Origin: an uncultured beta proteobacterium
Lineage (GTDB): Bacteria; Pseudomonadota; Gammaproteobacteria; Burkholderiales; Burkholderiaceae_E
Assembly (NCBI GenBank): GCA_903934295.1
Contig: CAIZNI010000023.1
Location: 1 to 64,000, forward strand
Reading direction: 5' to 3'
DNA: 64,000 bases
How positions within the stretch are numbered: the first letter of the stretch is position 1; each line of letters starts with the position of its first letter. Both the position numbers and the translations under genes were made by a program. Shown here piece by piece: positions 1 to 64,000 of this stretch. The notes under the pieces were generated by a model. That model saw nothing but the letters and a program-made list of their open reading frames with translations, made no database searches and was not told where the DNA came from.

Positions 1-854
<854 letters not shown>

Positions 855-886
855 CTACGCCCGCCAGCCTCCCGCCCGCGCTGAAA

Positions 887-934
887 TTCTCATCCTGATT
901 GACGCGCTCTTCTCATCCTGATTGACGCTGGACA
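887..934. repeat. IS21 terminal region: two 19-bp direct repeats (ttctcatcctgattgacgc at 887-905 and 910-928) and presumed element tip at ...ggaca (934)
   Basis: Exact 19-bp repeat with 23-bp spacing next to istA. On the reverse strand the end reads TGTCCAGCGTCAATCAGGATGAGAA, consistent with IS21-type multiple terminal repeats. Confidence 0.7.
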
Positions 935-1126
935 GTTGGCTGCGACGTACAAAACGGCGATGTTTCCGCCAGGACGCGTCTTTCATGCAGGTTCTCTGCG
1001 GGTCAATCCTGATACCTGGGCCGCTTTGACCCCTCCCTCAAACCCCACAAACCGCGCAACCCGCCTCAATCGCCCAGCATGCCTATCTCCGAGCGCCTAC
1101 TGCCTGGGATCTACATCTGCCGACGC

Positions 1127-1269
1127 GGCCGGGAGGCGGCGCCCGCGTACTTGATCAGGCTGAAAGCAAAGGCCGACTGCGCGACCGCCAGAGACAGGCC
1201 CAGCGCCGCCGCCAGCAGAGGCAGCAGGCCGTCCGCGCCGGTGCCAAGACACGACGCCAGGCCGATCGG
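1127..1269 (-). pseudogene. LysE/RhtB-family exporter fragment
   Basis: Reverse-strand reading IGLASCLGTGADGLLPLLAAALGLSLAVAQSAFAFSLIKYAGAA resembles the TM1-TM2 region of LysE-family proteins, then breaks down to a stop. No start or remaining domain is present. Confidence 0.4.
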
Positions 1270-1401
1270 CTTTGGACCGTCATCACCCCGATGGACTGAT
1301 CAAAACGCCGAAACAAGCAACATTTCAAATGCTCGTTCTAGCTTTGTGTGACGGTCCTTGTTGCCCTGATCATGGCGCGGGCACGGCCGGTGTCATGCTG
1401 C

Positions 1402-2799
1402 TCAAGGCGATACATAGGCCGTTATCTTGGCTGTGAAGGCCACCAACACGCCAGGGACCAAACCATAGGCACTGGTCAGGGTGGCGGGTGCATTTCCGGC
1501 AGTGAAAAAGCATCCACTGGTGCTACCAATGGGGCATTGGATGGACGTGGCGAACGGGTCAGCATCCGTGAACCGGAAGTGCACATCAAACTGGGTACCG
1601 GTGGCATTTTGTGTCACGCTGTAGTCGTTGTCCGTACCCGCCAGCACCACATAGTTTCCGTTGGCCAGCAGGGGGCCAATAGCCAACCCTTCCCATTTCT
1701 CTGGCGACTTGTTGCCTAGCGCACTCAGGGTATTGGCGGCCAAGTCCATCACCTTGGCCCCCTTCTTGACTGCGCCGGCAAATGCACCGGTGGCAGGCAA
1801 GGATACGTTGGTGACGTCCACTGCACCGGCCAAGTCAATCTGGTAAACCACTTTGTCGGCCGTGGCCAGCGCGGCCCCTGCGCCAATGCCACGATTATTG
1901 CGTTCCAGTACCAAAAATTTATCTTGGCCCAACGCCACCAGCGCTGAAATGCCTTGGCCCTGATCGGCTCGGTCCATCGCGTAGGCGTATTGGGCCACGG
2001 CAGCACCCGTGGCCACGTCAAACTTGACGATTCGGTTGTAGATGCCGGCACCGCCGCCTTCGTTCAACATGGCGCTTTGCAGCATGGCATAAGCAAATGC
2101 CCCGTCCGCACTGATGGCCAATCCCTCGAAGCCCCGGTTGGTGCGCTTGCCAGCGGTGTTGCCGGTGTCGGCGGCGAAATTCGCCACGCTGGTGGTGGCA
2201 TTGCGCGGAATCAGCCCCGCCGGTGTGGTGAATGCGCGGATGAACTGGCCTGTGCGGTCAAACTCATACAGCGAAGGACCGTACTCGTCAGACACCAACA
2301 GGTTGCCGGTTTTGGGGTTGATGACAATGCCTTCAGGGTCAAAGGCGTTGCCCAGTGCATTGGTTGGGTTGGGGGCAAAGCCATTGAAGGGCTGCGTTCC
2401 GCGCATAAACTTGACCGTCTGCACCACACGGAAATTGCTGATTGCGCCGGTGGGGCTGATGTCCACTTCAAACCGTTGAACTCGGGTGTCATATTGCAGC
2501 ACGCCACCGCCAGGGCCGCGGTCTGACAAGCCCCACCACTGCCTGCGCGAGGGGTCGTAATAGATGTCAGAGAAATACCCCAGGCGGCGCTCGGTCTCGG
2601 TGCCGGTGGACAAATCCACTGCTCCCCCGGCCAGCGTCAAACCATTTTGATAGACAGCATCAGAGAAGTTGGTGACGCAGGCTGAGTTCGCGCAAGCATC
2701 CGCTGTACTGCTTTCTCCGCCGCAGGCCGTTAAGGTCAACGCCAGCATGGTCGCACCCGACACGGCGCTCCATTGGACGGCATATTTTTTATAAGACAT
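1402..2799 (-). CDS. Esterase-like activity of phytase family lipoprotein
   Basis: ORF from MSYKKYAVQWSAVSGATMLALTLTACGGES (lipobox LTAC) with motifs YYDPSRRQWWGLSDRGPGG, DPEGI, VSDEYGPSLYEFDRTG, NRGFEGLAIS typical of this beta-propeller family. The ORF track extends it to 2868. Confidence 0.75.
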   Translation of the reverse strand: MSYKKYAVQWSAVSGATMLALTLTACGGESSTADACANSACVTNFSDAVYQNGLTLAGGAVDLSTGTETERRLGYFSDIYYDPSRRQWWGLSDRGPGGGVLQYDTRVQRFEVDISPTGAISNFRVVQTVKFMRGTQPFNGFAPNPTNALGNAFDPEGIVINPKTGNLLVSDEYGPSLYEFDRTGQFIRAFTTPAGLIPRNATTSVANFAADTGNTAGKRTNRGFEGLAISADGAFAYAMLQSAMLNEGGGAGIYNRIVKFDVATGAAVAQYAYAMDRADQGQGISALVALGQDKFLVLERNNRGIGAGAALATADKVVYQIDLAGAVDVTNVSLPATGAFAGAVKKGAKVMDLAANTLSALGNKSPEKWEGLAIGPLLANGNYVVLAGTDNDYSVTQNATGTQFDVHFRFTDADPFATSIQCPIGSTSGCFFTAGNAPATLTSAYGLVPGVLVAFTAKITAYVSP

Positions 2800-3084
2800 A
2801 TTTGAAATTCCTGAGAAAACAAAGAATTTCACAATAGCGTCAATTTGTGACGCAACAAAGACAGCCACCCGTGGGGTGCCGCTAAAACTGAAAACAACCG
2901 TTTGGTGAGGTTCTTTTTGAGTTGCACAGCGGACTCATCTGGGCAGAGTTTGTGCAAACACAAGACGGCGACATTTACGGCCAGACCGTCAGCCAGATGC
3001 CATTGAATGCGCAAGGGCGGTGATCGCATTGGCATGAGCAAACACATTGGTCACCGACCGCACAATGATGACAGTCTGAGACGG

Positions 3085-3110
3085 GGTGGTTCGATTCCGC
3101 CCCAGCCACC
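3085..3110 (+). pseudogene. tRNA 3'-end relic (T-arm plus acceptor 3' strand)
   Basis: GGTGG-TTCGATT-CCGCC forms a 5-bp T stem with a canonical TTCGA loop, followed by CCAGCCACC. No matching D-arm or anticodon arm is visible upstream. Confidence 0.5.
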
Positions 3111-3119
3111 CGTTTGATC

Positions 3120-3147
3120 AACCCATCTCCGTGGTGGGTTTTTCTTT
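3120..3147 (+). terminator. Rho-independent-like terminator
   Basis: AACCCA...TGGGTT 6-bp stem (3120-3125/3135-3140) followed by TTTCTTT. Confidence 0.5.
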
Positions 3148-3156
3148 GGCACATAT

Positions 3157-3213
3157 GCGGGAATAACTCAGCTGGTCGAGCGATACCTTGCCAAGGTAAA
3201 GGTCGAGAGTTCG
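3157..3213 (+). pseudogene. Truncated/degenerate tRNA-Gly(GCC)
   Basis: gcgggaataactcagctggtcgagcgataccttgccaaggtaaaggtcgagagttcg closely follows tRNA-Gly from acceptor through the GCC anticodon to the T loop. The 3' T-stem strand and acceptor strand are replaced by unrelated sequence. Confidence 0.75.
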
Positions 3214-3241
3214 GCACGCGTCAAGGCAGTTGTCGCCTGAT

Positions 3242-3544
3242 TCATGCAGCCAACTGCTGAATGGGTTTGTGGTTCAAATGTGATCGGACGACGCTATCAC
3301 GCCCGGGGTTGAGAGTTACCGCGCCAGTTGGCGACCAGTTGCTTGTTTTGCCTGACCAGGGAGCCGGTTTGAGCGCGCGGGCTTGGGTGTACAGCGCGCA
3401 GGGTGCTGCCAAAATGTCCTGATCTTTGCCCTCATGGCGCTGCGCCGGACTCACATACGGGATGCCATTGTGGTAATACTCGACGTTCCACCAGTGCCCG
3501 AATCCGACGACCCAAGTGCGCGCCGCGCAGGCGGTCGTCTGCAT
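3242..3544 (-). pseudogene. IS3-family transposase (OrfB integrase) C-terminal fragment
   Basis: WWNVEYYHNGIPYVSPAQRHEGKDQDILAAPCALYTQARALKPAPWSGKTSNWSPTGAVTLNPGRDSVV matches the conserved IS3 OrfB C-terminus. The catalytic DDE core is missing. Confidence 0.8.
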
Positions 3545-3896
3545 GGAATATCAATACTTTGGGATTGATTTTGTCAACAATGACAAAATTGCCTGCGAAA
3601 TTACAAACTCTGATCGCTCGGAAACGCGGGTGACGAAACCGTAAACATCAGTGCCATGCCAAGGCAGGTTTTCCGGGCACTGTAATTTTTCCACATACGC
3701 GAAGCAGATCTGCAATCGGGCCGTTAGTTTCGATCCTGTTTACGTGGCCGAAGGGGTGCCACATCCATTTTGACCCCTCCCTCAAACCCCAGACGCAGCC
3801 GATCCCCGCAGCTCGTGTCTCCAGGCTGCTCGATCGTCGGTTGTTGACCTACCGCCAGCCCCCTGCCCGACGCGGGTGCGCGCCCATCGCCCCCCC

Positions 3897-4910
3897 TCAG
3901 TCGGGCTTGATGTTGCCGTCGCGGATGACCTTGCCCCACTTGCGGATCTCGGCCTCGGTGAACGCGGTCAGGTCCTGGGGGGTGCCACCGCCGGGGTTGG
4001 CGCCCTGCTTTTCGAGTGCAGCCCGCACATCGGGCAGCGCCAGCAGTTGGTTGAGTTCCTGGTTGAGCCGGTTCACGATCGCCCGGGGCGTGCCGGCCGG
4101 GGCGAGCACGCAGCCCCAGGTGGCCGCCTCGTAGCCGGGCAGCCCCGACTCGGCGATGGTCGGCACGTCCGGCCAGGCGCTCAGGCGGGTGCGCGAGGCG
4201 ATGCCCAGCGCGCGCAGCTTGCCGCTCTTGACGTGCGGGCCCGACGACAGCGCGCTGTCGAACATCACATGGCACACGCCGCCGATCGTGTCGACGATCG
4301 CCGGGGCGCTGCCCTTGTAGGGCAGGTGGGTCATCTCGATGCCCGCCGCGCTGGCGAACATTTCTGCGGCCAGGTGCGAGGGCGACCCCGAGCCGATCGA
4401 GCAGTAGTTGACCTTGCCGCGATTGCGCTGCGCCCAGGCGATGAACTCCTGCGCGTTGGCATAGGGCGCGTTGGCCGGCGCCGTCATCAGCAGCGAGATC
4501 ACCATCGCCAGGCCGATCGAATCGAAGTCCTTCAGCGGGTCGTAGGGAATCCGCGGGAACAGGCTCACGTTGATGGCGTGCGGGCCGCCGCCGGTGAACA
4601 GCAGCGTGTAGCCGTCGGCCTTGCTGCGGGCCACGAACTCCGACCCGATCATCGCCGAGGCCCCCGGCCGGTTCTCGACCACCACGCTTTCCTTGAAGGT
4701 GGCCGACATCTTCTGGGCGATCATCCGCGCGACGAAGTCCGACGAGCCGCCCGGCGGGTAGGGCACCACCAGCTTGATCGGGCGCACCGGATAGTCCTGG
4801 GCGGATGCACCGCCGACCATCAGGAAGAACGCCGGGACTGCCAGCAACAGCGCGGCCGGCAGCCGCCGGCGCAGGCGGGCGGACAGCAGCCGGAAAAGGG
4901 ATCGGATCAT
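3897..4910 (-). CDS. Bug/TctC-family tripartite tricarboxylate transporter substrate-binding protein
   Basis: Signal peptide, then YPVRPIKLVVPYPPGGSSDFVARMIAQKM...VVENRPGASAMIGSEFVARSKADGYTLL and the C-terminal Bug signature. Confidence 0.92.
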   Translation of the reverse strand: MIRSLFRLLSARLRRRLPAALLLAVPAFFLMVGGASAQDYPVRPIKLVVPYPPGGSSDFVARMIAQKMSATFKESVVVENRPGASAMIGSEFVARSKADGYTLLFTGGGPHAINVSLFPRIPYDPLKDFDSIGLAMVISLLMTAPANAPYANAQEFIAWAQRNRGKVNYCSIGSGSPSHLAAEMFASAAGIEMTHLPYKGSAPAIVDTIGGVCHVMFDSALSSGPHVKSGKLRALGIASRTRLSAWPDVPTIAESGLPGYEAATWGCVLAPAGTPRAIVNRLNQELNQLLALPDVRAALEKQGANPGGGTPQDLTAFTEAEIRKWGKVIRDGNIKPD

Positions 4911-4946
4911 GTCGGGGATTCCTCTGAAAGGCTGGCGCGCCAGCGG

Positions 4947-5816
4947 TTAATCGGCCAGCACGCTGGCCAGACCGTCGGCGGCAGTGGCCGAGATGGTCGT
5001 GCGGATCGAATGGCGCGGCTCGACGATCGGCCACGGGATGCCACGGTGCATCGTGGCCCGGTTGTCCCAGAGCACTGCGTCGCCCTGCCGCCAGAAGTGG
5101 CGGTAGACGCTGGTCGGAACGGTCGCGTGATCGGTCAGCCCGGCCAGCAGCGCGCGGGCCTGCTCCCGCGGCAGGCTCGGGACCGCGCCGGCGTGCGAGG
5201 CGAGGTAGAGCGAGCGCTCGCCGTTGACCGGGTTGAGCCAGGTGAGGCGCCGGCGCACCGCAGGCAACTGCTCGCGCTCGGCCGCGGTCAGGATGGTGGT
5301 GTCGATGCGCTCGCGGGAATAGGCATAGCTGTGTTCGACGACCAGATCGCCGAGCGCGAGCCGGTCGGCATCGCTCAGCCGCCGCCACGCGGCGCGCGTC
5401 GACACGAACTGCGTCTCGCCCCCGCTGGCCGGCATGATGCGCGCGCCCAGCATCGAGGCCAGCGCAGGCAGCCGCTTGAACGAACTGTCGGTGTGCCAGA
5501 GCTGGTTGGCGGCCACCACCTTGGCCAGGCGGTCGTCGGGCGCCACCGTCTGGCCGTCGGGGCCGATGTTGGTGATGTGGGCATAGACGGTGCCCGCCCC
5601 GACCGAACCGACTTTGGTGAGCTCCAGCGGACCGAAGGCGCGCGAGAACAGCGCCTGGACCTCGTCGGTGATCGACTGGTCGCGAAAGACCAGCACCGAG
5701 TGCGTCTCGAAGGCCTCGCGCACCTGGCGATACGCCGCCGCGTCGCAGACCACATCGAGCAGCGAACAGCCGCTGACCTGTGCGGCGAACTCATCGTGCA
5801 ACGGCGTGATTTCCAT
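4947..5816 (-). CDS. TauD/TfdA family Fe(II)/2-oxoglutarate dioxygenase
   Basis: MEITPLHDEFAAQVSG... with WHTDSSF and WDNRATMHRGIPW motifs. Confidence 0.9.
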   Translation of the reverse strand: MEITPLHDEFAAQVSGCSLLDVVCDAAAYRQVREAFETHSVLVFRDQSITDEVQALFSRAFGPLELTKVGSVGAGTVYAHITNIGPDGQTVAPDDRLAKVVAANQLWHTDSSFKRLPALASMLGARIMPASGGETQFVSTRAAWRRLSDADRLALGDLVVEHSYAYSRERIDTTILTAAEREQLPAVRRRLTWLNPVNGERSLYLASHAGAVPSLPREQARALLAGLTDHATVPTSVYRHFWRQGDAVLWDNRATMHRGIPWPIVEPRHSIRTTISATAADGLASVLAD

Positions 5817-5988
5817 GCGTGGGCCCTCGGAGAATGCAGCGCGACGCTAGGCGCGCCGACCCGGCTTGTCAATCGCGCGGCCCCCCGCCAGGGACCGATT
5901 CCGGCGGCACTGACGACGCTCAATCCGGCGCTCGCGCCGCGGCGCACAGTGAACGACCGGTGGCCGCACGCGTGACGCGCAGTCGCCG

Positions 5989-7647
5989 TCAACCGGCGCC
6001 GACGTCACAGGTGAAGGCCAGCGCGCCACGCCGGCGCGCCGGCGCGTCCTCGGCCATCGTCGCGCAACGGCTGGCGAGGTAGTCGCGCAGCCCGCTGCCC
6101 GCCGATCCGGCCGGCAAGGCCAGGAGCGACGCGTAGGCCGGCATCACCAGGATCTCGCGCGGCGGGGTGAGGCGAAAGTCAGCCAGCAGCTGCTGCTCGG
6201 CGCGGGCCTGTGCGGTGGCCAGCAGTTGGCCCTTCCAGGAACCGGGCGGCGGGCGGCGGAAATGCCAGGCGCCGGCAATCCCGGAGAAGGCCCACGGAAA
6301 CTGCACGAACGAGGCGGCGACGCGCCGGCCCTCGATGTAGAAATCGGGCCAGTCGCCCAGGACATAGGCGTAATGGACCGCGCGATCCGCCACCCGTTGC
6401 GCCACCACGCTCGATTCGCCCCGGCCGCGCCCGCCATTGCTGTGCCAGCTCGTCCCGAGCTGCAGCGTCGCTGAACCGACCAGCGCCAGTGCGACGATCC
6501 ACTGCTTGGACGGATTCGGCCCGAGCGCGCGATCCCACAGCCCGCCCATCACCGCCCCCGACAGCGTCGCCATCGCCAGCCAGGGCGGCACACCGTGATA
6601 GACGAAGAAGACCGGCGACAGCAGCAGCGGCGCCAGCAGGGTGGCGGCCACGATCAGCAGCGGGGCGAACAGCGCCGCCTGCGCCGGCATCGCCATTCGC
6701 ACGGGTCGCCGGGGCACTCCCAGCAGCATCGCCAGCGACACCAGCATGAAGAGCGACAGCAGCTCGACCCGCGAGAACGCCTGCGCGATGGCGCCCAGGC
6801 GCCAGGCGATCAGCGACGGCCAGCCCGCCTCGCCGGGGTTGCCGTAGATCGACGGATAGAGGAAGAAGCTGGCCAGGAAATCGCCCGCTTGCCCGCGCGC
6901 AAGGAACACCGCCAGGAAGGCGAGAAAGGGCAGCGCGCAACCGGCGAGAAACAGCGCGACACGGCCGAACCGCGCGCCGTCGGCGCGGCCGCCGAAGGCC
7001 AGCCACGCCGCGAGCCCCAGCGCGACCAGCGCATAGGTCTGCTTGGTGACGAAGGCCAGGCCGAGCAGCAGCCCCGAGAACAGGCAGGGCAGGAACCAGC
7101 GCTGGCGTGCCGCGCCTGCGGGCACCAGCGCGAGCAGACCGCCCAGCACGAACACCATGCCCAGCGTCTCGGTCTTGAGCGCCAGCAGGCTGCTGTCGCG
7201 GGTGAAGATCGCCAGCCCGAGCGTCGCTGCGATCAGGGCGCCCGCCGGGCCGCCGTGGCGCCAGGCCAGCCGGGCGGCCAGCCCCAGCGCCAGGACTGCG
7301 GTGGCAAAACCGATGAATTTCACCCGGTCAGGCGCATAGGGGTCACCGCCCAGGTTGGCGATCTGGTGGACCAGAAAGATCAGCGGCGCCTTGTTGTCGT
7401 GGCACCCGGCGAGCGGAAACTCGCCGAGGACATTGCCGCGCACCGCGCAGACCGAGAAATAGCGTTCATCGACCTGCAGCGCGAGCCCGGTGTAGCGGCC
7501 CGCTTCCAGTTGCGCGAGCAGCGCCAGCGCCAGCGCCGACAGCGCAAAGGCGGCCACCAGCACCAGCCGGGTGAGCCGGTGGGTGCTGAGATCACTCAGC
7601 CCCCGGGCGGCGCGGGCCGCAGGCGCAACGGTAATCGGTCGACGCAT
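5989..7647 (-). CDS. Polytopic membrane glycosyltransferase-like protein (GT39/ArnT/GtrC-like)
   Basis: Many TM segments; DERYFSVCAVRGNVLGEFPLAGCHDNKAPLIFLVHQ resembles the N-terminal loop of PMT/GT39-type enzymes. Sits directly downstream of a GT2-GtrA gene. Confidence 0.6.
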   Translation of the reverse strand: MRRPITVAPAARAARGLSDLSTHRLTRLVLVAAFALSALALALLAQLEAGRYTGLALQVDERYFSVCAVRGNVLGEFPLAGCHDNKAPLIFLVHQIANLGGDPYAPDRVKFIGFATAVLALGLAARLAWRHGGPAGALIAATLGLAIFTRDSSLLALKTETLGMVFVLGGLLALVPAGAARQRWFLPCLFSGLLLGLAFVTKQTYALVALGLAAWLAFGGRADGARFGRVALFLAGCALPFLAFLAVFLARGQAGDFLASFFLYPSIYGNPGEAGWPSLIAWRLGAIAQAFSRVELLSLFMLVSLAMLLGVPRRPVRMAMPAQAALFAPLLIVAATLLAPLLLSPVFFVYHGVPPWLAMATLSGAVMGGLWDRALGPNPSKQWIVALALVGSATLQLGTSWHSNGGRGRGESSVVAQRVADRAVHYAYVLGDWPDFYIEGRRVAASFVQFPWAFSGIAGAWHFRRPPPGSWKGQLLATAQARAEQQLLADFRLTPPREILVMPAYASLLALPAGSAGSGLRDYLASRCATMAEDAPARRRGALAFTCDVGAG

Positions 7648-7653
7648 CAGCGG

Positions 7654-8793
7654 CTAAGGACGCGCACGGCCCCAGGTGTAGACGGCGGTGATCGCGTAGT
7701 TCCACACGGCGCCCACCAGGATGCCGGCCAGCGCCGCCAGCAGCCAGCCCTGCTCGTGCTGGTAGAGCCAGGCCGCCATACCCACGTTGGCCAGCGCGCC
7801 CACGCTGCAGGCGGCCATGAACGAGGCGAGCCCGCGCACCCAGCGCAGGCCGTGCAGCTGGCGGTCGCGATAGGTGATGCGGTTGTTCAGCGCAAAGTTG
7901 AACACCATCGCCACCAGGGTGGCCGACAGCTGGCTGGCGACGAAGTCGGCCCCCAGCGCCCTGAACAGCAGACCCAGCACCACCAGATGCACCAGCACGC
8001 CCAGCGAGCCGATCAGCGAGAACGCGATGAATCGCACCGGCACGACATGGCCGACCAGCTTGTCGAGCAGCAGCATGCCGTAGTCCCAGGCGACCTGCGT
8101 GTCGAGCTTGCTCTGGCCGGCGATGCGCTCACGAAAGGTGAAGGGCAGCTCCCGAAAACGCAGCGGCCGCGGGCTCGAGGCGAACAGGTCGACCAGGATC
8201 TTGAAGCCCATCGCCGACAGCTGCCGCACGCAGCCCATGAAGGCATCGCGCCGGATCGCGAAGAACCCGCTCATCGGGTCGCGCAGCGTGGCCGGCACCA
8301 CCAGGTGACTGACCCGGGTGGCGAGCCGGCTGATCGCGATCCGGTGCGCCCCGAAAGTGCCCAGTCCGCCGCCCTCGACATAGCGGCTGCCCACCACCAC
8401 ATCGAGCGGCTCGCCCTGCAGCGCGAGCAACATGGCCGGCAGCAGGCGCTCATCGTGCTGCAGATCGCCGTCCATCACCGCCAGATAAGGCGCGCTGCTC
8501 GAGAGCATGCCTTCGATGCAGGCCGACGACAGGCCGCGGCGGCCGATCCGCTGAAGGCAGCGCACGCGCGTGTCGACGGCCGCGATCTCGCGCACCGCCT
8601 CGGCGGTGCCGTCGGGCGAGTCGTCGTCGACGAACACCACCTCCCAGTCCAGACCGCGCAGACTGTCGTGCAGCCGGTCGACCAGCGGCGCGATGTTGTC
8701 GCGCTCATTGAAGGTCGGCACCACGATGCTGAGCAGCGGCGCGCTGCGCAGGAGGCCGGCAGCAAGCTGCCTGGCTGTACCAGGGGCATTCAT
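7654..8793 (-). CDS. GT2 glycosyltransferase fused to GtrA-like membrane domain (dolichol-phosphate mannosyltransferase type)
   Basis: From MNAPGTARQ: LLSIVVPTFNERDNIAPLVDRL...VVFVDDDSPDGTAEAV...AVMDGDLQHDE, then a C-terminal four-TM GtrA domain (FIAFSLIGSLGVLVHL...FNFALNNRITYRDR). The longer 921-aa track ORF upstream is a frame artefact. Confidence 0.85.
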   Translation of the reverse strand: MNAPGTARQLAAGLLRSAPLLSIVVPTFNERDNIAPLVDRLHDSLRGLDWEVVFVDDDSPDGTAEAVREIAAVDTRVRCLQRIGRRGLSSACIEGMLSSSAPYLAVMDGDLQHDERLLPAMLLALQGEPLDVVVGSRYVEGGGLGTFGAHRIAISRLATRVSHLVVPATLRDPMSGFFAIRRDAFMGCVRQLSAMGFKILVDLFASSPRPLRFRELPFTFRERIAGQSKLDTQVAWDYGMLLLDKLVGHVVPVRFIAFSLIGSLGVLVHLVVLGLLFRALGADFVASQLSATLVAMVFNFALNNRITYRDRQLHGLRWVRGLASFMAACSVGALANVGMAAWLYQHEQGWLLAALAGILVGAVWNYAITAVYTWGRARP

Positions 8794-8933
8794 CGGCACG
8801 ACTCGCTGGGGTTGGCTGCAGGGACGCGTCCATTGCAACCCGCCAGCCGCGCCGCGCCATTGAGCCGGCGCTAACGCAGGCGCAATCGCCGGGTGCCCGG
8901 CGCTGTGTCGCGCTGAACGTCCAGCCCGGCGCG

Positions 8934-9035
8934 CCCTGCCCTGCCCTGCCCTGCCCTGCCCTGCCCTGCCCTGCCCTGCCCTGCCCTGCCCTGCCCTGCC
9001 CTGCCCTGCCCCGCCCTGCCCCGCCCTGCCCCGCC
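8934..9035. repeat. Pentanucleotide tandem array (CTGCC)n, about 20 units
   Basis: Fifteen perfect ctgcc units (8936-9010), then alternating ccgcc/ctgcc units to 9035. Confidence 0.97.
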
Positions 9036-9038
9036 GGC

Positions 9039-10547
9039 TCAGCCCTGCAGCAGCGTGCCGTCGCGGCGATACAGGCGGCACAGGGCCGCCAGCCGCTGCG
9101 CGTGCCAGGGCGCAACCTGCTCCCAGCTGAAACGCCACTCCCAGCAGCCCTCGGCCAGACCGGGGAAGTTCATCCGGTGCGCGCTGTCCAGGCCGAGCAC
9201 ATCCTGCATCGGATGGACCGCGGTGTCGGCCACACTGGCGCAGGCGGCGCGAATCAGGTCCCAGTGGATCTCGTGCCCGGCGCCCGGCAGGTACTCGCGC
9301 AGGTGATGGCGCTCGGCCTGGCTGGCGCCGGCCCACCAGCCCACCGTGGTGTCGTTGTCGTGGGTGCCGGCGTAGACCACCGCGTCGGCCTCGTGGTTGT
9401 GCGGCAGGAAGGTGTTGCCGCTGTCGCCGCCCCAGGCGAAGTGCAGCACCCGCATCCCCGGAAAGTCGAAGCGGCGGCGCAGGCTGACGACATCGGGGGT
9501 GATGATGCCCAGGTCCTCGGCAATGATCGGCAGCGGTCCCAGCGCCTGCGCAACCGCGTCGAACAGCGCGGCACCGGGGCCCGCCACCCACTCGCCGTTG
9601 ATCGCGGTCGGCTCGCTGGCCGGGATGCGCCAGCAGGCGGCGAAGCCGCGGAAATGGTCGATGCGCACGATGTCCACCAGCTCGAAGGTGCGGCGCACCC
9701 GCTCCACCCACCAGGCGTAGCCCTGCCGGGCATGGGCGGCCCAGCGATACAGCGGATTGCCCCAGCGCTGGCCGGTCTCGCTGAAGAAGTCGGGCGGCAC
9801 GCCGGCCACCGCCAACGGTCGGCCATGCGCGTCGAGCTCGAACAGGTCCTGATGCGACCAGACATCGGCGCTCTGCCAGGCCACGAAGATCGGCGCATCG
9901 CCGATGATCTTCACCCCGCGCTCGTTGGCATAGGCGCGCAGCGCGTGCCACTGCCGAAAGAAGCACCACTGGCCGAAGCGCCAGAACGCGATGCGCGGCG
10001 CCAGACGCTCGCGGGCCTGCGCCAGCGCGACCGGATCCCGCGCCGCCAGCGGCGCCGGCCACTCGCACCAGGCCTGCTGGTGGTGCTCGTCGGCCAGCGC
10101 CATGAACAGCGCATAGTCGTCCAGCCAGTCGGCATGCTGCTCGCAGAACGCCGCGAACCGCTCGCGCTCGTCGACCCGCCCCTCGGTGGCGAAGCGGGCC
10201 GCCGCGCGCGCCAGCCGTTCCATGCGCCACGGGATCACCGCCTCGAAGCGCACGCGTGCATCGAGAAAGGCCGGATCGGGGCGCAAGTCGTCCGGGGTGA
10301 GCCAGCCGCGGCGCCCCAGTTCGATGAGATCGATCAGCAGCAGGTTGCCGGCAAACGCCGAGCTGCTCATGTAGGGCGAATGGCCCGCGCCGATGCCGCC
10401 CAGCGGCAGGATCTGCCACAGGCGCTGGCCCGCGCCCACCAGCCAGTCGATGAAGTGATAGGCGCCATCGCCCAGGTCGCCGCTGCCGTGCGGGCCGGGC
10501 AGCGAGGTCGGGTGCAGCAGGACGCCACTGGCGCGCGGAAATCTCAT
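9039..10547 (-). CDS. malQ: 4-alpha-glucanotransferase
   Basis: [51 protein letters not shown]...IIGDAPIFVAWQSADVW...VRIDHFRGFAACWRIPA; classic MalQ. Confidence 0.95.
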   Translation of the reverse strand: MRFPRASGVLLHPTSLPGPHGSGDLGDGAYHFIDWLVGAGQRLWQILPLGGIGAGHSPYMSSSAFAGNLLLIDLIELGRRGWLTPDDLRPDPAFLDARVRFEAVIPWRMERLARAAARFATEGRVDERERFAAFCEQHADWLDDYALFMALADEHHQQAWCEWPAPLAARDPVALAQARERLAPRIAFWRFGQWCFFRQWHALRAYANERGVKIIGDAPIFVAWQSADVWSHQDLFELDAHGRPLAVAGVPPDFFSETGQRWGNPLYRWAAHARQGYAWWVERVRRTFELVDIVRIDHFRGFAACWRIPASEPTAINGEWVAGPGAALFDAVAQALGPLPIIAEDLGIITPDVVSLRRRFDFPGMRVLHFAWGGDSGNTFLPHNHEADAVVYAGTHDNDTTVGWWAGASQAERHHLREYLPGAGHEIHWDLIRAACASVADTAVHPMQDVLGLDSAHRMNFPGLAEGCWEWRFSWEQVAPWHAQRLAALCRLYRRDGTLLQG

Positions 10548-12694
10548 GCCGGCTCCAGGGGACGGGGATCGGTCGGTTCGGCGATGCGGACCGCCACCGG
10601 CGCCTCGCACAGCAGCATCACGCACTGGCCCGGCAGCAGCAGCGACGCGGTTGCCGCCCGCTCGGTGGCGGGGCCGCCGTCGGCCCGGGTGCTGTCGAGC
10701 AGTGGGCGCCAATGGCCCGAGGGCAGATTGAACAGCCGGTCCTCGGCCTCGCCATTGACCAGCATCAGCAGCGCGGGCCGGGCCGGGCCGCGGGCCTCGC
10801 CACGGGCCTCACCCATCAGCACCCCCAGACAGCGCCCATCGGGGCGATCCCAGGCATCGCCCTCGAGCGCGCCGCCCTCGGGGGTCAGCCACGCCAGGTC
10901 ACGGCGCCCGGCGCCCTGGCGGGATCCGTCGTACCAGCGGTTGCGCAGCGGCTGCCACTCGCGACGCAGGGTCGCGAGACGGGCGGTGAACGCGATCAGC
11001 GACTCGTCGGCCAGCGCCCAGTCGATCCAGGTGATCGGGTTGTCCTGGCAGTACGGGTTGTTGTTGCCCTGCTGGGTGTGGCCGAGTTCGGCGCCGGCCG
11101 CCAGCATCGGCGTGCCCTGCGACAGCATCAGCGTGGCCAGCAGCGCGCGCTGGGCCCGGGCACGCTGCGCCAGGACGTCGGCATTGTCGGTCTCGCCCTC
11201 GGCGCCGAAATGGCAGCTCAGGTTGTGGGCGTGGCCGTCGCGGTTGTCCTCGCCGTTGGCGGCGTTGCGCTGGTGCGTGTAGCTCACCAGATCGCGCAGG
11301 GTGAAGCCGTCGTGGGACACGATGTAGTTGACCGAATCGCACGGCAGGCGATGGCGCTGGTGAAAGACGTCCGAGGACGCGCACAGACGCTGCGCGAATT
11401 CGCCGCGCGCGACATGGCCGCGCAGCCACCAGCGGCGCATCGAGTCGCGAAAGCGATCGTTCCACTCGAACCAGCCCGGCGGAAAACTGCCCAGCTGATA
11501 GCCGCCCGGCCCGATGTCCCAGGGCTCGGCGATCATCTTCACCCCGGCCAGCACCGGGTCCTGCGCCACCGCCTTGAAGAAGGCGCCGTGCGGCTCGAAG
11601 CCATGGTCGCCGCGCGCCAGGATCGGTGCGAGGTCGAAGCGAAAGCCATCGACATGCATGTCGCGCACCCAGTAGCGCAGGCTGTCCATCACGAACTGCA
11701 GCACCCGCGGGCGGCGCAGGTCGAGCGTGTTGCCGCAGCCGGTGTCGTTGATGTAGCGATCGGGGTGCTCGTGGCTCAGGCGATACCAGGACGCGTTGTC
11801 CAGCCCGCGCCAGCTCACCGTCGGGCCGGTCTCGTCGGTCTCGGCGGTGTGATTGAAGACGACGTCCAGGATGACTTCGATGCCGGCCCGGTGCAGCGCG
11901 CGCACCATCGCGCGGAACTCGTCGCGCACCGCGCGCCCGCCGTCGGCGGCGCGCGCCGCCAGCGAGGGTTCGGGGCTGAAGAAGCCCACCGTGTTGTAGC
12001 CCCAGTAATTGACCAGCCCGCGCCGCACCAGGTGCTGCTCATCCAGGTGCTGATGCACCGGCAGCAGGCTGACCGCGGTGACGCCCAGGCGCTGCAGATG
12101 GGCCAGCGCCGCCGGGTGCGCGAGCCCGGCATAGGTGCCGCGCAGGGCGGGCGGAATCAGCGGATGCAGGCGGGTGAAGCCCTTCACCTGCAGCTCGTAG
12201 AGCACCGTCTCGCCGGGCCGGTGAAAGGGGTGGCGGTCATCCCCCCAGTCGACCGCGTCGTGCACGACGCGTGCCTTCAGGGCCCAGGCCGCGTTGTCGC
12301 GCGGGTCGGCCTGCGCGGGATGCGCCGGATCGGCGCCGCCGTGCTCCTCGCGCCATTCGAAGCGGCCGACGATCTCGCGCGCCCAGGGGTCGAGCAGCAG
12401 CTTGTGCGGATTGAATCGATGGCCGTGATCGGGCCGCCACGGCCCGTGCGCGCGCAGCCCGTAGACGAGTCCGGGCGAGGCGCCGGGCAGATAGCCGTGG
12501 AAGACCTCATGGCGATGCCCGGGCAGCACCAGGCGGCGCCGCTCGCGCTGGCCGTCGGCATCGAACAGGCACAGCTCGATGCGCTGCGCGTGCGCCGAGA
12601 ACACCGCGAAGTTCACACCGTGCCCGTCCCAGTGGGCCCCCAGCGGCCAGGGCTGACCGGCCTGCAGTTCGACATCAGCCGGCACGACGCTCAC
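10544..12694 (-). CDS. glgX: Glycogen debranching enzyme GlgX
   Basis: [36 protein letters not shown]...[16 protein letters not shown]...[16 protein letters not shown] start overlaps the glgB stop and its own stop overlaps the malQ ATG. Confidence 0.93.
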
Positions 12695-14892
12695 CGGCAC
12701 CACTCGAAGAAGACGGTCGCCAGCGGCGGCAGGTTCATCTCGAGACTGAACGGGCGGCCGTGGCTGCCCTGCGGCTGCGCGGTCAGCTCGCCGAAGGCCG
12801 TGCCGACGTTGCTGCCCCCGTAGTGCGCCGAGTCGGTGTTCAAGCGCTCCCGATAGACCCCCGGCTCGGGAACCCCGATCCGCCAGCCGGTGTGCACCGC
12901 GGGCGTGAAGTTGCACACCACCACCATCAGCGAGCCCGGCTCGACCCCACGGCGAATGAAGCTGAACACCGAATGGGCCTCGTCACCGGCGTCGATCCAC
13001 TCAAAGCCCGCCGGATCGAAGTCGCGCTGGTGCAGTGCGCCGCTGGCGCGGTACAGGCGGTTCAGGTCGCGCACCAGGCGCTGCACGCCGGCGTGCGCCG
13101 GGTCCTCGAGCAGGTGCCAGTCGAGACCGCGGTCGTGATCCCATTCCCGTTCCTGGGCGAACTCGCAGCCCATGAACAGCAGCTTCTTGCCGGGATGGCC
13201 GAACAGGAATCCGGCATAGGCGCGCAGGTTGGCCAGCCGCTGCCAGCGGTCGCCCGGCATGCGGCCCAGCAGCGAGCCCTTGCCGTGCACCACCTCGTCG
13301 TGCGAGATCGGCAGCACGAAGTTCTCGGTGAACGCGTAGAGCAGCCCGAAGGTCATCTCGTGGTGGTGGTAGCGGCGATGGATGGGGTCGCGCGCGATGT
13401 AGCTCAGCGTGTCGTTCATCCAGCCCATGTTCCACTTGTAGTGAAAGCCCAGGCCCCCGCCCCAGGTCGGCCGCGACACCCCGGCAAACGCGGTCGATTC
13501 CTCGGCCAGCGTCACCGCCTGGGGGCGCTCGGCGCCGACCACTTCATTCAGGCGCCGGAAGAAGCCGATCGCCTCCAGGTTCTCGCGTCCGCCGTGGATG
13601 TTGGGCACCCACTGGCCGGGCTCGCGGCTGTAGTCGCGATACAGCATCGAGGCAACCGCATCGACCCGCAATCCGTCGACCCCGAAGCGCTCCAGCCAGT
13701 AGAGCGCGTTGCCGATCAGGAAGTTGCGCACCTCGGCGCGGCCGAAGTTGTAGATCAGCGTGTTCCAGTCCTGGTGGAAGCCCTCGCGCGGATCGGCGTG
13801 CTCGTAGAGGTGGCTGCCGTCGAAGCGCGCCAGGCCGTGCGCATCGGACGGGAAGTGCGCGGGCACCCAGTCCAGGATGACGCCCAGCCCCTGGGCGTGG
13901 CAGCTTTCCACGAAGCGCCGAAAACCCGCCGGGTCGCCGAACCGCGCGGTCGGCGCGTACAGGCCGATCGGCTGATAGCCCCAGGAACCGTCGAACGGAT
14001 GCTCGCTGATCGGCAGCAGCTCGAGGTGGGTGAAACCGAGATCGCTGGCATACGGCACCAGCGTCGCGGCGAGCTCATCCCAGTCCAGAAAGGGCGTCGG
14101 GCCATCGGCATGGCGGCGCCAGGAACCCAGGTGGACCTCGTAGATGCTGAGCGGCGCATCGAGCGCATTGGCCCGGCGCCGCTCATCCGAGGCGGCGATC
14201 GGCGCGGGCAGCTCGGCCACCACGCTGGCGGTGGCCGGGCGCAACTCGGCGCGCAGCGCATAGGGGTCGGCCTTCTGGGGCAGGCATTCGCCGTCGTGCG
14301 TGCGGATCTCGTACTTGTAATGCGCGCCGGATGCCACTCCCGGCAGGAAGATCTCCCAGACGCCGCACTCGCGGCGCAGGCGCATCGGATGACGGCGCCC
14401 GTCCCAGTGATTGAACTCGCCCACCACGCTGACCCGTGCGGCGTTGGGCGCCCAGACCGCGAAGCGCGTGCCGCTGACCGCCTCGCGCTCGCAGGGCGCC
14501 GCGCCCAGGACCTCGAAGGGCCGCAGGTGCGTGCCTTCGGCCAGCAGCCAGGCGTCGAGCTCGCTCATCACCGGACCGAAGCGGTAGGGATCCTCGATCA
14601 GCGCCTCGCCGCCCTCGTGCCAGCACACCCGCAGCCGATAGCGGTCACGGACGGACTCGGGCAGCGGCCCTTCGAAGAACCCGGCAGGGTGGCGCAAAGT
14701 GAGCGGGATCGGTGCGCCGGCCGGCGACAGCCCCGTCGGGGCCTCCCCCGGCACCGCCTCGACCGAGGCCGCGCCCGGCAGGAAGACCCGCAGCCAGCCG
14801 CGGCCCTGGGCATCGGTGCGCGGCCCCAGCACCGCGAACGGGTCGGGGTGCGCGGCGTCGCACAGCGCCTGGATGTCGGTGTCGGACAGCAT
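12691..14892 (-). CDS. glgB: 1,4-alpha-glucan branching enzyme
   Basis: [25 protein letters not shown]...[28 protein letters not shown]...[17 protein letters not shown]...[13 protein letters not shown]. Confidence 0.96.
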
Positions 14893-14926
14893 CAGCGGAC
14901 TCGGCCCGGGCCGCGGCAGGACCCGT

Positions 14927-17353
<2,427 letters not shown>

Positions 17354-17448
17354 CCTTTGCTCATCGAACGCATTGCCCCGCGTTTTTCGCCTCCCCGTCA
17401 CGATGCGGGAATGTGCTGTGGAACGCAATTTTCGTGCCGACACACGGC

Positions 17449-17462
17449 TTGATCCGGATCAC
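17449..17462. promoter_or_regulatory. FNR/ANR-type box (ttgatccggatcac)
   Basis: One mismatch from TTGAT-N4-ATCAA; lies in the divergent glgP/glgC intergenic region, about 96 bp upstream of the glgP start. Confidence 0.55.
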
Positions 17463-17600
17463 CGGATGCACCGAAACAGCCCTTCGCCAGCCTTCCACCG
17501 GACATCGGAGCCGCCCGGACCGGCCGGTCTGCCGGCCCCGGCGCGCTGGGTTAAGCTTGGGTCACCGACACTGCGCTGACCTCAGCCGGGGACACCCTCC

Positions 17601-18869
17601 ATGACACCGAACGAACTCGCCATCAGTCTGGACCTTCCCAAGCGCGCGGTCGCGCTGGTGCTGGCCGGCGGACGCGGCAGCCGGCTGATGAACCTGACCG
17701 ACCGGCGCGCCAAGCCGGCAGTGTATTTCGGCGGCAAGTTCCGCATCATCGACTTTGCCCTCTCGAACTGCCTGAACTCGGGCATCCGCCGGATCGGCGT
17801 GCTCACCCAGTACAAGAGCCACAGCCTGATGCGCCATCTGCAGCGCGGCTGGGCATTCCTCAAGAGCGAGATGAACGAGTTCGTCGACCTGATGCCGGCC
17901 CAGCAGCGCATCGACGAGGAAAGCTGGTATCGCGGCACCGCCGACGCGGTGTACCAGAACCACGACATCCTCTCCAGCTACCGGGCCGAGTACATCCTCA
18001 TCCTGGCCGGTGACCACATCTACAAGATGAACTACGCACTGATGCTGGCCGACCATGTCGCCAAGGGTCGCGAATGCACCGTGGCCTGCATCGAGGTCCC
18101 GCGCAGCGAGGCCTCCGGCTTCGGCGTGATGGCGGTCGACGAGAACAGCCTGATCACCGACTTCATCGAGAAACCGGCCGATCCGCCGGCCATGCCGGGC
18201 AAGCCCGATCGCGCGCTCGCCAGCATGGGCGTCTACATCTTCAACGCCCGCTACCTGTTTCGCGAACTCGCGCGCGACGTCGACGATCCCGACTCGAGCC
18301 ACGACTTCGGCAAGGACATCATCCCCAATGCAGTGCGCCACGGCCAGGCGGCCGCGCACCGGTTCGACCTGAGCGCGGTCGGCACCCGCGACGGCGAAGA
18401 ACCCTACTGGCGCGACGTCGGCACGATCGACGCGTACTGGGACGCCAACATCGACCTCACCGCCACCGATCCGCTGCTCAACATGTACGACAACCGCTGG
18501 CCGATCTGGACCTACCAGCCGCAGTTGCCGCCGGCCAAGTTCGTGCACAACCAGGACGGACGGCGCGGCATGGCGATCGAGACGCTGGTCTCGGGCGGGT
18601 GCATCGTGTCGGGTCATGTCGAGCGCTCGGTGCTGTTCTCGAGCGTGCGGGTGCGCTCCTACGCCAGCGTGAACTGGAGCGTGCTGCTGCCCGATGTGCA
18701 GGTCGGCCGCGGCGCGCGCCTGAGCCGGGTGGTGGTGGATCGGGGCTGCCGGATTCCCGACGGGATGATCATCGGCGAGAGCACCGAGGACGACGAGCGC
18801 CGCTTTTACCGCACCGCCCGGGGCATCACGCTGGTCACCCGCGAGATGCTGGCCCGCCTCCCCACCTGA
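17601..18869 (+). CDS. glgC: Glucose-1-phosphate adenylyltransferase (copy 1)
   Basis: [63 protein letters not shown]... Confidence 0.95.
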
Positions 18870-18879
18870 CCGATTGCCG

Positions 18880-20337
18880 ATGAAGATCCTGCACGCCGCC
18901 GCCGAAATCTTTCCCCTCGTCAAGACCGGTGGCCTGGCCGATGTGGTCGGCGCCCTGCCCCAGGCGCAGATCAGCGCCGGCGCCGATGTCCGGGTCATCC
19001 TGCCGGGGCTGCCCGCGATCCGCGAGGCGGTGCTGCACCCGCGAACCGTGTTCGAGGCCGGCCCGCTGTTCGGCGCGGGCCGGGTCGCGCTGCGGCTCGG
19101 CCGCCTGCCCGGCAGCGGCGTTCCCGCCTACCTCATCGAGGCGCCCTATCTGTTCGCGCGGCCCGGCGGACCGTACCAGGCGGCCGACGGCAGCGAGTGG
19201 GGCGACAACCTGCAGCGCTTCGCGCTGCTCGGCTGGATGGCGGCGCACCTGGCCGCCGGCGAGCTCGACACCAGCTGGACGCCCGATGTGGTGCACGCCC
19301 ACGACTGGCACGCCGCGATGGCCTGCGCCTACATGGCGGCGCATCCCGGCACCACCGCGCGCTCGGTGTTCACCGTCCACAACCTGGCCTTCCAGGGCCT
19401 GTTCGCCCAGGCCGACTTCGGTGAGCTGGGACTGCCGGCGCGCTTTCTGCAATCGCACGGACTCGAATACCACGGCCAGCTGTCGTTCATGAAGGCGGGC
19501 CTGAAGTACGCCGACCGGATCACCACCGTCAGCCCGACCTATGCTGCCGAAATGGCGACCCATGAATTCGGCTGCGGACTGGACGGCGTAATCCGGGGGC
19601 GCTCGGGCGACGTCAGCGGCATCCTGAATGGTGTCGACTACCGCGTCTGGGATCCGGCCAGCGACACCGGCATCGCCGCGCTCTACCAGCCCGACCGGCT
19701 GGCCGGCAAGGCGGTCTGCAAGGCGGCGCTGCAGCGCGAACTCGGCCTGGCGGAGAACCCCGACGCGCCGCTGTTCGGGGTGGTGAGCCGGCTGTCGGCA
19801 CAGAAGGGTCTCGACCTGGTGCTCTCGGCGCTGCCGGCGTTGCTGGCCGGCGGCGCCCAGCTGGCGCTGCAGGGCAGCGGCGATCCGGTGCTCGAGGCGG
19901 CCTTCAGCGCAGCGGCCTACGCCCACCCGGGCCAGGTCGGGGTGAAGATCGGCTACGACGAAGTCATGGCCCACCGGATGATCGCCGGCGCCGACCTGAT
20001 CCTGCTGCCCTCGCGCTTCGAGCCCTGCGGCCTCACCCAGCTCTACGGGTTGCGCTACGGCACGCTGCCCCTGGTGCGCCGGGTCGGCGGGCTGGCCGAC
20101 ACGGTCGATGACGCCACCGACAGCGCGCTGGCGCAGGGGCGCGCCACCGGTTTCGTGTTCGATGCCGCCACACCGGCGGCGCTCGAGGCGGCGCTGGCGC
20201 GCGCGATCGCGCGCTACCGCCAGCCCGAGCGCTGGCAGGCGATGATGCGCAGCGCGATGGCGCGCGATTTCAGCTGGTCGGGCGCGGCCGCACAGTATCT
20301 CGACCTCTACCGCGGGCTGATGCCGGCATCGCACTGA
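18880..20337 (+). CDS. glgA: Glycogen synthase GlgA
   Basis: [29 protein letters not shown]...[17 protein letters not shown]...[33 protein letters not shown]. Confidence 0.96.
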
Positions 20338-20386
20338 CGACCGCAGGGCCGACGGGCGAACGCCGCCCCGGGCACGATCCAGGCAC

Positions 20387-21730
20387 TCAGCCCATCCGCT
20401 TGTCGAGGTGCCAGCCCTGACCGATCATGTCCGGGGTGATCAGCGTGACCCCGGACTCACTGACGTGAAACCGCTTCTCGTCGGCGGCCCGGTCGACGCC
20501 GGCCTGGAATCCGTCGGGCAGCACGCAGTGCTTGTCGACGATCGCGCGGCGCAGGACCACCTGGCGCCCGATCCGCACATTGGGCAGCACCACCGAGTCC
20601 TCGATCTCGCTGCCCTCGCCCACCCGCACCTTCGAGAACAGGATCGAGCGGCGTACCTTCGCGCCGCTGACGATGCACCCGCTGGACACTAGCGAGTCGA
20701 TTGCCGACCCGCGGCGCGACTCCTCGTCGAACACGAACTTGGCCGGCGGCAGCTGACGCTGCAGGCTCAGGATCGGCCACTGGTCGTCGTACAGGTTCAA
20801 CTCGGGCACCACCCGGGTGAGATCGATGTTGGCCGCCCAGTAGCCGTCGATGGTGCCGACATCGCGCCAGTAGGGACGGTCGCCCACCATGTTCACGCAG
20901 CTGCGCGCGAAGCGGTGCGCGCACACCCGATGGCGGCGCACCAGATATGGCAGGAGATCGCGGCCGAAATCGTGGGTCGACGACGGATCGGCGGCGTCGC
21001 GGGCCAGCTGCTCGTAGAGGAAGGCGGCGTTGAACACATAGATGCCCATGCTGGCCAGCGCCTGGCCGGCATCGCCGGGGATCGGCGACGGGTTCGCCGG
21101 CTTTTCCTCGAACGCGGTCACCTGCCCGCCGGCATCGACATGCATCACGCCGTAGCCGACCGCATCGGCCAGCGGCACCTCGATGCTGGCCACGGTGACA
21201 TCGGCGCGCCGCTCGACGTGCTCGGCCACCAGGGTGTAGTAGTCCATCTTGTAGACGTGATCGCCGGCCAGGATCAGCACGTACTGGGGGTTGGCCTCGC
21301 GCAGGATGTCCAGGTTCTGGAAGACCGCATTGGCGGTGCCGCTGTACCACTGGTCGTCGACCCGCTGCTGGGCCGGCACCACATCGATGAACTCGCCCAG
21401 GTTCGCCTCGAAGAAGCCCCAGCCGCGCTCGACATGGCGGATCAGGCTCTGGGCCTTGTACTGGGTGAGGACACCGATGCGCCGGATGCCCGAATTCACG
21501 CAGTTGGACAGGGGAAAGTCGATGATCTTGAACTTGCCGGCAAACGGCACCGCGGGCTTGGCGCGCCAGTCGGTGAGCTGATGCAGGCGCGAGCCGCGCC
21601 CGCCGGCCAGGACCAGCGCATAGGTGTGCTGCATCAGATGGTTCATGGCGGTGGCCGGGTTCATGCCCTCGCGGGCCCGATATTCGATCTGGACTTCCTG
21701 GGACGGCAGCTCGTTCATGGCGCTGGTCAT
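20387..21730 (-). CDS. glgC: Glucose-1-phosphate adenylyltransferase (copy 2)
   Basis: MTSAMNELPSQEVQIEYR...[70 protein letters not shown]; clearly paralogous to 17601..18869 but divergent. Confidence 0.95.
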   Translation of the reverse strand: MTSAMNELPSQEVQIEYRAREGMNPATAMNHLMQHTYALVLAGGRGSRLHQLTDWRAKPAVPFAGKFKIIDFPLSNCVNSGIRRIGVLTQYKAQSLIRHVERGWGFFEANLGEFIDVVPAQQRVDDQWYSGTANAVFQNLDILREANPQYVLILAGDHVYKMDYYTLVAEHVERRADVTVASIEVPLADAVGYGVMHVDAGGQVTAFEEKPANPSPIPGDAGQALASMGIYVFNAAFLYEQLARDAADPSSTHDFGRDLLPYLVRRHRVCAHRFARSCVNMVGDRPYWRDVGTIDGYWAANIDLTRVVPELNLYDDQWPILSLQRQLPPAKFVFDEESRRGSAIDSLVSSGCIVSGAKVRRSILFSKVRVGEGSEIEDSVVLPNVRIGRQVVLRRAIVDKHCVLPDGFQAGVDRAADEKRFHVSESGVTLITPDMIGQGWHLDKRMG

Positions 21731-21735
21731 GACGG

Positions 21736-21912
21736 TCAGATCCGCCCACCGGCCAGCGCGGCGCGCAGGTCCGACGATCCGCTCATCAGCGGCGTCCAGC
21801 GCGGCGCCAACCGGCCGACCATCTCGCCCAACGACGCCGTCTTGCCGCCCACCACGGCGACATCGCTCATCGAGAGGTCGGCGAACCAGCGGATGTAACG
21901 GGGATCGGTCAC
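21736..21912 (-). pseudogene. ppsA: Truncated phosphoenolpyruvate synthase N-terminus / leader ORF in front of glgC copy 2
   Basis: GTG-start ORF (V)TDPRYIRWFADLSMSDVAVVGGKTASLGEMVGRLAP... matches the PpsA N-terminus (YIRWF..L.M.DVA.VGGKNASLGEM), then ends after 58 codons. An AGGAGG precedes the GTG by 8 nt. Confidence 0.75.
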
Positions 21913-21984
21913 AAAACATGCCTCCTGCCGCGGCAGGCGGCTGTGCACAGACATCGATGCTGCGGCCGGCCTGCCGGCCGGCGC

Positions 21985-21998
21985 TTGATCTGAGTCAA
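21985..21998. promoter_or_regulatory. FNR/ANR-type box (ttgatctgagtcaa)
   Basis: TTGAT-CTGA-GTCAA, one mismatch from TTGAT-N4-ATCAA, centred about 80 bp upstream of the GTG of the ppsA-like leader preceding glgC copy 2. Confidence 0.6.
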
Positions 21999-22164
21999 GC
22001 CAGCCGCAGGGGGCTCGCGCGAGGGTCGGAAAAGGCGGGCCTTTGCTGCCCTGCCCACCGGTTGCCGGAACCGGGAATGCGGTCCAATCGGACTACCTCC
22101 CCGTTGGCCATCCGCGGCCGAACAGTCGGCCGCTGCACAGCCCGCATCACCACCGGAAACCGCC

Positions 22165-24099
22165 ATGTCACTGCTGCATCGAATCAGCCTGCCAGGAAAA
22201 TTCCTCCTCCTGGGCGTCATCGCCGTCGTGATGACGGCGGTGCCGACCGCGATGCACCTGACACGATCGATGGAAGAGATGGCGGTCGCCCGTCTGGAAG
22301 ACGCCGGGATCGGCCCGGCTGTCCACCTGCAGCGAATCATCCGGCTCACGCTGGAGCACCGCCGAGCCGCCAACCGGGTGCTGACCGGCGCGAACAGCGA
22401 GACCGGCGCCCTGACCCGAGCCGCCACCGACCTGGGCGGCGCGTTCACCGCCTTCGAAGCCGACCTGCAAAGCCATCCGGCCTGGGCGGCGCTGCGGAAA
22501 GACTGGCCCGCGCACCGCCAGCGTTGGAGCGCCCTGTCGGGATCGCTGACCGACGGCAAGCTCGACGCCGCCAGCAGCTTCAGCCTGCACAGCGAGAGTC
22601 TGAGTTCACTGGCCGCGCTCAACGAGCGGCTGCTCGACGATTCGGGGATCATGCTCGACCCCCAGGCCGACTCCTACTACCTGGCGATGGCCACGTTGCT
22701 GGAGGCGCCCAAGCTGGCCGAGAAGCTGGGACGCCTGCGCGCCCAGGGCAACCAGATCCTGTCCGGGGGCGTCGCCGATGCGGACGCGCTGGCCGAGCTG
22801 AAGCACGCGCAGCAGCGCGCCGCCGAAAGTCGGGACGACTTCAGTCGCACGCTGGCCAAATCGGGACGTGCGAATCCGGCGCTGAAAGCCACCCTCGATC
22901 CGGCGCTGAGCGTTCTCACCGCCCGGGTCAGCGACGCCCTCAAGACCACCGTCGAAGCAACCGCCGGCAAGCCCGATCCGGGGCGGGCCACCGCCTTCGA
23001 TCAGTCGATGACCCAGGCGATCGACGCGGTGTTCGTGTTCAACCAGACCGCCCTTCCCGAACTGGGCGGGCTGCTGCACGAGCGGGTCCAGGGGCTGACG
23101 GCCGGCATCGCGCTGATCGGTGGTGCGCTGGCAGCGATGCTGGCCGCCGGCATCGCGGTGGGCTGGCTGTTCGCCCGCAGCATCACCGCCCCGCTGGCCG
23201 AGGCGCTGACGGTGGCCCGGGCAGTCGCCGCCGGCAATCTGGAGGTGCCGGTGCCGGTACGCGGCAGCAACGAGATCGGTCAGCTGATGAGCGCGCTGTC
23301 GGGGATGCGCCAGCATCTGGCCGAGGTGGTCGGCTCGGTGCGCCGCAACGCCGAGAGCGTGGCGCTGGCCAGTGCCGAGATCGCCGCGGGCAACGCCGAC
23401 CTCAGTTCACGCACCGAGGCGCAAGCCGCCGCGCTGGAGGAAACCGCCGCCTCGATGGAGGAGCTCGGCCAGACCGTGCGCAGCACCGCCGACAATGCCG
23501 GACAGGCGAGCCGGCTGGCGGACGGCGCCTCGGGCATCGCCGCCCGCGGAGGCGAAGTGGTGGGCCAGGTGGTCGACACCATGCGCGGCATCGAGGAGAG
23601 CTCGCGACGCATCGCCGAGATCATCGGGGTGATCGACTCGATCGCCTTCCAGACCAACATCCTGGCGCTCAATGCGGCGGTCGAAGCCGCCCGCGCCGGT
23701 GAACAGGGTCGCGGCTTTGCGGTGGTCGCCGCCGAGGTGCGCAGCCTGGCGCACCGCAGCGCCGACGCCGCGCGCGAGATCAAGGAACTCATCTCGGCCA
23801 GCGCCGAACGGGTCAGCCGCGGCACCGCGCTGGTCGACCAGGCCGGCGACACGATGGGCGAGGTGGTCGGCGCGATCCGACGGGTCACCGAGATCGTGGG
23901 CGAGATCAGCACCGCCACCGCCGAGCAGAGCAGCGGTGTGTCCCAGGTAGGCGACGCGGTTCGCCAGATGGACCAGAGCACCCAGCAGAACGCGGCGCTG
24001 GTCGAGCAGAGCGCCGCTGCCGCCGAAAGCCTGCGGGCGCAGTCGCGCCAGCTGGTCGACGCGGTGGCGATCTTCCGGATCCGCGGCTCGGAGCGCTGA
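22165..24099 (+). CDS. Methyl-accepting chemotaxis protein
   Basis: Two TM segments, HAMP-like linker and signalling hairpin RRIAEIIGVIDSIAFQTNILALNAAVEAARAGEQGRGFAVVAAEVRSLAHRSADAAREIK. Confidence 0.95.
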   Translation: MSLLHRISLPGKFLLLGVIAVVMTAVPTAMHLTRSMEEMAVARLEDAGIGPAVHLQRIIRLTLEHRRAANRVLTGANSETGALTRAATDLGGAFTAFEADLQSHPAWAALRKDWPAHRQRWSALSGSLTDGKLDAASSFSLHSESLSSLAALNERLLDDSGIMLDPQADSYYLAMATLLEAPKLAEKLGRLRAQGNQILSGGVADADALAELKHAQQRAAESRDDFSRTLAKSGRANPALKATLDPALSVLTARVSDALKTTVEATAGKPDPGRATAFDQSMTQAIDAVFVFNQTALPELGGLLHERVQGLTAGIALIGGALAAMLAAGIAVGWLFARSITAPLAEALTVARAVAAGNLEVPVPVRGSNEIGQLMSALSGMRQHLAEVVGSVRRNAESVALASAEIAAGNADLSSRTEAQAAALEETAASMEELGQTVRSTADNAGQASRLADGASGIAARGGEVVGQVVDTMRGIEESSRRIAEIIGVIDSIAFQTNILALNAAVEAARAGEQGRGFAVVAAEVRSLAHRSADAAREIKELISASAERVSRGTALVDQAGDTMGEVVGAIRRVTEIVGEISTATAEQSSGVSQVGDAVRQMDQSTQQNAALVEQSAAAAESLRAQSRQLVDAVAIFRIRGSER

Positions 24100-24184
24100 G
24101 CCGCCGGTTCGGGGCGGCGCGCCCGCCTGCGGGCAGTGCGCGGCCCGCGGGGTGCGTGCCGCCAGGCACCCGCCGCGCCCCCGG

Positions 24185-25090
24185 TCAGCCGCGCTGCAGG
24201 AAGTCCTCGATCACCCGGGCCAGCTGCTCGGGCTGGTCGTGATGGACATTGTGGCCGGCGTCCTCGATGTGCTCGATGCGCAGGTCCTGGTAGGCGCCCA
24301 TCCGTTCATCGAACTCCGGGGGCCGCGCCATCAGGCGGGCCCACAGACCCGACTGCGCGCCGTCGACCCACAGCACCGACGCGCTCGTCTGGCGCCAGAT
24401 CTCCAGGATTTCCGCCGGCGCAAACGGCAGCGGATTCACCCGCTTGTGCGCCGGATCGGCTCGCCGCACCACCGTGCCGTCGGCCTCCTGGCGGCCCCAG
24501 TGCTCGACCAGGAAACGGGCACGCGCATCGGTCAGGCGCGGGTTCTCCGACTGCATGCGCAGCGCGAACTCCTCGAAGCTCTCGTAGGGCCGCTGCGCGG
24601 TGTCGTCGTGCAGCTGGGACAGCCACTTGGCGACCCGGCGCGGTGCCGGATCCTGGCGCTGGGTCGGCGGCCCGAAACCGTCGACATTGATGAAGCGGGC
24701 GACCCGCTGCGGGCACACGCCCGAGTACAGCGCGGCGATGCTCGCCCCCATGCTGTGACCGACCAGGCGAACCGGCTCTTCCGGGGCATAGTGGTCGAGC
24801 AGCGCGTCGAGGTCGCCCAGATAATCGGGGAACCAGTAGCTGTCGACGCCGCTCCAGCCCGACAGGCCATTGCCGCGCCAGTCGGGTGCGATGACCTGCC
24901 AGTCGCTGGCCAGCGCGTCGACGGTGAACTGCCAGGAGGCCGAGACATCCTGCGAGCCATGCAGCAGGAACAGGCGCGGCGCGCCGGCCGGGCCCCAGCG
25001 CCGGCAGTGGTAATCGATGCCCCGGATCTTGACGAAGTCGGATTGGCTTGTTTTCACGGTTAAAACTTTCACCGGCCACGGGCCGTGCAC
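24185..25090 (-). CDS. Alpha/beta hydrolase
   Basis: RLFLLHGSQDVSASW...VIAPDWRGNGLS...VRLVGHSMGASIAALYSG...DAGHNVHHDQPEQLARVIEDFL. Confidence 0.88.
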   Translation of the reverse strand: MHGPWPVKVLTVKTSQSDFVKIRGIDYHCRRWGPAGAPRLFLLHGSQDVSASWQFTVDALASDWQVIAPDWRGNGLSGWSGVDSYWFPDYLGDLDALLDHYAPEEPVRLVGHSMGASIAALYSGVCPQRVARFINVDGFGPPTQRQDPAPRRVAKWLSQLHDDTAQRPYESFEEFALRMQSENPRLTDARARFLVEHWGRQEADGTVVRRADPAHKRVNPLPFAPAEILEIWRQTSASVLWVDGAQSGLWARLMARPPEFDERMGAYQDLRIEHIEDAGHNVHHDQPEQLARVIEDFLQRG

Positions 25091-25239
25091 GATGGGAAGG
25101 CTCGCCGTCGGGCGGCGCTGACGCCCAGAATATCAAGACTGGGCGGATGGTCTGGCGCGACGGTTCGATCTCTGAAACGCCCGGCCAGTGCCTTAAAGTA
25201 CGGGGAACCGCGCCCGAGCAGCGCCCTGGAGATCGCGCC

Positions 25240-26877
25240 ATGAATCCCACGACCCCCACCCGGACCACCCTGTATGACGCCTTCGCGCAGGCGGTGACCG
25301 ACGCTGCGCAGCGGCCGTTCCTCGCCTGCACGCCCTCGATGGGCGGGGCGCAGTGGACCTTCGCCCAGACCGCCGCGGCGGTCGACCGCCTGAGCGCGCT
25401 CTATGCGCGGCGCGGCTGGGGGGCCGGCCACCGGGTGGCGCTGGGCGTGGGCAACACGCCGGCGCACTTCTTTCATTTCCTCGCGATGAACCGCCTGGGC
25501 ATCTCGATGGTGCCGATGAATCCGGACCACCTGGGCGGCGAGATCCGCTACCAGCTGGCGCATTCCCGGGCCGACCTGGTGGTGGCGAACGCCGAGCGCG
25601 CGGCGGTGGTGCGCGACGCCCTGGCAGGTGCTGCGGCGGGCACGGCCCGACCGCCGATCGTCGAGGACAGCCTGCTGGAGACCGGGCTGCCGCTGGCGCC
25701 CGCCGCGGTGCGCAGTGCGGGTGACCCGTGGCAGGCCGAGGTCGCCATCCTGTACACCTCGGGCACCTCGGGGCTGCCCAAGGGGTGCCTGCTGAGCAAC
25801 GAATACGTGCTGACCGGCGGGCACTGGTACTGCGATGCCGGCGGACCGCTCACGCTGCGCGAGGGCGGCGAGCGGGTGCTCAACCCGCTGCCGGTCTTTC
25901 ACATGAACTGCGGGATCAACACCTTCATGGCGATGATCCTGAGCCGCAACTGCCTGATCCTGCCCGACCGCTTCCATGCCAGCACCTGGTGGGCGGACAT
26001 CGCCGGCTCGCAGGCCACCGCGATGCACTACCTGGGCGTGATGCCGCCGGCCCTGATCAAGCAGGCCCCCTCGCCGCTGGACCGCGCCCACCAGGTCCGC
26101 TGGGCCCTGGGCGCCGGTTGCGATCCGACGCTGCACGCCGGCTTCGAGGCGCGCTTCGGCCTGCCGCTGATCGAGGTCTGGGGCATGACCGAGACCGGAC
26201 GCTTCATGGTCAACCACGAGGAGCCCCGGCAGGTCGACACCCGGGCCTTCGGCCGCGCCTGCGCGCCGCTGGCCGCGATGGTGGCCGATGACCAGGGCCG
26301 GCCGGTTCCCGCCGGCCAGCCCGGCGAACTGCTGGTGCGCTGCGAGGGCGAGGACCCGAGGCGCGGCTTCTTCGGCGGCTATCTGGACGACGAGGCCGCG
26401 ACCGAGCAGGCCTGGCGCGGCGGCTGGTTCCACAGCGGCGACGTGGTGAGCGCCGACGCGAGCGGAATGCTCTACTTCATCGACCGGCGCAAGGACATGA
26501 TCCGGCGCTCGGGCGAGAACATCTCGGCCGGCGAGGTCGAGGCGACGCTGGCCGCGCACCCGGAGGTGATGAGCGTCGCGGTGATGGCGGTGGCCGACGA
26601 GATGCGCGACGAAGAGGTGCTGGCGGTGGTGGTGCCGGCGGCCGGCGTGCCCGCCGACGAGCGCACCGCCCATGCGCTGACCCGCTACTGCCTGGGCCAG
26701 CTGGCCTACTACAAGGCGCCGGGCTGGGTGGTCTTTCGCACCGAACTGCCGACAACCTCGACCAACAAGCTGCAGAAGCACCGATTGTTCGAGAAAAACC
26801 AGGATCCGCGAGACGGCGCGATTGATTGCCGGGAGATCAAGAAACGGCCATCGGCCACGGGACCGGCTACCCGGTAA
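25240..26877 (+). CDS. AMP-binding acyl-CoA synthetase/ligase (CaiC-like)
   Basis: From MNPTTPTRTTL: AILYTSGTSGLPKGCLLSNEY, EVWGMTETGRF, RSGENISAGEVEATLAAHPEV. Confidence 0.9.
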   Translation: MNPTTPTRTTLYDAFAQAVTDAAQRPFLACTPSMGGAQWTFAQTAAAVDRLSALYARRGWGAGHRVALGVGNTPAHFFHFLAMNRLGISMVPMNPDHLGGEIRYQLAHSRADLVVANAERAAVVRDALAGAAAGTARPPIVEDSLLETGLPLAPAAVRSAGDPWQAEVAILYTSGTSGLPKGCLLSNEYVLTGGHWYCDAGGPLTLREGGERVLNPLPVFHMNCGINTFMAMILSRNCLILPDRFHASTWWADIAGSQATAMHYLGVMPPALIKQAPSPLDRAHQVRWALGAGCDPTLHAGFEARFGLPLIEVWGMTETGRFMVNHEEPRQVDTRAFGRACAPLAAMVADDQGRPVPAGQPGELLVRCEGEDPRRGFFGGYLDDEAATEQAWRGGWFHSGDVVSADASGMLYFIDRRKDMIRRSGENISAGEVEATLAAHPEVMSVAVMAVADEMRDEEVLAVVVPAAGVPADERTAHALTRYCLGQLAYYKAPGWVVFRTELPTTSTNKLQKHRLFEKNQDPRDGAIDCREIKKRPSATGPATR

Positions 26878-26941
26878 GGCCGCAGGACCGGCCACCCGGT
26901 ACACGACCGGGAAGACCGCCCCGCACGCAGCCTCCCGGGGA

Positions 26942-29230
26942 TCAGACCGTCAGGCGGATCGGCGCCAGCGCGTCGCCCTGGGGCTCGATGCGCCCGATCG
27001 CCACGGTGGCCGGATAACCCAGCGCCCGCAGCGCCGCGATGCAGGCATCCGCCCGCGCCGCCGGCACGCTGGCCAGCAGCCCGCCCGCCGTCTGCGGATC
27101 GAACAGCAGCCGGTAGCGCGGATGCGTCAGCGCCGCTTCGGGGTTGCGCAGCGCCCGGCGCAGGCGGACGTTGGCCGGCTGCAGCGAGCTCAGGATGCCG
27201 GCCGCGCTGGTCTGCTCGGCACCGGCCAGCACCGGCAGCGCCGCCAGATCCAGGCAGGCGTCCACACCCGAAGGCCGGGTCATCTCCACCAGGTGGCCGA
27301 GCAGGCCGAAGCCGGTCAGGTCGGTGCAGGCGGTGGCGCCGTGCTCGCGCAGGCACTGCGCACCCAGCCGGTTCGACTGACACATCGACACCAGCGCGGC
27401 GTCGATCCAGTCGCCGCGCGCCTGCAGCAGCGCGTGCGCGGCGAACAGCGTGCCGGTGCCGATCGGCTTGGTGAGCAGCAGCACATCGCCCGGCTGCATG
27501 CCGCCCTTGCGCATCACGCCCGACAGGTCCTCATCCACCAGGCCGTTGATCGCGAAGCCCAGCGCCAGTTCACGGCCCTCGCCGGTGTGCCCGCCCACCA
27601 GCGCGCAGCCCGCCTCGTTGAGCACCTCGACCGCACCGGTCATCATCTGGAACAGCAGGTCCTCGACCTTGGATTCGAGCCCGGGCGGCACGGTGACCAC
27701 CGCGGTGGCCGACTGGGCCTGCCCGCCCATCGCAAAGATGTCGCCCAGCGCATGGTTGGCGGCGATCTTGCCGAACACATACGGGTCGTCGATGAAGGCC
27801 CGGAAGAAATCCACGGTGTGCACCATCGCCTTGCCCGGGGGCACCCGCACCACCGCCGCGTCATCGGGCGAATGCAGCCCGATCAGCACGTCGTCGCGCT
27901 CGATCGGCGTGAGCGCACCGAGCGCGCGCGACAGCACGGTGGCACCGACCTTCGCGCCGCAGCCACCGCAGCGCATCGCCACCGCCGAGAGCGCCTGCGC
28001 CGCCTCCTCGGCATCGAGCCGCACCCCGGCGGGCGCGCGCGCCATCGCCGCCGGCGGCGCCATTGCGGGCAAGTCGCTGAAGCGGGTCATGAAGCGGCGG
28101 TCGATCCAGTCCTTCCAGCGCCAGACCCAGGCGCCGCGAAAGCCGATCGCGCCGCGCGAGGCCACCGCGTAGCGGTCCCCGGTGCTGATCAGCGCCAGCC
28201 AGCGGCGCTGCGGGCGGTAGCGCACCAGCGGCTCGCCCAGCACCGACAGACGCAGGTTGCGCGCCAGCGGACGGCCCTGGCGGACCGCGAACACGCCCGC
28301 CTTTTCCAGCGGATGACCGGCGATCGCGGCGATGTCGCCGGCCGCGAACACCGCCGGATCGGTGACCGACTGCAGCGTCTCGTTCACCTGCACACAGCCG
28401 TCGGCATCCAGCGCCAGCCCGGTGTCGCGCAGCCAGGCCGCCCCGCCGGCGCGGGTGACCCACACGATCTCGTCGGCCATCACCGACTGGCCGGCGGCGG
28501 TGTGCAGAACGCCCGGCGCCACCGAGACCACCTCGGCGTCAGGCAGCAGGTTGACCCCGCGCGCGCGCAGCACCCGCTCGAAGGCCGCGCGCACGCCCCG
28601 GTTGTGGGTGGGCAGCAAACCGTGACGACCGGTGAGCAGATCGAAGCGCAGCTCATCCGGATTGCGCCCGAGCGCGCGCCGTTCGGCACGCAGCCGGAAC
28701 TGCATCGCCAGGGTGAGCTCGACCCCGCCTGCGCCGGCGCCGACCACCGCGATGCGGATCGGGCCCGGCTGTTCGCGGACCCGCGCGAGCAGCGCCTGCC
28801 AGCGTTCGTCGAAGCGGTGGATCGGCTTGACCGGGATCGCGTGCTCGGCGGCGCCCGGCACCTGGTCGACCCGCGGCGTCGACCCGATGTTGATCGAGAG
28901 CCGGTCATAGGGCACCGCGGGGCGATGGCGCAGCAGCACGCGTGAACCCGCCCGGTCCAGCCCGACCACCTCGTCGCGATAGAAGCGCGCGCCGGCGAAG
29001 CGGGCCAGCCGCGCCAGGTCGATGTGGACCTCGTCGTGGGTGTAGTGCCCCGCGATGTAGCCGGGCAGCATCCCGGAATACGGCGTGTGGGTGTCGCGAC
29101 AGATCACGGTGAGGCGCACCCCCGGCATCGGGCGCATGCCGAAGCTGCGCAGCACGCCCACATGGCTGTGCCCGCCGCCGACCAGTACGATGTCCCGAAG
29201 GACGGGTTGATCCGATTCCTGCATGCCCAA
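26942..29230 (-). CDS. selD: Fusion of NDH-2-like pyridine nucleotide-disulfide oxidoreductase and selenide, water dikinase (SelD)
   Basis: N-terminal DIVLVGGGHSHVGVLRSFGM...VVGAGAGGVELTLAMQFRLR; C-terminal MRCGGCGAKVGATVLSRAL...HSPDDAAVVRVPPGKAMVHTVDFFRAFIDDPYVFGKIAANHALGDIFAMG...VGGHTGEGRELALGFAINGLV. Confidence 0.92.
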   Translation of the reverse strand: MGMQESDQPVLRDIVLVGGGHSHVGVLRSFGMRPMPGVRLTVICRDTHTPYSGMLPGYIAGHYTHDEVHIDLARLARFAGARFYRDEVVGLDRAGSRVLLRHRPAVPYDRLSINIGSTPRVDQVPGAAEHAIPVKPIHRFDERWQALLARVREQPGPIRIAVVGAGAGGVELTLAMQFRLRAERRALGRNPDELRFDLLTGRHGLLPTHNRGVRAAFERVLRARGVNLLPDAEVVSVAPGVLHTAAGQSVMADEIVWVTRAGGAAWLRDTGLALDADGCVQVNETLQSVTDPAVFAAGDIAAIAGHPLEKAGVFAVRQGRPLARNLRLSVLGEPLVRYRPQRRWLALISTGDRYAVASRGAIGFRGAWVWRWKDWIDRRFMTRFSDLPAMAPPAAMARAPAGVRLDAEEAAQALSAVAMRCGGCGAKVGATVLSRALGALTPIERDDVLIGLHSPDDAAVVRVPPGKAMVHTVDFFRAFIDDPYVFGKIAANHALGDIFAMGGQAQSATAVVTVPPGLESKVEDLLFQMMTGAVEVLNEAGCALVGGHTGEGRELALGFAINGLVDEDLSGVMRKGGMQPGDVLLLTKPIGTGTLFAAHALLQARGDWIDAALVSMCQSNRLGAQCLREHGATACTDLTGFGLLGHLVEMTRPSGVDACLDLAALPVLAGAEQTSAAGILSSLQPANVRLRRALRNPEAALTHPRYRLLFDPQTAGGLLASVPAARADACIAALRALGYPATVAIGRIEPQGDALAPIRLTV

Positions 29231-29311
29231 ACCCGTGAATGGCCACGACCCCGAACGGCCGCGCGCGCTGTGCGTCGAGCATAGACGAGTTCGCGGGGAC
29301 GATTACTTGGA

Positions 29312-30340
29312 ATGCTCACCCGCACCGGGCGCCCGCCGCACCATGGGTGTGCGCCTATACTCGGCACGGTGAATCCCAGCCCCCGCGACCCCGGTCCCGA
29401 GCCAGCTCCCGAACCGGGGCCGGTCGCCGACACGGGTTCTACCACGGCCGCCAACGCAGCCGCCGGACTGGCCCGTGCCGAGCGCAACCGCAACGTGCTG
29501 CGCGGCATGATGTGGATGGCTGCCGGCGGCCTGGCGCTGTGCTCGATGAACGCGCTGATGCGGATCATGACGCAGGAGCTCAACCCGGTGCATGCGCAGT
29601 TCCTGCGCTATGTGTTCGGGCTGCTGGTGATGGTGCCGATGCTGATGCGCGACGGCCTGGCGGCCTACCGGCCGAACAACTTCCGCGGGCAGTTCTGGCG
29701 CGGACTCGTCCACACCGCGGCGCTGACACTGTTCTTTCTGGCGCTGCCGCACATTCCGCTGGCCGACGTCACCGCGATCCAGTTCACCACCCCCCTGTTC
29801 GTGCTGACCGGCGCGGCGCTGGTGCTGCGCGAGAAGGTCACCGGCGCCCGCTGGCTGGCGGCGGCGGTCGGCTTCGCCGGCGTGCTGATCGTGCTGGCGC
29901 CGCACCTGTCAGGATCGGGCTCCGGCTGGTGGAGCCTGGTGATGGTCGCCGCCTCGCCGCTCTTCGCCGCGTCGTTCCTGATCAACAAGGCGCTGACACG
30001 ACGCGACTCGCCGGGCGTGATCGTGCTCTGGCAGAACATCGCGGTGACGGTGCTGACGCTGCCGATGGCGCTGCCGTTCTGGCAGACGCCCACGCCCTGG
30101 CAGTGGGCCACCTTCCTGGTCTGCGGGCTGCTGGGCACGGTCGCGCACCTGTGCATGACGCGCGCCTTCAGCCTGGGCGACATCTCGGCGATGCAGCCGG
30201 TGCGATTCCTGGACCTGATCTGGGCCTCGGTGCTGGGCCTGATCATCTTCGGCAACTCGCCCTCGAGCACCGCGCTGCTGGGCGGCGCGGTGATCGTCGC
30301 CTCGACGATCTGGATCGCCCGCCGGGAATCGGCGCGCTGA
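29312..30340 (+). CDS. EamA/DMT-family transporter
   Basis: Ten TM-like segments; LMRIMTQELNPVHAQFLRYVFGLLVMVPML, paired EamA-type repeats. Confidence 0.88.
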   Translation: MLTRTGRPPHHGCAPILGTVNPSPRDPGPEPAPEPGPVADTGSTTAANAAAGLARAERNRNVLRGMMWMAAGGLALCSMNALMRIMTQELNPVHAQFLRYVFGLLVMVPMLMRDGLAAYRPNNFRGQFWRGLVHTAALTLFFLALPHIPLADVTAIQFTTPLFVLTGAALVLREKVTGARWLAAAVGFAGVLIVLAPHLSGSGSGWWSLVMVAASPLFAASFLINKALTRRDSPGVIVLWQNIAVTVLTLPMALPFWQTPTPWQWATFLVCGLLGTVAHLCMTRAFSLGDISAMQPVRFLDLIWASVLGLIIFGNSPSSTALLGGAVIVASTIWIARRESAR

Positions 30341-30394
30341 GCGGGCGATCCCTGCGCTGCCAGCGCCGCCCCCCGGAAGGCGGGCAGCAACGCC

Positions 30395-31594
30395 CTACAA
30401 CAGCGACGCGAGACGCCCCAGCCCCTCATCGGTCAGCGGCAGGTCCTGGACCAGCGCGATCCGGATGAATGGACGACCGGCATTGCCACCCTCGGGATCG
30501 GGCTGCGTCAGGTACTCGCCGGGCAGCACCTTGAGCGCGCGCTCGGCCCACAGCCGGCGGGTCAGCGCCGCGCCGTCGCCCACCTTCAGCCACAGGAAAA
30601 AGCCGCCGGTCGGGCGGAAATATCCGGGATGACCGCCGAGGTGGCGATCGGCCAGATCGAAGCGCGCGCGCAGCCGCGCCCGCATCAGCCCGACATGGTC
30701 TTCATCGGACCACAGGGCCGCGGCCGCGGCCAGCAGCGGCGCCGGGGTGCAGGCCGTGCCGTTCAGGCGCACGCGGTTGAGCGCCGCGATCACCGGCGCC
30801 GCGCCGACCACGAAGCCCGAGCGCATGCCGGCGGCGCTGGAGCGCTTGGACAGCGAATGCAGCACCAGCACGTTGTCGAGCCAGGCCGGCGAGTCGTCGA
30901 TCTCGGCCAGCACATCGAGCGCGCCCCGCGGCGGCTCGGCGTCGTAGAGCTCGGCATAGCACTCATCGAAGACCACCAGAAACCCGTGTCGGCGCGCCAG
31001 TTCGACCGCCTGCCGGATGCGCGCCGGCGCCAGCACCCGGCCCTCCGGATTGGACGGCGAGCACAGGTACAGGATCGAGGTCCGGGCGAGCGTGGCCTCG
31101 TCGATCCGGTCGAGGTCGATCTCGAAGTCGGGGAACCCGCTTTGCGGCAGGTAGAACGGCTGGGCGCCCGCCATGATCGCGGCCACCCGGTAGGTCTGAT
31201 AGAACGGGTTGGGCATCAGCGCCAGCGCGTCGGGGCGCGACGGGCTGACGGCGACCGAGGCCGCGAGATAGAGCGCCTCGCGGGTGCTGGCCACCGACGA
31301 CAGCTCGCGATCGGCGCGCACCCGGCCGCGCGAGCCGGGATAGCGCCGGGCCAGATAGCCGCTGACCGCCGCCAGGAACGCCGGCGACCCGAGCGAGGGC
31401 GGATAGCGGTTCCAGCTGTCGGCATGCGCGGCCACCGTGTCGGCCAGCAGCGCGGGCGGGCTGTCCTGCGGCTCGCCGACATGCATCAGCAGGGGCGCCA
31501 GCGCGGGCGCGGGCACGAGGTCGGCGATCAGCGCGTCGAGGCGGCGAAACGGCGACTCGAAGGTGTCGATGCGTTCATTGAGCTGCAGGGCCAT
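30395..31594 (-). CDS. Class I/II aminotransferase (PLP-dependent)
   Basis: VGEPQDSPPALL...SWNRYPPSLGSPAF...SILYLCSPSNPEGRVL...VVFDECYAELYD...HSLSKRSSAAGMRSGFVVG. Confidence 0.9.
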   Translation of the reverse strand: MALQLNERIDTFESPFRRLDALIADLVPAPALAPLLMHVGEPQDSPPALLADTVAAHADSWNRYPPSLGSPAFLAAVSGYLARRYPGSRGRVRADRELSSVASTREALYLAASVAVSPSRPDALALMPNPFYQTYRVAAIMAGAQPFYLPQSGFPDFEIDLDRIDEATLARTSILYLCSPSNPEGRVLAPARIRQAVELARRHGFLVVFDECYAELYDAEPPRGALDVLAEIDDSPAWLDNVLVLHSLSKRSSAAGMRSGFVVGAAPVIAALNRVRLNGTACTPAPLLAAAAALWSDEDHVGLMRARLRARFDLADRHLGGHPGYFRPTGGFFLWLKVGDGAALTRRLWAERALKVLPGEYLTQPDPEGGNAGRPFIRIALVQDLPLTDEGLGRLASLL

Positions 31595-31607
31595 GGGGCG
31601 GTGATCC

Positions 31608-32870
31608 TCAGGCGCGCAGCGCGCACGCCATCGCGTGCATCGCCGGCAGGCTGACCGGATCGATCAGGGTGTTGGGCATCATCGGGTGCGACGCATAGCG
31701 GGCGATCACCACCTCGGCCGCCGGATCGACATAGACCTTCTGGCCGCCGATGCCGCGCGCCTCGTAGGCGCCGTGCGCGTTGTGCGAGACCCACCACTTG
31801 GCGCCGTACGACCAGCCCTTCAGGTGGGTGTAGGTGCTGGCGGCGAAGTCTTCCCGCCGCCCGCCCGCGCGGATGCCGGCGATGACCGCCGGCTCGACGA
31901 CCGAGTGACCGTTGGCCTGGCCGTCGCAGCGCATCATCTCGCCAAAGCGCGCCAGGTCGCGCAGGCAGGTCGACAGGCCGCCGCCGCCGAACTCGACACC
32001 GATCGGATCGACACCAAAATAGGCGTCGTTCTCGCAACCCAGCTTCGACCAGATCGCCTGCGACAGGTGGGTCGACAGACGCAGCCCGGTGATGCGCTTG
32101 AGGATCCAGGCGAGCACTTCGGTGTTGACCGTCTTGTAGGCGAAGACCTGGCCGTGTGCGCCTTCCTTGCGCAGGGTCGGCAGGAAATCATAGAAGGTGT
32201 CGGGGCCGTCGTAGCCGGGCGGGCGCGCGATCATGCCGCCGGCGCGCGCATAGCGCCAGATGTCGGCGGCCGGGTCGTCGTAGGCCTCGGAGTAGCTCAC
32301 GCCGGTGGTCATGTCCATCACCTGGCGCACGGTCGCGTCGCCGAAGGCGCTGTCGGCCAGTTCCGGCAGGTAGTGCGGGACCGGCGCGGCCGGATCGAGG
32401 TCCCCCGCATGCACCCGCATCGCCGCCAGCAGGCCGACGAAGGACTTCGTCACCGAATAGGCGGCGTGCGGCAGGTGTGCTTCGAGCTCGCCGAAATAGC
32501 GCTCGTAGACCAGACGGCCGCGGTGCAGGACCACGATGCCGTCGGTGTAGGTCTGGTCGAGCGATTGCGCCCAGGTGATCGAACGGCCGTCGCTGGTGGT
32601 GAAGGCGAGCGCATCGAGCGCGGCCTGCGCGGCGGGGTCGGCCGGCGCGAGCGGGGTGGGCGCGCCGGCACCGCGCCAGACGTTGGCGGTCGGCATGAAC
32701 TCGCGCAGGTGGGACAGCGCCCAGCGCCGTTCGGGGAAGCGCCCGGTGCCGCCGTCGGCGAAGCGGATCTGGCGTTCGCGCGGCGGCGGGGAGCCCTGCA
32801 TCCAGCCCATGCGGCGCGGGTCCGAGGCGTTCGAGTCAGGGTAGGCGGCGGGATCGAAAGGGTCGGCCAT
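31608..32870 (-). CDS. Serine hydrolase, beta-lactamase/NylB-like family
   Basis: YSVTKSFVGLLAAMRV (SxxK), VMDMTTGVSYSEAYDDP, KTVNTEVLAWILKRITG. Confidence 0.88.
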   Translation of the reverse strand: MADPFDPAAYPDSNASDPRRMGWMQGSPPPRERQIRFADGGTGRFPERRWALSHLREFMPTANVWRGAGAPTPLAPADPAAQAALDALAFTTSDGRSITWAQSLDQTYTDGIVVLHRGRLVYERYFGELEAHLPHAAYSVTKSFVGLLAAMRVHAGDLDPAAPVPHYLPELADSAFGDATVRQVMDMTTGVSYSEAYDDPAADIWRYARAGGMIARPPGYDGPDTFYDFLPTLRKEGAHGQVFAYKTVNTEVLAWILKRITGLRLSTHLSQAIWSKLGCENDAYFGVDPIGVEFGGGGLSTCLRDLARFGEMMRCDGQANGHSVVEPAVIAGIRAGGRREDFAASTYTHLKGWSYGAKWWVSHNAHGAYEARGIGGQKVYVDPAAEVVIARYASHPMMPNTLIDPVSLPAMHAMACALRA

Positions 32871-32934
32871 GGCAGCTTTCAGACAAGGGATGGCGCGTCG
32901 ACCACGACACGCCGGATGAGGATAACGCGCCCGC

Positions 32935-34362
32935 TCAGCGCAGGGGCCCGGGGCGCCAGTTTCCGTGGAACCCGGCCGGCACGCGGCTGCTCAGGTGGGC
33001 GAGCGCGACCGGTCCGCGCGCGATCGCGGTGGCTTCGAACACCGCCAGGTCGGACCGGTTCTCGGCGCCGCGATACAGCGCGCACAGCAGCCAGCCGTCA
33101 CCCTCGGGGGCCTCGGGGGTGCGGGGCACGAAGACCGGCTCGCCGCAGCGGTCGCCCGCCGGCGGCATCCAGCTCTGCGAGGTGCCGGCCGTGAGGTCGT
33201 AGTGGATCAGGCCGTCGACGCCGGTCGGTCCGCGTCGCGCATCGCCGGCATCGCCGCCGACGATCCAGCCATGGCGATACGGCGCCATGCAGAAGCGTTC
33301 ATCGAAGCGTGGAAACTCGCCGGCGCGGTCATCAAGGCGGGTCTCGACGATGCCCAGGTGCGCGCCGGCCGGATCGATCGTCCATCGCCACAGCGTGGCG
33401 GCGGGCGACTGGCTCGACGACGGCCGGCCATCGGGCAGGGGAAACAGCGGCGCGACCTCGTACTTCATCACATCGAGGACGATGCGCCCGGCCTCGTCCT
33501 CATGGTGATTCATCGGGTGGAACACGTAGCAGGCCGGCGCGTCGAACCAGCGGGTCTGTGCGATGTCGCCGTGGCGCGGGATCAGCGCGATGCGCGTGCC
33601 CTTGTCGGGCTCCCAGGCGTAGGGCGGGCGCCCCGACACCGCGCGCTCCATCGACCCGGTGAGCGGAAACACCGGCAGCACGATCCAGTTCCGGGTCACC
33701 GCGAAGTCGTGGATCATGCTGGCGAAAGGCAGTTCGAGCACATCGGCCCGGGTCACACGGCCGTCGCGGTCGACGCTCTGGATGCTGGCGGCGGGGCTGA
33801 AGCGCCCGCGCGCGCTGTAGCCGAAGAACACCATTTCGCCGGTCAGCGGATCGAGCTTCGGGTGGGCGGTGAACGGGCCGACCAGGGCGTCGCCGAAGGT
33901 CTCGTCGCCCATCGGCTCAAGGGTGGCCGGATCGAGCGCGAAGGGTGCGTGCTGCTCCTCGAGGGCGAGCAGGCGCGATCCGAAGCAGACGATGTTGGTG
34001 TTGGCCACCGTCGAGTTCAGCTTGACGATCCGCGGGTCCGAGACGGCCGGATTGCCGAACGCACCCGACAGCCCTTCGCCTTCCGCGTGCTCCAGCGCCC
34101 ACTTGGGCGTGCGCACCCAGCGATTGCGGTAGGACACCCGACCGTTCTCGAGATGAAAGGCGTGGATCATGCCGTCGCCGGAGAACCAGTGATAGGGACC
34201 GCGCGGCGCGAACTGCGGGTTGGGTCCGTTGCGGTACAGGGTGCCGCACAGCTCGGCGGGCAGCTCGCCGGTGATCGGCAGGTGGGCCGCGTCGGCCTCG
34301 GTGCAGACCGGCGCGTAGTAGCCGCGCAGGAAGGGGTTGTCGGCAGGAAACGGTTTGGACAT
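32935..34362 (-). CDS. Carotenoid oxygenase (RPE65) family protein
   Basis: From MSKPFPADNPFLRGYYAPV: GTLYRNGPNPQFAPRGPYHWFSGDGMIHAFHLENGRVSYRNRWVRT...HPKLDPLTGEMVFFGY...FHPMNHHEDEAGRIVLDVMKYE. Confidence 0.93.
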   Translation of the reverse strand: MSKPFPADNPFLRGYYAPVCTEADAAHLPITGELPAELCGTLYRNGPNPQFAPRGPYHWFSGDGMIHAFHLENGRVSYRNRWVRTPKWALEHAEGEGLSGAFGNPAVSDPRIVKLNSTVANTNIVCFGSRLLALEEQHAPFALDPATLEPMGDETFGDALVGPFTAHPKLDPLTGEMVFFGYSARGRFSPAASIQSVDRDGRVTRADVLELPFASMIHDFAVTRNWIVLPVFPLTGSMERAVSGRPPYAWEPDKGTRIALIPRHGDIAQTRWFDAPACYVFHPMNHHEDEAGRIVLDVMKYEVAPLFPLPDGRPSSSQSPAATLWRWTIDPAGAHLGIVETRLDDRAGEFPRFDERFCMAPYRHGWIVGGDAGDARRGPTGVDGLIHYDLTAGTSQSWMPPAGDRCGEPVFVPRTPEAPEGDGWLLCALYRGAENRSDLAVFEATAIARGPVALAHLSSRVPAGFHGNWRPGPLR

Positions 34363-34548
34363 CGCGGCAGCCTGATGAGGACATCGCCCGGTCGGCCATC
34401 CTGCGAAATCGGGGTCGCACGACCGGGATCGAGATCGAATGATTGAGATCGAACAATAGCGCCGGCGCGCGCGAAGCGGACAATGCAAAGGCGAAAAACG
34501 GCCGACCGACCCGGGTGGGCGGATCGTCCGTTCGCAACGGAGCCCCGC

Positions 34549-34887
34549 ATGCGACCGACACCGACCCTCAACGGGTTTGCCCTGATGCTGCTGGCCGGCT
34601 GGGTCCTGGTCACCGATGCGCGCGCCCAGGATCCCGCGCGCGCCGAACTGCTCTACAACACCCACTGCATCGGCTGCCACACCACCCAGGTGCACTGGCG
34701 CGACCGCAAGCTGGTCACCGACTGGGCGGGCCTGCTCGAGCAGGTTCGCCGCTGGCAGGCCATCCAGCGGCTGGACTGGGGCGAGGGCGACATCGTTCGG
34801 GTGGCGCGCCATCTGAACCGTCGCCATTACCAACTGCCCGAGACGGGCGCGCCGGACGGACCATCAGCCTCGGCCCGGGGACGCTGA
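34549..34887 (+). CDS. Small periplasmic c-type cytochrome
   Basis: Signal peptide then AELLYNTHCIGCHTTQVHWRDRKLV (CxxCH). Confidence 0.8.
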   Translation: MRPTPTLNGFALMLLAGWVLVTDARAQDPARAELLYNTHCIGCHTTQVHWRDRKLVTDWAGLLEQVRRWQAIQRLDWGEGDIVRVARHLNRRHYQLPETGAPDGPSASARGR

Positions 34888-34907
34888 GGACCCGACCCGC
34901 GCCCGAT

Positions 34908-35843
34908 TCAGCCCGCCGCCCTGCGCGCAAGCGCGGCGATGTCGTCGGCAAACCCGCTCCACAACGCCGGCGGCAGATCGTGACCCATGCCGGGCACCTC
35001 CCGCAGGCGCGCATCCGGCAGCGCATCCGCCAGCGCGCGGCCATGGGCGATCGGCAGCAGCGGGTCGTCGATCCCGTGGATCACCTGCGCCGGCACCCGG
35101 CACTGCGCCAGGGCGCGGGCGCGCGCTGGCGCGGCCATGATGGCGGTGAGCTGGCGCGCGGTACCACGCGGGCGCCAGGCGCGCGACACCACCGGGGTGA
35201 GCCCCTCGCGCATCGCCTGGGGCGTCTGCGCATGACCGGGACTGCCGATCACCGCCAGCAGACCGAGCAAGTGATCGACCAGCGCCGGCACGTCGCGCGG
35301 ATCGGGGCGGCTCGGCGTGCCGTCGGGCCCCGGCAGCAGACGCACCGCCGGCGGCCGCGCGAGCATCGCGGCACGGGCCCGCGCGGTCGGGCCCGGCAGT
35401 CCATGGCCACCGGGCGTGGACATGATCAGCGTGAGGCTGCGCACGCGCTGCGGCGCGCCCAGGGCCATCAGCTGCGCGATCATCCCGCCCATCGACGCGC
35501 CCACCACATGCGCGCCGGCGATCCCCAGCGCATCGAGCACGCCCAGCGCATCGGCCGCCATGTCGTCCAGCGAATACGGCGCCTGCACCGGCAGGCGCAT
35601 CACATGCCGCAGTCCCTGCCAGGCCAGGTTGGGCACGCCACGCTCGTCGAAGCCCTGCGACAGGCCGGCATCGCGGTTGTCCAGGCGAATCACCCGCAGG
35701 CCCCGATCGACCAGCAACCGCACGAAGGGCTCGGGCCAGGCCACCAGCTGCATGCCCAGCCCCATGATGAGCAGCACCGGCGGTGCGCCGGCGGGCCCCT
35801 GGTCGTCGATCTCGATCGAGATCCGGTTGGCGCTGATTCGCAT
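34908..35843 (-). CDS. Alpha/beta hydrolase
   Basis: PPVLLIMGLGMQLVAWPEPFVRLLVDRGLRVIRLDNRDAGLS...GAHVVGASMGGMIAQLMALGAPQRV...VIHGIDDPLLP. Confidence 0.9.
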   Translation of the reverse strand: MRISANRISIEIDDQGPAGAPPVLLIMGLGMQLVAWPEPFVRLLVDRGLRVIRLDNRDAGLSQGFDERGVPNLAWQGLRHVMRLPVQAPYSLDDMAADALGVLDALGIAGAHVVGASMGGMIAQLMALGAPQRVRSLTLIMSTPGGHGLPGPTARARAAMLARPPAVRLLPGPDGTPSRPDPRDVPALVDHLLGLLAVIGSPGHAQTPQAMREGLTPVVSRAWRPRGTARQLTAIMAAPARARALAQCRVPAQVIHGIDDPLLPIAHGRALADALPDARLREVPGMGHDLPPALWSGFADDIAALARRAAG

Positions 35844-35850
35844 GCCCGCC

Positions 35851-36012
35851 TCAGCCGAACCGGAAACCGGAGAGCGTCACCGACAGGACCTGATCGTTGT
35901 CGCGGGCGGCGGGGTCACGCCACCATTCCATGAAGCAGCACGGACCGCCGCCGTGCGGCAGGCGGAAGGTGGGCAGGCAGAAGGTGGACAGGCGGGGGAA
36001 GGCGTCAGTCAT
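35851..36012 (-). CDS. Candidate 53-aa small protein between RlmN-like gene and hydrolase
   Basis: MTDAFPRLSTFCLPTFRLPHGGGPCCFMEWWRDPAARDNDQVLSVTLSGFRFG; ATG 2 nt after the upstream stop, and TGA 7 nt before the next ATG. Confidence 0.45.
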   Translation of the reverse strand: MTDAFPRLSTFCLPTFRLPHGGGPCCFMEWWRDPAARDNDQVLSVTLSGFRFG

Positions 36013-36014
36013 GG

Positions 36015-37097
36015 TCAGCGAACCGTGATCGGGATCTGTCGGGCAGCGGATCGGCCGCCGGTCGGGACGGCGGGCGGGCTCCCCGCCCCTGCCCCGCCCC
36101 CTGCCCCAGCCCGGGCCCGCAGCTGGCCGCAGCCGCCCTCGACATCCTGACCGGCCGACTGGCGCAGCTTGGTGAGGATGCCGCGCCGGGTCAGGCCGCG
36201 CGCGATGTCGGTGGCGCGCTCCCACGAGGGCCGGCGGTAGGGCAGATCCTCGATCGTGTTGTAGGGAATCATGTTCATCACCGCGTACTTGCCGGCCAGC
36301 AATCGGACGATCGCGTCGAGTTCATCGTCACCGTCGTTGATGCCCTCGAGCAGGGTCCACTGGTACTGGATCGGATAGCCGGTGTCGCGCGCATAGCGTT
36401 CGCCCAGCTCGACCAGCTCGGCCGGGTCGATGCGCGGCGCACGCGGCAGCAGCCGCTCGCGCAGGTCCGGGCGGGTGGTGTGCAGCGACAGCGCCAGCGC
36501 CGGCCGGACGCGGCCCAGCGGCAGGCGCTCGAACACCCGCCGGTCGCCGACGGTGGAGAACACCAGGCTCTTGTGGCCGATCGCGCCGGCGGTGCCCAGC
36601 AGGTCGATCGCCTCGAGCACGTTGTCCAGGTTGTGGGCCGGCTCGCCCATGCCCATGAACACCACCTTGCGCACCACCCGCTGGCGGCGCGCGAGCGCGA
36701 CCTGGGCGACGATCTCGGCGCTGCCCAGCTGGCGCACCAGGCCCTCGCGGCCGGTCATGCAGAACACGCAGCCGACCGCACAGCCGATCTGCGAAGACAC
36801 GCACAGCCCGTCGCGCGGCAGCAGCACGCTCTCGACCGACTGACCGTCGGCCAGACCGACCAGCAGGCGCGCCGATCCGTCCTGGGCGGGGTGTTGGGTC
36901 TGCAGGCGGGCCAGCGCATGGAGCTCGGCCATCAGTTCGGGCAGGGCCTGGCGCAGAGCCAGCGGCAGATAGTCCTGGGGCCGCTGGCGGCCGTGGTCGG
37001 GCGCGAGCGCCTGCGACCAGAGCTGCATCACCCACAGCTCATGGCCCGGCTTGGCGCCGTGCGCGCGCAGGCGCTGGCGGATGTCTTCGATGCGCAT
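36015..37097 (-). CDS. RlmN/Cfr-family radical SAM RNA methyltransferase
   Basis: From MRIEDIRQRLRAHGAKPGHELWVMQ: CAVGCVFCMTGREGLVRQLGSAEIVAQV...VFMGMGEPAHNLDNVLEAI...LSLHTTRPDLRERLLPRA...EGGCGQLR. Confidence 0.88.
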   Translation of the reverse strand: MRIEDIRQRLRAHGAKPGHELWVMQLWSQALAPDHGRQRPQDYLPLALRQALPELMAELHALARLQTQHPAQDGSARLLVGLADGQSVESVLLPRDGLCVSSQIGCAVGCVFCMTGREGLVRQLGSAEIVAQVALARRQRVVRKVVFMGMGEPAHNLDNVLEAIDLLGTAGAIGHKSLVFSTVGDRRVFERLPLGRVRPALALSLHTTRPDLRERLLPRAPRIDPAELVELGERYARDTGYPIQYQWTLLEGINDGDDELDAIVRLLAGKYAVMNMIPYNTIEDLPYRRPSWERATDIARGLTRRGILTKLRQSAGQDVEGGCGQLRARAGAGGGAGAGSPPAVPTGGRSAARQIPITVR

Positions 37098-37295
37098 TGA
37101 AGCCAACGAGTATAGCGGCGTGCCGCCCGGCGCGCGGGCGACCGCAGGCGGGCCGCCCGACTCGCTACACTGGCGCCCTGGTCTGCCGGCCGCCGTGCCG
37201 GGCCGACTGCTCGCGAGCCGCGCCGGGCTGACCGCCCGCGACCCCGCCCACCGACCCCCCACCCCCACGCCCACCCCACCGCCGGAGCCCGCCCG

Positions 37296-38087
37296 ATGAC
37301 CCAGGTCCGATACGAAGTCGCCGATCACGTCGCCGAAATCACCCTGGACAGCCCACCGGTCAATGCCCTGAGCGTGGCGATGATCGATGACATCCTGACC
37401 GCCCTGCGCCGCGCCGGCGCCGATGACGAGGTGCGCGCGGTGATCATCGCCAGCGCCCTGCCGCGGCGCTTTTGCGCCGGCCTCGACCTGGGCGTGCTCG
37501 CCGGCGAATCGGGACTGGCGGTGCACCGCTTCCTGGAGAAGCTCTACATCGAGATGGCCGATGTGCAGTACAACCTGGGCAAGCCCTCGATCGCCGCGAT
37601 CAACGGCGCCACCCGCGCCGGCGGGATGACGCTGTCGATCCAGTCCAATGTGATCATCGCCGGCGAAAGCGCCACCTTCGGCTATCCCGAGATCGACGTC
37701 GGCCTGATCCCGGCGATCCACTTCATCCACCTGCCGCGCATCATCGGGCGCCACCGCGCCTTCGAGATCCTGTTCTCCGGGCGCGCCTTCGGGGCCCGCG
37801 AGGCGGCCGACCTGGGCCTGGTGAGCCGGGTCGTGCCCGACGATCAGGTGCTCGAGGAAGCGCGCCGGCTCGCCCGCGTGTTCGCCGCCAAGCCGCCCGG
37901 GGTCATGAAGCTGGGGCATGCCGCCTTCATGCGATTCAACGACCAGGACTACCGCCGCGACATCGGCCATGTGGTCGAGAGCTTCTGCACCATCGCCGCG
38001 ACCGCCGAATCGCGCGAGGGCATCCGCGCCTTCGTCGAGAAGCGCGCGCCGGCCTGGGCACCGGCCGACCCGGACCAGAAGGGCTAG
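37296..38087 (+). CDS. Enoyl-CoA hydratase/isomerase family protein
   Basis: VAEITLDSPPVNALSVAMIDDI...RRFCAGLDLGVLAG...KPSIAAINGATRAGGMTLSIQSNVIIAGESATFGYPEIDVGLIPA. Confidence 0.92.
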   Translation: MTQVRYEVADHVAEITLDSPPVNALSVAMIDDILTALRRAGADDEVRAVIIASALPRRFCAGLDLGVLAGESGLAVHRFLEKLYIEMADVQYNLGKPSIAAINGATRAGGMTLSIQSNVIIAGESATFGYPEIDVGLIPAIHFIHLPRIIGRHRAFEILFSGRAFGAREAADLGLVSRVVPDDQVLEEARRLARVFAAKPPGVMKLGHAAFMRFNDQDYRRDIGHVVESFCTIAATAESREGIRAFVEKRAPAWAPADPDQKG

Positions 38088-38151
38088 ACTCGGTCTGACC
38101 GGCATCGGACCGGCACCGACCCAACACCAGCACCACGGGAGACGACCCCTC

Positions 38152-38529
38152 ATGAGCACCACCGAACGCAGCGCCATCGAAGCCAGCATCCAGACCTACT
38201 TCGATGGCCTCTACGAAGGCGACGCCGACAAGCTCGCCAGCGTCTTCCACGAGACCAGCGCCCTCACCTGGGAGCAGGACGGCAAGGTCACCGTGCTCAC
38301 GCGCGACGCGTGGCTCGATGCGGTGCGCACGCGCCCCTCGGCGAAATCGCGCAACCTCGTGCGCGACGACGCGATCCTGATGCTCGACCAGTCCGGACCG
38401 GCCACCGCCTTCGTCAAGGTGAAATGCCAGATCCCGCCGCGCTATTTCCACGACTACCTGAACCTGCTCAAGATCGACGGAAAATGGATCATCGTCCAGA
38501 AGATCTACACCGTCGAAACCCGGAACTGA
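38152..38529 (+). CDS. NTF2-like / lumazine-binding-type small protein
   Basis: MSTTERSAIEASIQTYFDGLYEGDADKLASVFHETSALTWEQDGKVTVLTRDAWLDAV...YFHDYLNLLKIDGKWIIVQKIYTVE. Confidence 0.8.
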   Translation: MSTTERSAIEASIQTYFDGLYEGDADKLASVFHETSALTWEQDGKVTVLTRDAWLDAVRTRPSAKSRNLVRDDAILMLDQSGPATAFVKVKCQIPPRYFHDYLNLLKIDGKWIIVQKIYTVETRN

Positions 38530-38549
38530 CCCTGCGCCCTGGAGGCCCT

Positions 38550-38723
38550 GTGACCCCTGTCCGGACCCTGCTGCTGCTCGCAGCACTCGCGCCCGCCCTG
38601 GGCGGCTGCGGCGTGCTCGCCGCCCCCTGCCGACTCGCCTCGACCGTCATCAAGATGGTCCCGGTGGTGGGCCACGCCGCGGCGGTGCCCACCGACGCCT
38701 GCGCGGCGGTGATCGACCCCTAG
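38550..38723 (+). CDS. Small lipoprotein (DUF6726-like)
   Basis: GTG-start 57 aa: (M)TPVRTLLLLAALAPALGGCGVLAAPCRLASTVIKMVPVVGHAAAVPTDACAAVIDP; lipobox LGGC. Confidence 0.65.
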   Translation: MTPVRTLLLLAALAPALGGCGVLAAPCRLASTVIKMVPVVGHAAAVPTDACAAVIDP

Positions 38724-38878
38724 CCGCGGCCGGCGCGGCCGCGGCGTCTTTCGAAAAGCGCCGTGGCGCCGGCCGCCCGGCGCGTCCGGTCGGTATTCTT
38801 CGCGGGTACTCCTCGCGCGCGGCCCGAGCATGGCCGCGACGCCCGACCGCGACCCAAGACGACACAGGACGACTCCCG

Positions 38879-40435
38879 ATGAGCTGGCAGCCCGAACTCG
38901 ACGAACTCGAACGCCGCAAGGCCCTCGCCCGTGAAATGGGTGGCCCCGACAAGGTCAAGCGCCAGCACGACGCCGGCCGCCTGACCGTTCGCGAGCGCAT
39001 CGGCAAGCTCGTCGATGCCGAGAGCTTCCAGGAAGTGGGCTCGCTGTCGGGCATCGGCGAATACGACGCGCAGGGCGCGCTGATCACCGTCACCCCGGCC
39101 AACTGCGTGTTCGGCCGCGGCCGCATCGAGGGCCGCCCGGTGGTGGTGGTGGGCGACGACTTCACCGTGCGCGGCGGGTCGGCCGACGCGTCGATCAGCG
39201 CCAAGCCGCTGATGGCCGAGGAGATGGCCGCCGAATTCCAGTTGCCGATCATCCGCATCATCGAAGGCTCGGGCGGCGGCGGCTCGGTCAAGACCATCGA
39301 AACCAAGGGCGCCTCGAACCTGCCGGGCGGCGTGGGCGGCACGCGCGGCTTCTACTACATGACGGCCAACCTCGCGCAGGTGCCGGTGGTGGGCCTGGGC
39401 CTGGGCTCGGTGGCCGGACTGGGCGCAGCGCGCCTGGCCTCCAGCCACTTCTCGGTGATGACCCGCGACTCGGCGATGTTCGTCGCCGGCCCGCCCCTGG
39501 TGGCGCGCCTGGGCCAGCCGCTGACCAAGCAGGAACTGGGCGGCGCCGACATCCAGACCCGCAGCGGCGGGGTCGACAACATGGTCGAGACGGAGGAGGA
39601 AGCCTTCGAGGCGGCGCGCCGCTTCCTGTCCTACCTGCCCCCGTCGGTGCACCAGCTGCCGCCGGTCCTCCCGAGCGAGGACGACCCGCAGCGCGCCGAC
39701 GAGTTCCTGATGAGCGTGATCCCGCGCAACCGCCGCCAGATCTACAAGATGCGTCCGATCGTCGAGTCGGTGGTCGACAAGGGCTCGTTCTTCGAGATGG
39801 GCCGCCACTTCGGCCGCTCGATCATCGCCGGACTGGCGCGCCTGGACGGCCACCCGGTGATGGTCCTGGCGAGCGATCCGTACCACTACGGCGGCTCCTG
39901 GAATGCCGAGACCTGCCAGAAGGTGGTCCGCTTCGTCGATCTGGCCGAGACCTTCCACCTGCCGGTGGTCTACCTGATGGACTGCCCGGGTTTCCTGATC
40001 GGGCTGGAAGCCGAGAAGACCGCCACCATCCGCCACGGCGTTCGCGCGATGGCGGCGATGAACCAGACCTCCGTGCCCTGGTGCACGGTGATCCTGCGCA
40101 ATGCCTTCGGCGTGGCGGGCGCGGCGCACCAGCCCGGCGGGCGGCTGTCGCTGCGCTATGCCTGGCTGTCGGCCTACTGGGGGTCGCTGCCGCTGGAGGG
40201 CGGCATCGAGGCCGCCTATCGCGCCGACATCGAAGGGGCCGACGATCCCAAGGCCAAGCAGGCCGAAATCGAAGCGCGGCTGAACGCGCTGCGCTCGCCC
40301 TTTCGCTCGGCCGAGAAGTTCTGGGTGGAGGAGATCATCGACCCGCGCCAGACGCGCACGCTGCTGTGTGATTTCGCGCGGCTGGCCGAACCGGTGCGCA
40401 AGCCCGGGCGGGCGAGCTTCTCGATCCGGCCGTGA
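38879..40435 (+). CDS. Acyl-CoA carboxylase beta (carboxyltransferase) subunit
   Basis: [39 protein letters not shown]...[15 protein letters not shown]...[25 protein letters not shown]. Confidence 0.92.
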
Positions 40436-41505
40436 CCGCGGGCGCTTGCGCGCGCGCCCTGCCTGCGCGGCTGCTGCATCGGCTGCTGCGTGGGTTGCGC
40501 CTGACCCTCGCCCTGCCGCTGCTCGCGCTGGCGAGCGCCGGCCAGGCGCAGCAACTCACCGCCCTGTGTTCCACCGACCAGGGCTGGTGCGAACTCGCCG
40601 CCCGTGAGTTCCAGGCCGCCACCGGCATCCGCGTGCTGCAGGTGCGCAAGGCCACCGGCGAGGCGCTCGCGCAACTGCGCGCCGAGGCCGCCAATCCCAA
40701 GACCGACCTGTGGTGGGGCGGCACCGGCGACCCGTTCCTGCAGGCCGCCGAGGCCGGGCTGCTCGAGCCCTACCGGCCGACCTACCTGGCCGACCTGCAC
40801 GGCTGGGCGGTGCGCCAGTACGCCATGAGCGGCAACCGGGTCGGCGGCTTCTACACCAGCGCCATCGGCTTCGGCTGGAACGAGGAGGTGCTGCGGCGCA
40901 AGAAGCTCGCCGCGCCGCGCTGCTGGGCCGATCTGCTCGACCCGGCCTACCGGGGCGAGATCGAGACCGCGCACCCGGCCTCCAGCGGCACCGGCTACAC
41001 CATCCTGGCCGGGCTGGTGCAGCTGATGGGCGAGGAACCGGCCTTCGAGTACCTCAAGAAGCTCAACCGCAACATCACCCAGTACACCCGCAGCGGCACC
41101 GCCCAGGCCAAGAGCGTCGCCAAGGGCGAGGTCGGCATCGGCGTGAGCTTCCTGTTCGGCTTCGAGAGCGAACGCCAGCAGGGCTTCACCATGGTCCGCT
41201 CGGCCGCCCCCTGCGAGGGCACCAGCTACGAGATCGGCGGCATCGCGCTGGTCCGCGGCGCGCGCAACCGCGAGGCGGCGCTGCGCTACTACGACTGGCT
41301 GATGAGCCCCGCCGGCCAGCAGATCGGGGCGCGCGCCAACTCCCTGCAGGTGCCGGCCAACAAGACCTTCAAGCCCGACCCGCGAATCCCGGCCATCGAC
41401 TCGGTTCGCCTGATCCGCTACGACTTCGAGAAGTACGGCAAGGCCGCCGAGCGGCGCCGGCTGATCGAGCGCTGGCAGCGCGAGGTCGAGTCGCTGCCGC
41501 GGTGA
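40432..41505 (+). CDS. ABC transporter substrate-binding protein (FbpA/AfuA-like)
   Basis: Signal peptide, ALCSTDQGWCELAAREFQAATGIRVLQVRKATGEALAQLRAEAANPKTDLWWGGTGDPF; GTG start overlaps the upstream stop. Confidence 0.9.
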   Translation: MTAGACARALPARLLHRLLRGLRLTLALPLLALASAGQAQQLTALCSTDQGWCELAAREFQAATGIRVLQVRKATGEALAQLRAEAANPKTDLWWGGTGDPFLQAAEAGLLEPYRPTYLADLHGWAVRQYAMSGNRVGGFYTSAIGFGWNEEVLRRKKLAAPRCWADLLDPAYRGEIETAHPASSGTGYTILAGLVQLMGEEPAFEYLKKLNRNITQYTRSGTAQAKSVAKGEVGIGVSFLFGFESERQQGFTMVRSAAPCEGTSYEIGGIALVRGARNREAALRYYDWLMSPAGQQIGARANSLQVPANKTFKPDPRIPAIDSVRLIRYDFEKYGKAAERRRLIERWQREVESLPR

Positions 41506-43748
41506 GCCTGCCGCCCGCCGGCCAATCGCAGCGCGCGCTGATCGGCTGGTTGCTGCTCGGCCTGGGCGCGTTCACGCTGCTGCCCTGGTATCTGCCGGCG
41601 GACGCCGGCCTGTGGTCCTCGGTGCAGGGCGCGTTCGGCGGCGAGCAGACCGCCAGCGGCCTGCTGCAGGCGGTGCACCACGGCCGGCCCTGGCTGTGGT
41701 CGGGACTGATCGGCCTGCTGACCGGAGTGTTCGCTCACTCTCTTCGAACCGAACGACAGCAGGGCCGATGGCTGCTGGCGGGCGCGCTCCTGGGCCTGAC
41801 CGGCCTGCTGGTGGCCGGCTTTGCGATCGGCGCACGCGGCTGGTCGCAACCGATCCTTGCGCAGGCCTTCGGTGAGCTGCCCGTCGGCCAGCCCGGCATC
41901 GGCCTGGGCGGGGCACTGGTGCTGCTGGCGCTCCTGATGCAGACGGCCGCCGGCCTGGCGCGCGTCGGCCGATTCCGGGGTGACCTGTTCACCGCCGGGA
42001 CGGTGGTGCTGTGCGGTGCGCTGCTGCTGCTGTTCGTGATGCTGCCGGTGGCGCGCGCGCTCGCCGGCGCCTTCCTGGACGACGCGGGGCAGCCGTCGCT
42101 GGCCGCGCTGACCGCGCGTCTGGGCAGCGAGCGGCTGTGGGGACTGGACTGCCTGGGCGGCGCGACCCGCTGCGGCGTCGCCTGGAACACGCTGGGACTG
42201 GGTCTGCTGACCGCGGCCGGCACCACCGTGCTGGGCGCGCTGCTCGCGCTGGCGGCCGAGCGCGGTCCGGCACGCCTGGCGCGCCCGCTGAACCTGCTGG
42301 CGCTGCTGCCGATCATCACGCCGCCCTTCGTGGTCGGGCTGGGTCTGATCCTGCTCTTCGGGCGCGCCGGCCTGGTGAACCAGGGGCTGGAGTGGGCCTT
42401 CGGCATCGAGCCCACCCGCTGGTTCTACGGTCTGCCCGGCCTGTGGCTGGCCCAGCTGTTCGCGTTCACCCCGATCGCCTTCCTGATCCTGCGCGGCGTG
42501 GTGCAGGGCATCAGCCCCGCGCTGGAGGAGGCGGCGCAGACCCTGCGGGCGAGCCGCTGGCAGACCTTCCGGACGGTGACCCTGCCGCTGATGAAGCCGG
42601 GTCTGGCCAACGCCTTCCTGGTCGGGTTCATCGAAAGCATGGCCGACTTCGGCAACCCGATCATCGTCGGCGGCCAGCACGCGGTGCTCTCGACCGAGAT
42701 CTTCTTCGCGATCGTCGGCGCGCAGTATGACCAGGGGCGCGCCGCCGCGCTCGCGCTGGTGCTCACCGCCTTCGCGCTCGCCGCCTTCCTCGCCCAGCAG
42801 CGCGTGCTCGGACACGTCGCCTACACGACGGTGTCGGGCAAGGGCGACGCCGGCATCGCGATGGCGCTGCCCGCCGGCGTGCGCCGGCTGTGCCTGGGCG
42901 TGGCGCTGCCGTGGCTGGCCTTCACCCTGGTCGTATACCTGTTCGCCTTCGCCGGCGGTTTCGTGCAGACCTGGGGTCGCGACTACACGCCGACCCTGGC
43001 CCACCTGCGCACCGCCTTCGACCTGCAGTGGGGCGCCGCCGGACCGGTGTGGACGGGCACCGCCTGGCAGTCGCTGTTCACCACCGTCTGGTTGGCGGGG
43101 ATCGCCGCACCGCTGTGTGCGCTGATGGGCCTGCTGGTGGCCTGGCTGATCGCACGCATCCGGTTCGCCGGCCGGCGCGCCTTCGAGTTCGGCGCGCTGC
43201 TGACCTTCGCGATCCCGGGCACGGTGCTGGGCGTGAGCTACATCCTGGCCTTCAACGTGCCGCCCTTCGAGCTCACCGGGACCGCGCTGATCATCGTGCT
43301 GTGCTTCGTGTTCCGCAACCTGCCGGTGGGCGTGCGCGCCGGCGTGGCGAGCCTGGCGCAGATCGACCGCTCGCTGGACGAAGCCTCGGCGCTGCTGCGC
43401 GCCGGCACCGCGACCACCCTGCGCCGGGTGCTGCTGCCGCTGCTGCGCCCGGCGCTGGTGACCGCGCTGCTCTATGGTTTCGTGCGGTCGATGACGACGG
43501 TCTCGGCGGTGGTGTTCTTGGTCACCGCCGAGACCGAACTGGCGACCACCTACATCATCGGCCGGGTCAGCAGCGGCGACTACGGTGTGGCGCTGGCCTA
43601 CTGCACCGTGCTGATCGGGCTCATGATGCTGGCCACGCTGGCGATCCGGGCGCTGGTCGGCGAGCGCGCCACCGGCCGGCGCGCGCGGGCAACCCCCGCG
43701 CCAGATCCCGCCCTCCCCGGACACCGCCCCCCGCAGGAATCCGCATGA
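41502..43748 (+). CDS. Two-domain ABC transporter permease (FbpB-like)
   Basis: GTG start overlapping the SBP stop; two permease modules with EAA-like loops (EEAAQTLRASRWQTFRTVTLPLMKPG; DEASALLRAGTATTLRRVLLPLLRPA). Confidence 0.9.
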   Translation: MSLPPAGQSQRALIGWLLLGLGAFTLLPWYLPADAGLWSSVQGAFGGEQTASGLLQAVHHGRPWLWSGLIGLLTGVFAHSLRTERQQGRWLLAGALLGLTGLLVAGFAIGARGWSQPILAQAFGELPVGQPGIGLGGALVLLALLMQTAAGLARVGRFRGDLFTAGTVVLCGALLLLFVMLPVARALAGAFLDDAGQPSLAALTARLGSERLWGLDCLGGATRCGVAWNTLGLGLLTAAGTTVLGALLALAAERGPARLARPLNLLALLPIITPPFVVGLGLILLFGRAGLVNQGLEWAFGIEPTRWFYGLPGLWLAQLFAFTPIAFLILRGVVQGISPALEEAAQTLRASRWQTFRTVTLPLMKPGLANAFLVGFIESMADFGNPIIVGGQHAVLSTEIFFAIVGAQYDQGRAAALALVLTAFALAAFLAQQRVLGHVAYTTVSGKGDAGIAMALPAGVRRLCLGVALPWLAFTLVVYLFAFAGGFVQTWGRDYTPTLAHLRTAFDLQWGAAGPVWTGTAWQSLFTTVWLAGIAAPLCALMGLLVAWLIARIRFAGRRAFEFGALLTFAIPGTVLGVSYILAFNVPPFELTGTALIIVLCFVFRNLPVGVRAGVASLAQIDRSLDEASALLRAGTATTLRRVLLPLLRPALVTALLYGFVRSMTTVSAVVFLVTAETELATTYIIGRVSSGDYGVALAYCTVLIGLMMLATLAIRALVGERATGRRARATPAPDPALPGHRPPQESA

Positions 43749-44803
43749 CCCCCACCGCCCCCGGCATCGAACTGCGCCAGGTCACCCAGCGTTACGGTGG
43801 CCCCGGCGCGCCGCTGGTGCTCAAGGCCATCGACGTGGTCATCCCCAAGGGGACGATCACCACCTTCCTCGGCCCGTCGGGCTGCGGCAAGACGACGCTG
43901 CTGCGCCTGATCGCCGGCCTCGATGCGCCGGTGTCGGGGCGCATCCTGATCGACGGGCAGGACGTGACCGACCGCGGGCCCGCCGAACGCAATGTCTGCA
44001 TGGTCTTCCAGAACTACGCGCTGTTTCCGCACCTGAGCGTGATCGGCAACGTCGGCTACGGGCTGTCGGTGAGCGGCGTGCCGCGCGACGAGACACGCCA
44101 GCGCGCGCAGGCCGCACTGGCCAGCGTCGGCCTGGCCGGCCTCGATCAGCGCCTGCCCGGCGAACTGTCCGGCGGCCAGCAGCAGCGCGTCGCGCTGGCG
44201 CGCGCGCTGGTGCTGGAGCCCTCGGCGATGCTGTTCGACGAGCCGCTGTCCAATCTCGACGCGCGGTTGCGCCGATCGATGCGCCAGGAGATCCGCCAAC
44301 TGCAGCAGCGGCTCGGGCTGACGGTGGCCTACGTCACCCACGACCAGGGCGAGGCGCTGGCGGTCAGCGACCAGGTGATCGTGATGCAGGCCGGCACCAT
44401 CGCGCAGGCCGGCTCCCCGCGCGACCTCTACGAGCGCCCGGCGAGCCTGTTCGTCGCCGGCTTCCTGGGCGAGGCCCTGTCGTTCGACGCCGTGGCGCGG
44501 GCCGACGGCACGGTGCGGATCGGCACCCTCACCCTGCGCGCGGCGCCGCCGCTGCTGGCCGCCGGACCGGTGAAAGTGGCAGTGCGTCCGCAAGCCTGGC
44601 AGATCGCCGCGCCGGGCGAGGGACTGGCCGGACGCGTGATCGACTGCGCCTATCTGGGCAGCCACCTGGAACTGTCGGTGGACACCGCGCTGGGGGTCCT
44701 GCTGGTGATCGCCGGCGATGTGTCGCAAGATTGGCGCCCCGGGCAGGACATCGGCCTGACCCTGGGCGAGCGCGGTGTCTCGATCGTGGCAGCATCCGGC
44801 TGA
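43745..44803 (+). CDS. ABC transporter ATP-binding protein (FbpC/PotA-like)
   Basis: FLGPSGCGKTTLLRLIAGLD (Walker A), LSGGQQQRVALARALVLEPSAMLFDEPLSNLD. Confidence 0.95.
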   Translation: MTPTAPGIELRQVTQRYGGPGAPLVLKAIDVVIPKGTITTFLGPSGCGKTTLLRLIAGLDAPVSGRILIDGQDVTDRGPAERNVCMVFQNYALFPHLSVIGNVGYGLSVSGVPRDETRQRAQAALASVGLAGLDQRLPGELSGGQQQRVALARALVLEPSAMLFDEPLSNLDARLRRSMRQEIRQLQQRLGLTVAYVTHDQGEALAVSDQVIVMQAGTIAQAGSPRDLYERPASLFVAGFLGEALSFDAVARADGTVRIGTLTLRAAPPLLAAGPVKVAVRPQAWQIAAPGEGLAGRVIDCAYLGSHLELSVDTALGVLLVIAGDVSQDWRPGQDIGLTLGERGVSIVAASG

Positions 44804-44842
44804 CCGACCCATCACCGCCGATGAACCGCTGAGGAGCGACAG

Positions 44843-45021
44843 ATGAGATTTCAAGGAACCCGCCGGACCGTCCTGACCCTGGCGGGCATCACCGCCCTGC
44901 TGGGCGCCGCGCCGGCGCCGACGCCTACCTGATCTCGCCCGAGGAATTCGCCGCACTGCTCAGGGCCGACATCGCGCGCTGGGCCCGGGTAGTGCGCGAC
45001 TCGGGCGCCACTGTCGACTGA
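44843..45021 (+). pseudogene. Bug/TctC-family substrate-binding protein relic (signal-peptide end joined to C-terminal end)
   Basis: Frame 1 MRFQGTRRTVLTLAGITALLGAAPAPTPT*; frame +1 continues ADAYLISPEEFAALLRADIARWARVVRDSGATVD*, the typical Bug C-terminus. The middle of the protein is missing. Confidence 0.75.
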
Positions 45022-45042
45022 TTGCATTCAGGAGAAATCATC

Positions 45043-46023
<981 letters not shown>

Positions 46024-46083
46024 GCGCATTCGGCGTGCGCCCGCCGGCAGGCGGTGCGCCGCGGCTGGCGGTGCGCGCGCCGA

Positions 46084-49000
46084 TCAGCGCGCGCGCGGCA
46101 CCCGGAACCAGGCCGCGTACATCGCGGGCAGCGACAGCAGCGTGAGCGCGGTCGCCACCACCAGCCCGCCCATGATAGCCACCGCCATCGGTCCCCAGAA
46201 CACGCTGCGGGTCAGCGGGATCATCGCCAGCACCGCCGCCGCCGCCGTCAGCACGATCGGCCGGAAGCGGCGCACCGCCGCCTCGACCACCGCGTCGCGG
46301 TCGGCGACACCGAGCCGGCGGTCCTGCTCGATCTGATCGATCAGGATCACCGAATTGCGCATGATCATGCCCATCAGCGCGATCACCCCCAGCAGCGCCA
46401 CGAAGCCGAAGGGCCGGTCGAAGAGCAGCAGCGCCGCCGCCACGCCGATCAGGCCCATCGGGCCGGTGAGAAACACCAGCATCGCGCGCGAGAAGCTGTG
46501 CAGCTGCAGCATCAGCAGCGTGAAGATGACGAACAGCATCACCGGCACCCCGGCGGCGATCGAGCCCTGGCCCTTGCTGCTCTCCTCGGCCGCGCCGGCC
46601 ACCTCGATCACATAGCCGGGCGGCATCCGACTTTGCAGCGCCTGCAGCGCCGGCCACAGCTGCGCGGTCACCGTCGGCCCCTGCAGCCCTTCGGCCACAT
46701 CGCCCTGCACCGTGACCGCATAGCGGCGCCCCTCGCGCCAGATCACGCCCGGCTCCCACGCGAAGCCGATGCGCGCCACCTGGGTCAGCGGCACCGATCG
46801 CCCGCCGGCGGTGGGCAGATAGGCGTTGCCGATGTCGGTGATCGCGTTGCGCTCCTCCTGCGGCTGGCGCAACACGATGTCGATCAGCTTGTCGCCCTCG
46901 CGGTACTGACCCACGGTGGCGCCCGACAGGATGGTCCGCGAGGCCTGCGCGATCGACTGGCTGCTGACGCCGAGCGCGCGCGCCTTGTCCTGGTCGACCG
47001 CCAGCCGCAGCACCTTGATCTGCTCGTTCCAGTTGTCGTTCACCCCGCGCATGCCGGGATGCTGCTGCAGCAGCGCGCGCGCCTGATCGGCCCACACGCG
47101 CACTTCCGCGATCTCGAGCCCGGCGACCCGGAACTGCACCGGATAGGGCACCGGCGGTCCGTTGGGCAGCAGCTTCACCCGACCGCGCACCTCGGGAAAC
47201 TCCTCGGCCAGCAGCGCCGGCAGCCGCTTGCGCAGCACCTCGCGGGCGGCCAGATCGCGCGGCAGCAGGATCACCTGCGACACATTGGCCTGCGGAAAGA
47301 TCTGGTCCAGCGGCAGGTAGAAGCGCGGCACGCCGCTGCCCACCCAGGTGGTGACGGTGCCCACGCCCGGCTCGCGCATCAGGCGCGCCTCGAAGCGCCG
47401 CGCCACCGCCTCGGAAGCCCCGAAGCTGGCGCCCTCGGGCAGCCACAGGTCGACCAGGATCTCGGGGCGGCTCGAATCGGGAAAGAACTGCTGCTGCACC
47501 CGCCCCATGCCGGCCACACCGGCCACGAACAGCGCGACCGTCACGCCGATGGTGATCCAGCGGTGGTCCACGCACCAGCCCAACAGGCGCCGAAAGCGCG
47601 CATAGAACGGCGTGTCGAACAGGTCGTGCACCGTGCCCTCGGCGCGCGGCCGGTTGTGCAGCAGCCAGGCCCCCAGCCAGGGCACGAAATACACCGACAC
47701 GATCCAGGAAATCAGCAGCGCCGCCGAGGTCACCGCGAAGATGGCGAAGGTGTATTCGCCGGTCACCGAACGCGCCAGGCCGATCGGCAGAAAGCCGGCC
47801 GCGGTGATCAGGGTGCCGGTGAGCATCGGCATCGCGGTGACCTCGTACGCGTAGGTCGCGGCGAAGACCTTGTCGTGACCCTCCTCGAGCTTTCGCACCA
47901 TCATTTCGACCGCGATGATGGCGTCGTCGACCATCAGACCCAGCGCGATGATCAGCGAGCCCAGCGAGATCTTGTGCAGGCCCACACCCCAGTAGTACAT
48001 GACGACGAAGGTGATCGCCATGACCAGCGGGATCGTCATCGCCACCACCAGCCCCGGCCAGATGTCGATGCGCAGCGGCCGGGTGTGCAGCCCCAGGCTG
48101 ATGAAGCTCACCGCCAGCACCACCGCGATGGCCTCGATCAGCACCTTCACGAATTCACCGACCGAGCGCTCGACCGCGCGTGGCTGGTCCTGGACCTGCT
48201 CGAGCGTGATGCCGGCCGGCAGGCGGCTGCGGATCAGGTCGATCTCGGCGCCCAGGGTCTTGCCCAGCGCGATGATGTCGCCGCCCTTGGCCATCGACAC
48301 CCCGAGCGCGATCACCGCCTTGCCCTGGTGACGCACCCGCACCGCGGGCGGGTCGACGAAGGCGCGGCGGATGGTGGCGATCTGGCCCAGCGTGAGGCTG
48401 CTGGCCTGGCCGGTGGCGGCATTGACCACCCGGATCGGCATGCGCTGCAGGTCGGCCACCGAGCCGAAGGCGCCCGGCACGCGCACCTGCAGGTTCTGCG
48501 AGCCGGCGTCGAGCACGCCAGCGCCCTCGACCGCGTTCTGCGCCGCGAGCTGGCCGAGCACCTGGTTCAGGTCGAGCCCGAGCTGGGCCAGGCGCTTTTG
48601 CGGGATCTCGATGAAGATCTTCTCGGGCTGGTCGCCGAACAGCGCCACCTTCGCGACATCGGGCACCCGCAGCAGCTGTGTGCGCACCCGGTCGGCGAAC
48701 ACCCGCAGCTCCTCCTCGGAGAAGCCGTCGGCCGACAGCGCCACGATCGAACCGTAGACGTCGCCGAAATCATCATTGAAGAAGGGCCCGATCACCCCCT
48801 GGGGCAGCGTCGCGCGCGCGTCGGCGATGCGCTTTCGCACCTGGTACCAGACGTTGCTCACCTCGCGCGGCAGCGAACTGTCCTTGAGCTGCAGGATGGT
48901 CAGCGACTCGCCCGGCTTGGTGTAACTGCGGATGACATCCGAATAGGGCACTTCCTGGGCGATGCGCTCGATCTTCTCGGTGACCTGCTCGGCCATCTGC

Positions 49001-49203
49001 TGCGCGCTGGCGCCCGGCCAGTAGGCCTGCACCACCATCGCGCGGAAGGTGAACGGCGGGTCTTCATCCTGACCGAGCTGGAAATAAGCGACAAAGCCCA
49101 GCACCATCAGCACCACCATCAGGTAGCGGGTGAGCGGCGCGTGCTCCAGGGCCCAGCGGGAAATATTGAAGCGGGAGAATCCGGTGTCGGGCGGCGTGTT
49201 CAT
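46084..49203 (-). CDS. RND-family efflux transporter permease (AcrB/MexF-type)
   Basis: 1039 aa with RND motifs: DEDPPFTFRAMVVQAYWPGASAQQMAEQVTEKIE, GLMVDDAIIAVEMMVRKLEEG, FFPDSSRPEILVDLWLPEG, GVIALMGMIMRNSVILIDQIEQD. Confidence 0.95.
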   Translation of the reverse strand: MNTPPDTGFSRFNISRWALEHAPLTRYLMVVLMVLGFVAYFQLGQDEDPPFTFRAMVVQAYWPGASAQQMAEQVTEKIERIAQEVPYSDVIRSYTKPGESLTILQLKDSSLPREVSNVWYQVRKRIADARATLPQGVIGPFFNDDFGDVYGSIVALSADGFSEEELRVFADRVRTQLLRVPDVAKVALFGDQPEKIFIEIPQKRLAQLGLDLNQVLGQLAAQNAVEGAGVLDAGSQNLQVRVPGAFGSVADLQRMPIRVVNAATGQASSLTLGQIATIRRAFVDPPAVRVRHQGKAVIALGVSMAKGGDIIALGKTLGAEIDLIRSRLPAGITLEQVQDQPRAVERSVGEFVKVLIEAIAVVLAVSFISLGLHTRPLRIDIWPGLVVAMTIPLVMAITFVVMYYWGVGLHKISLGSLIIALGLMVDDAIIAVEMMVRKLEEGHDKVFAATYAYEVTAMPMLTGTLITAAGFLPIGLARSVTGEYTFAIFAVTSAALLISWIVSVYFVPWLGAWLLHNRPRAEGTVHDLFDTPFYARFRRLLGWCVDHRWITIGVTVALFVAGVAGMGRVQQQFFPDSSRPEILVDLWLPEGASFGASEAVARRFEARLMREPGVGTVTTWVGSGVPRFYLPLDQIFPQANVSQVILLPRDLAAREVLRKRLPALLAEEFPEVRGRVKLLPNGPPVPYPVQFRVAGLEIAEVRVWADQARALLQQHPGMRGVNDNWNEQIKVLRLAVDQDKARALGVSSQSIAQASRTILSGATVGQYREGDKLIDIVLRQPQEERNAITDIGNAYLPTAGGRSVPLTQVARIGFAWEPGVIWREGRRYAVTVQGDVAEGLQGPTVTAQLWPALQALQSRMPPGYVIEVAGAAEESSKGQGSIAAGVPVMLFVIFTLLMLQLHSFSRAMLVFLTGPMGLIGVAAALLLFDRPFGFVALLGVIALMGMIMRNSVILIDQIEQDRRLGVADRDAVVEAAVRRFRPIVLTAAAAVLAMIPLTRSVFWGPMAVAIMGGLVVATALTLLSLPAMYAAWFRVPRAR

Positions 49204-49228
49204 GCGGCGGTCCTGCGGGGGCGTCGGA

Positions 49229-50317
49229 TCAGCGCGCGCCGGCGCGCGGCTCGACGTAGTGGCGCACCTTCTGCCCGGGCGCGAGCGTGTGCACGCCGGC
49301 CGAGACGACCGACTGGCCCGGTGTCAGACCGGCGGCGATGACGACCTCGTTGCCCTGCGCGCCACCCACCGTCACCGGCTGGTGCTTCACCGTCATGCTG
49401 GCTTCGTCGAGCAGCCAGACCGTCGCCCGACCGGCCTGTTCGAAGACCGCCGACAGCGGCAACTGGATCAGCCCGGGAAGCCCCGGGCTCTGCAGGATCA
49501 CCGTGGCGGTCTGACCCAGGCGCACCGGCGCCGCCCCGAGGTCGGCCTTGACGAGAAAGGTGCGGGTGGCCGGATCGGCGGCGGCCGCGATCTCGCGCAC
49601 CGACGCCGGCCACAGGCGCGTGTCCTCGCCCCACAGGCGGACCTGCAGCGCGCCGGCGCGGCCCATCAGCGGCCGCAGCGCGGCCACGCGATCCTCGGGC
49701 ACGGTGAACCAGGCGTCGCGCGGTCCGTCATGGGCCAGGCGAAAGACCGTCGCCCCGGCCGCCACCACCATGCCGGGCTCCACCTCCACACCGGTGATCA
49801 GGCCGCGCGCATCGGCCGCCAGCACCGCATAGGTCGACTGGTTGGCCTGCACCCCGACCTGCGCCTGCAGCTGCACCACCTGCGCCCGCGCGGCCTTCAG
49901 GCCGGCGTCGCGTCGCTCGAGCTCGGCGCTGCTGATGTAGCCCTGTTCACGCAAGGCGGCATAGCGCCGGTACTCGCTGTCGACCATCTCGAGATTGGCC
50001 TGTGCCGACGCCAGGGCCGCCTGCGCCGCCTCCTGACCCAGCCGCAGGTCCTGCGGATCCAGGCGCGCCAGCGGCTGACCCGGCCGGACCGCATCGCCCG
50101 CCTGAACCATCCGCTCGGTCACCTTGCCGGCCACCCGAAAGCCCAGCCGGGACTCGATGCGGGCGCGGATCTCCGCCGCGTATTCATAGGGCATCGACGC
50201 CTGCCCGGCCTGGACGACGACGGTGCGCACCGCACGCACCGGTTCAGGCACGGGCTCGGGCTTGGTGCAGGCGGCCAGGACGATCAGGGGAAGCAGAACG
50301 AACAGGGTGGGTCGCAT
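49229..50317 (-). CDS. RND efflux periplasmic adaptor (membrane fusion protein)
   Basis: MRPTLFVLLPLIVLAACTKPEP lipobox; YAAEIRARIESRLGFRVAGKVTERMVQAGDAVRPGQPLARLDPQDL. Confidence 0.92.
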   Translation of the reverse strand: MRPTLFVLLPLIVLAACTKPEPVPEPVRAVRTVVVQAGQASMPYEYAAEIRARIESRLGFRVAGKVTERMVQAGDAVRPGQPLARLDPQDLRLGQEAAQAALASAQANLEMVDSEYRRYAALREQGYISSAELERRDAGLKAARAQVVQLQAQVGVQANQSTYAVLAADARGLITGVEVEPGMVVAAGATVFRLAHDGPRDAWFTVPEDRVAALRPLMGRAGALQVRLWGEDTRLWPASVREIAAAADPATRTFLVKADLGAAPVRLGQTATVILQSPGLPGLIQLPLSAVFEQAGRATVWLLDEASMTVKHQPVTVGGAQGNEVVIAAGLTPGQSVVSAGVHTLAPGQKVRHYVEPRAGAR

Positions 50318-50487
50318 CGGTGCTCGGCTGTCGAAGCCCGGCGGCTCGGCTCGGCCAGCGGCGGGGCAAGGTGGGGCTAGGCGGGCGGCAGGCAATGGCG
50401 CCGTCCACGAGGGGCGCAGATTAGCAGGAGTTCATTGGGCCGCCGCTCGAACAGACGGTCGACAATCCGGCGCCGCCGACCCGCCAC

Positions 50488-50826
50488 TCAGCGGCCGCGG
50501 CCCGCCTTCACGAACGCGATCGAATCCTGGAACAGCGGGAGATCCTGCTGATACTCGGCCGCGTCCTCGCGATCGATCTGGATCCATTCGCGGGTGCTGG
50601 CCATGCCGGCCGGCTGGAAGGGCACGACATTGCCGCGCGAGAACTGCAGCTCGGTCGCCACCGCCGCCGGCAGGCGCAGCCCGATGCCCTTGCCGCTGAT
50701 GCAGGCGAACATCTTGTCGCTGACGAAATAGGCGTCGAGCCCGTTGATCTTGCGGGCGCTGGCGCCGGGCAGTTTGAGCAGCAGCGCATCGATCTGCGCC
50801 TTGCGGCTGGGGGCGTCCGTACTCAA
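50488..50826 (-). CDS. TfoX/Sxy N-terminal-domain-like small protein
   Basis: TTG start with GGAG upstream; LSTDAPSRKAQIDALLLKLPGASARKINGLDAYFVSDKMFACISGKGIGLRLPAAVATELQFSRGNVVPFQP. Confidence 0.55.
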   Translation of the reverse strand: MSTDAPSRKAQIDALLLKLPGASARKINGLDAYFVSDKMFACISGKGIGLRLPAAVATELQFSRGNVVPFQPAGMASTREWIQIDREDAAEYQQDLPLFQDSIAFVKAGRGR

Positions 50827-50951
50827 GGCAACTCCGTGGTGATGACCATGCGGCCTGCATGCGAACCGCGATTGGACCACAAGCGCGTGCAGTCGCCGCC
50901 GCCCGGGTCCAGACTGAGGCCATTCGCCACCAGCCCCGGGAAACACACGCC

Positions 50952-51713
50952 ATGCCGCTGATCGACCGTGACACCGTCCGCATCCATTACGAAACCCGCG
51001 GCCAGGGGCCGGTGATCCTGCTGTCGCACGGCTATTCGGCCACCGCGCAGATGTGGCGCGGCCAGCACGAGGCGCTGTCGCAGGCGCACACGCTGGTCAC
51101 CTGGGACATGCGTGGCCACGGCCAGTCGGATTCGCCCGACGATCCGGCCGCCTACAGCGCCCAAGCCACCATCGACGACATGGCGGCGATCCTCGATGCG
51201 GTGGGCGCCGAGCGGGCGATCATCGGCGGGCTGTCGCTGGGCGGCTACTTCTCGCTGATGTTTCACGCGACATATCCGGAGCGCGTGCGGGCCCTGCTCA
51301 TCCTGGACACCGGTCCGGGCTATCGCAAGGACGAGGCCCGCAACGGCTGGAACCAGCAGGCGCTGCAGACCGCCGAGCGCTTCGAGCAGGGCGGCATGGC
51401 GCGGGTGCAGGCGATGAAGGAGTCGACCACCGGCGGCACGCACCGCTCGGCGCAGGGCCTGGCCCATGCGGCGCGCGGCATGCTAGCCCAGCGCGATGCC
51501 ACGGTGATCGAATCGCTGCCCGGCATCCGGGTGCCCTCGCTGATCCTGGTGGGCGCCGACGACACGCCCTTCCTGCAGTCGGCCGAGGTGATGGCGGCCA
51601 AGATCCCCGGCGCGCAGAAAGTGGTGATCCCCGGGGCCGGGCATGTGGCCAACATCGACCAGCCGCAGGCCTTCAACGCGGCGGTGAGCGCCTTTCTTGC
51701 CGGCCTGGACTGA
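50952..51713 (+). CDS. Alpha/beta fold hydrolase
   Basis: MPLIDRDTVRIHYETRGQGPVILLSHGYSATAQMWRGQ...TWDMRGHGQSDSPDDPAAYS...IIGGLSLGGYFSLMFH. Confidence 0.93.
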   Translation: MPLIDRDTVRIHYETRGQGPVILLSHGYSATAQMWRGQHEALSQAHTLVTWDMRGHGQSDSPDDPAAYSAQATIDDMAAILDAVGAERAIIGGLSLGGYFSLMFHATYPERVRALLILDTGPGYRKDEARNGWNQQALQTAERFEQGGMARVQAMKESTTGGTHRSAQGLAHAARGMLAQRDATVIESLPGIRVPSLILVGADDTPFLQSAEVMAAKIPGAQKVVIPGAGHVANIDQPQAFNAAVSAFLAGLD

Positions 51714-51725
51714 GCCCGCCAGCCC

Positions 51726-52409
51726 TCAGGCCCGACGGGCGTCGCGCAGCGCCATCAGCCGCTGCGCGACCAGACCCTGCATCCGGCGCAGGTAACGGTC
51801 CCTGACACCCGCGCGCTCGGCGGTTTCCCAGGTGTGCAGCAGGTACTCGGCCGCGGAACCCGCATAGCCGCAGGCACTGGCCATGTAGTCGGCGACCCGC
51901 TCATCGGGCAGGCGCCCCGCATAGCGCGGGCCATCGTGACGGATCACGAAGGCGATCGCGCTGACCGGCCCGCGGGCGGTGGCCACGCTCACCCAGCGCG
52001 CCCGGTAGCCGCGCCCGATCATCTCGCGCTTCCACAGCGTCGAGAGCTGACCGTGCAGCCCGCGCAGCGACAGTCGCTGCACCATCCCCTGGCAGCATCC
52101 GCCGCGATCCAGCGCCAGCATCAGGTTGGGGTTCTCGCGGGTGGCGCGGTAGCGCCACTGCCACAGGCAGAAGCGCCGGTGCCAGCCGTGCAGGCGGCCG
52201 ATGCGCTTCTCCAGGATCGGCAATTCGGGCTTCCACATCAGCGAGCCGTAGGCGAACAGCCACACCGGCCCGCGGTCCGGGCGCTGGCGCAGGAAGGCGG
52301 CCAGCGACTCGGCCAGTTCCTCATCGCTGGCCCGCTCGACCGTCCCTCCCTCGTCGGCCAGCGGCGCGGGGTGAACCGACTCGACCAACTCGCGGGTCAG
52401 CACGCTCAT
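51726..52409 (-). CDS. chaC: Gamma-glutamylcyclotransferase (ChaC-like)
   Basis: PVWLFAYGSLMWKPELPILEKRIGRLHGWHRRFCLWQWRYRATRENPNLMLALDRGGCCQGMVQRL; from MSVLTREL. Confidence 0.88.
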   Translation of the reverse strand: MSVLTRELVESVHPAPLADEGGTVERASDEELAESLAAFLRQRPDRGPVWLFAYGSLMWKPELPILEKRIGRLHGWHRRFCLWQWRYRATRENPNLMLALDRGGCCQGMVQRLSLRGLHGQLSTLWKREMIGRGYRARWVSVATARGPVSAIAFVIRHDGPRYAGRLPDERVADYMASACGYAGSAAEYLLHTWETAERAGVRDRYLRRMQGLVAQRLMALRDARRA

Positions 52410-53629
52410 CGCCCGGCGTCTGCCGTCGAGGCCGCGCCGGCACCGGCGCTGGCCGCCTCGCTGTCGAGCAATGCCCGCTTGCGCTGCAGGCCCCAGCGGT
52501 AACCCGACAGCGAACCGTCGCGTCGCACCACCCGATGGCAGGGGATGAGCACCGCCAGCGTGTTGGCCGCGCAGGCGCTGGCCACCGCACGCACCGCCCG
52601 GGGCACACCGAGCGCCTCGGCGACGTCGGTGTAGCTGACGGTGCGCCCGGGTGCGATGTCGCGCAGCGCACGCCACACCCGCTGCTGGAACGCGGTGCCG
52701 CGGATGTCCAGCGGCAGCGCAGCCGCCTCGGCGGCCGTGGCTCCGGGCGCCTCGAGCACCGCCAGCACGCCGGCCACCAACGCCTCGAAACCCGGATCCC
52801 CGCCGACCAGTTCGGCCTGCGGGAATCGGTCCTGGAACTCGACCAGCAGCGCCCGCGGATCGTCGCCCAGCGACACCGCGCAAACGCCCTGAGCGGTGGC
52901 CGCCACCAGCACCGCGCCCAGCGAGCAGTCGGCCAGCGCGAAGCGGATCGTCAGGCCCGCACCGCCACGGCGATACACGGCCGGCTTCATGCCCAGCGCG
53001 CCCGCCGCCCCCGCGTAGAACGGGCCGGCCGACTGGTAGCCGGCCGCGTACAACGCCTCGGTGACCGCGCAGCCGGCGGCCAGCCGCTCGCGCACCCGCG
53101 CCTCGCGGCATGCTTGCGCATAGGCACGGGGCGTGACCCCGACGATCGACCGGAAAACCCGATGAAAATGGTGCGCGCTCAGGTCGGCGCACCGGGCGAG
53201 TGTCGCCAGGTCGGGCGCGGGATCGGAGGCCTCGATCAGCCGGCAGGCGCGCGCGATTGCGGCGGCCTGCTGCTGTGCGAGCGGCGGCTGCGCCGGCCGG
53301 CAGCGCAGGCAGGCGCGAAAACCCGCGCGCTCGGCATCGGCCACGGTGGCGTGAAAGGCGATGTTCTCGGGCCGCGCCGGGCGCGACGGACAGGACGGCC
53401 GGCAATAGACCCCGGTGGTTCGCACCGAATAGAAGAAGTGCCCGTCGGCCCGCGCGTCGCGTGCCCGCAGCGCCGCCCAACGGGCAGCGTCGTCGGCGAA
53501 CGCCTCGTCAGTCAGGGGCGAGCAAGGCTGCGACCGGTCGGTGGCCGGGGTGGCAGCCAAAACCGCAGAGGCGGCAGCCAAGGTCCCGGCGGCAGCCGGA
53601 ACGGGAAGCGAGGCGGTCGAGGCAGTCAT
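52406..53629 (-). CDS. ada: Bifunctional transcriptional regulator / methylated-DNA--cysteine methyltransferase
   Basis: DGHFFYSVRTTGVYCRPSCPSRPARPENIAFH, AraC-type HTH, C-terminal MGMT LAVLIPCHRVVRRDGSLSGYRWG. Confidence 0.95.
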   Translation of the reverse strand: MTASTASLPVPAAAGTLAAASAVLAATPATDRSQPCSPLTDEAFADDAARWAALRARDARADGHFFYSVRTTGVYCRPSCPSRPARPENIAFHATVADAERAGFRACLRCRPAQPPLAQQQAAAIARACRLIEASDPAPDLATLARCADLSAHHFHRVFRSIVGVTPRAYAQACREARVRERLAAGCAVTEALYAAGYQSAGPFYAGAAGALGMKPAVYRRGGAGLTIRFALADCSLGAVLVAATAQGVCAVSLGDDPRALLVEFQDRFPQAELVGGDPGFEALVAGVLAVLEAPGATAAEAAALPLDIRGTAFQQRVWRALRDIAPGRTVSYTDVAEALGVPRAVRAVASACAANTLAVLIPCHRVVRRDGSLSGYRWGLQRKRALLDSEAASAGAGAASTADAGR

Positions 53630-53774
53630 CGCAGATCCTCACGCAAACGGCCTGTAGGGACCGAAAGCGACCAAAAGAGGCTGAAGGGGGCTGAAGGGGC
53701 CGATGACGCGATTGTGCCCGCGGCGCACCCCCGCCGCATGCCGGGTCTTGCGATCGAATCCGGTCAGCGTCCGA

Positions 53775-55022
53775 TCAGGCCGCGACCTTGGCCAGCGCCT
53801 GCTCGAAATCGCCCTGCAGGTCATCGTAGTCCTCGATGCCCACCGACAGCCGGATCAACGATTCGCCGATCCCCATCTGCACCCGCTGGGCCGCGCCCAT
53901 CTCGAAGAAGATCGTGTGCGACACCGGGATCGCCAGCGTGCGCGTGTCGCCCAGATGGCTCGACTTGATCACCACCTGCAGCGCATCGAGGAAATCGAAG
54001 CAGTCGATGCCTTCGCGCAGTTCGAACGCCATCAGCCCGCCGAACCGGCGGAACCAGTCGCGGGCACGGGCGTGCTGGGGATGGCTCGGCAGCCCCGGGT
54101 ACGCGACCCGCGCGACCCCGGGCTGTGCCTGCAGCCAGGTGGCCAGCGCCAGCGCGTTGGCGCTCGCCTTGTCCAGGCGCAAAGCGAGGGTCTCGGCGCC
54201 GACCGAGAGCCGATGGGCATGCTCGGCCGACAGCGTGGCGCCGATGTCGCGCAGCCCCTTTTTGCGGATCTGCTGCAGGCCCCAGTTGGCCGGATTGCCC
54301 TTGCGGTAGGGCGCCGCGATGTGCGGGTACTTCGTCCAGTCGTAGAGCCCGGTGTCCGACACCGATCCGCCCAGTGCGTTGCCGTGGCCACCGATCCACT
54401 TGGTGAGCGAATGGACGACGAGCGAGGCCTTCACCGACACCGGCTGGAACAGCCAGGGCGAGGTCATGGTGCTGTCGACCACATAAAGCACGCCACGTGC
54501 CGCGCACAGATCGCCGATCGCCGCCAGGTCGGCGATCTGGGTGGCGGGGTTCGCAATGGTCTCGACGAACACCAGCCGGGTCTCGGGCCGCAGGGCGCGT
54601 TCGATGGCGCCGGCATCGGTGGCATCGGCCAGCGTCACCTCGACCCCGATCGCCGCCAGGGTCTGCAGCAGGCTGTTGGTGTTGCCGAACAGGAACTGGC
54701 TGGACACCAGGTGATCGCCCTTGCGCAGCAGCGCCACCAGCATCGAGCCGATCGCCGCCATGCCGGTGGAAAAGCACACCGTGCCGACCGCGCGCTCCAT
54801 CAGCGACACCTTGGCCTCGAGGGCGGCGGTGGTGGGATTGCCCTGCCGGCCGTAGACGTGGCCCGGCCGCTCGCCCTGGAAGACCGCCGCCAGATCGCGC
54901 GAGGACCGATACCCGAAGGCCACCGCCGGGTGCATCGGCTTGTGCACCGCGCCGTGCTCGATCTCCGATTGCCGGTCGGCGTGCAATATGGTCGTCGTCA
55001 GTCCCTTGGCCACGCGTTTCAC
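53775..55022 (-). CDS. Cys/Met-metabolism PLP-dependent enzyme (trans-sulfuration family)
   Basis: YGRQGNPTTAALEAKVSLMERAVGTVCFSTGMAAI...LYVVDSTMTSPWLFQPVSVKASLVVHSLTKWIGGHGNALGG. Confidence 0.92.
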   Translation of the reverse strand: MKRVAKGLTTTILHADRQSEIEHGAVHKPMHPAVAFGYRSSRDLAAVFQGERPGHVYGRQGNPTTAALEAKVSLMERAVGTVCFSTGMAAIGSMLVALLRKGDHLVSSQFLFGNTNSLLQTLAAIGVEVTLADATDAGAIERALRPETRLVFVETIANPATQIADLAAIGDLCAARGVLYVVDSTMTSPWLFQPVSVKASLVVHSLTKWIGGHGNALGGSVSDTGLYDWTKYPHIAAPYRKGNPANWGLQQIRKKGLRDIGATLSAEHAHRLSVGAETLALRLDKASANALALATWLQAQPGVARVAYPGLPSHPQHARARDWFRRFGGLMAFELREGIDCFDFLDALQVVIKSSHLGDTRTLAIPVSHTIFFEMGAAQRVQMGIGESLIRLSVGIEDYDDLQGDFEQALAKVAA

Positions 55023-55095
55023 TCCTGATTCGAGAGGCCCGCATCAGACCACAACTGCCGGTTATAGTCATCCACCGACCGAGGAGGCCCGACCC

Positions 55096-55956
55096 ATGAA
55101 CGCGACCCCCATCAACATCTCTCCGTTTTCGCCGGCCCTGGGCGCGGTGATCTCCGGGGTCGACCTCGCCCAGCCGCTGGCCGAGGAAACCTTCGCGGCC
55201 ATCCGCCAGGCTTTCCTGGATCACGGCGTGATCTTCTTTCACGACCAGCACCTGAGTCCCGAGCAGCACCTGGCCTTCGCGCGCCGCTGGGCGCCGATCG
55301 ACATCAATCGCTTCTTCAAACCCGTGCCCGGCTATCCCGAGATCGCCGAGGTCCGCAAGGAGGCGGAGCAGAAGACCAACATCGGCGGCGGCTGGCACAC
55401 CGACCACAGCTACGACGAGGTCCCGGCGATGGGCTCGATCCTGCTGGCCCGCGAGGTGCCCGACAGCGGCGGCGACACGCTGTTCGCCAACATGAGCACC
55501 GCCTACGAGGCGCTCTCACCCGGCCTGAAGAAGACCCTGGAAGGCCTCAGAGCCATCCACTCCACCCGCCATGTGTTCGGACCGCAGGGCGGCTATGCCA
55601 AGGCCACCGATGCCGGCGAACGGATCGGCAACGCGGCGGCCGCCGTCCAGGAGGTCAGCCACCCGGTGGTCATCCGGCATCCGGACACCGGGCGCAAGAC
55701 CTTGTATGTGAACTCGGCGTTCACCCTCCAGTTCGAGGGCTGGACGGTGGCCGAGAGCGAGCCGCTGCTGCGCTTTCTGTACCAGCACGCTGCGCGCCCC
55801 GAATTCAGCTGCCGCTTCCAGTGGCGCCAGGGCTCACTGGCCTTCTGGGACAACCGGGCGACCTGGCACTACGCGCTGAACGACTACCACGGCCATCGTC
55901 GGCTGATGCACCGCATTACTGTTCAGGGCTCACCGATTCCGCCGATGGCGGCCTGA
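55096..55956 (+). CDS. TauD/TfdA family dioxygenase
   Basis: MNATPINISPFSPALGAVISGVDLAQPLAEETF...GGWHTDHSYDEVPAMGSIL...FWDNRATWHYALNDYHGHRRLMHR. Confidence 0.93.
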   Translation: MNATPINISPFSPALGAVISGVDLAQPLAEETFAAIRQAFLDHGVIFFHDQHLSPEQHLAFARRWAPIDINRFFKPVPGYPEIAEVRKEAEQKTNIGGGWHTDHSYDEVPAMGSILLAREVPDSGGDTLFANMSTAYEALSPGLKKTLEGLRAIHSTRHVFGPQGGYAKATDAGERIGNAAAAVQEVSHPVVIRHPDTGRKTLYVNSAFTLQFEGWTVAESEPLLRFLYQHAARPEFSCRFQWRQGSLAFWDNRATWHYALNDYHGHRRLMHRITVQGSPIPPMAA

Positions 55957-55969
55957 TCGCCGGCGCCGA

Positions 55970-57502
55970 TCACCAACGGAACACCCGCCCCCCGGCGAGC
56001 GTCTTCATCGGGCCCGCCAGTTCGCCGAGCAGCCCGCTGCGCCGTGCGGTGAGCCAGCCGATCGCGAACCAGGCGCGCGGATCCTGCTCGACCAGGCGCC
56101 GATAACCCGCCAGGGCCACGCAGAGGTCGTTGAATTCACCCAGACCTTCCTGGACCGGCGCGAGTCTGTCCAGCACCCTCGCAACCGTCTTGCGCCCGCC
56201 CAGCGCGGCCACGAACTCCAGTGAATAGCGCAGGCGCTTGATCCGCTTGCGCAGGCGGTGGCGCGACTCGTCATCGAGATCGGCGAAGCGCAGCGCATCC
56301 CGGCGCACCTGCCGGTGCCAGCGCGCGAGCCGCGGCGCCAGGTGCGCGCGCAGATCCGACCCCGCAGGGGCGGGCCGGTCCTCGAGCACGAAGCGCTGCA
56401 CCGCCAGCGCCAGCGCCGTGAACTCGGCGCTGCGGGCCAGCGCCGACAAGGGGTCGAGGAGCGCAGTCGCCGATCCGGCGCCAGGCGCCTCGCGCGTTCC
56501 CGGGTCTGGCGTCTCCAGGTCGACCAATGGCGCGCCCGCCGCCTGCAACTGCGGCAGCCACGACTGCGCCAGCGCATCGCGATCGCGTGCCGCGCCCAGT
56601 TGCCGAAACAGGCCGGCCAGCACCGGCGCCCAGTCCGCGGGGATCTCCGGTACGGCCTCATCGAACAGACGCAGCGCGCAGCGCATCCGCCGCAGCCCCA
56701 CCCGCCACTGATGCACATGCTCGGGCTCGAAGCGGCCGCTGGCCACTTCGCCGGCATTGCGCAGCACCTGCGCCAGACAACCGCCCAGGACCGCGCGCAG
56801 CGCCTGCGCCGGCGTCATCGCGCGCGCAAGCGCCACCGGTCGGGCGCGCGCCGGCGGTCCGAACGCGAGACCGCGCGCCAGGCGCTCGCCGCGCTCGGCC
56901 TTGCTGCACAGGTCGATCCAGAGCGCATGGCGAGCCGCCCACCGCCCCGCGACATCGATGACCGCCTCGGCGCGCCCGCTGACCCGCTCGATCTCGAGTT
57001 CGCACACCGGCTCGCGGCGATCGCCGGCGATGATCACGCCGCGATCGAAGGCCAGCTCGACGGTCCCCCAGCGGGTGCGCAAGTGTCGGTGCCGGCGCCA
57101 GAGGTCAGTCTGGTAGACCGGCGCCAGCGTGACCGGGGGCTCGCCCTCGCGCGGCGCCAGCAGCGCCGCCAGCCGGTCGCCAGCCGGGGTGCCCGCGTGG
57201 CGCTGCGGATCGATGAGCGCCGCGGTGGCGGCTGACCCGGGCCGGGGTCGCGTCAGGCGCACCGTGTGCTCGTGCCGATCGAGCAGGCCCGCGCCGGCCG
57301 TCTTCAGCGTCTGCACGCACTCGCGTCCTTCCTGACGAATGCGCAACGCGATGCCGGCGGCCGAGAGCCGGCGATCGGGCGTGTCGAAATAGGTGGCCCG
57401 CATCCGGGTCCGGCGCGAAGCCCCCGCCGCCACCTGCGAATCGACCTGCGCAGCCTGTGACAGCGGCACCTGCAGCTTGATCTCGGTCTCGATCATCGAC
57501 AT
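55970..57502 (-). CDS. CYTH and CHAD domain-containing protein
   Basis: MSMIETEIKLQVPLSQAAQVDSQV...RATYFDTPDRRLSAAGIALRIRQEG (CYTH); VHQWRVGLRRMRCALRLFDEAVP...RHRLRKRIKRLRYSLEFVAALGG (CHAD). Confidence 0.93.
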   Translation of the reverse strand: MSMIETEIKLQVPLSQAAQVDSQVAAGASRRTRMRATYFDTPDRRLSAAGIALRIRQEGRECVQTLKTAGAGLLDRHEHTVRLTRPRPGSAATAALIDPQRHAGTPAGDRLAALLAPREGEPPVTLAPVYQTDLWRRHRHLRTRWGTVELAFDRGVIIAGDRREPVCELEIERVSGRAEAVIDVAGRWAARHALWIDLCSKAERGERLARGLAFGPPARARPVALARAMTPAQALRAVLGGCLAQVLRNAGEVASGRFEPEHVHQWRVGLRRMRCALRLFDEAVPEIPADWAPVLAGLFRQLGAARDRDALAQSWLPQLQAAGAPLVDLETPDPGTREAPGAGSATALLDPLSALARSAEFTALALAVQRFVLEDRPAPAGSDLRAHLAPRLARWHRQVRRDALRFADLDDESRHRLRKRIKRLRYSLEFVAALGGRKTVARVLDRLAPVQEGLGEFNDLCVALAGYRRLVEQDPRAWFAIGWLTARRSGLLGELAGPMKTLAGGRVFRW

Positions 57503-57540
57503 CCCCTGCGGCCAGCGACCCGGGCACCGGGCAGAAGGCC

Positions 57541-57600
57541 AGACGGCCCGATGGCCCGATGGCCCGGCGGCCCGGCGGCCCGGCGGCCAGACGGCCCGGC
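57541..57600. repeat. 8-bp imperfect tandem repeat (atggcccg/gcggcccg)
   Basis: agacggcccg atggcccg atggcccg gcggcccg gcggcccg gcggccag acggcccggc; about seven units 5' of the CYTH-CHAD start. Confidence 0.85.
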
Positions 57601-57814
57601 AAACGCAGCGTCGCCTGGCGGCAGGGGTCTGGCCAAGTCCCCGCGCCGCGCCGGGCATTCAAGCGTGACCGCACCGGCCGACGTTACCCTGTGCGCCTCG
57701 TTCTCGTCTACCTTGCCAGCCACCTTCATGCGAAGTGCCAGTGGCGTCACCGCAGCCGCCGCCCCGGGCAGCGCGCACAATATGCCTGCGCAGCACCCAT
57801 TTCCGGAGCGCCCG

Positions 57815-58852
57815 ATGTCCGATTCCCCCTCCTGTCCTCTTTGCGAAGGCCGGCAAACCCTGGTCGTGTCGAACCGCGATCGGGACGGCCGTGCCCTGTC
57901 GAACCGCCTGTGCACCAGCTGCGGGCTGGTCTTCATCGATCCGCAGCCCACCCGTGCCGAACTCGACCAGTGGTACGCCCAGTCGTACCGGCTCGACTAC
58001 AAGGGCGTGATCGAGCCGCGACCGCGGCATGTGCTGCGCGCCGGACGCGTGGCGCTGGACCGCCTGACGCGGATCCGCCCGCTGCTGACCGGGCACCCGC
58101 GCGCCCTGGACGTGGGCTGCGGCGGCGGCGAGATGCTCTACCTGCTCACCCATCTGGGGGGTGCGCGGGCCGAGGGTCTGGAGCCCAACGAAGGCTATGC
58201 CCGACACGCCCGCGAACGGCTGGGGCTGCCGGTACACCAGGGCTTCGTCGAACGCAGCCGGGAGATCACCGGCGGCTACGACCTGATCACCATCCACCAC
58301 GTGCTGGAACACCTGGCGCAGCCACGAATGGCGATGGACATCCTGAGTGACTGGCTGCGCCCCGGCGGTCACCTGGTGGTCGAGGTCCCGAATGTCGAGG
58401 CCACCTGTCAGGCGCCGGCCCACACCTTTCACCGCGCGCACCTCACCACCTGGGGGCTGCCCACGCTGGAGCGCCTGGGCCTGCAGTCGGGGCTGCGGCC
58501 GGTCAGCGCGCAGGTGTCGGCCGACGGCGGCAATATCGAGGTGGTGTTCACCCGGGACGAACGCTTTCGCCTGCCGGCGCCAGACCTGGCGGACCACACC
58601 GCCGGTTATGCGACGCAGGTCGGCGAGATCCTGCGCGGCCACACGCCCGCCCGCCATTACCTGTCCGCCGCCGCGCTGCGCCGGCTCGGCTCACGATGGC
58701 GGGCCCAGGTCGGGGAACGGCTGGACGCGCGCCGGTTGCGCGAACCCAGGATGATCCTCGATGCACTGGTGAAGGCCGCGCGGGCTTCACGCTGGCCCGC
58801 ACCGGCACCCGTACCCGCACCGGACAACCCGACCGGCGCAGCTCCCCGGTGA
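57815..58852 (+). CDS. Class I SAM-dependent methyltransferase with N-terminal zinc-ribbon
   Basis: MSDSPSCPLCEGRQ...NRLCTSCGLVFIDPQPTRAELDQWYAQSYR...ALDVGCGGGEMLYLL...YDLITIHHVLEHLAQPRMAMDILSDWLRPGGHLVVEVPN. Confidence 0.93.
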   Translation: MSDSPSCPLCEGRQTLVVSNRDRDGRALSNRLCTSCGLVFIDPQPTRAELDQWYAQSYRLDYKGVIEPRPRHVLRAGRVALDRLTRIRPLLTGHPRALDVGCGGGEMLYLLTHLGGARAEGLEPNEGYARHARERLGLPVHQGFVERSREITGGYDLITIHHVLEHLAQPRMAMDILSDWLRPGGHLVVEVPNVEATCQAPAHTFHRAHLTTWGLPTLERLGLQSGLRPVSAQVSADGGNIEVVFTRDERFRLPAPDLADHTAGYATQVGEILRGHTPARHYLSAAALRRLGSRWRAQVGERLDARRLREPRMILDALVKAARASRWPAPAPVPAPDNPTGAAPR

Positions 58853-58869
58853 ACACCGGCCGCAGCCGT

Positions 58870-60120
58870 TCAGGGTGCGGCGCCAACCCGTCGGCGTACC
58901 CGCACCGGCAGCGAACGCATGCCCCGGAACACCAGCGAGTCGAGCCACTCGGGCCGATCCGCGACCGGCTCGATGCGCTCGAAGCGCGCCAGCAGGGCGG
59001 GCAGCGCGACCTGCCCCTCGGTGCGGGCCAGCGGAAAACCCAGGCAGATGTGCGGACCATGGCCGAAGCTCAGGTGCGCCACCCCTTCGCGTCGCAGATC
59101 GAGCTGGTCGGGATCGGGAAAGGCACGCGGATCCCGATTCGCCGCGTTGAGCATCAGGAACACCCGATCGCCCGCCTGGAGCCGACGGCCGTGCAGCTCG
59201 TGAGCCACCGCGACGACCCGGGCCTGCGCGCCTGACGGCCCTTCGTAGCGCAGCAGTTCCTCCACCGCCGCCGGGGCGAGCCCGGGATCGGCGCGCAGCG
59301 CGGCCATCTGGTCGGGAAAGCGCATCAGTGCAGCCAGTCCGTTGGCCAGGTGATTGGTGGTGGTCTCATGACCGGCGAACAGCATCAGGATGCAGGTGGC
59401 GATCAGCTCATCCTCGCTCAGGCGATCGTCGCCATCGCGGGCCCCGATCAGTTCTCCCAACAGGTCGTCGTGCGCCTGGCGCCGGCGCTGCGCGATGAGG
59501 TCGCGAAAGAAGTCGGCCATCTCGCGGGTGGCCGCCTGCGCGATGGCGTACTTCGCGGCCGACGCGCGCGACGAGCCGATGAACAGCGCGATGTCGTCGG
59601 ACATCCGCTTGACCGACGCCAGGTCCTCGCGCGGCACCCCCAGCATCGCCATGATCACCAGGCAGGGCAGCGGGCCGGCGAAATCGGCGATGAAGTCGAA
59701 GGACTCCCGATCGCCGATCCGCTGCAACAGCCACTCGGTGGTCTGCCCGATCTGCGGGCGCATCGCCTGCATCGAGCGGGCGGTGAAGACCTTGCCCGCC
59801 AGGCGGCGCAGCCGGGTGTGCTCGGGCGGATCCTTGAAGACCATCCACAACGACAGGTAACGGACGATGTCGGCGATCCGGCTGGCCTCGTCGGCCGGCA
59901 TCGCGGCAAAAAAGGGCCGCAGCCGGTCCGACGAGTAGCGCTCGCGATCCAGGCAGGCGCGCCTGACATCGTCGTAACGGGTCAGCACCCAGCTGCGCAG
60001 GCGGGGGCTCCAGTGGCACGGATCCTCGTCGCGCATCCGGGAAAACAGCGGATAGGGATTGGCCAGGGTCGCCGGATCTTCGGGATGCCAGTCGATGGTC
60101 GTGGCAGCGTCGTGGGTCAT
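58870..60120 (-). CDS. Cytochrome P450
   Basis: LMLFAGHETTTNHLANGL, FLMLNAANRDPRAFPDPDQLDLRR, HLSFGHGPHICLGFPLARTEGQVALPALL. Confidence 0.96.
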   Translation of the reverse strand: MTHDAATTIDWHPEDPATLANPYPLFSRMRDEDPCHWSPRLRSWVLTRYDDVRRACLDRERYSSDRLRPFFAAMPADEASRIADIVRYLSLWMVFKDPPEHTRLRRLAGKVFTARSMQAMRPQIGQTTEWLLQRIGDRESFDFIADFAGPLPCLVIMAMLGVPREDLASVKRMSDDIALFIGSSRASAAKYAIAQAATREMADFFRDLIAQRRRQAHDDLLGELIGARDGDDRLSEDELIATCILMLFAGHETTTNHLANGLAALMRFPDQMAALRADPGLAPAAVEELLRYEGPSGAQARVVAVAHELHGRRLQAGDRVFLMLNAANRDPRAFPDPDQLDLRREGVAHLSFGHGPHICLGFPLARTEGQVALPALLARFERIEPVADRPEWLDSLVFRGMRSLPVRVRRRVGAAP

Positions 60121-60779
60121 GAATGAGCCGATGAGGATGCGTGAGCGGACGGCTGGTACAACGGCGCCTTGAGCAGCTGCACGAACTCGCGGGCGAGACG
60201 CCGCGGCGTGCGCCGCCCGTCTGGTCGATACCAGTTGGGCGTCCAGTTGAGCGCACCGAGCAACAGCAGGCGCAGCGTTCGGCGCGCGGTGCGCGCCGGC
60301 AGCGGCAGGTCGGCAATGAGGTCGACGAACAGCGCCTCATAACCGTCGCGCAGCGACACCAGGGTCGCCGCCAGCGCCGGAACGCTGTCGGGCGTCACGC
60401 TGGTGACCACCAGCGCATAGGCGCTGCGATCGAGCAGCGCTTCCAGGTGCGCGGCACAGGCCGCCTCGAGCCGATCCCAGGGATCGGTGTGACGGCTCAG
60501 TGCCCGCCCCACCGCCGCAGAGATCCGCCGCACGCCCTCGGCGTAGACCGCGGCCAGCAACTCATCCTTGTTGGCGAAGTGGCAGTAGAGCGAGCCCGGC
60601 AGCATGCCCACCGACTGCACGATGTCGCGGATCGAGGCAGCCTGATAACCCTTGGCTGCGAACTGGGCCGCGGCCGCGTCGAGCAACTGCGGCAGTCGGC
60701 TGTCGGCCCGGGACTGCCGGGCGCGCGGCAAGGCGGAAGGCGGGGGCATCACGGGGCCTGTCGTGGACGATGAATGCAT
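60117..60779 (-). CDS. TetR/AcrR-family transcriptional regulator
   Basis: LLDAAAAQFAAKGYQAASIRDIVQSVGMLPGSLYCHFANKDELLAAVYAEGVRRI; stop overlaps the P450 start. Confidence 0.93.
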   Translation of the reverse strand: MHSSSTTGPVMPPPSALPRARQSRADSRLPQLLDAAAAQFAAKGYQAASIRDIVQSVGMLPGSLYCHFANKDELLAAVYAEGVRRISAAVGRALSRHTDPWDRLEAACAAHLEALLDRSAYALVVTSVTPDSVPALAATLVSLRDGYEALFVDLIADLPLPARTARRTLRLLLLGALNWTPNWYRPDGRRTPRRLAREFVQLLKAPLYQPSAHASSSAHS

Positions 60780-60831
60780 CGTAGCCGCCGCGCCGCCATC
60801 GCGGTAGACCGGCAATGGCAATAATCGGAAA

Positions 60832-60845
60832 AACAAACACTTGTT
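60832..60845. promoter_or_regulatory. Candidate TetR operator (aacaa-acac-ttgtt)
   Basis: Perfect 5-bp inverted repeat with 4-nt spacer in an AT-rich divergent intergenic region, 53 bp upstream of the TetR start and 106 bp upstream of the acyl-CoA synthetase. Confidence 0.45.
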
Positions 60846-60950
60846 CTTCTTTTATCGGTCGTCATAGACTCGCGGGGCACCGCAGGAGCCGGCCGGACGC
60901 CCCGCATCGCGTCCGGGACCGACCGGCCTCTTCACCGGCAGGAGACAGCG

Positions 60951-62876
60951 ATGGGCGCGTGGGAAATCAAGGGACCGGCTCGGGGCACCTGCCGATCCTG
61001 GCGGGATCTTTATCCGGAACTCGGCGCACAGGTCGAGCGGATCACCGCGCCGACCGGGCGCGGCATCGCCTGGGAAGGCACCGAGATCTGGGCCTACCGC
61101 GAGCGCCCCCGCCACATCATCGAGGTGTTCGATGCGAACGTCGCCCGCTATCCGGCGCGCGAGGCCTATGTGTTTCACCCGGGCGGCCAGCGCCTGACCT
61201 GGCAGCAGGTCGGCGAACAGGTCGACCGCGTGGCCGCGCGGCTGCGCCGCGATTTCGGCATCGCCAAGCGCGACCGGGTGTGCCTGCTCACCCTGGGCTG
61301 CCCGGAATACGTCGTCACCTATCTGGCGGTGCTCAAGCTGGGCGCCATCGCGGTGCCGGTGAACCTGGGCCTGACCGCGCAGGGTCTGGCCGCGCAGATC
61401 GACAAGGTGGGCGCGAGCCTGCTGGTTGTCTCGCCCGACGTCTGGCAAAGCAAGCTCGAATCGGTGCGCGACACCCTGACCAGCGTCAGGGCGGTGTTCA
61501 TGACCGGCGAACAGGCCGCGCCGGGCACCCTCGCCTTCGCCGACCTGAACCGGGCGGGCGTCGAGGCGGCACCGCACGAGACGATCGACGAATGGGACCT
61601 CTGCGCGATCTCGTTCACCTCCGGCACCACCGGCGCGCCCAAGGGCACGATGGCGATGCACATCAACGCGCTGGGCTGCGCACGCAACATCATGCATGCG
61701 GCCCGAGGGCTCGATGTCGAGGACATCAACATCTGCATGCCGCCGCTCTATCACAACACCGCCGTCTACACCGACTTCATGCCGGCGCTGCTCACCGGCG
61801 GCAAGTGCGTGGTGATGACCTCGTTTGCACCGCTCGACGCGATCCGCCTGATCGAACGCGAGCGGGTCACCTGGACGGTGGCCGCGCCGATCATGCTGTG
61901 GATGATGATGAACCATCCCGAGTTCGCGCAGCATGACTGCAGCACCCTGAAGAAGATCCTGTTCGGCGGGCATGCCGCGTCCGAGACCTACATCAACCAG
62001 CTCAAGCAAGCCTTCTCGCCGATCGCGATGGTCAACGGCGGCTCGGTGTCCGAAAGCACCGCACTCGGGTTCGCGCTGCCCACCGAGGACGCGATCCGCA
62101 AGATCACCAGCTGCGGCCTGGCCACGCCGAACACCGACATCGCGATCTTCGATGACGACGGCAATGAGGTCACCGAGCCCGGGGTGATCGGCGAGGTCGC
62201 CTACCGCGGCCAGCAGACCAACGCCGGCTACTGGGACGAACCCGGCAAGACCGCCGAGGTGTTCCGGCGCGACGGCTTCGTGCTGTCGGGCGACTGGGCG
62301 CGGATCGACGAGGAAGGCTATCTCTGGCTGCTCGACCGCAAGAAGGACATGGTGGTTCGCGGCGGCCAGAACGTCTATTGCATCGAGGTCGAGAACAAGC
62401 TTTACCTGCATCCCGCGGTGCTGCGGGCGGCCGTGGTGGGCGTGCCCGATCACCTGTTCTCGGAGCGGCTCAAGGCGGTGCTGGTGCTCAAGCCCGGCCA
62501 CCGCGTGAGCGCTGCCGAGATCCGCGCGCACTGCGCCGGGCACCTGGCGCCCTACGAGGTCCCGGAATACGTGGTGTTCGCGCAGGCGATCCCCACCAAC
62601 GCCGCGGGCAAGACCCTGAAGCAGCCACTGGTCGACTTCTGGGGCGACACCGACGACACCGTGGCCGCGCGGCTGGCGGCCTTCTGTGCCAGCATGCCGG
62701 CGGCGCTCACCGAACGGCCGCTGCTGCGACTGGACGGGGCGCCGCTGACCCCGGCACAGGCCCTCGAGGCGATCGGGCAACCCGGCGAGCCGGGGCTGTC
62801 GCTGGTCCGGCAGATCGCCGAACAGGGCATCGTCGGGCTCACGCGGCCTGACGAAGCGCGTTTTCGCGGTGCGTAA
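60951..62876 (+). CDS. AMP-binding acyl-CoA synthetase
   Basis: ISFTSGTTGAPKGTMAMHINALG, MVNGGSVSESTALGFALP, DRKKDMVVRGGQNVYCIEVENKLYLHPAV. Confidence 0.92.
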   Translation: MGAWEIKGPARGTCRSWRDLYPELGAQVERITAPTGRGIAWEGTEIWAYRERPRHIIEVFDANVARYPAREAYVFHPGGQRLTWQQVGEQVDRVAARLRRDFGIAKRDRVCLLTLGCPEYVVTYLAVLKLGAIAVPVNLGLTAQGLAAQIDKVGASLLVVSPDVWQSKLESVRDTLTSVRAVFMTGEQAAPGTLAFADLNRAGVEAAPHETIDEWDLCAISFTSGTTGAPKGTMAMHINALGCARNIMHAARGLDVEDINICMPPLYHNTAVYTDFMPALLTGGKCVVMTSFAPLDAIRLIERERVTWTVAAPIMLWMMMNHPEFAQHDCSTLKKILFGGHAASETYINQLKQAFSPIAMVNGGSVSESTALGFALPTEDAIRKITSCGLATPNTDIAIFDDDGNEVTEPGVIGEVAYRGQQTNAGYWDEPGKTAEVFRRDGFVLSGDWARIDEEGYLWLLDRKKDMVVRGGQNVYCIEVENKLYLHPAVLRAAVVGVPDHLFSERLKAVLVLKPGHRVSAAEIRAHCAGHLAPYEVPEYVVFAQAIPTNAAGKTLKQPLVDFWGDTDDTVAARLAAFCASMPAALTERPLLRLDGAPLTPAQALEAIGQPGEPGLSLVRQIAEQGIVGLTRPDEARFRGA

Positions 62877-62900
62877 ACGGTGGTGACCCTGATCCGACGC

Positions 62901-62974
62901 CCATCACCGGGGTCGCCAAGGCAGTACCCGACGGTCACACGCTGCTGATCGCGACCGGCGCGCCGGTCGTCCGA
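62901..62974 (+). pseudogene. Tiny internal fragment of a Bug/TctC-family substrate-binding protein
   Basis: In-frame PITGVAKAVPDGHTLLIATGAPVV carries the Bug PDGxTLL signature; no start, N-terminus or C-terminus nearby. Confidence 0.5.
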
Positions 62975-64000
62975 TCAGAGCCCCATGGCCATGCCGTCGC
63001 CCGCCGGATCGGCGCCGCCATCCAGACGCCCGTCGACCAGCCGCACCGCGTGCACCAGCGGCGCCATGTAACTGAACGGATGACGCTGCACCGGATAACC
63101 CCGGGTCTCGAGCGCGGCCTGCGTGGATCGCAGGATCCGGTTGGTCACCTCGATGGTGTCCGAGGTCGTGCAAAAGCGCGGCGCGCTGACCGCGTCGTGG
63201 GCGCTCATGCCGAAGTCGACCGCATTCAGGATCGCCTGCAGATTGCCCATGGTGATGGTGGTGCCCCCCGGCGCGCCGACGACGAAGAACGGCTTGTCGT
63301 CGCGGAACACGATGGTGGGCGACATCGCCGAGAAGCGCGCCTTGCCCGGCGCCAGCGAGCCGGTGCGGCCCGGCCGCGGATCGAACACCATCATGCAGTT
63401 GTTGTACATGAAGCCCAGTCCGTCGGTGACCACGCCCGAGGACGAACCCAGTGAATGGGTGAGCGAGACGCAGGCGCCGCTCGCATCGGCCACGCTCACA
63501 TGGGTGGTCTCGCGGCTTTCCTTGCCCCCGGTGTTCAGACGCGGCACCGAGGTCTTCACGCCCGACCGGATCCGCTCGGCCATCCGCGCCGCGTACTCCT
63601 TGGAGCACAGCTCGGCCAGCGGAATCTCGACGAACCGCGGATCGCCGATGCGCGAATCCTTTTCGACGGTGGCGATCTTCATCGCCTCGGAGACCACCGC
63701 AATGTAATCGGGCGAGTTGTGGCCCATCGCCGCGAGGTCGAAGTGCTCGAGGATATTGAGCATGATGACGATCATCAGGCCGCCGCCGGGTGGCGGATTG
63801 GTTGCGACCTTGTGCCCGCGATAGGTGGTCAACAGCGGCGGCGCCGACTCGGTGGCGCAGGTCGCCAGGTCTTCGAGCGTGATCAGCCCGCCGTGCGCGG
63901 CCATGTCGGCGGCGATCCGGTGTGCGATCTCGCCATGGTAGAAATCGTCGACGCCGTGCTCGGCGATGCGCCGATAGGTGCGCGCCATGTCGGGGTTGCG
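62975..64000 (-). CDS. Gamma-glutamyltransferase, C-terminal part (5' end beyond right window edge)
   Basis: GESRETTHVSVADASGACVSLTHSLGSSSGVV-type nucleophile region (ETTHVSV), PPPGGGLMIVIMLNILE, KPFFVVGAPGGTTITMGNLQAILN. Confidence 0.93.
   Translation of the reverse strand, partial: RNPDMARTYRRIAEHGVDDFYHGEIAHRIAADMAAHGGLITLEDLATCATESAPPLLTTYRGHKVATNPPPGGGLMIVIMLNILEHFDLAAMGHNSPDYIAVVSEAMKIATVEKDSRIGDPRFVEIPLAELCSKEYAARMAERIRSGVKTSVPRLNTGGKESRETTHVSVADASGACVSLTHSLGSSSGVVTDGLGFMYNNCMMVFDPRPGRTGSLAPGKARFSAMSPTIVFRDDKPFFVVGAPGGTTITMGNLQAILNAVDFGMSAHDAVSAPRFCTTSDTIEVTNRILRSTQAALETRGYPVQRHPFSYMAPLVHAVRLVDGRLDGGADPAGDGMAMGL

Follow-up and report, generated by a model that had tools for sequence, protein, structure and literature searches.

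The DNA that we analysed, hereafter the window, is a stretch of 64,000 nucleotides from an uncultured beta proteobacterium. It contains a cluster of glycogen genes, in which two divergent glgC paralogues (17601-18869 and 20387-21730, 57% identical) flank glgA. The second copy, glgC2, encodes a glucose-1-phosphate adenylyltransferase and lies on the minus strand (20387..21730). It is preceded, in the same direction, by a leader ORF of 58 codons (21736..21912, minus strand). The leader starts with GTG at 21912 and stops with TGA at 21736-21738, which leaves a gap of 5 nt to the ATG of glgC2 at 21730. The Shine-Dalgarno (SD) sequence of the leader, AGGAGG, is found 8 nt before the GTG (21921..21926, minus strand). 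This anatomy, AGGAGG-8nt-GTG and a stop 5 nt before the glgC ATG, was given correctly in the initial annotation, coordinates included; the strand of the ORF is minus. Divergent from the leader is a gene for a methyl-accepting chemotaxis protein (MCP) with HAMP and MCPsignal domains (22165..24099, plus strand). Beyond the MCP gene follows an alpha/beta-hydrolase gene (24185..25090, minus strand).

The first part of the leader resembles PpsA, the PEP synthase (pyruvate, water dikinase; TIGR01418, NF005057). We therefore call the leader a ppsA stub. Residues 1-37 (21802..21912, minus strand) align in register with the N-terminus of PpsA. The stub matches the NCBIfam PEP synthase model NF005057 over positions 4-37 (E=3e-8, 32 bits, the family cut-off being 598), in agreement with the earlier reading of the first ~35 residues as PpsA-like. 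In a search of the genome TIGR01418 also matches the stub. PDB 2ols matches with E=2.4e-6, and an Azospirillum ppsA is 65% identical to stub residues 1-37 (E=1e-7). An HMM of 22 PpsA N-termini gives the stub an E-value of 5.3e-17, which is somewhat flattering because most of the 22 training sequences were picked via their matches to the stub; the next of the 938 stop-to-stop frames in the window reaches 0.38. The 58-mer alone has no match in Pfam. Judged by these scores, the similarity of the stub to PpsA is not due to chance.

The similarity ends at residue 37-38, just short of the conserved xGVxVPxGFA segment. More than 95% of the PpsA protein is missing from the stub: most of the ATP-binding domain, the phosphohistidine domain and the PEP-binding domain. 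The score, too, is not that of a family member. By these measures the stub is a fragment of PpsA and not a PpsA itself.

The initial annotation proposed that a resident ppsA once stood upstream of glgC2, and that its body was deleted in place while the promoter and the 5' end were left behind. The stub indeed begins exactly as PpsA does and extends up to glgC2. Its tail, residues 38-58 and the stop (21736..21801, minus strand), matches nothing in the searches. When aligned to the phosphohistidine segment of PpsA, the tail gives at best a weak PxWxPxM..GGR pattern, such as an internal deletion of ppsA could leave. However, this match is not significant and we did not accept it: shuffling the tail gives an equally good score against the best PpsA in 67 of 500 cases, and by mean score in 8 of 500. 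A ppsA may have been deleted internally, but the alignment of the tail does not support this.

The coding phase runs through the whole stub. GC3 in the stub frame is 0.92 for codons 1-37 and 0.90 for codons 38-58, compared to 0.53-0.70 in the other two frames. Near 21745 the GC3 phase changes from the stub frame to the glgC2 frame. This pattern suggests that the stub frame is the one read in evolution. It argues against an overlapping frame of 510 codons (20387-21919), which would start at ATG 21919 with an SD only 1 nt away. Gene callers could take this ATG for the start of GlgC2 and so lengthen its N-terminus by 63 residues, an annotation that the coding phase speaks against as well.

A strong SD and start, together with coding-like GC3 through all 58 codons, could also mean that the leader encodes a functional small protein that is kept for its own sake. 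However, the full 58-mer has no homologue in any genome searched, the tail is without relatives, and the 37 PpsA-like residues make up only the first strands of an ATP-binding domain. We consider a functional small protein highly improbable. The structure of the leader RNA is unremarkable (z = -0.9).

Where could the ppsA fragment come from? One intact ppsA of 807 codons is kept elsewhere in the genome, on contig C19, so that the full-length gene that the initial annotation suggested looking for exists. The gene upstream of it presumably encodes a PEP synthase regulatory protein. The resident ppsA is ruled out as the source of the stub, because the two share only 41% amino acid identity over residues 5-43. 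With a DNA identity of 72% over 58 nt, the stub is not a recent copy of the resident gene either. The leader region has no second copy elsewhere in the genome.

The full stub is absent from the 73 other genomes of the family (74 were searched), from the sampled sets of the order and the phylum (399 genomes each, with some members in common) and from the named genome collection. In nearly all genomes of the family, the single good match to the stub is the genome's own ppsA. This pattern speaks against a deletion in place. Matches from the phylum, the order and plasmids are ordinary ppsA genes (50-67% over ~30-45 residues), and the best match of the donor search, in genome G460, reaches ~60% over residues 1-45. 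Neither a donor ppsA nor an intact MCP-ppsA pair was found among these matches. None of the ppsA genes from the donor search adjoins a glg gene of the window's cluster, except for a weak malQ-like match at locus L132. At locus L121 an MCP gene lies 2 kb upstream of ppsA. We did not take it as the donor pair, because the sensor part is 24% identical and both genes point in the same direction.

A comparison with close relatives reveals what is special about the locus. The closest orthologues of glgC2 (80% identity) are found in two genomes of the same genus, G006 and G002. Window and relatives share the gene order aminotransferase, DMT transporter, selD fusion, AMP ligase, alpha/beta-hydrolase, glgC2, glgA and glgC1, which glgP continues in G006. 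The two-glgC arrangement is likewise common to G006 and, as far as the contigs reach, to G002. The selD fusion is a frame (26942-29230) that, judged by eye, joins an FAD-dependent oxidoreductase and a selenophosphate synthetase-like domain (SelD); its synteny is kept in the relatives.

In G006 and G002 the hydrolase gene directly precedes glgC2: the hydrolase stop is followed by 101 nt and then by the TTG start of glgC2. This junction contains no MCP gene, no PpsA-like ORF or stub and no FNR-like box. In the window, homology to the relatives breaks just past the hydrolase stop (24185) and returns at YRAREG (~21680), six residues just inside GlgC2. In place of the relatives' junction stand ~2.5 kb with the MCP gene, the stub and, between the two, a divergent intergenic or promoter region that contains an FNR-like box. 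For the sensor half of the MCP, the other genomes of the genus give no match, and the family gives 36% at best. YRAREG is kept in the relatives although its codons differ. Hence, translation of glgC2 must start upstream of these residues, at ATG 21730 or at ATG 21718.

The relatives also bear on the deletion of a resident ppsA. At none of the glgC2 loci of relatives that we examined is ppsA adjacent to glgC, the neighbourhood that the initial annotation suggested looking for. At the junction, ppsA and MCP are both missing from the two syntenic relatives, and the window has an MCP gene and a stub in addition. Thus insertion or replacement would be the simplest history, not the deletion of a resident ppsA. 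On this comparison, a lineage-specific insertion that brought in a foreign ppsA 5' end fits better than a locally deleted resident gene, which we regard as improbable. The joints of the inserted stretch have no insertion scars and no convincing bounding repeats. Since donor ppsA and intact MCP-ppsA pair are missing from the matches too, an insertion in one step is a candidate only.

Alternatively, an artefact of assembly or binning could have joined a ppsA fragment to glgC2. The genome is a draft of 72 contigs, and the arrangement is unique to it. However, both flanks keep the syntenic order of the relatives, the composition is even across the stretch, and no repeat is found at the joints. We give an artefact hardly any credence. 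Instead, we take the ppsA 5' fragment in front of glgC2 to be genuine by all appearances of the sequence, and the stretch around it, with the FNR-type box, to be a lineage-specific replacement.

The box in the replaced stretch is the palindrome TTGACTCAGATCAA (21985..21998, minus strand), which was already noticed in the initial annotation. Its centre lies ~80 nt upstream of the stub GTG, and it differs from TTGATNNNNATCAA by one mismatch. A TTGAT-N4-ATCAA-like palindrome with one mismatch is thus present upstream of the start. A second FNR-like box, TTGATCCGGATCAC (17449..17462, plus strand), is found in the divergent glgP/glgC1 intergenic region, also with one mismatch. These are the 2 one-mismatch sites in the window, where 0.32 are expected, and both fall into intergenic regions of the glycogen cluster. 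Neither box is present in the syntenic relatives; for TTGATCCGGATCAC the glycogen-cluster loci of both G006 and G002 were compared.

The relaxed motif TTGAYNNNNRTCAA has 12 sites in the genome, compared to 2 for the reversed control pattern. One site lies 86 nt before a ccoN-like gene (named from its sequence) and another 141 nt before a rubrerythrin gene (Pfam). Both ccoN and rubrerythrin are typical FNR targets. The genome also encodes a protein of the Crp/Fnr family (L165) with the recognition helix ETASR (E-x-x-S-R) and an N-terminal CxxC. Because the same motif precedes the ccoN and rubrerythrin genes, FNR-type control of the putative stub-glgC2 promoter is plausible. In class II geometry, a box centred ~80 nt before the GTG would put the transcription start near 21950. 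FNR/ANR-type promoters are characterised by an upstream TTGAY-N4-RTCAA palindrome, as is seen here before ccoN and rubrerythrin; compared to these promoters, the FNR-like TTGACTCAGATCAA box is one mismatch away from the consensus.

The box could also serve the divergent MCP gene. A consensus scan of 21600-22300 found no sigma-70-like promoter. The initial annotation described the promoter as gluconeogenic, which we cannot uphold: the only recognisable element is of the FNR type, and at the PpsA loci examined the 400 bp before ppsA contain no FNR-like box, except for one at -394. In the literature we found nothing on point that links FNR with glgC or ppsA.

How would glgC2 be translated behind the stub? 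The SD of the stub forms a duplex with the anti-SD at -10.3 kcal/mol, an energy that 0.2% of random 20-mers from the window reach. The SD of glgC2 is mediocre at -5.7 kcal/mol, which ~10-22% of random 20-mers reach (background mean -3.1, 5th percentile -6.8 kcal/mol). Gaps of a few nt between stop and start allow termination-reinitiation, and a gap of ~20 nt nearly abolishes it (PMC10666635). The stub stop is close to the downstream start. Given the strong leader SD, the mediocre glgC2 SD and the 5-nt gap, translational coupling of stub and glgC2 is plausible. Known leader ORFs with such coupling are short, run in the same direction and end a few nt ahead of the following start codon, and the stub-glgC2 pair shares with them a strong upstream and a weaker downstream SD (PMC10666635). 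However, in most known coupled pairs the ORFs overlap, by 4 or 1 nt, and their products interact (PMC10666635); the stub, in contrast, is a relic and is separated from glgC2 by a gap of +5 nt.

The reading that we favour, with moderate confidence, is that the replaced ~2.5 kb with the foreign ppsA 5' end and the FNR-type box drives coupled expression of glgC2. In one lineage, the region upstream of glgC2 would have been replaced by ~2.5 kb of DNA. This DNA would have brought in the MCP gene and a divergent promoter region with the FNR-type box, as well as the first 37 codons of a non-resident ppsA. The ppsA fragment would have kept its SD and start, continuing into 21 codons that are not PpsA and ending 5 nt before glgC2. 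At low oxygen, a regulator of the FNR family would activate transcription from ~40 nt upstream of the GTG. Ribosomes recruited by the strong SD of the leader would translate its 58 codons, terminate at the stop and then reinitiate at the ATG of glgC2. The leader peptide itself is probably inert. Within this account, homology, coding-phase switch, the difference from the relatives and the motif shared with the ccoN and rubrerythrin regions are read directly from the DNA; from them we infer transcription start, FNR control, coupling and order of events.

The stretch is probably a captured promoter and leader, seen in one genome only. In promoter capture by insertion or rearrangement, a gene exchanges its native upstream region for one with a different promoter-like element, with another gene's 5' end left behind as a relic. 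The syntenic orthologues of glgC2 indeed have a different upstream region. Of the initial annotation, the anatomy stands and the idea of promoter capture is probably right in essence; the deletion in place and the gluconeogenic promoter are not supported. Compared to known cases of promoter capture, the event here is marked by neither an IS element nor a repeat, the donor neighbourhood was not found among the matches, and the promoter is putative.

A less likely reading, though one to be taken seriously, is that the remnant is inert. The ppsA 5' end would be leftover insertion DNA, and translation of glgC2 would begin either from the weak SD of glgC2 itself or at a later ATG. The FNR-like box would act on the MCP gene alone, or on nothing. 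The stub is seen in a single genome, glgC2 has an SD of its own, and the neighbouring glgC1 and glgA supply the pathway. However, nothing between leader and glgC2 would halt transcription, and the leader has kept its frame, its SD and the 5-nt gap intact. Furthermore, the distance from box to leader GTG is normal for class II if transcription starts near 21950. An inert remnant would still be a warning for annotation, since it could give rise to a spurious N-terminal extension of GlgC2.

If leader and box do drive glgC2, the locus would clearly exemplify regulatory rewiring in nature. A gene for a storage polymer would have gained oxygen-type control and a coupled leader from the fragment of another gene, and the ancestral arrangement would be preserved in close relatives for comparison. 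A wider proposal is that glycogen synthesis came under FNR-type, low-oxygen control twice, through the glgC2 insertion and through the glgP/glgC1 box at 17449, in combination with the coupling to the ppsA leader. We regard this proposal as doubtful.

Elsewhere in the window, ~20 copies of the 5-bp unit GCCCT lie just past the stop of a malQ-like gene (8933-9035). The repeat precedes a glycosyltransferase-like gene that is encoded on the minus strand, and may be a site of slippage (phase variation).
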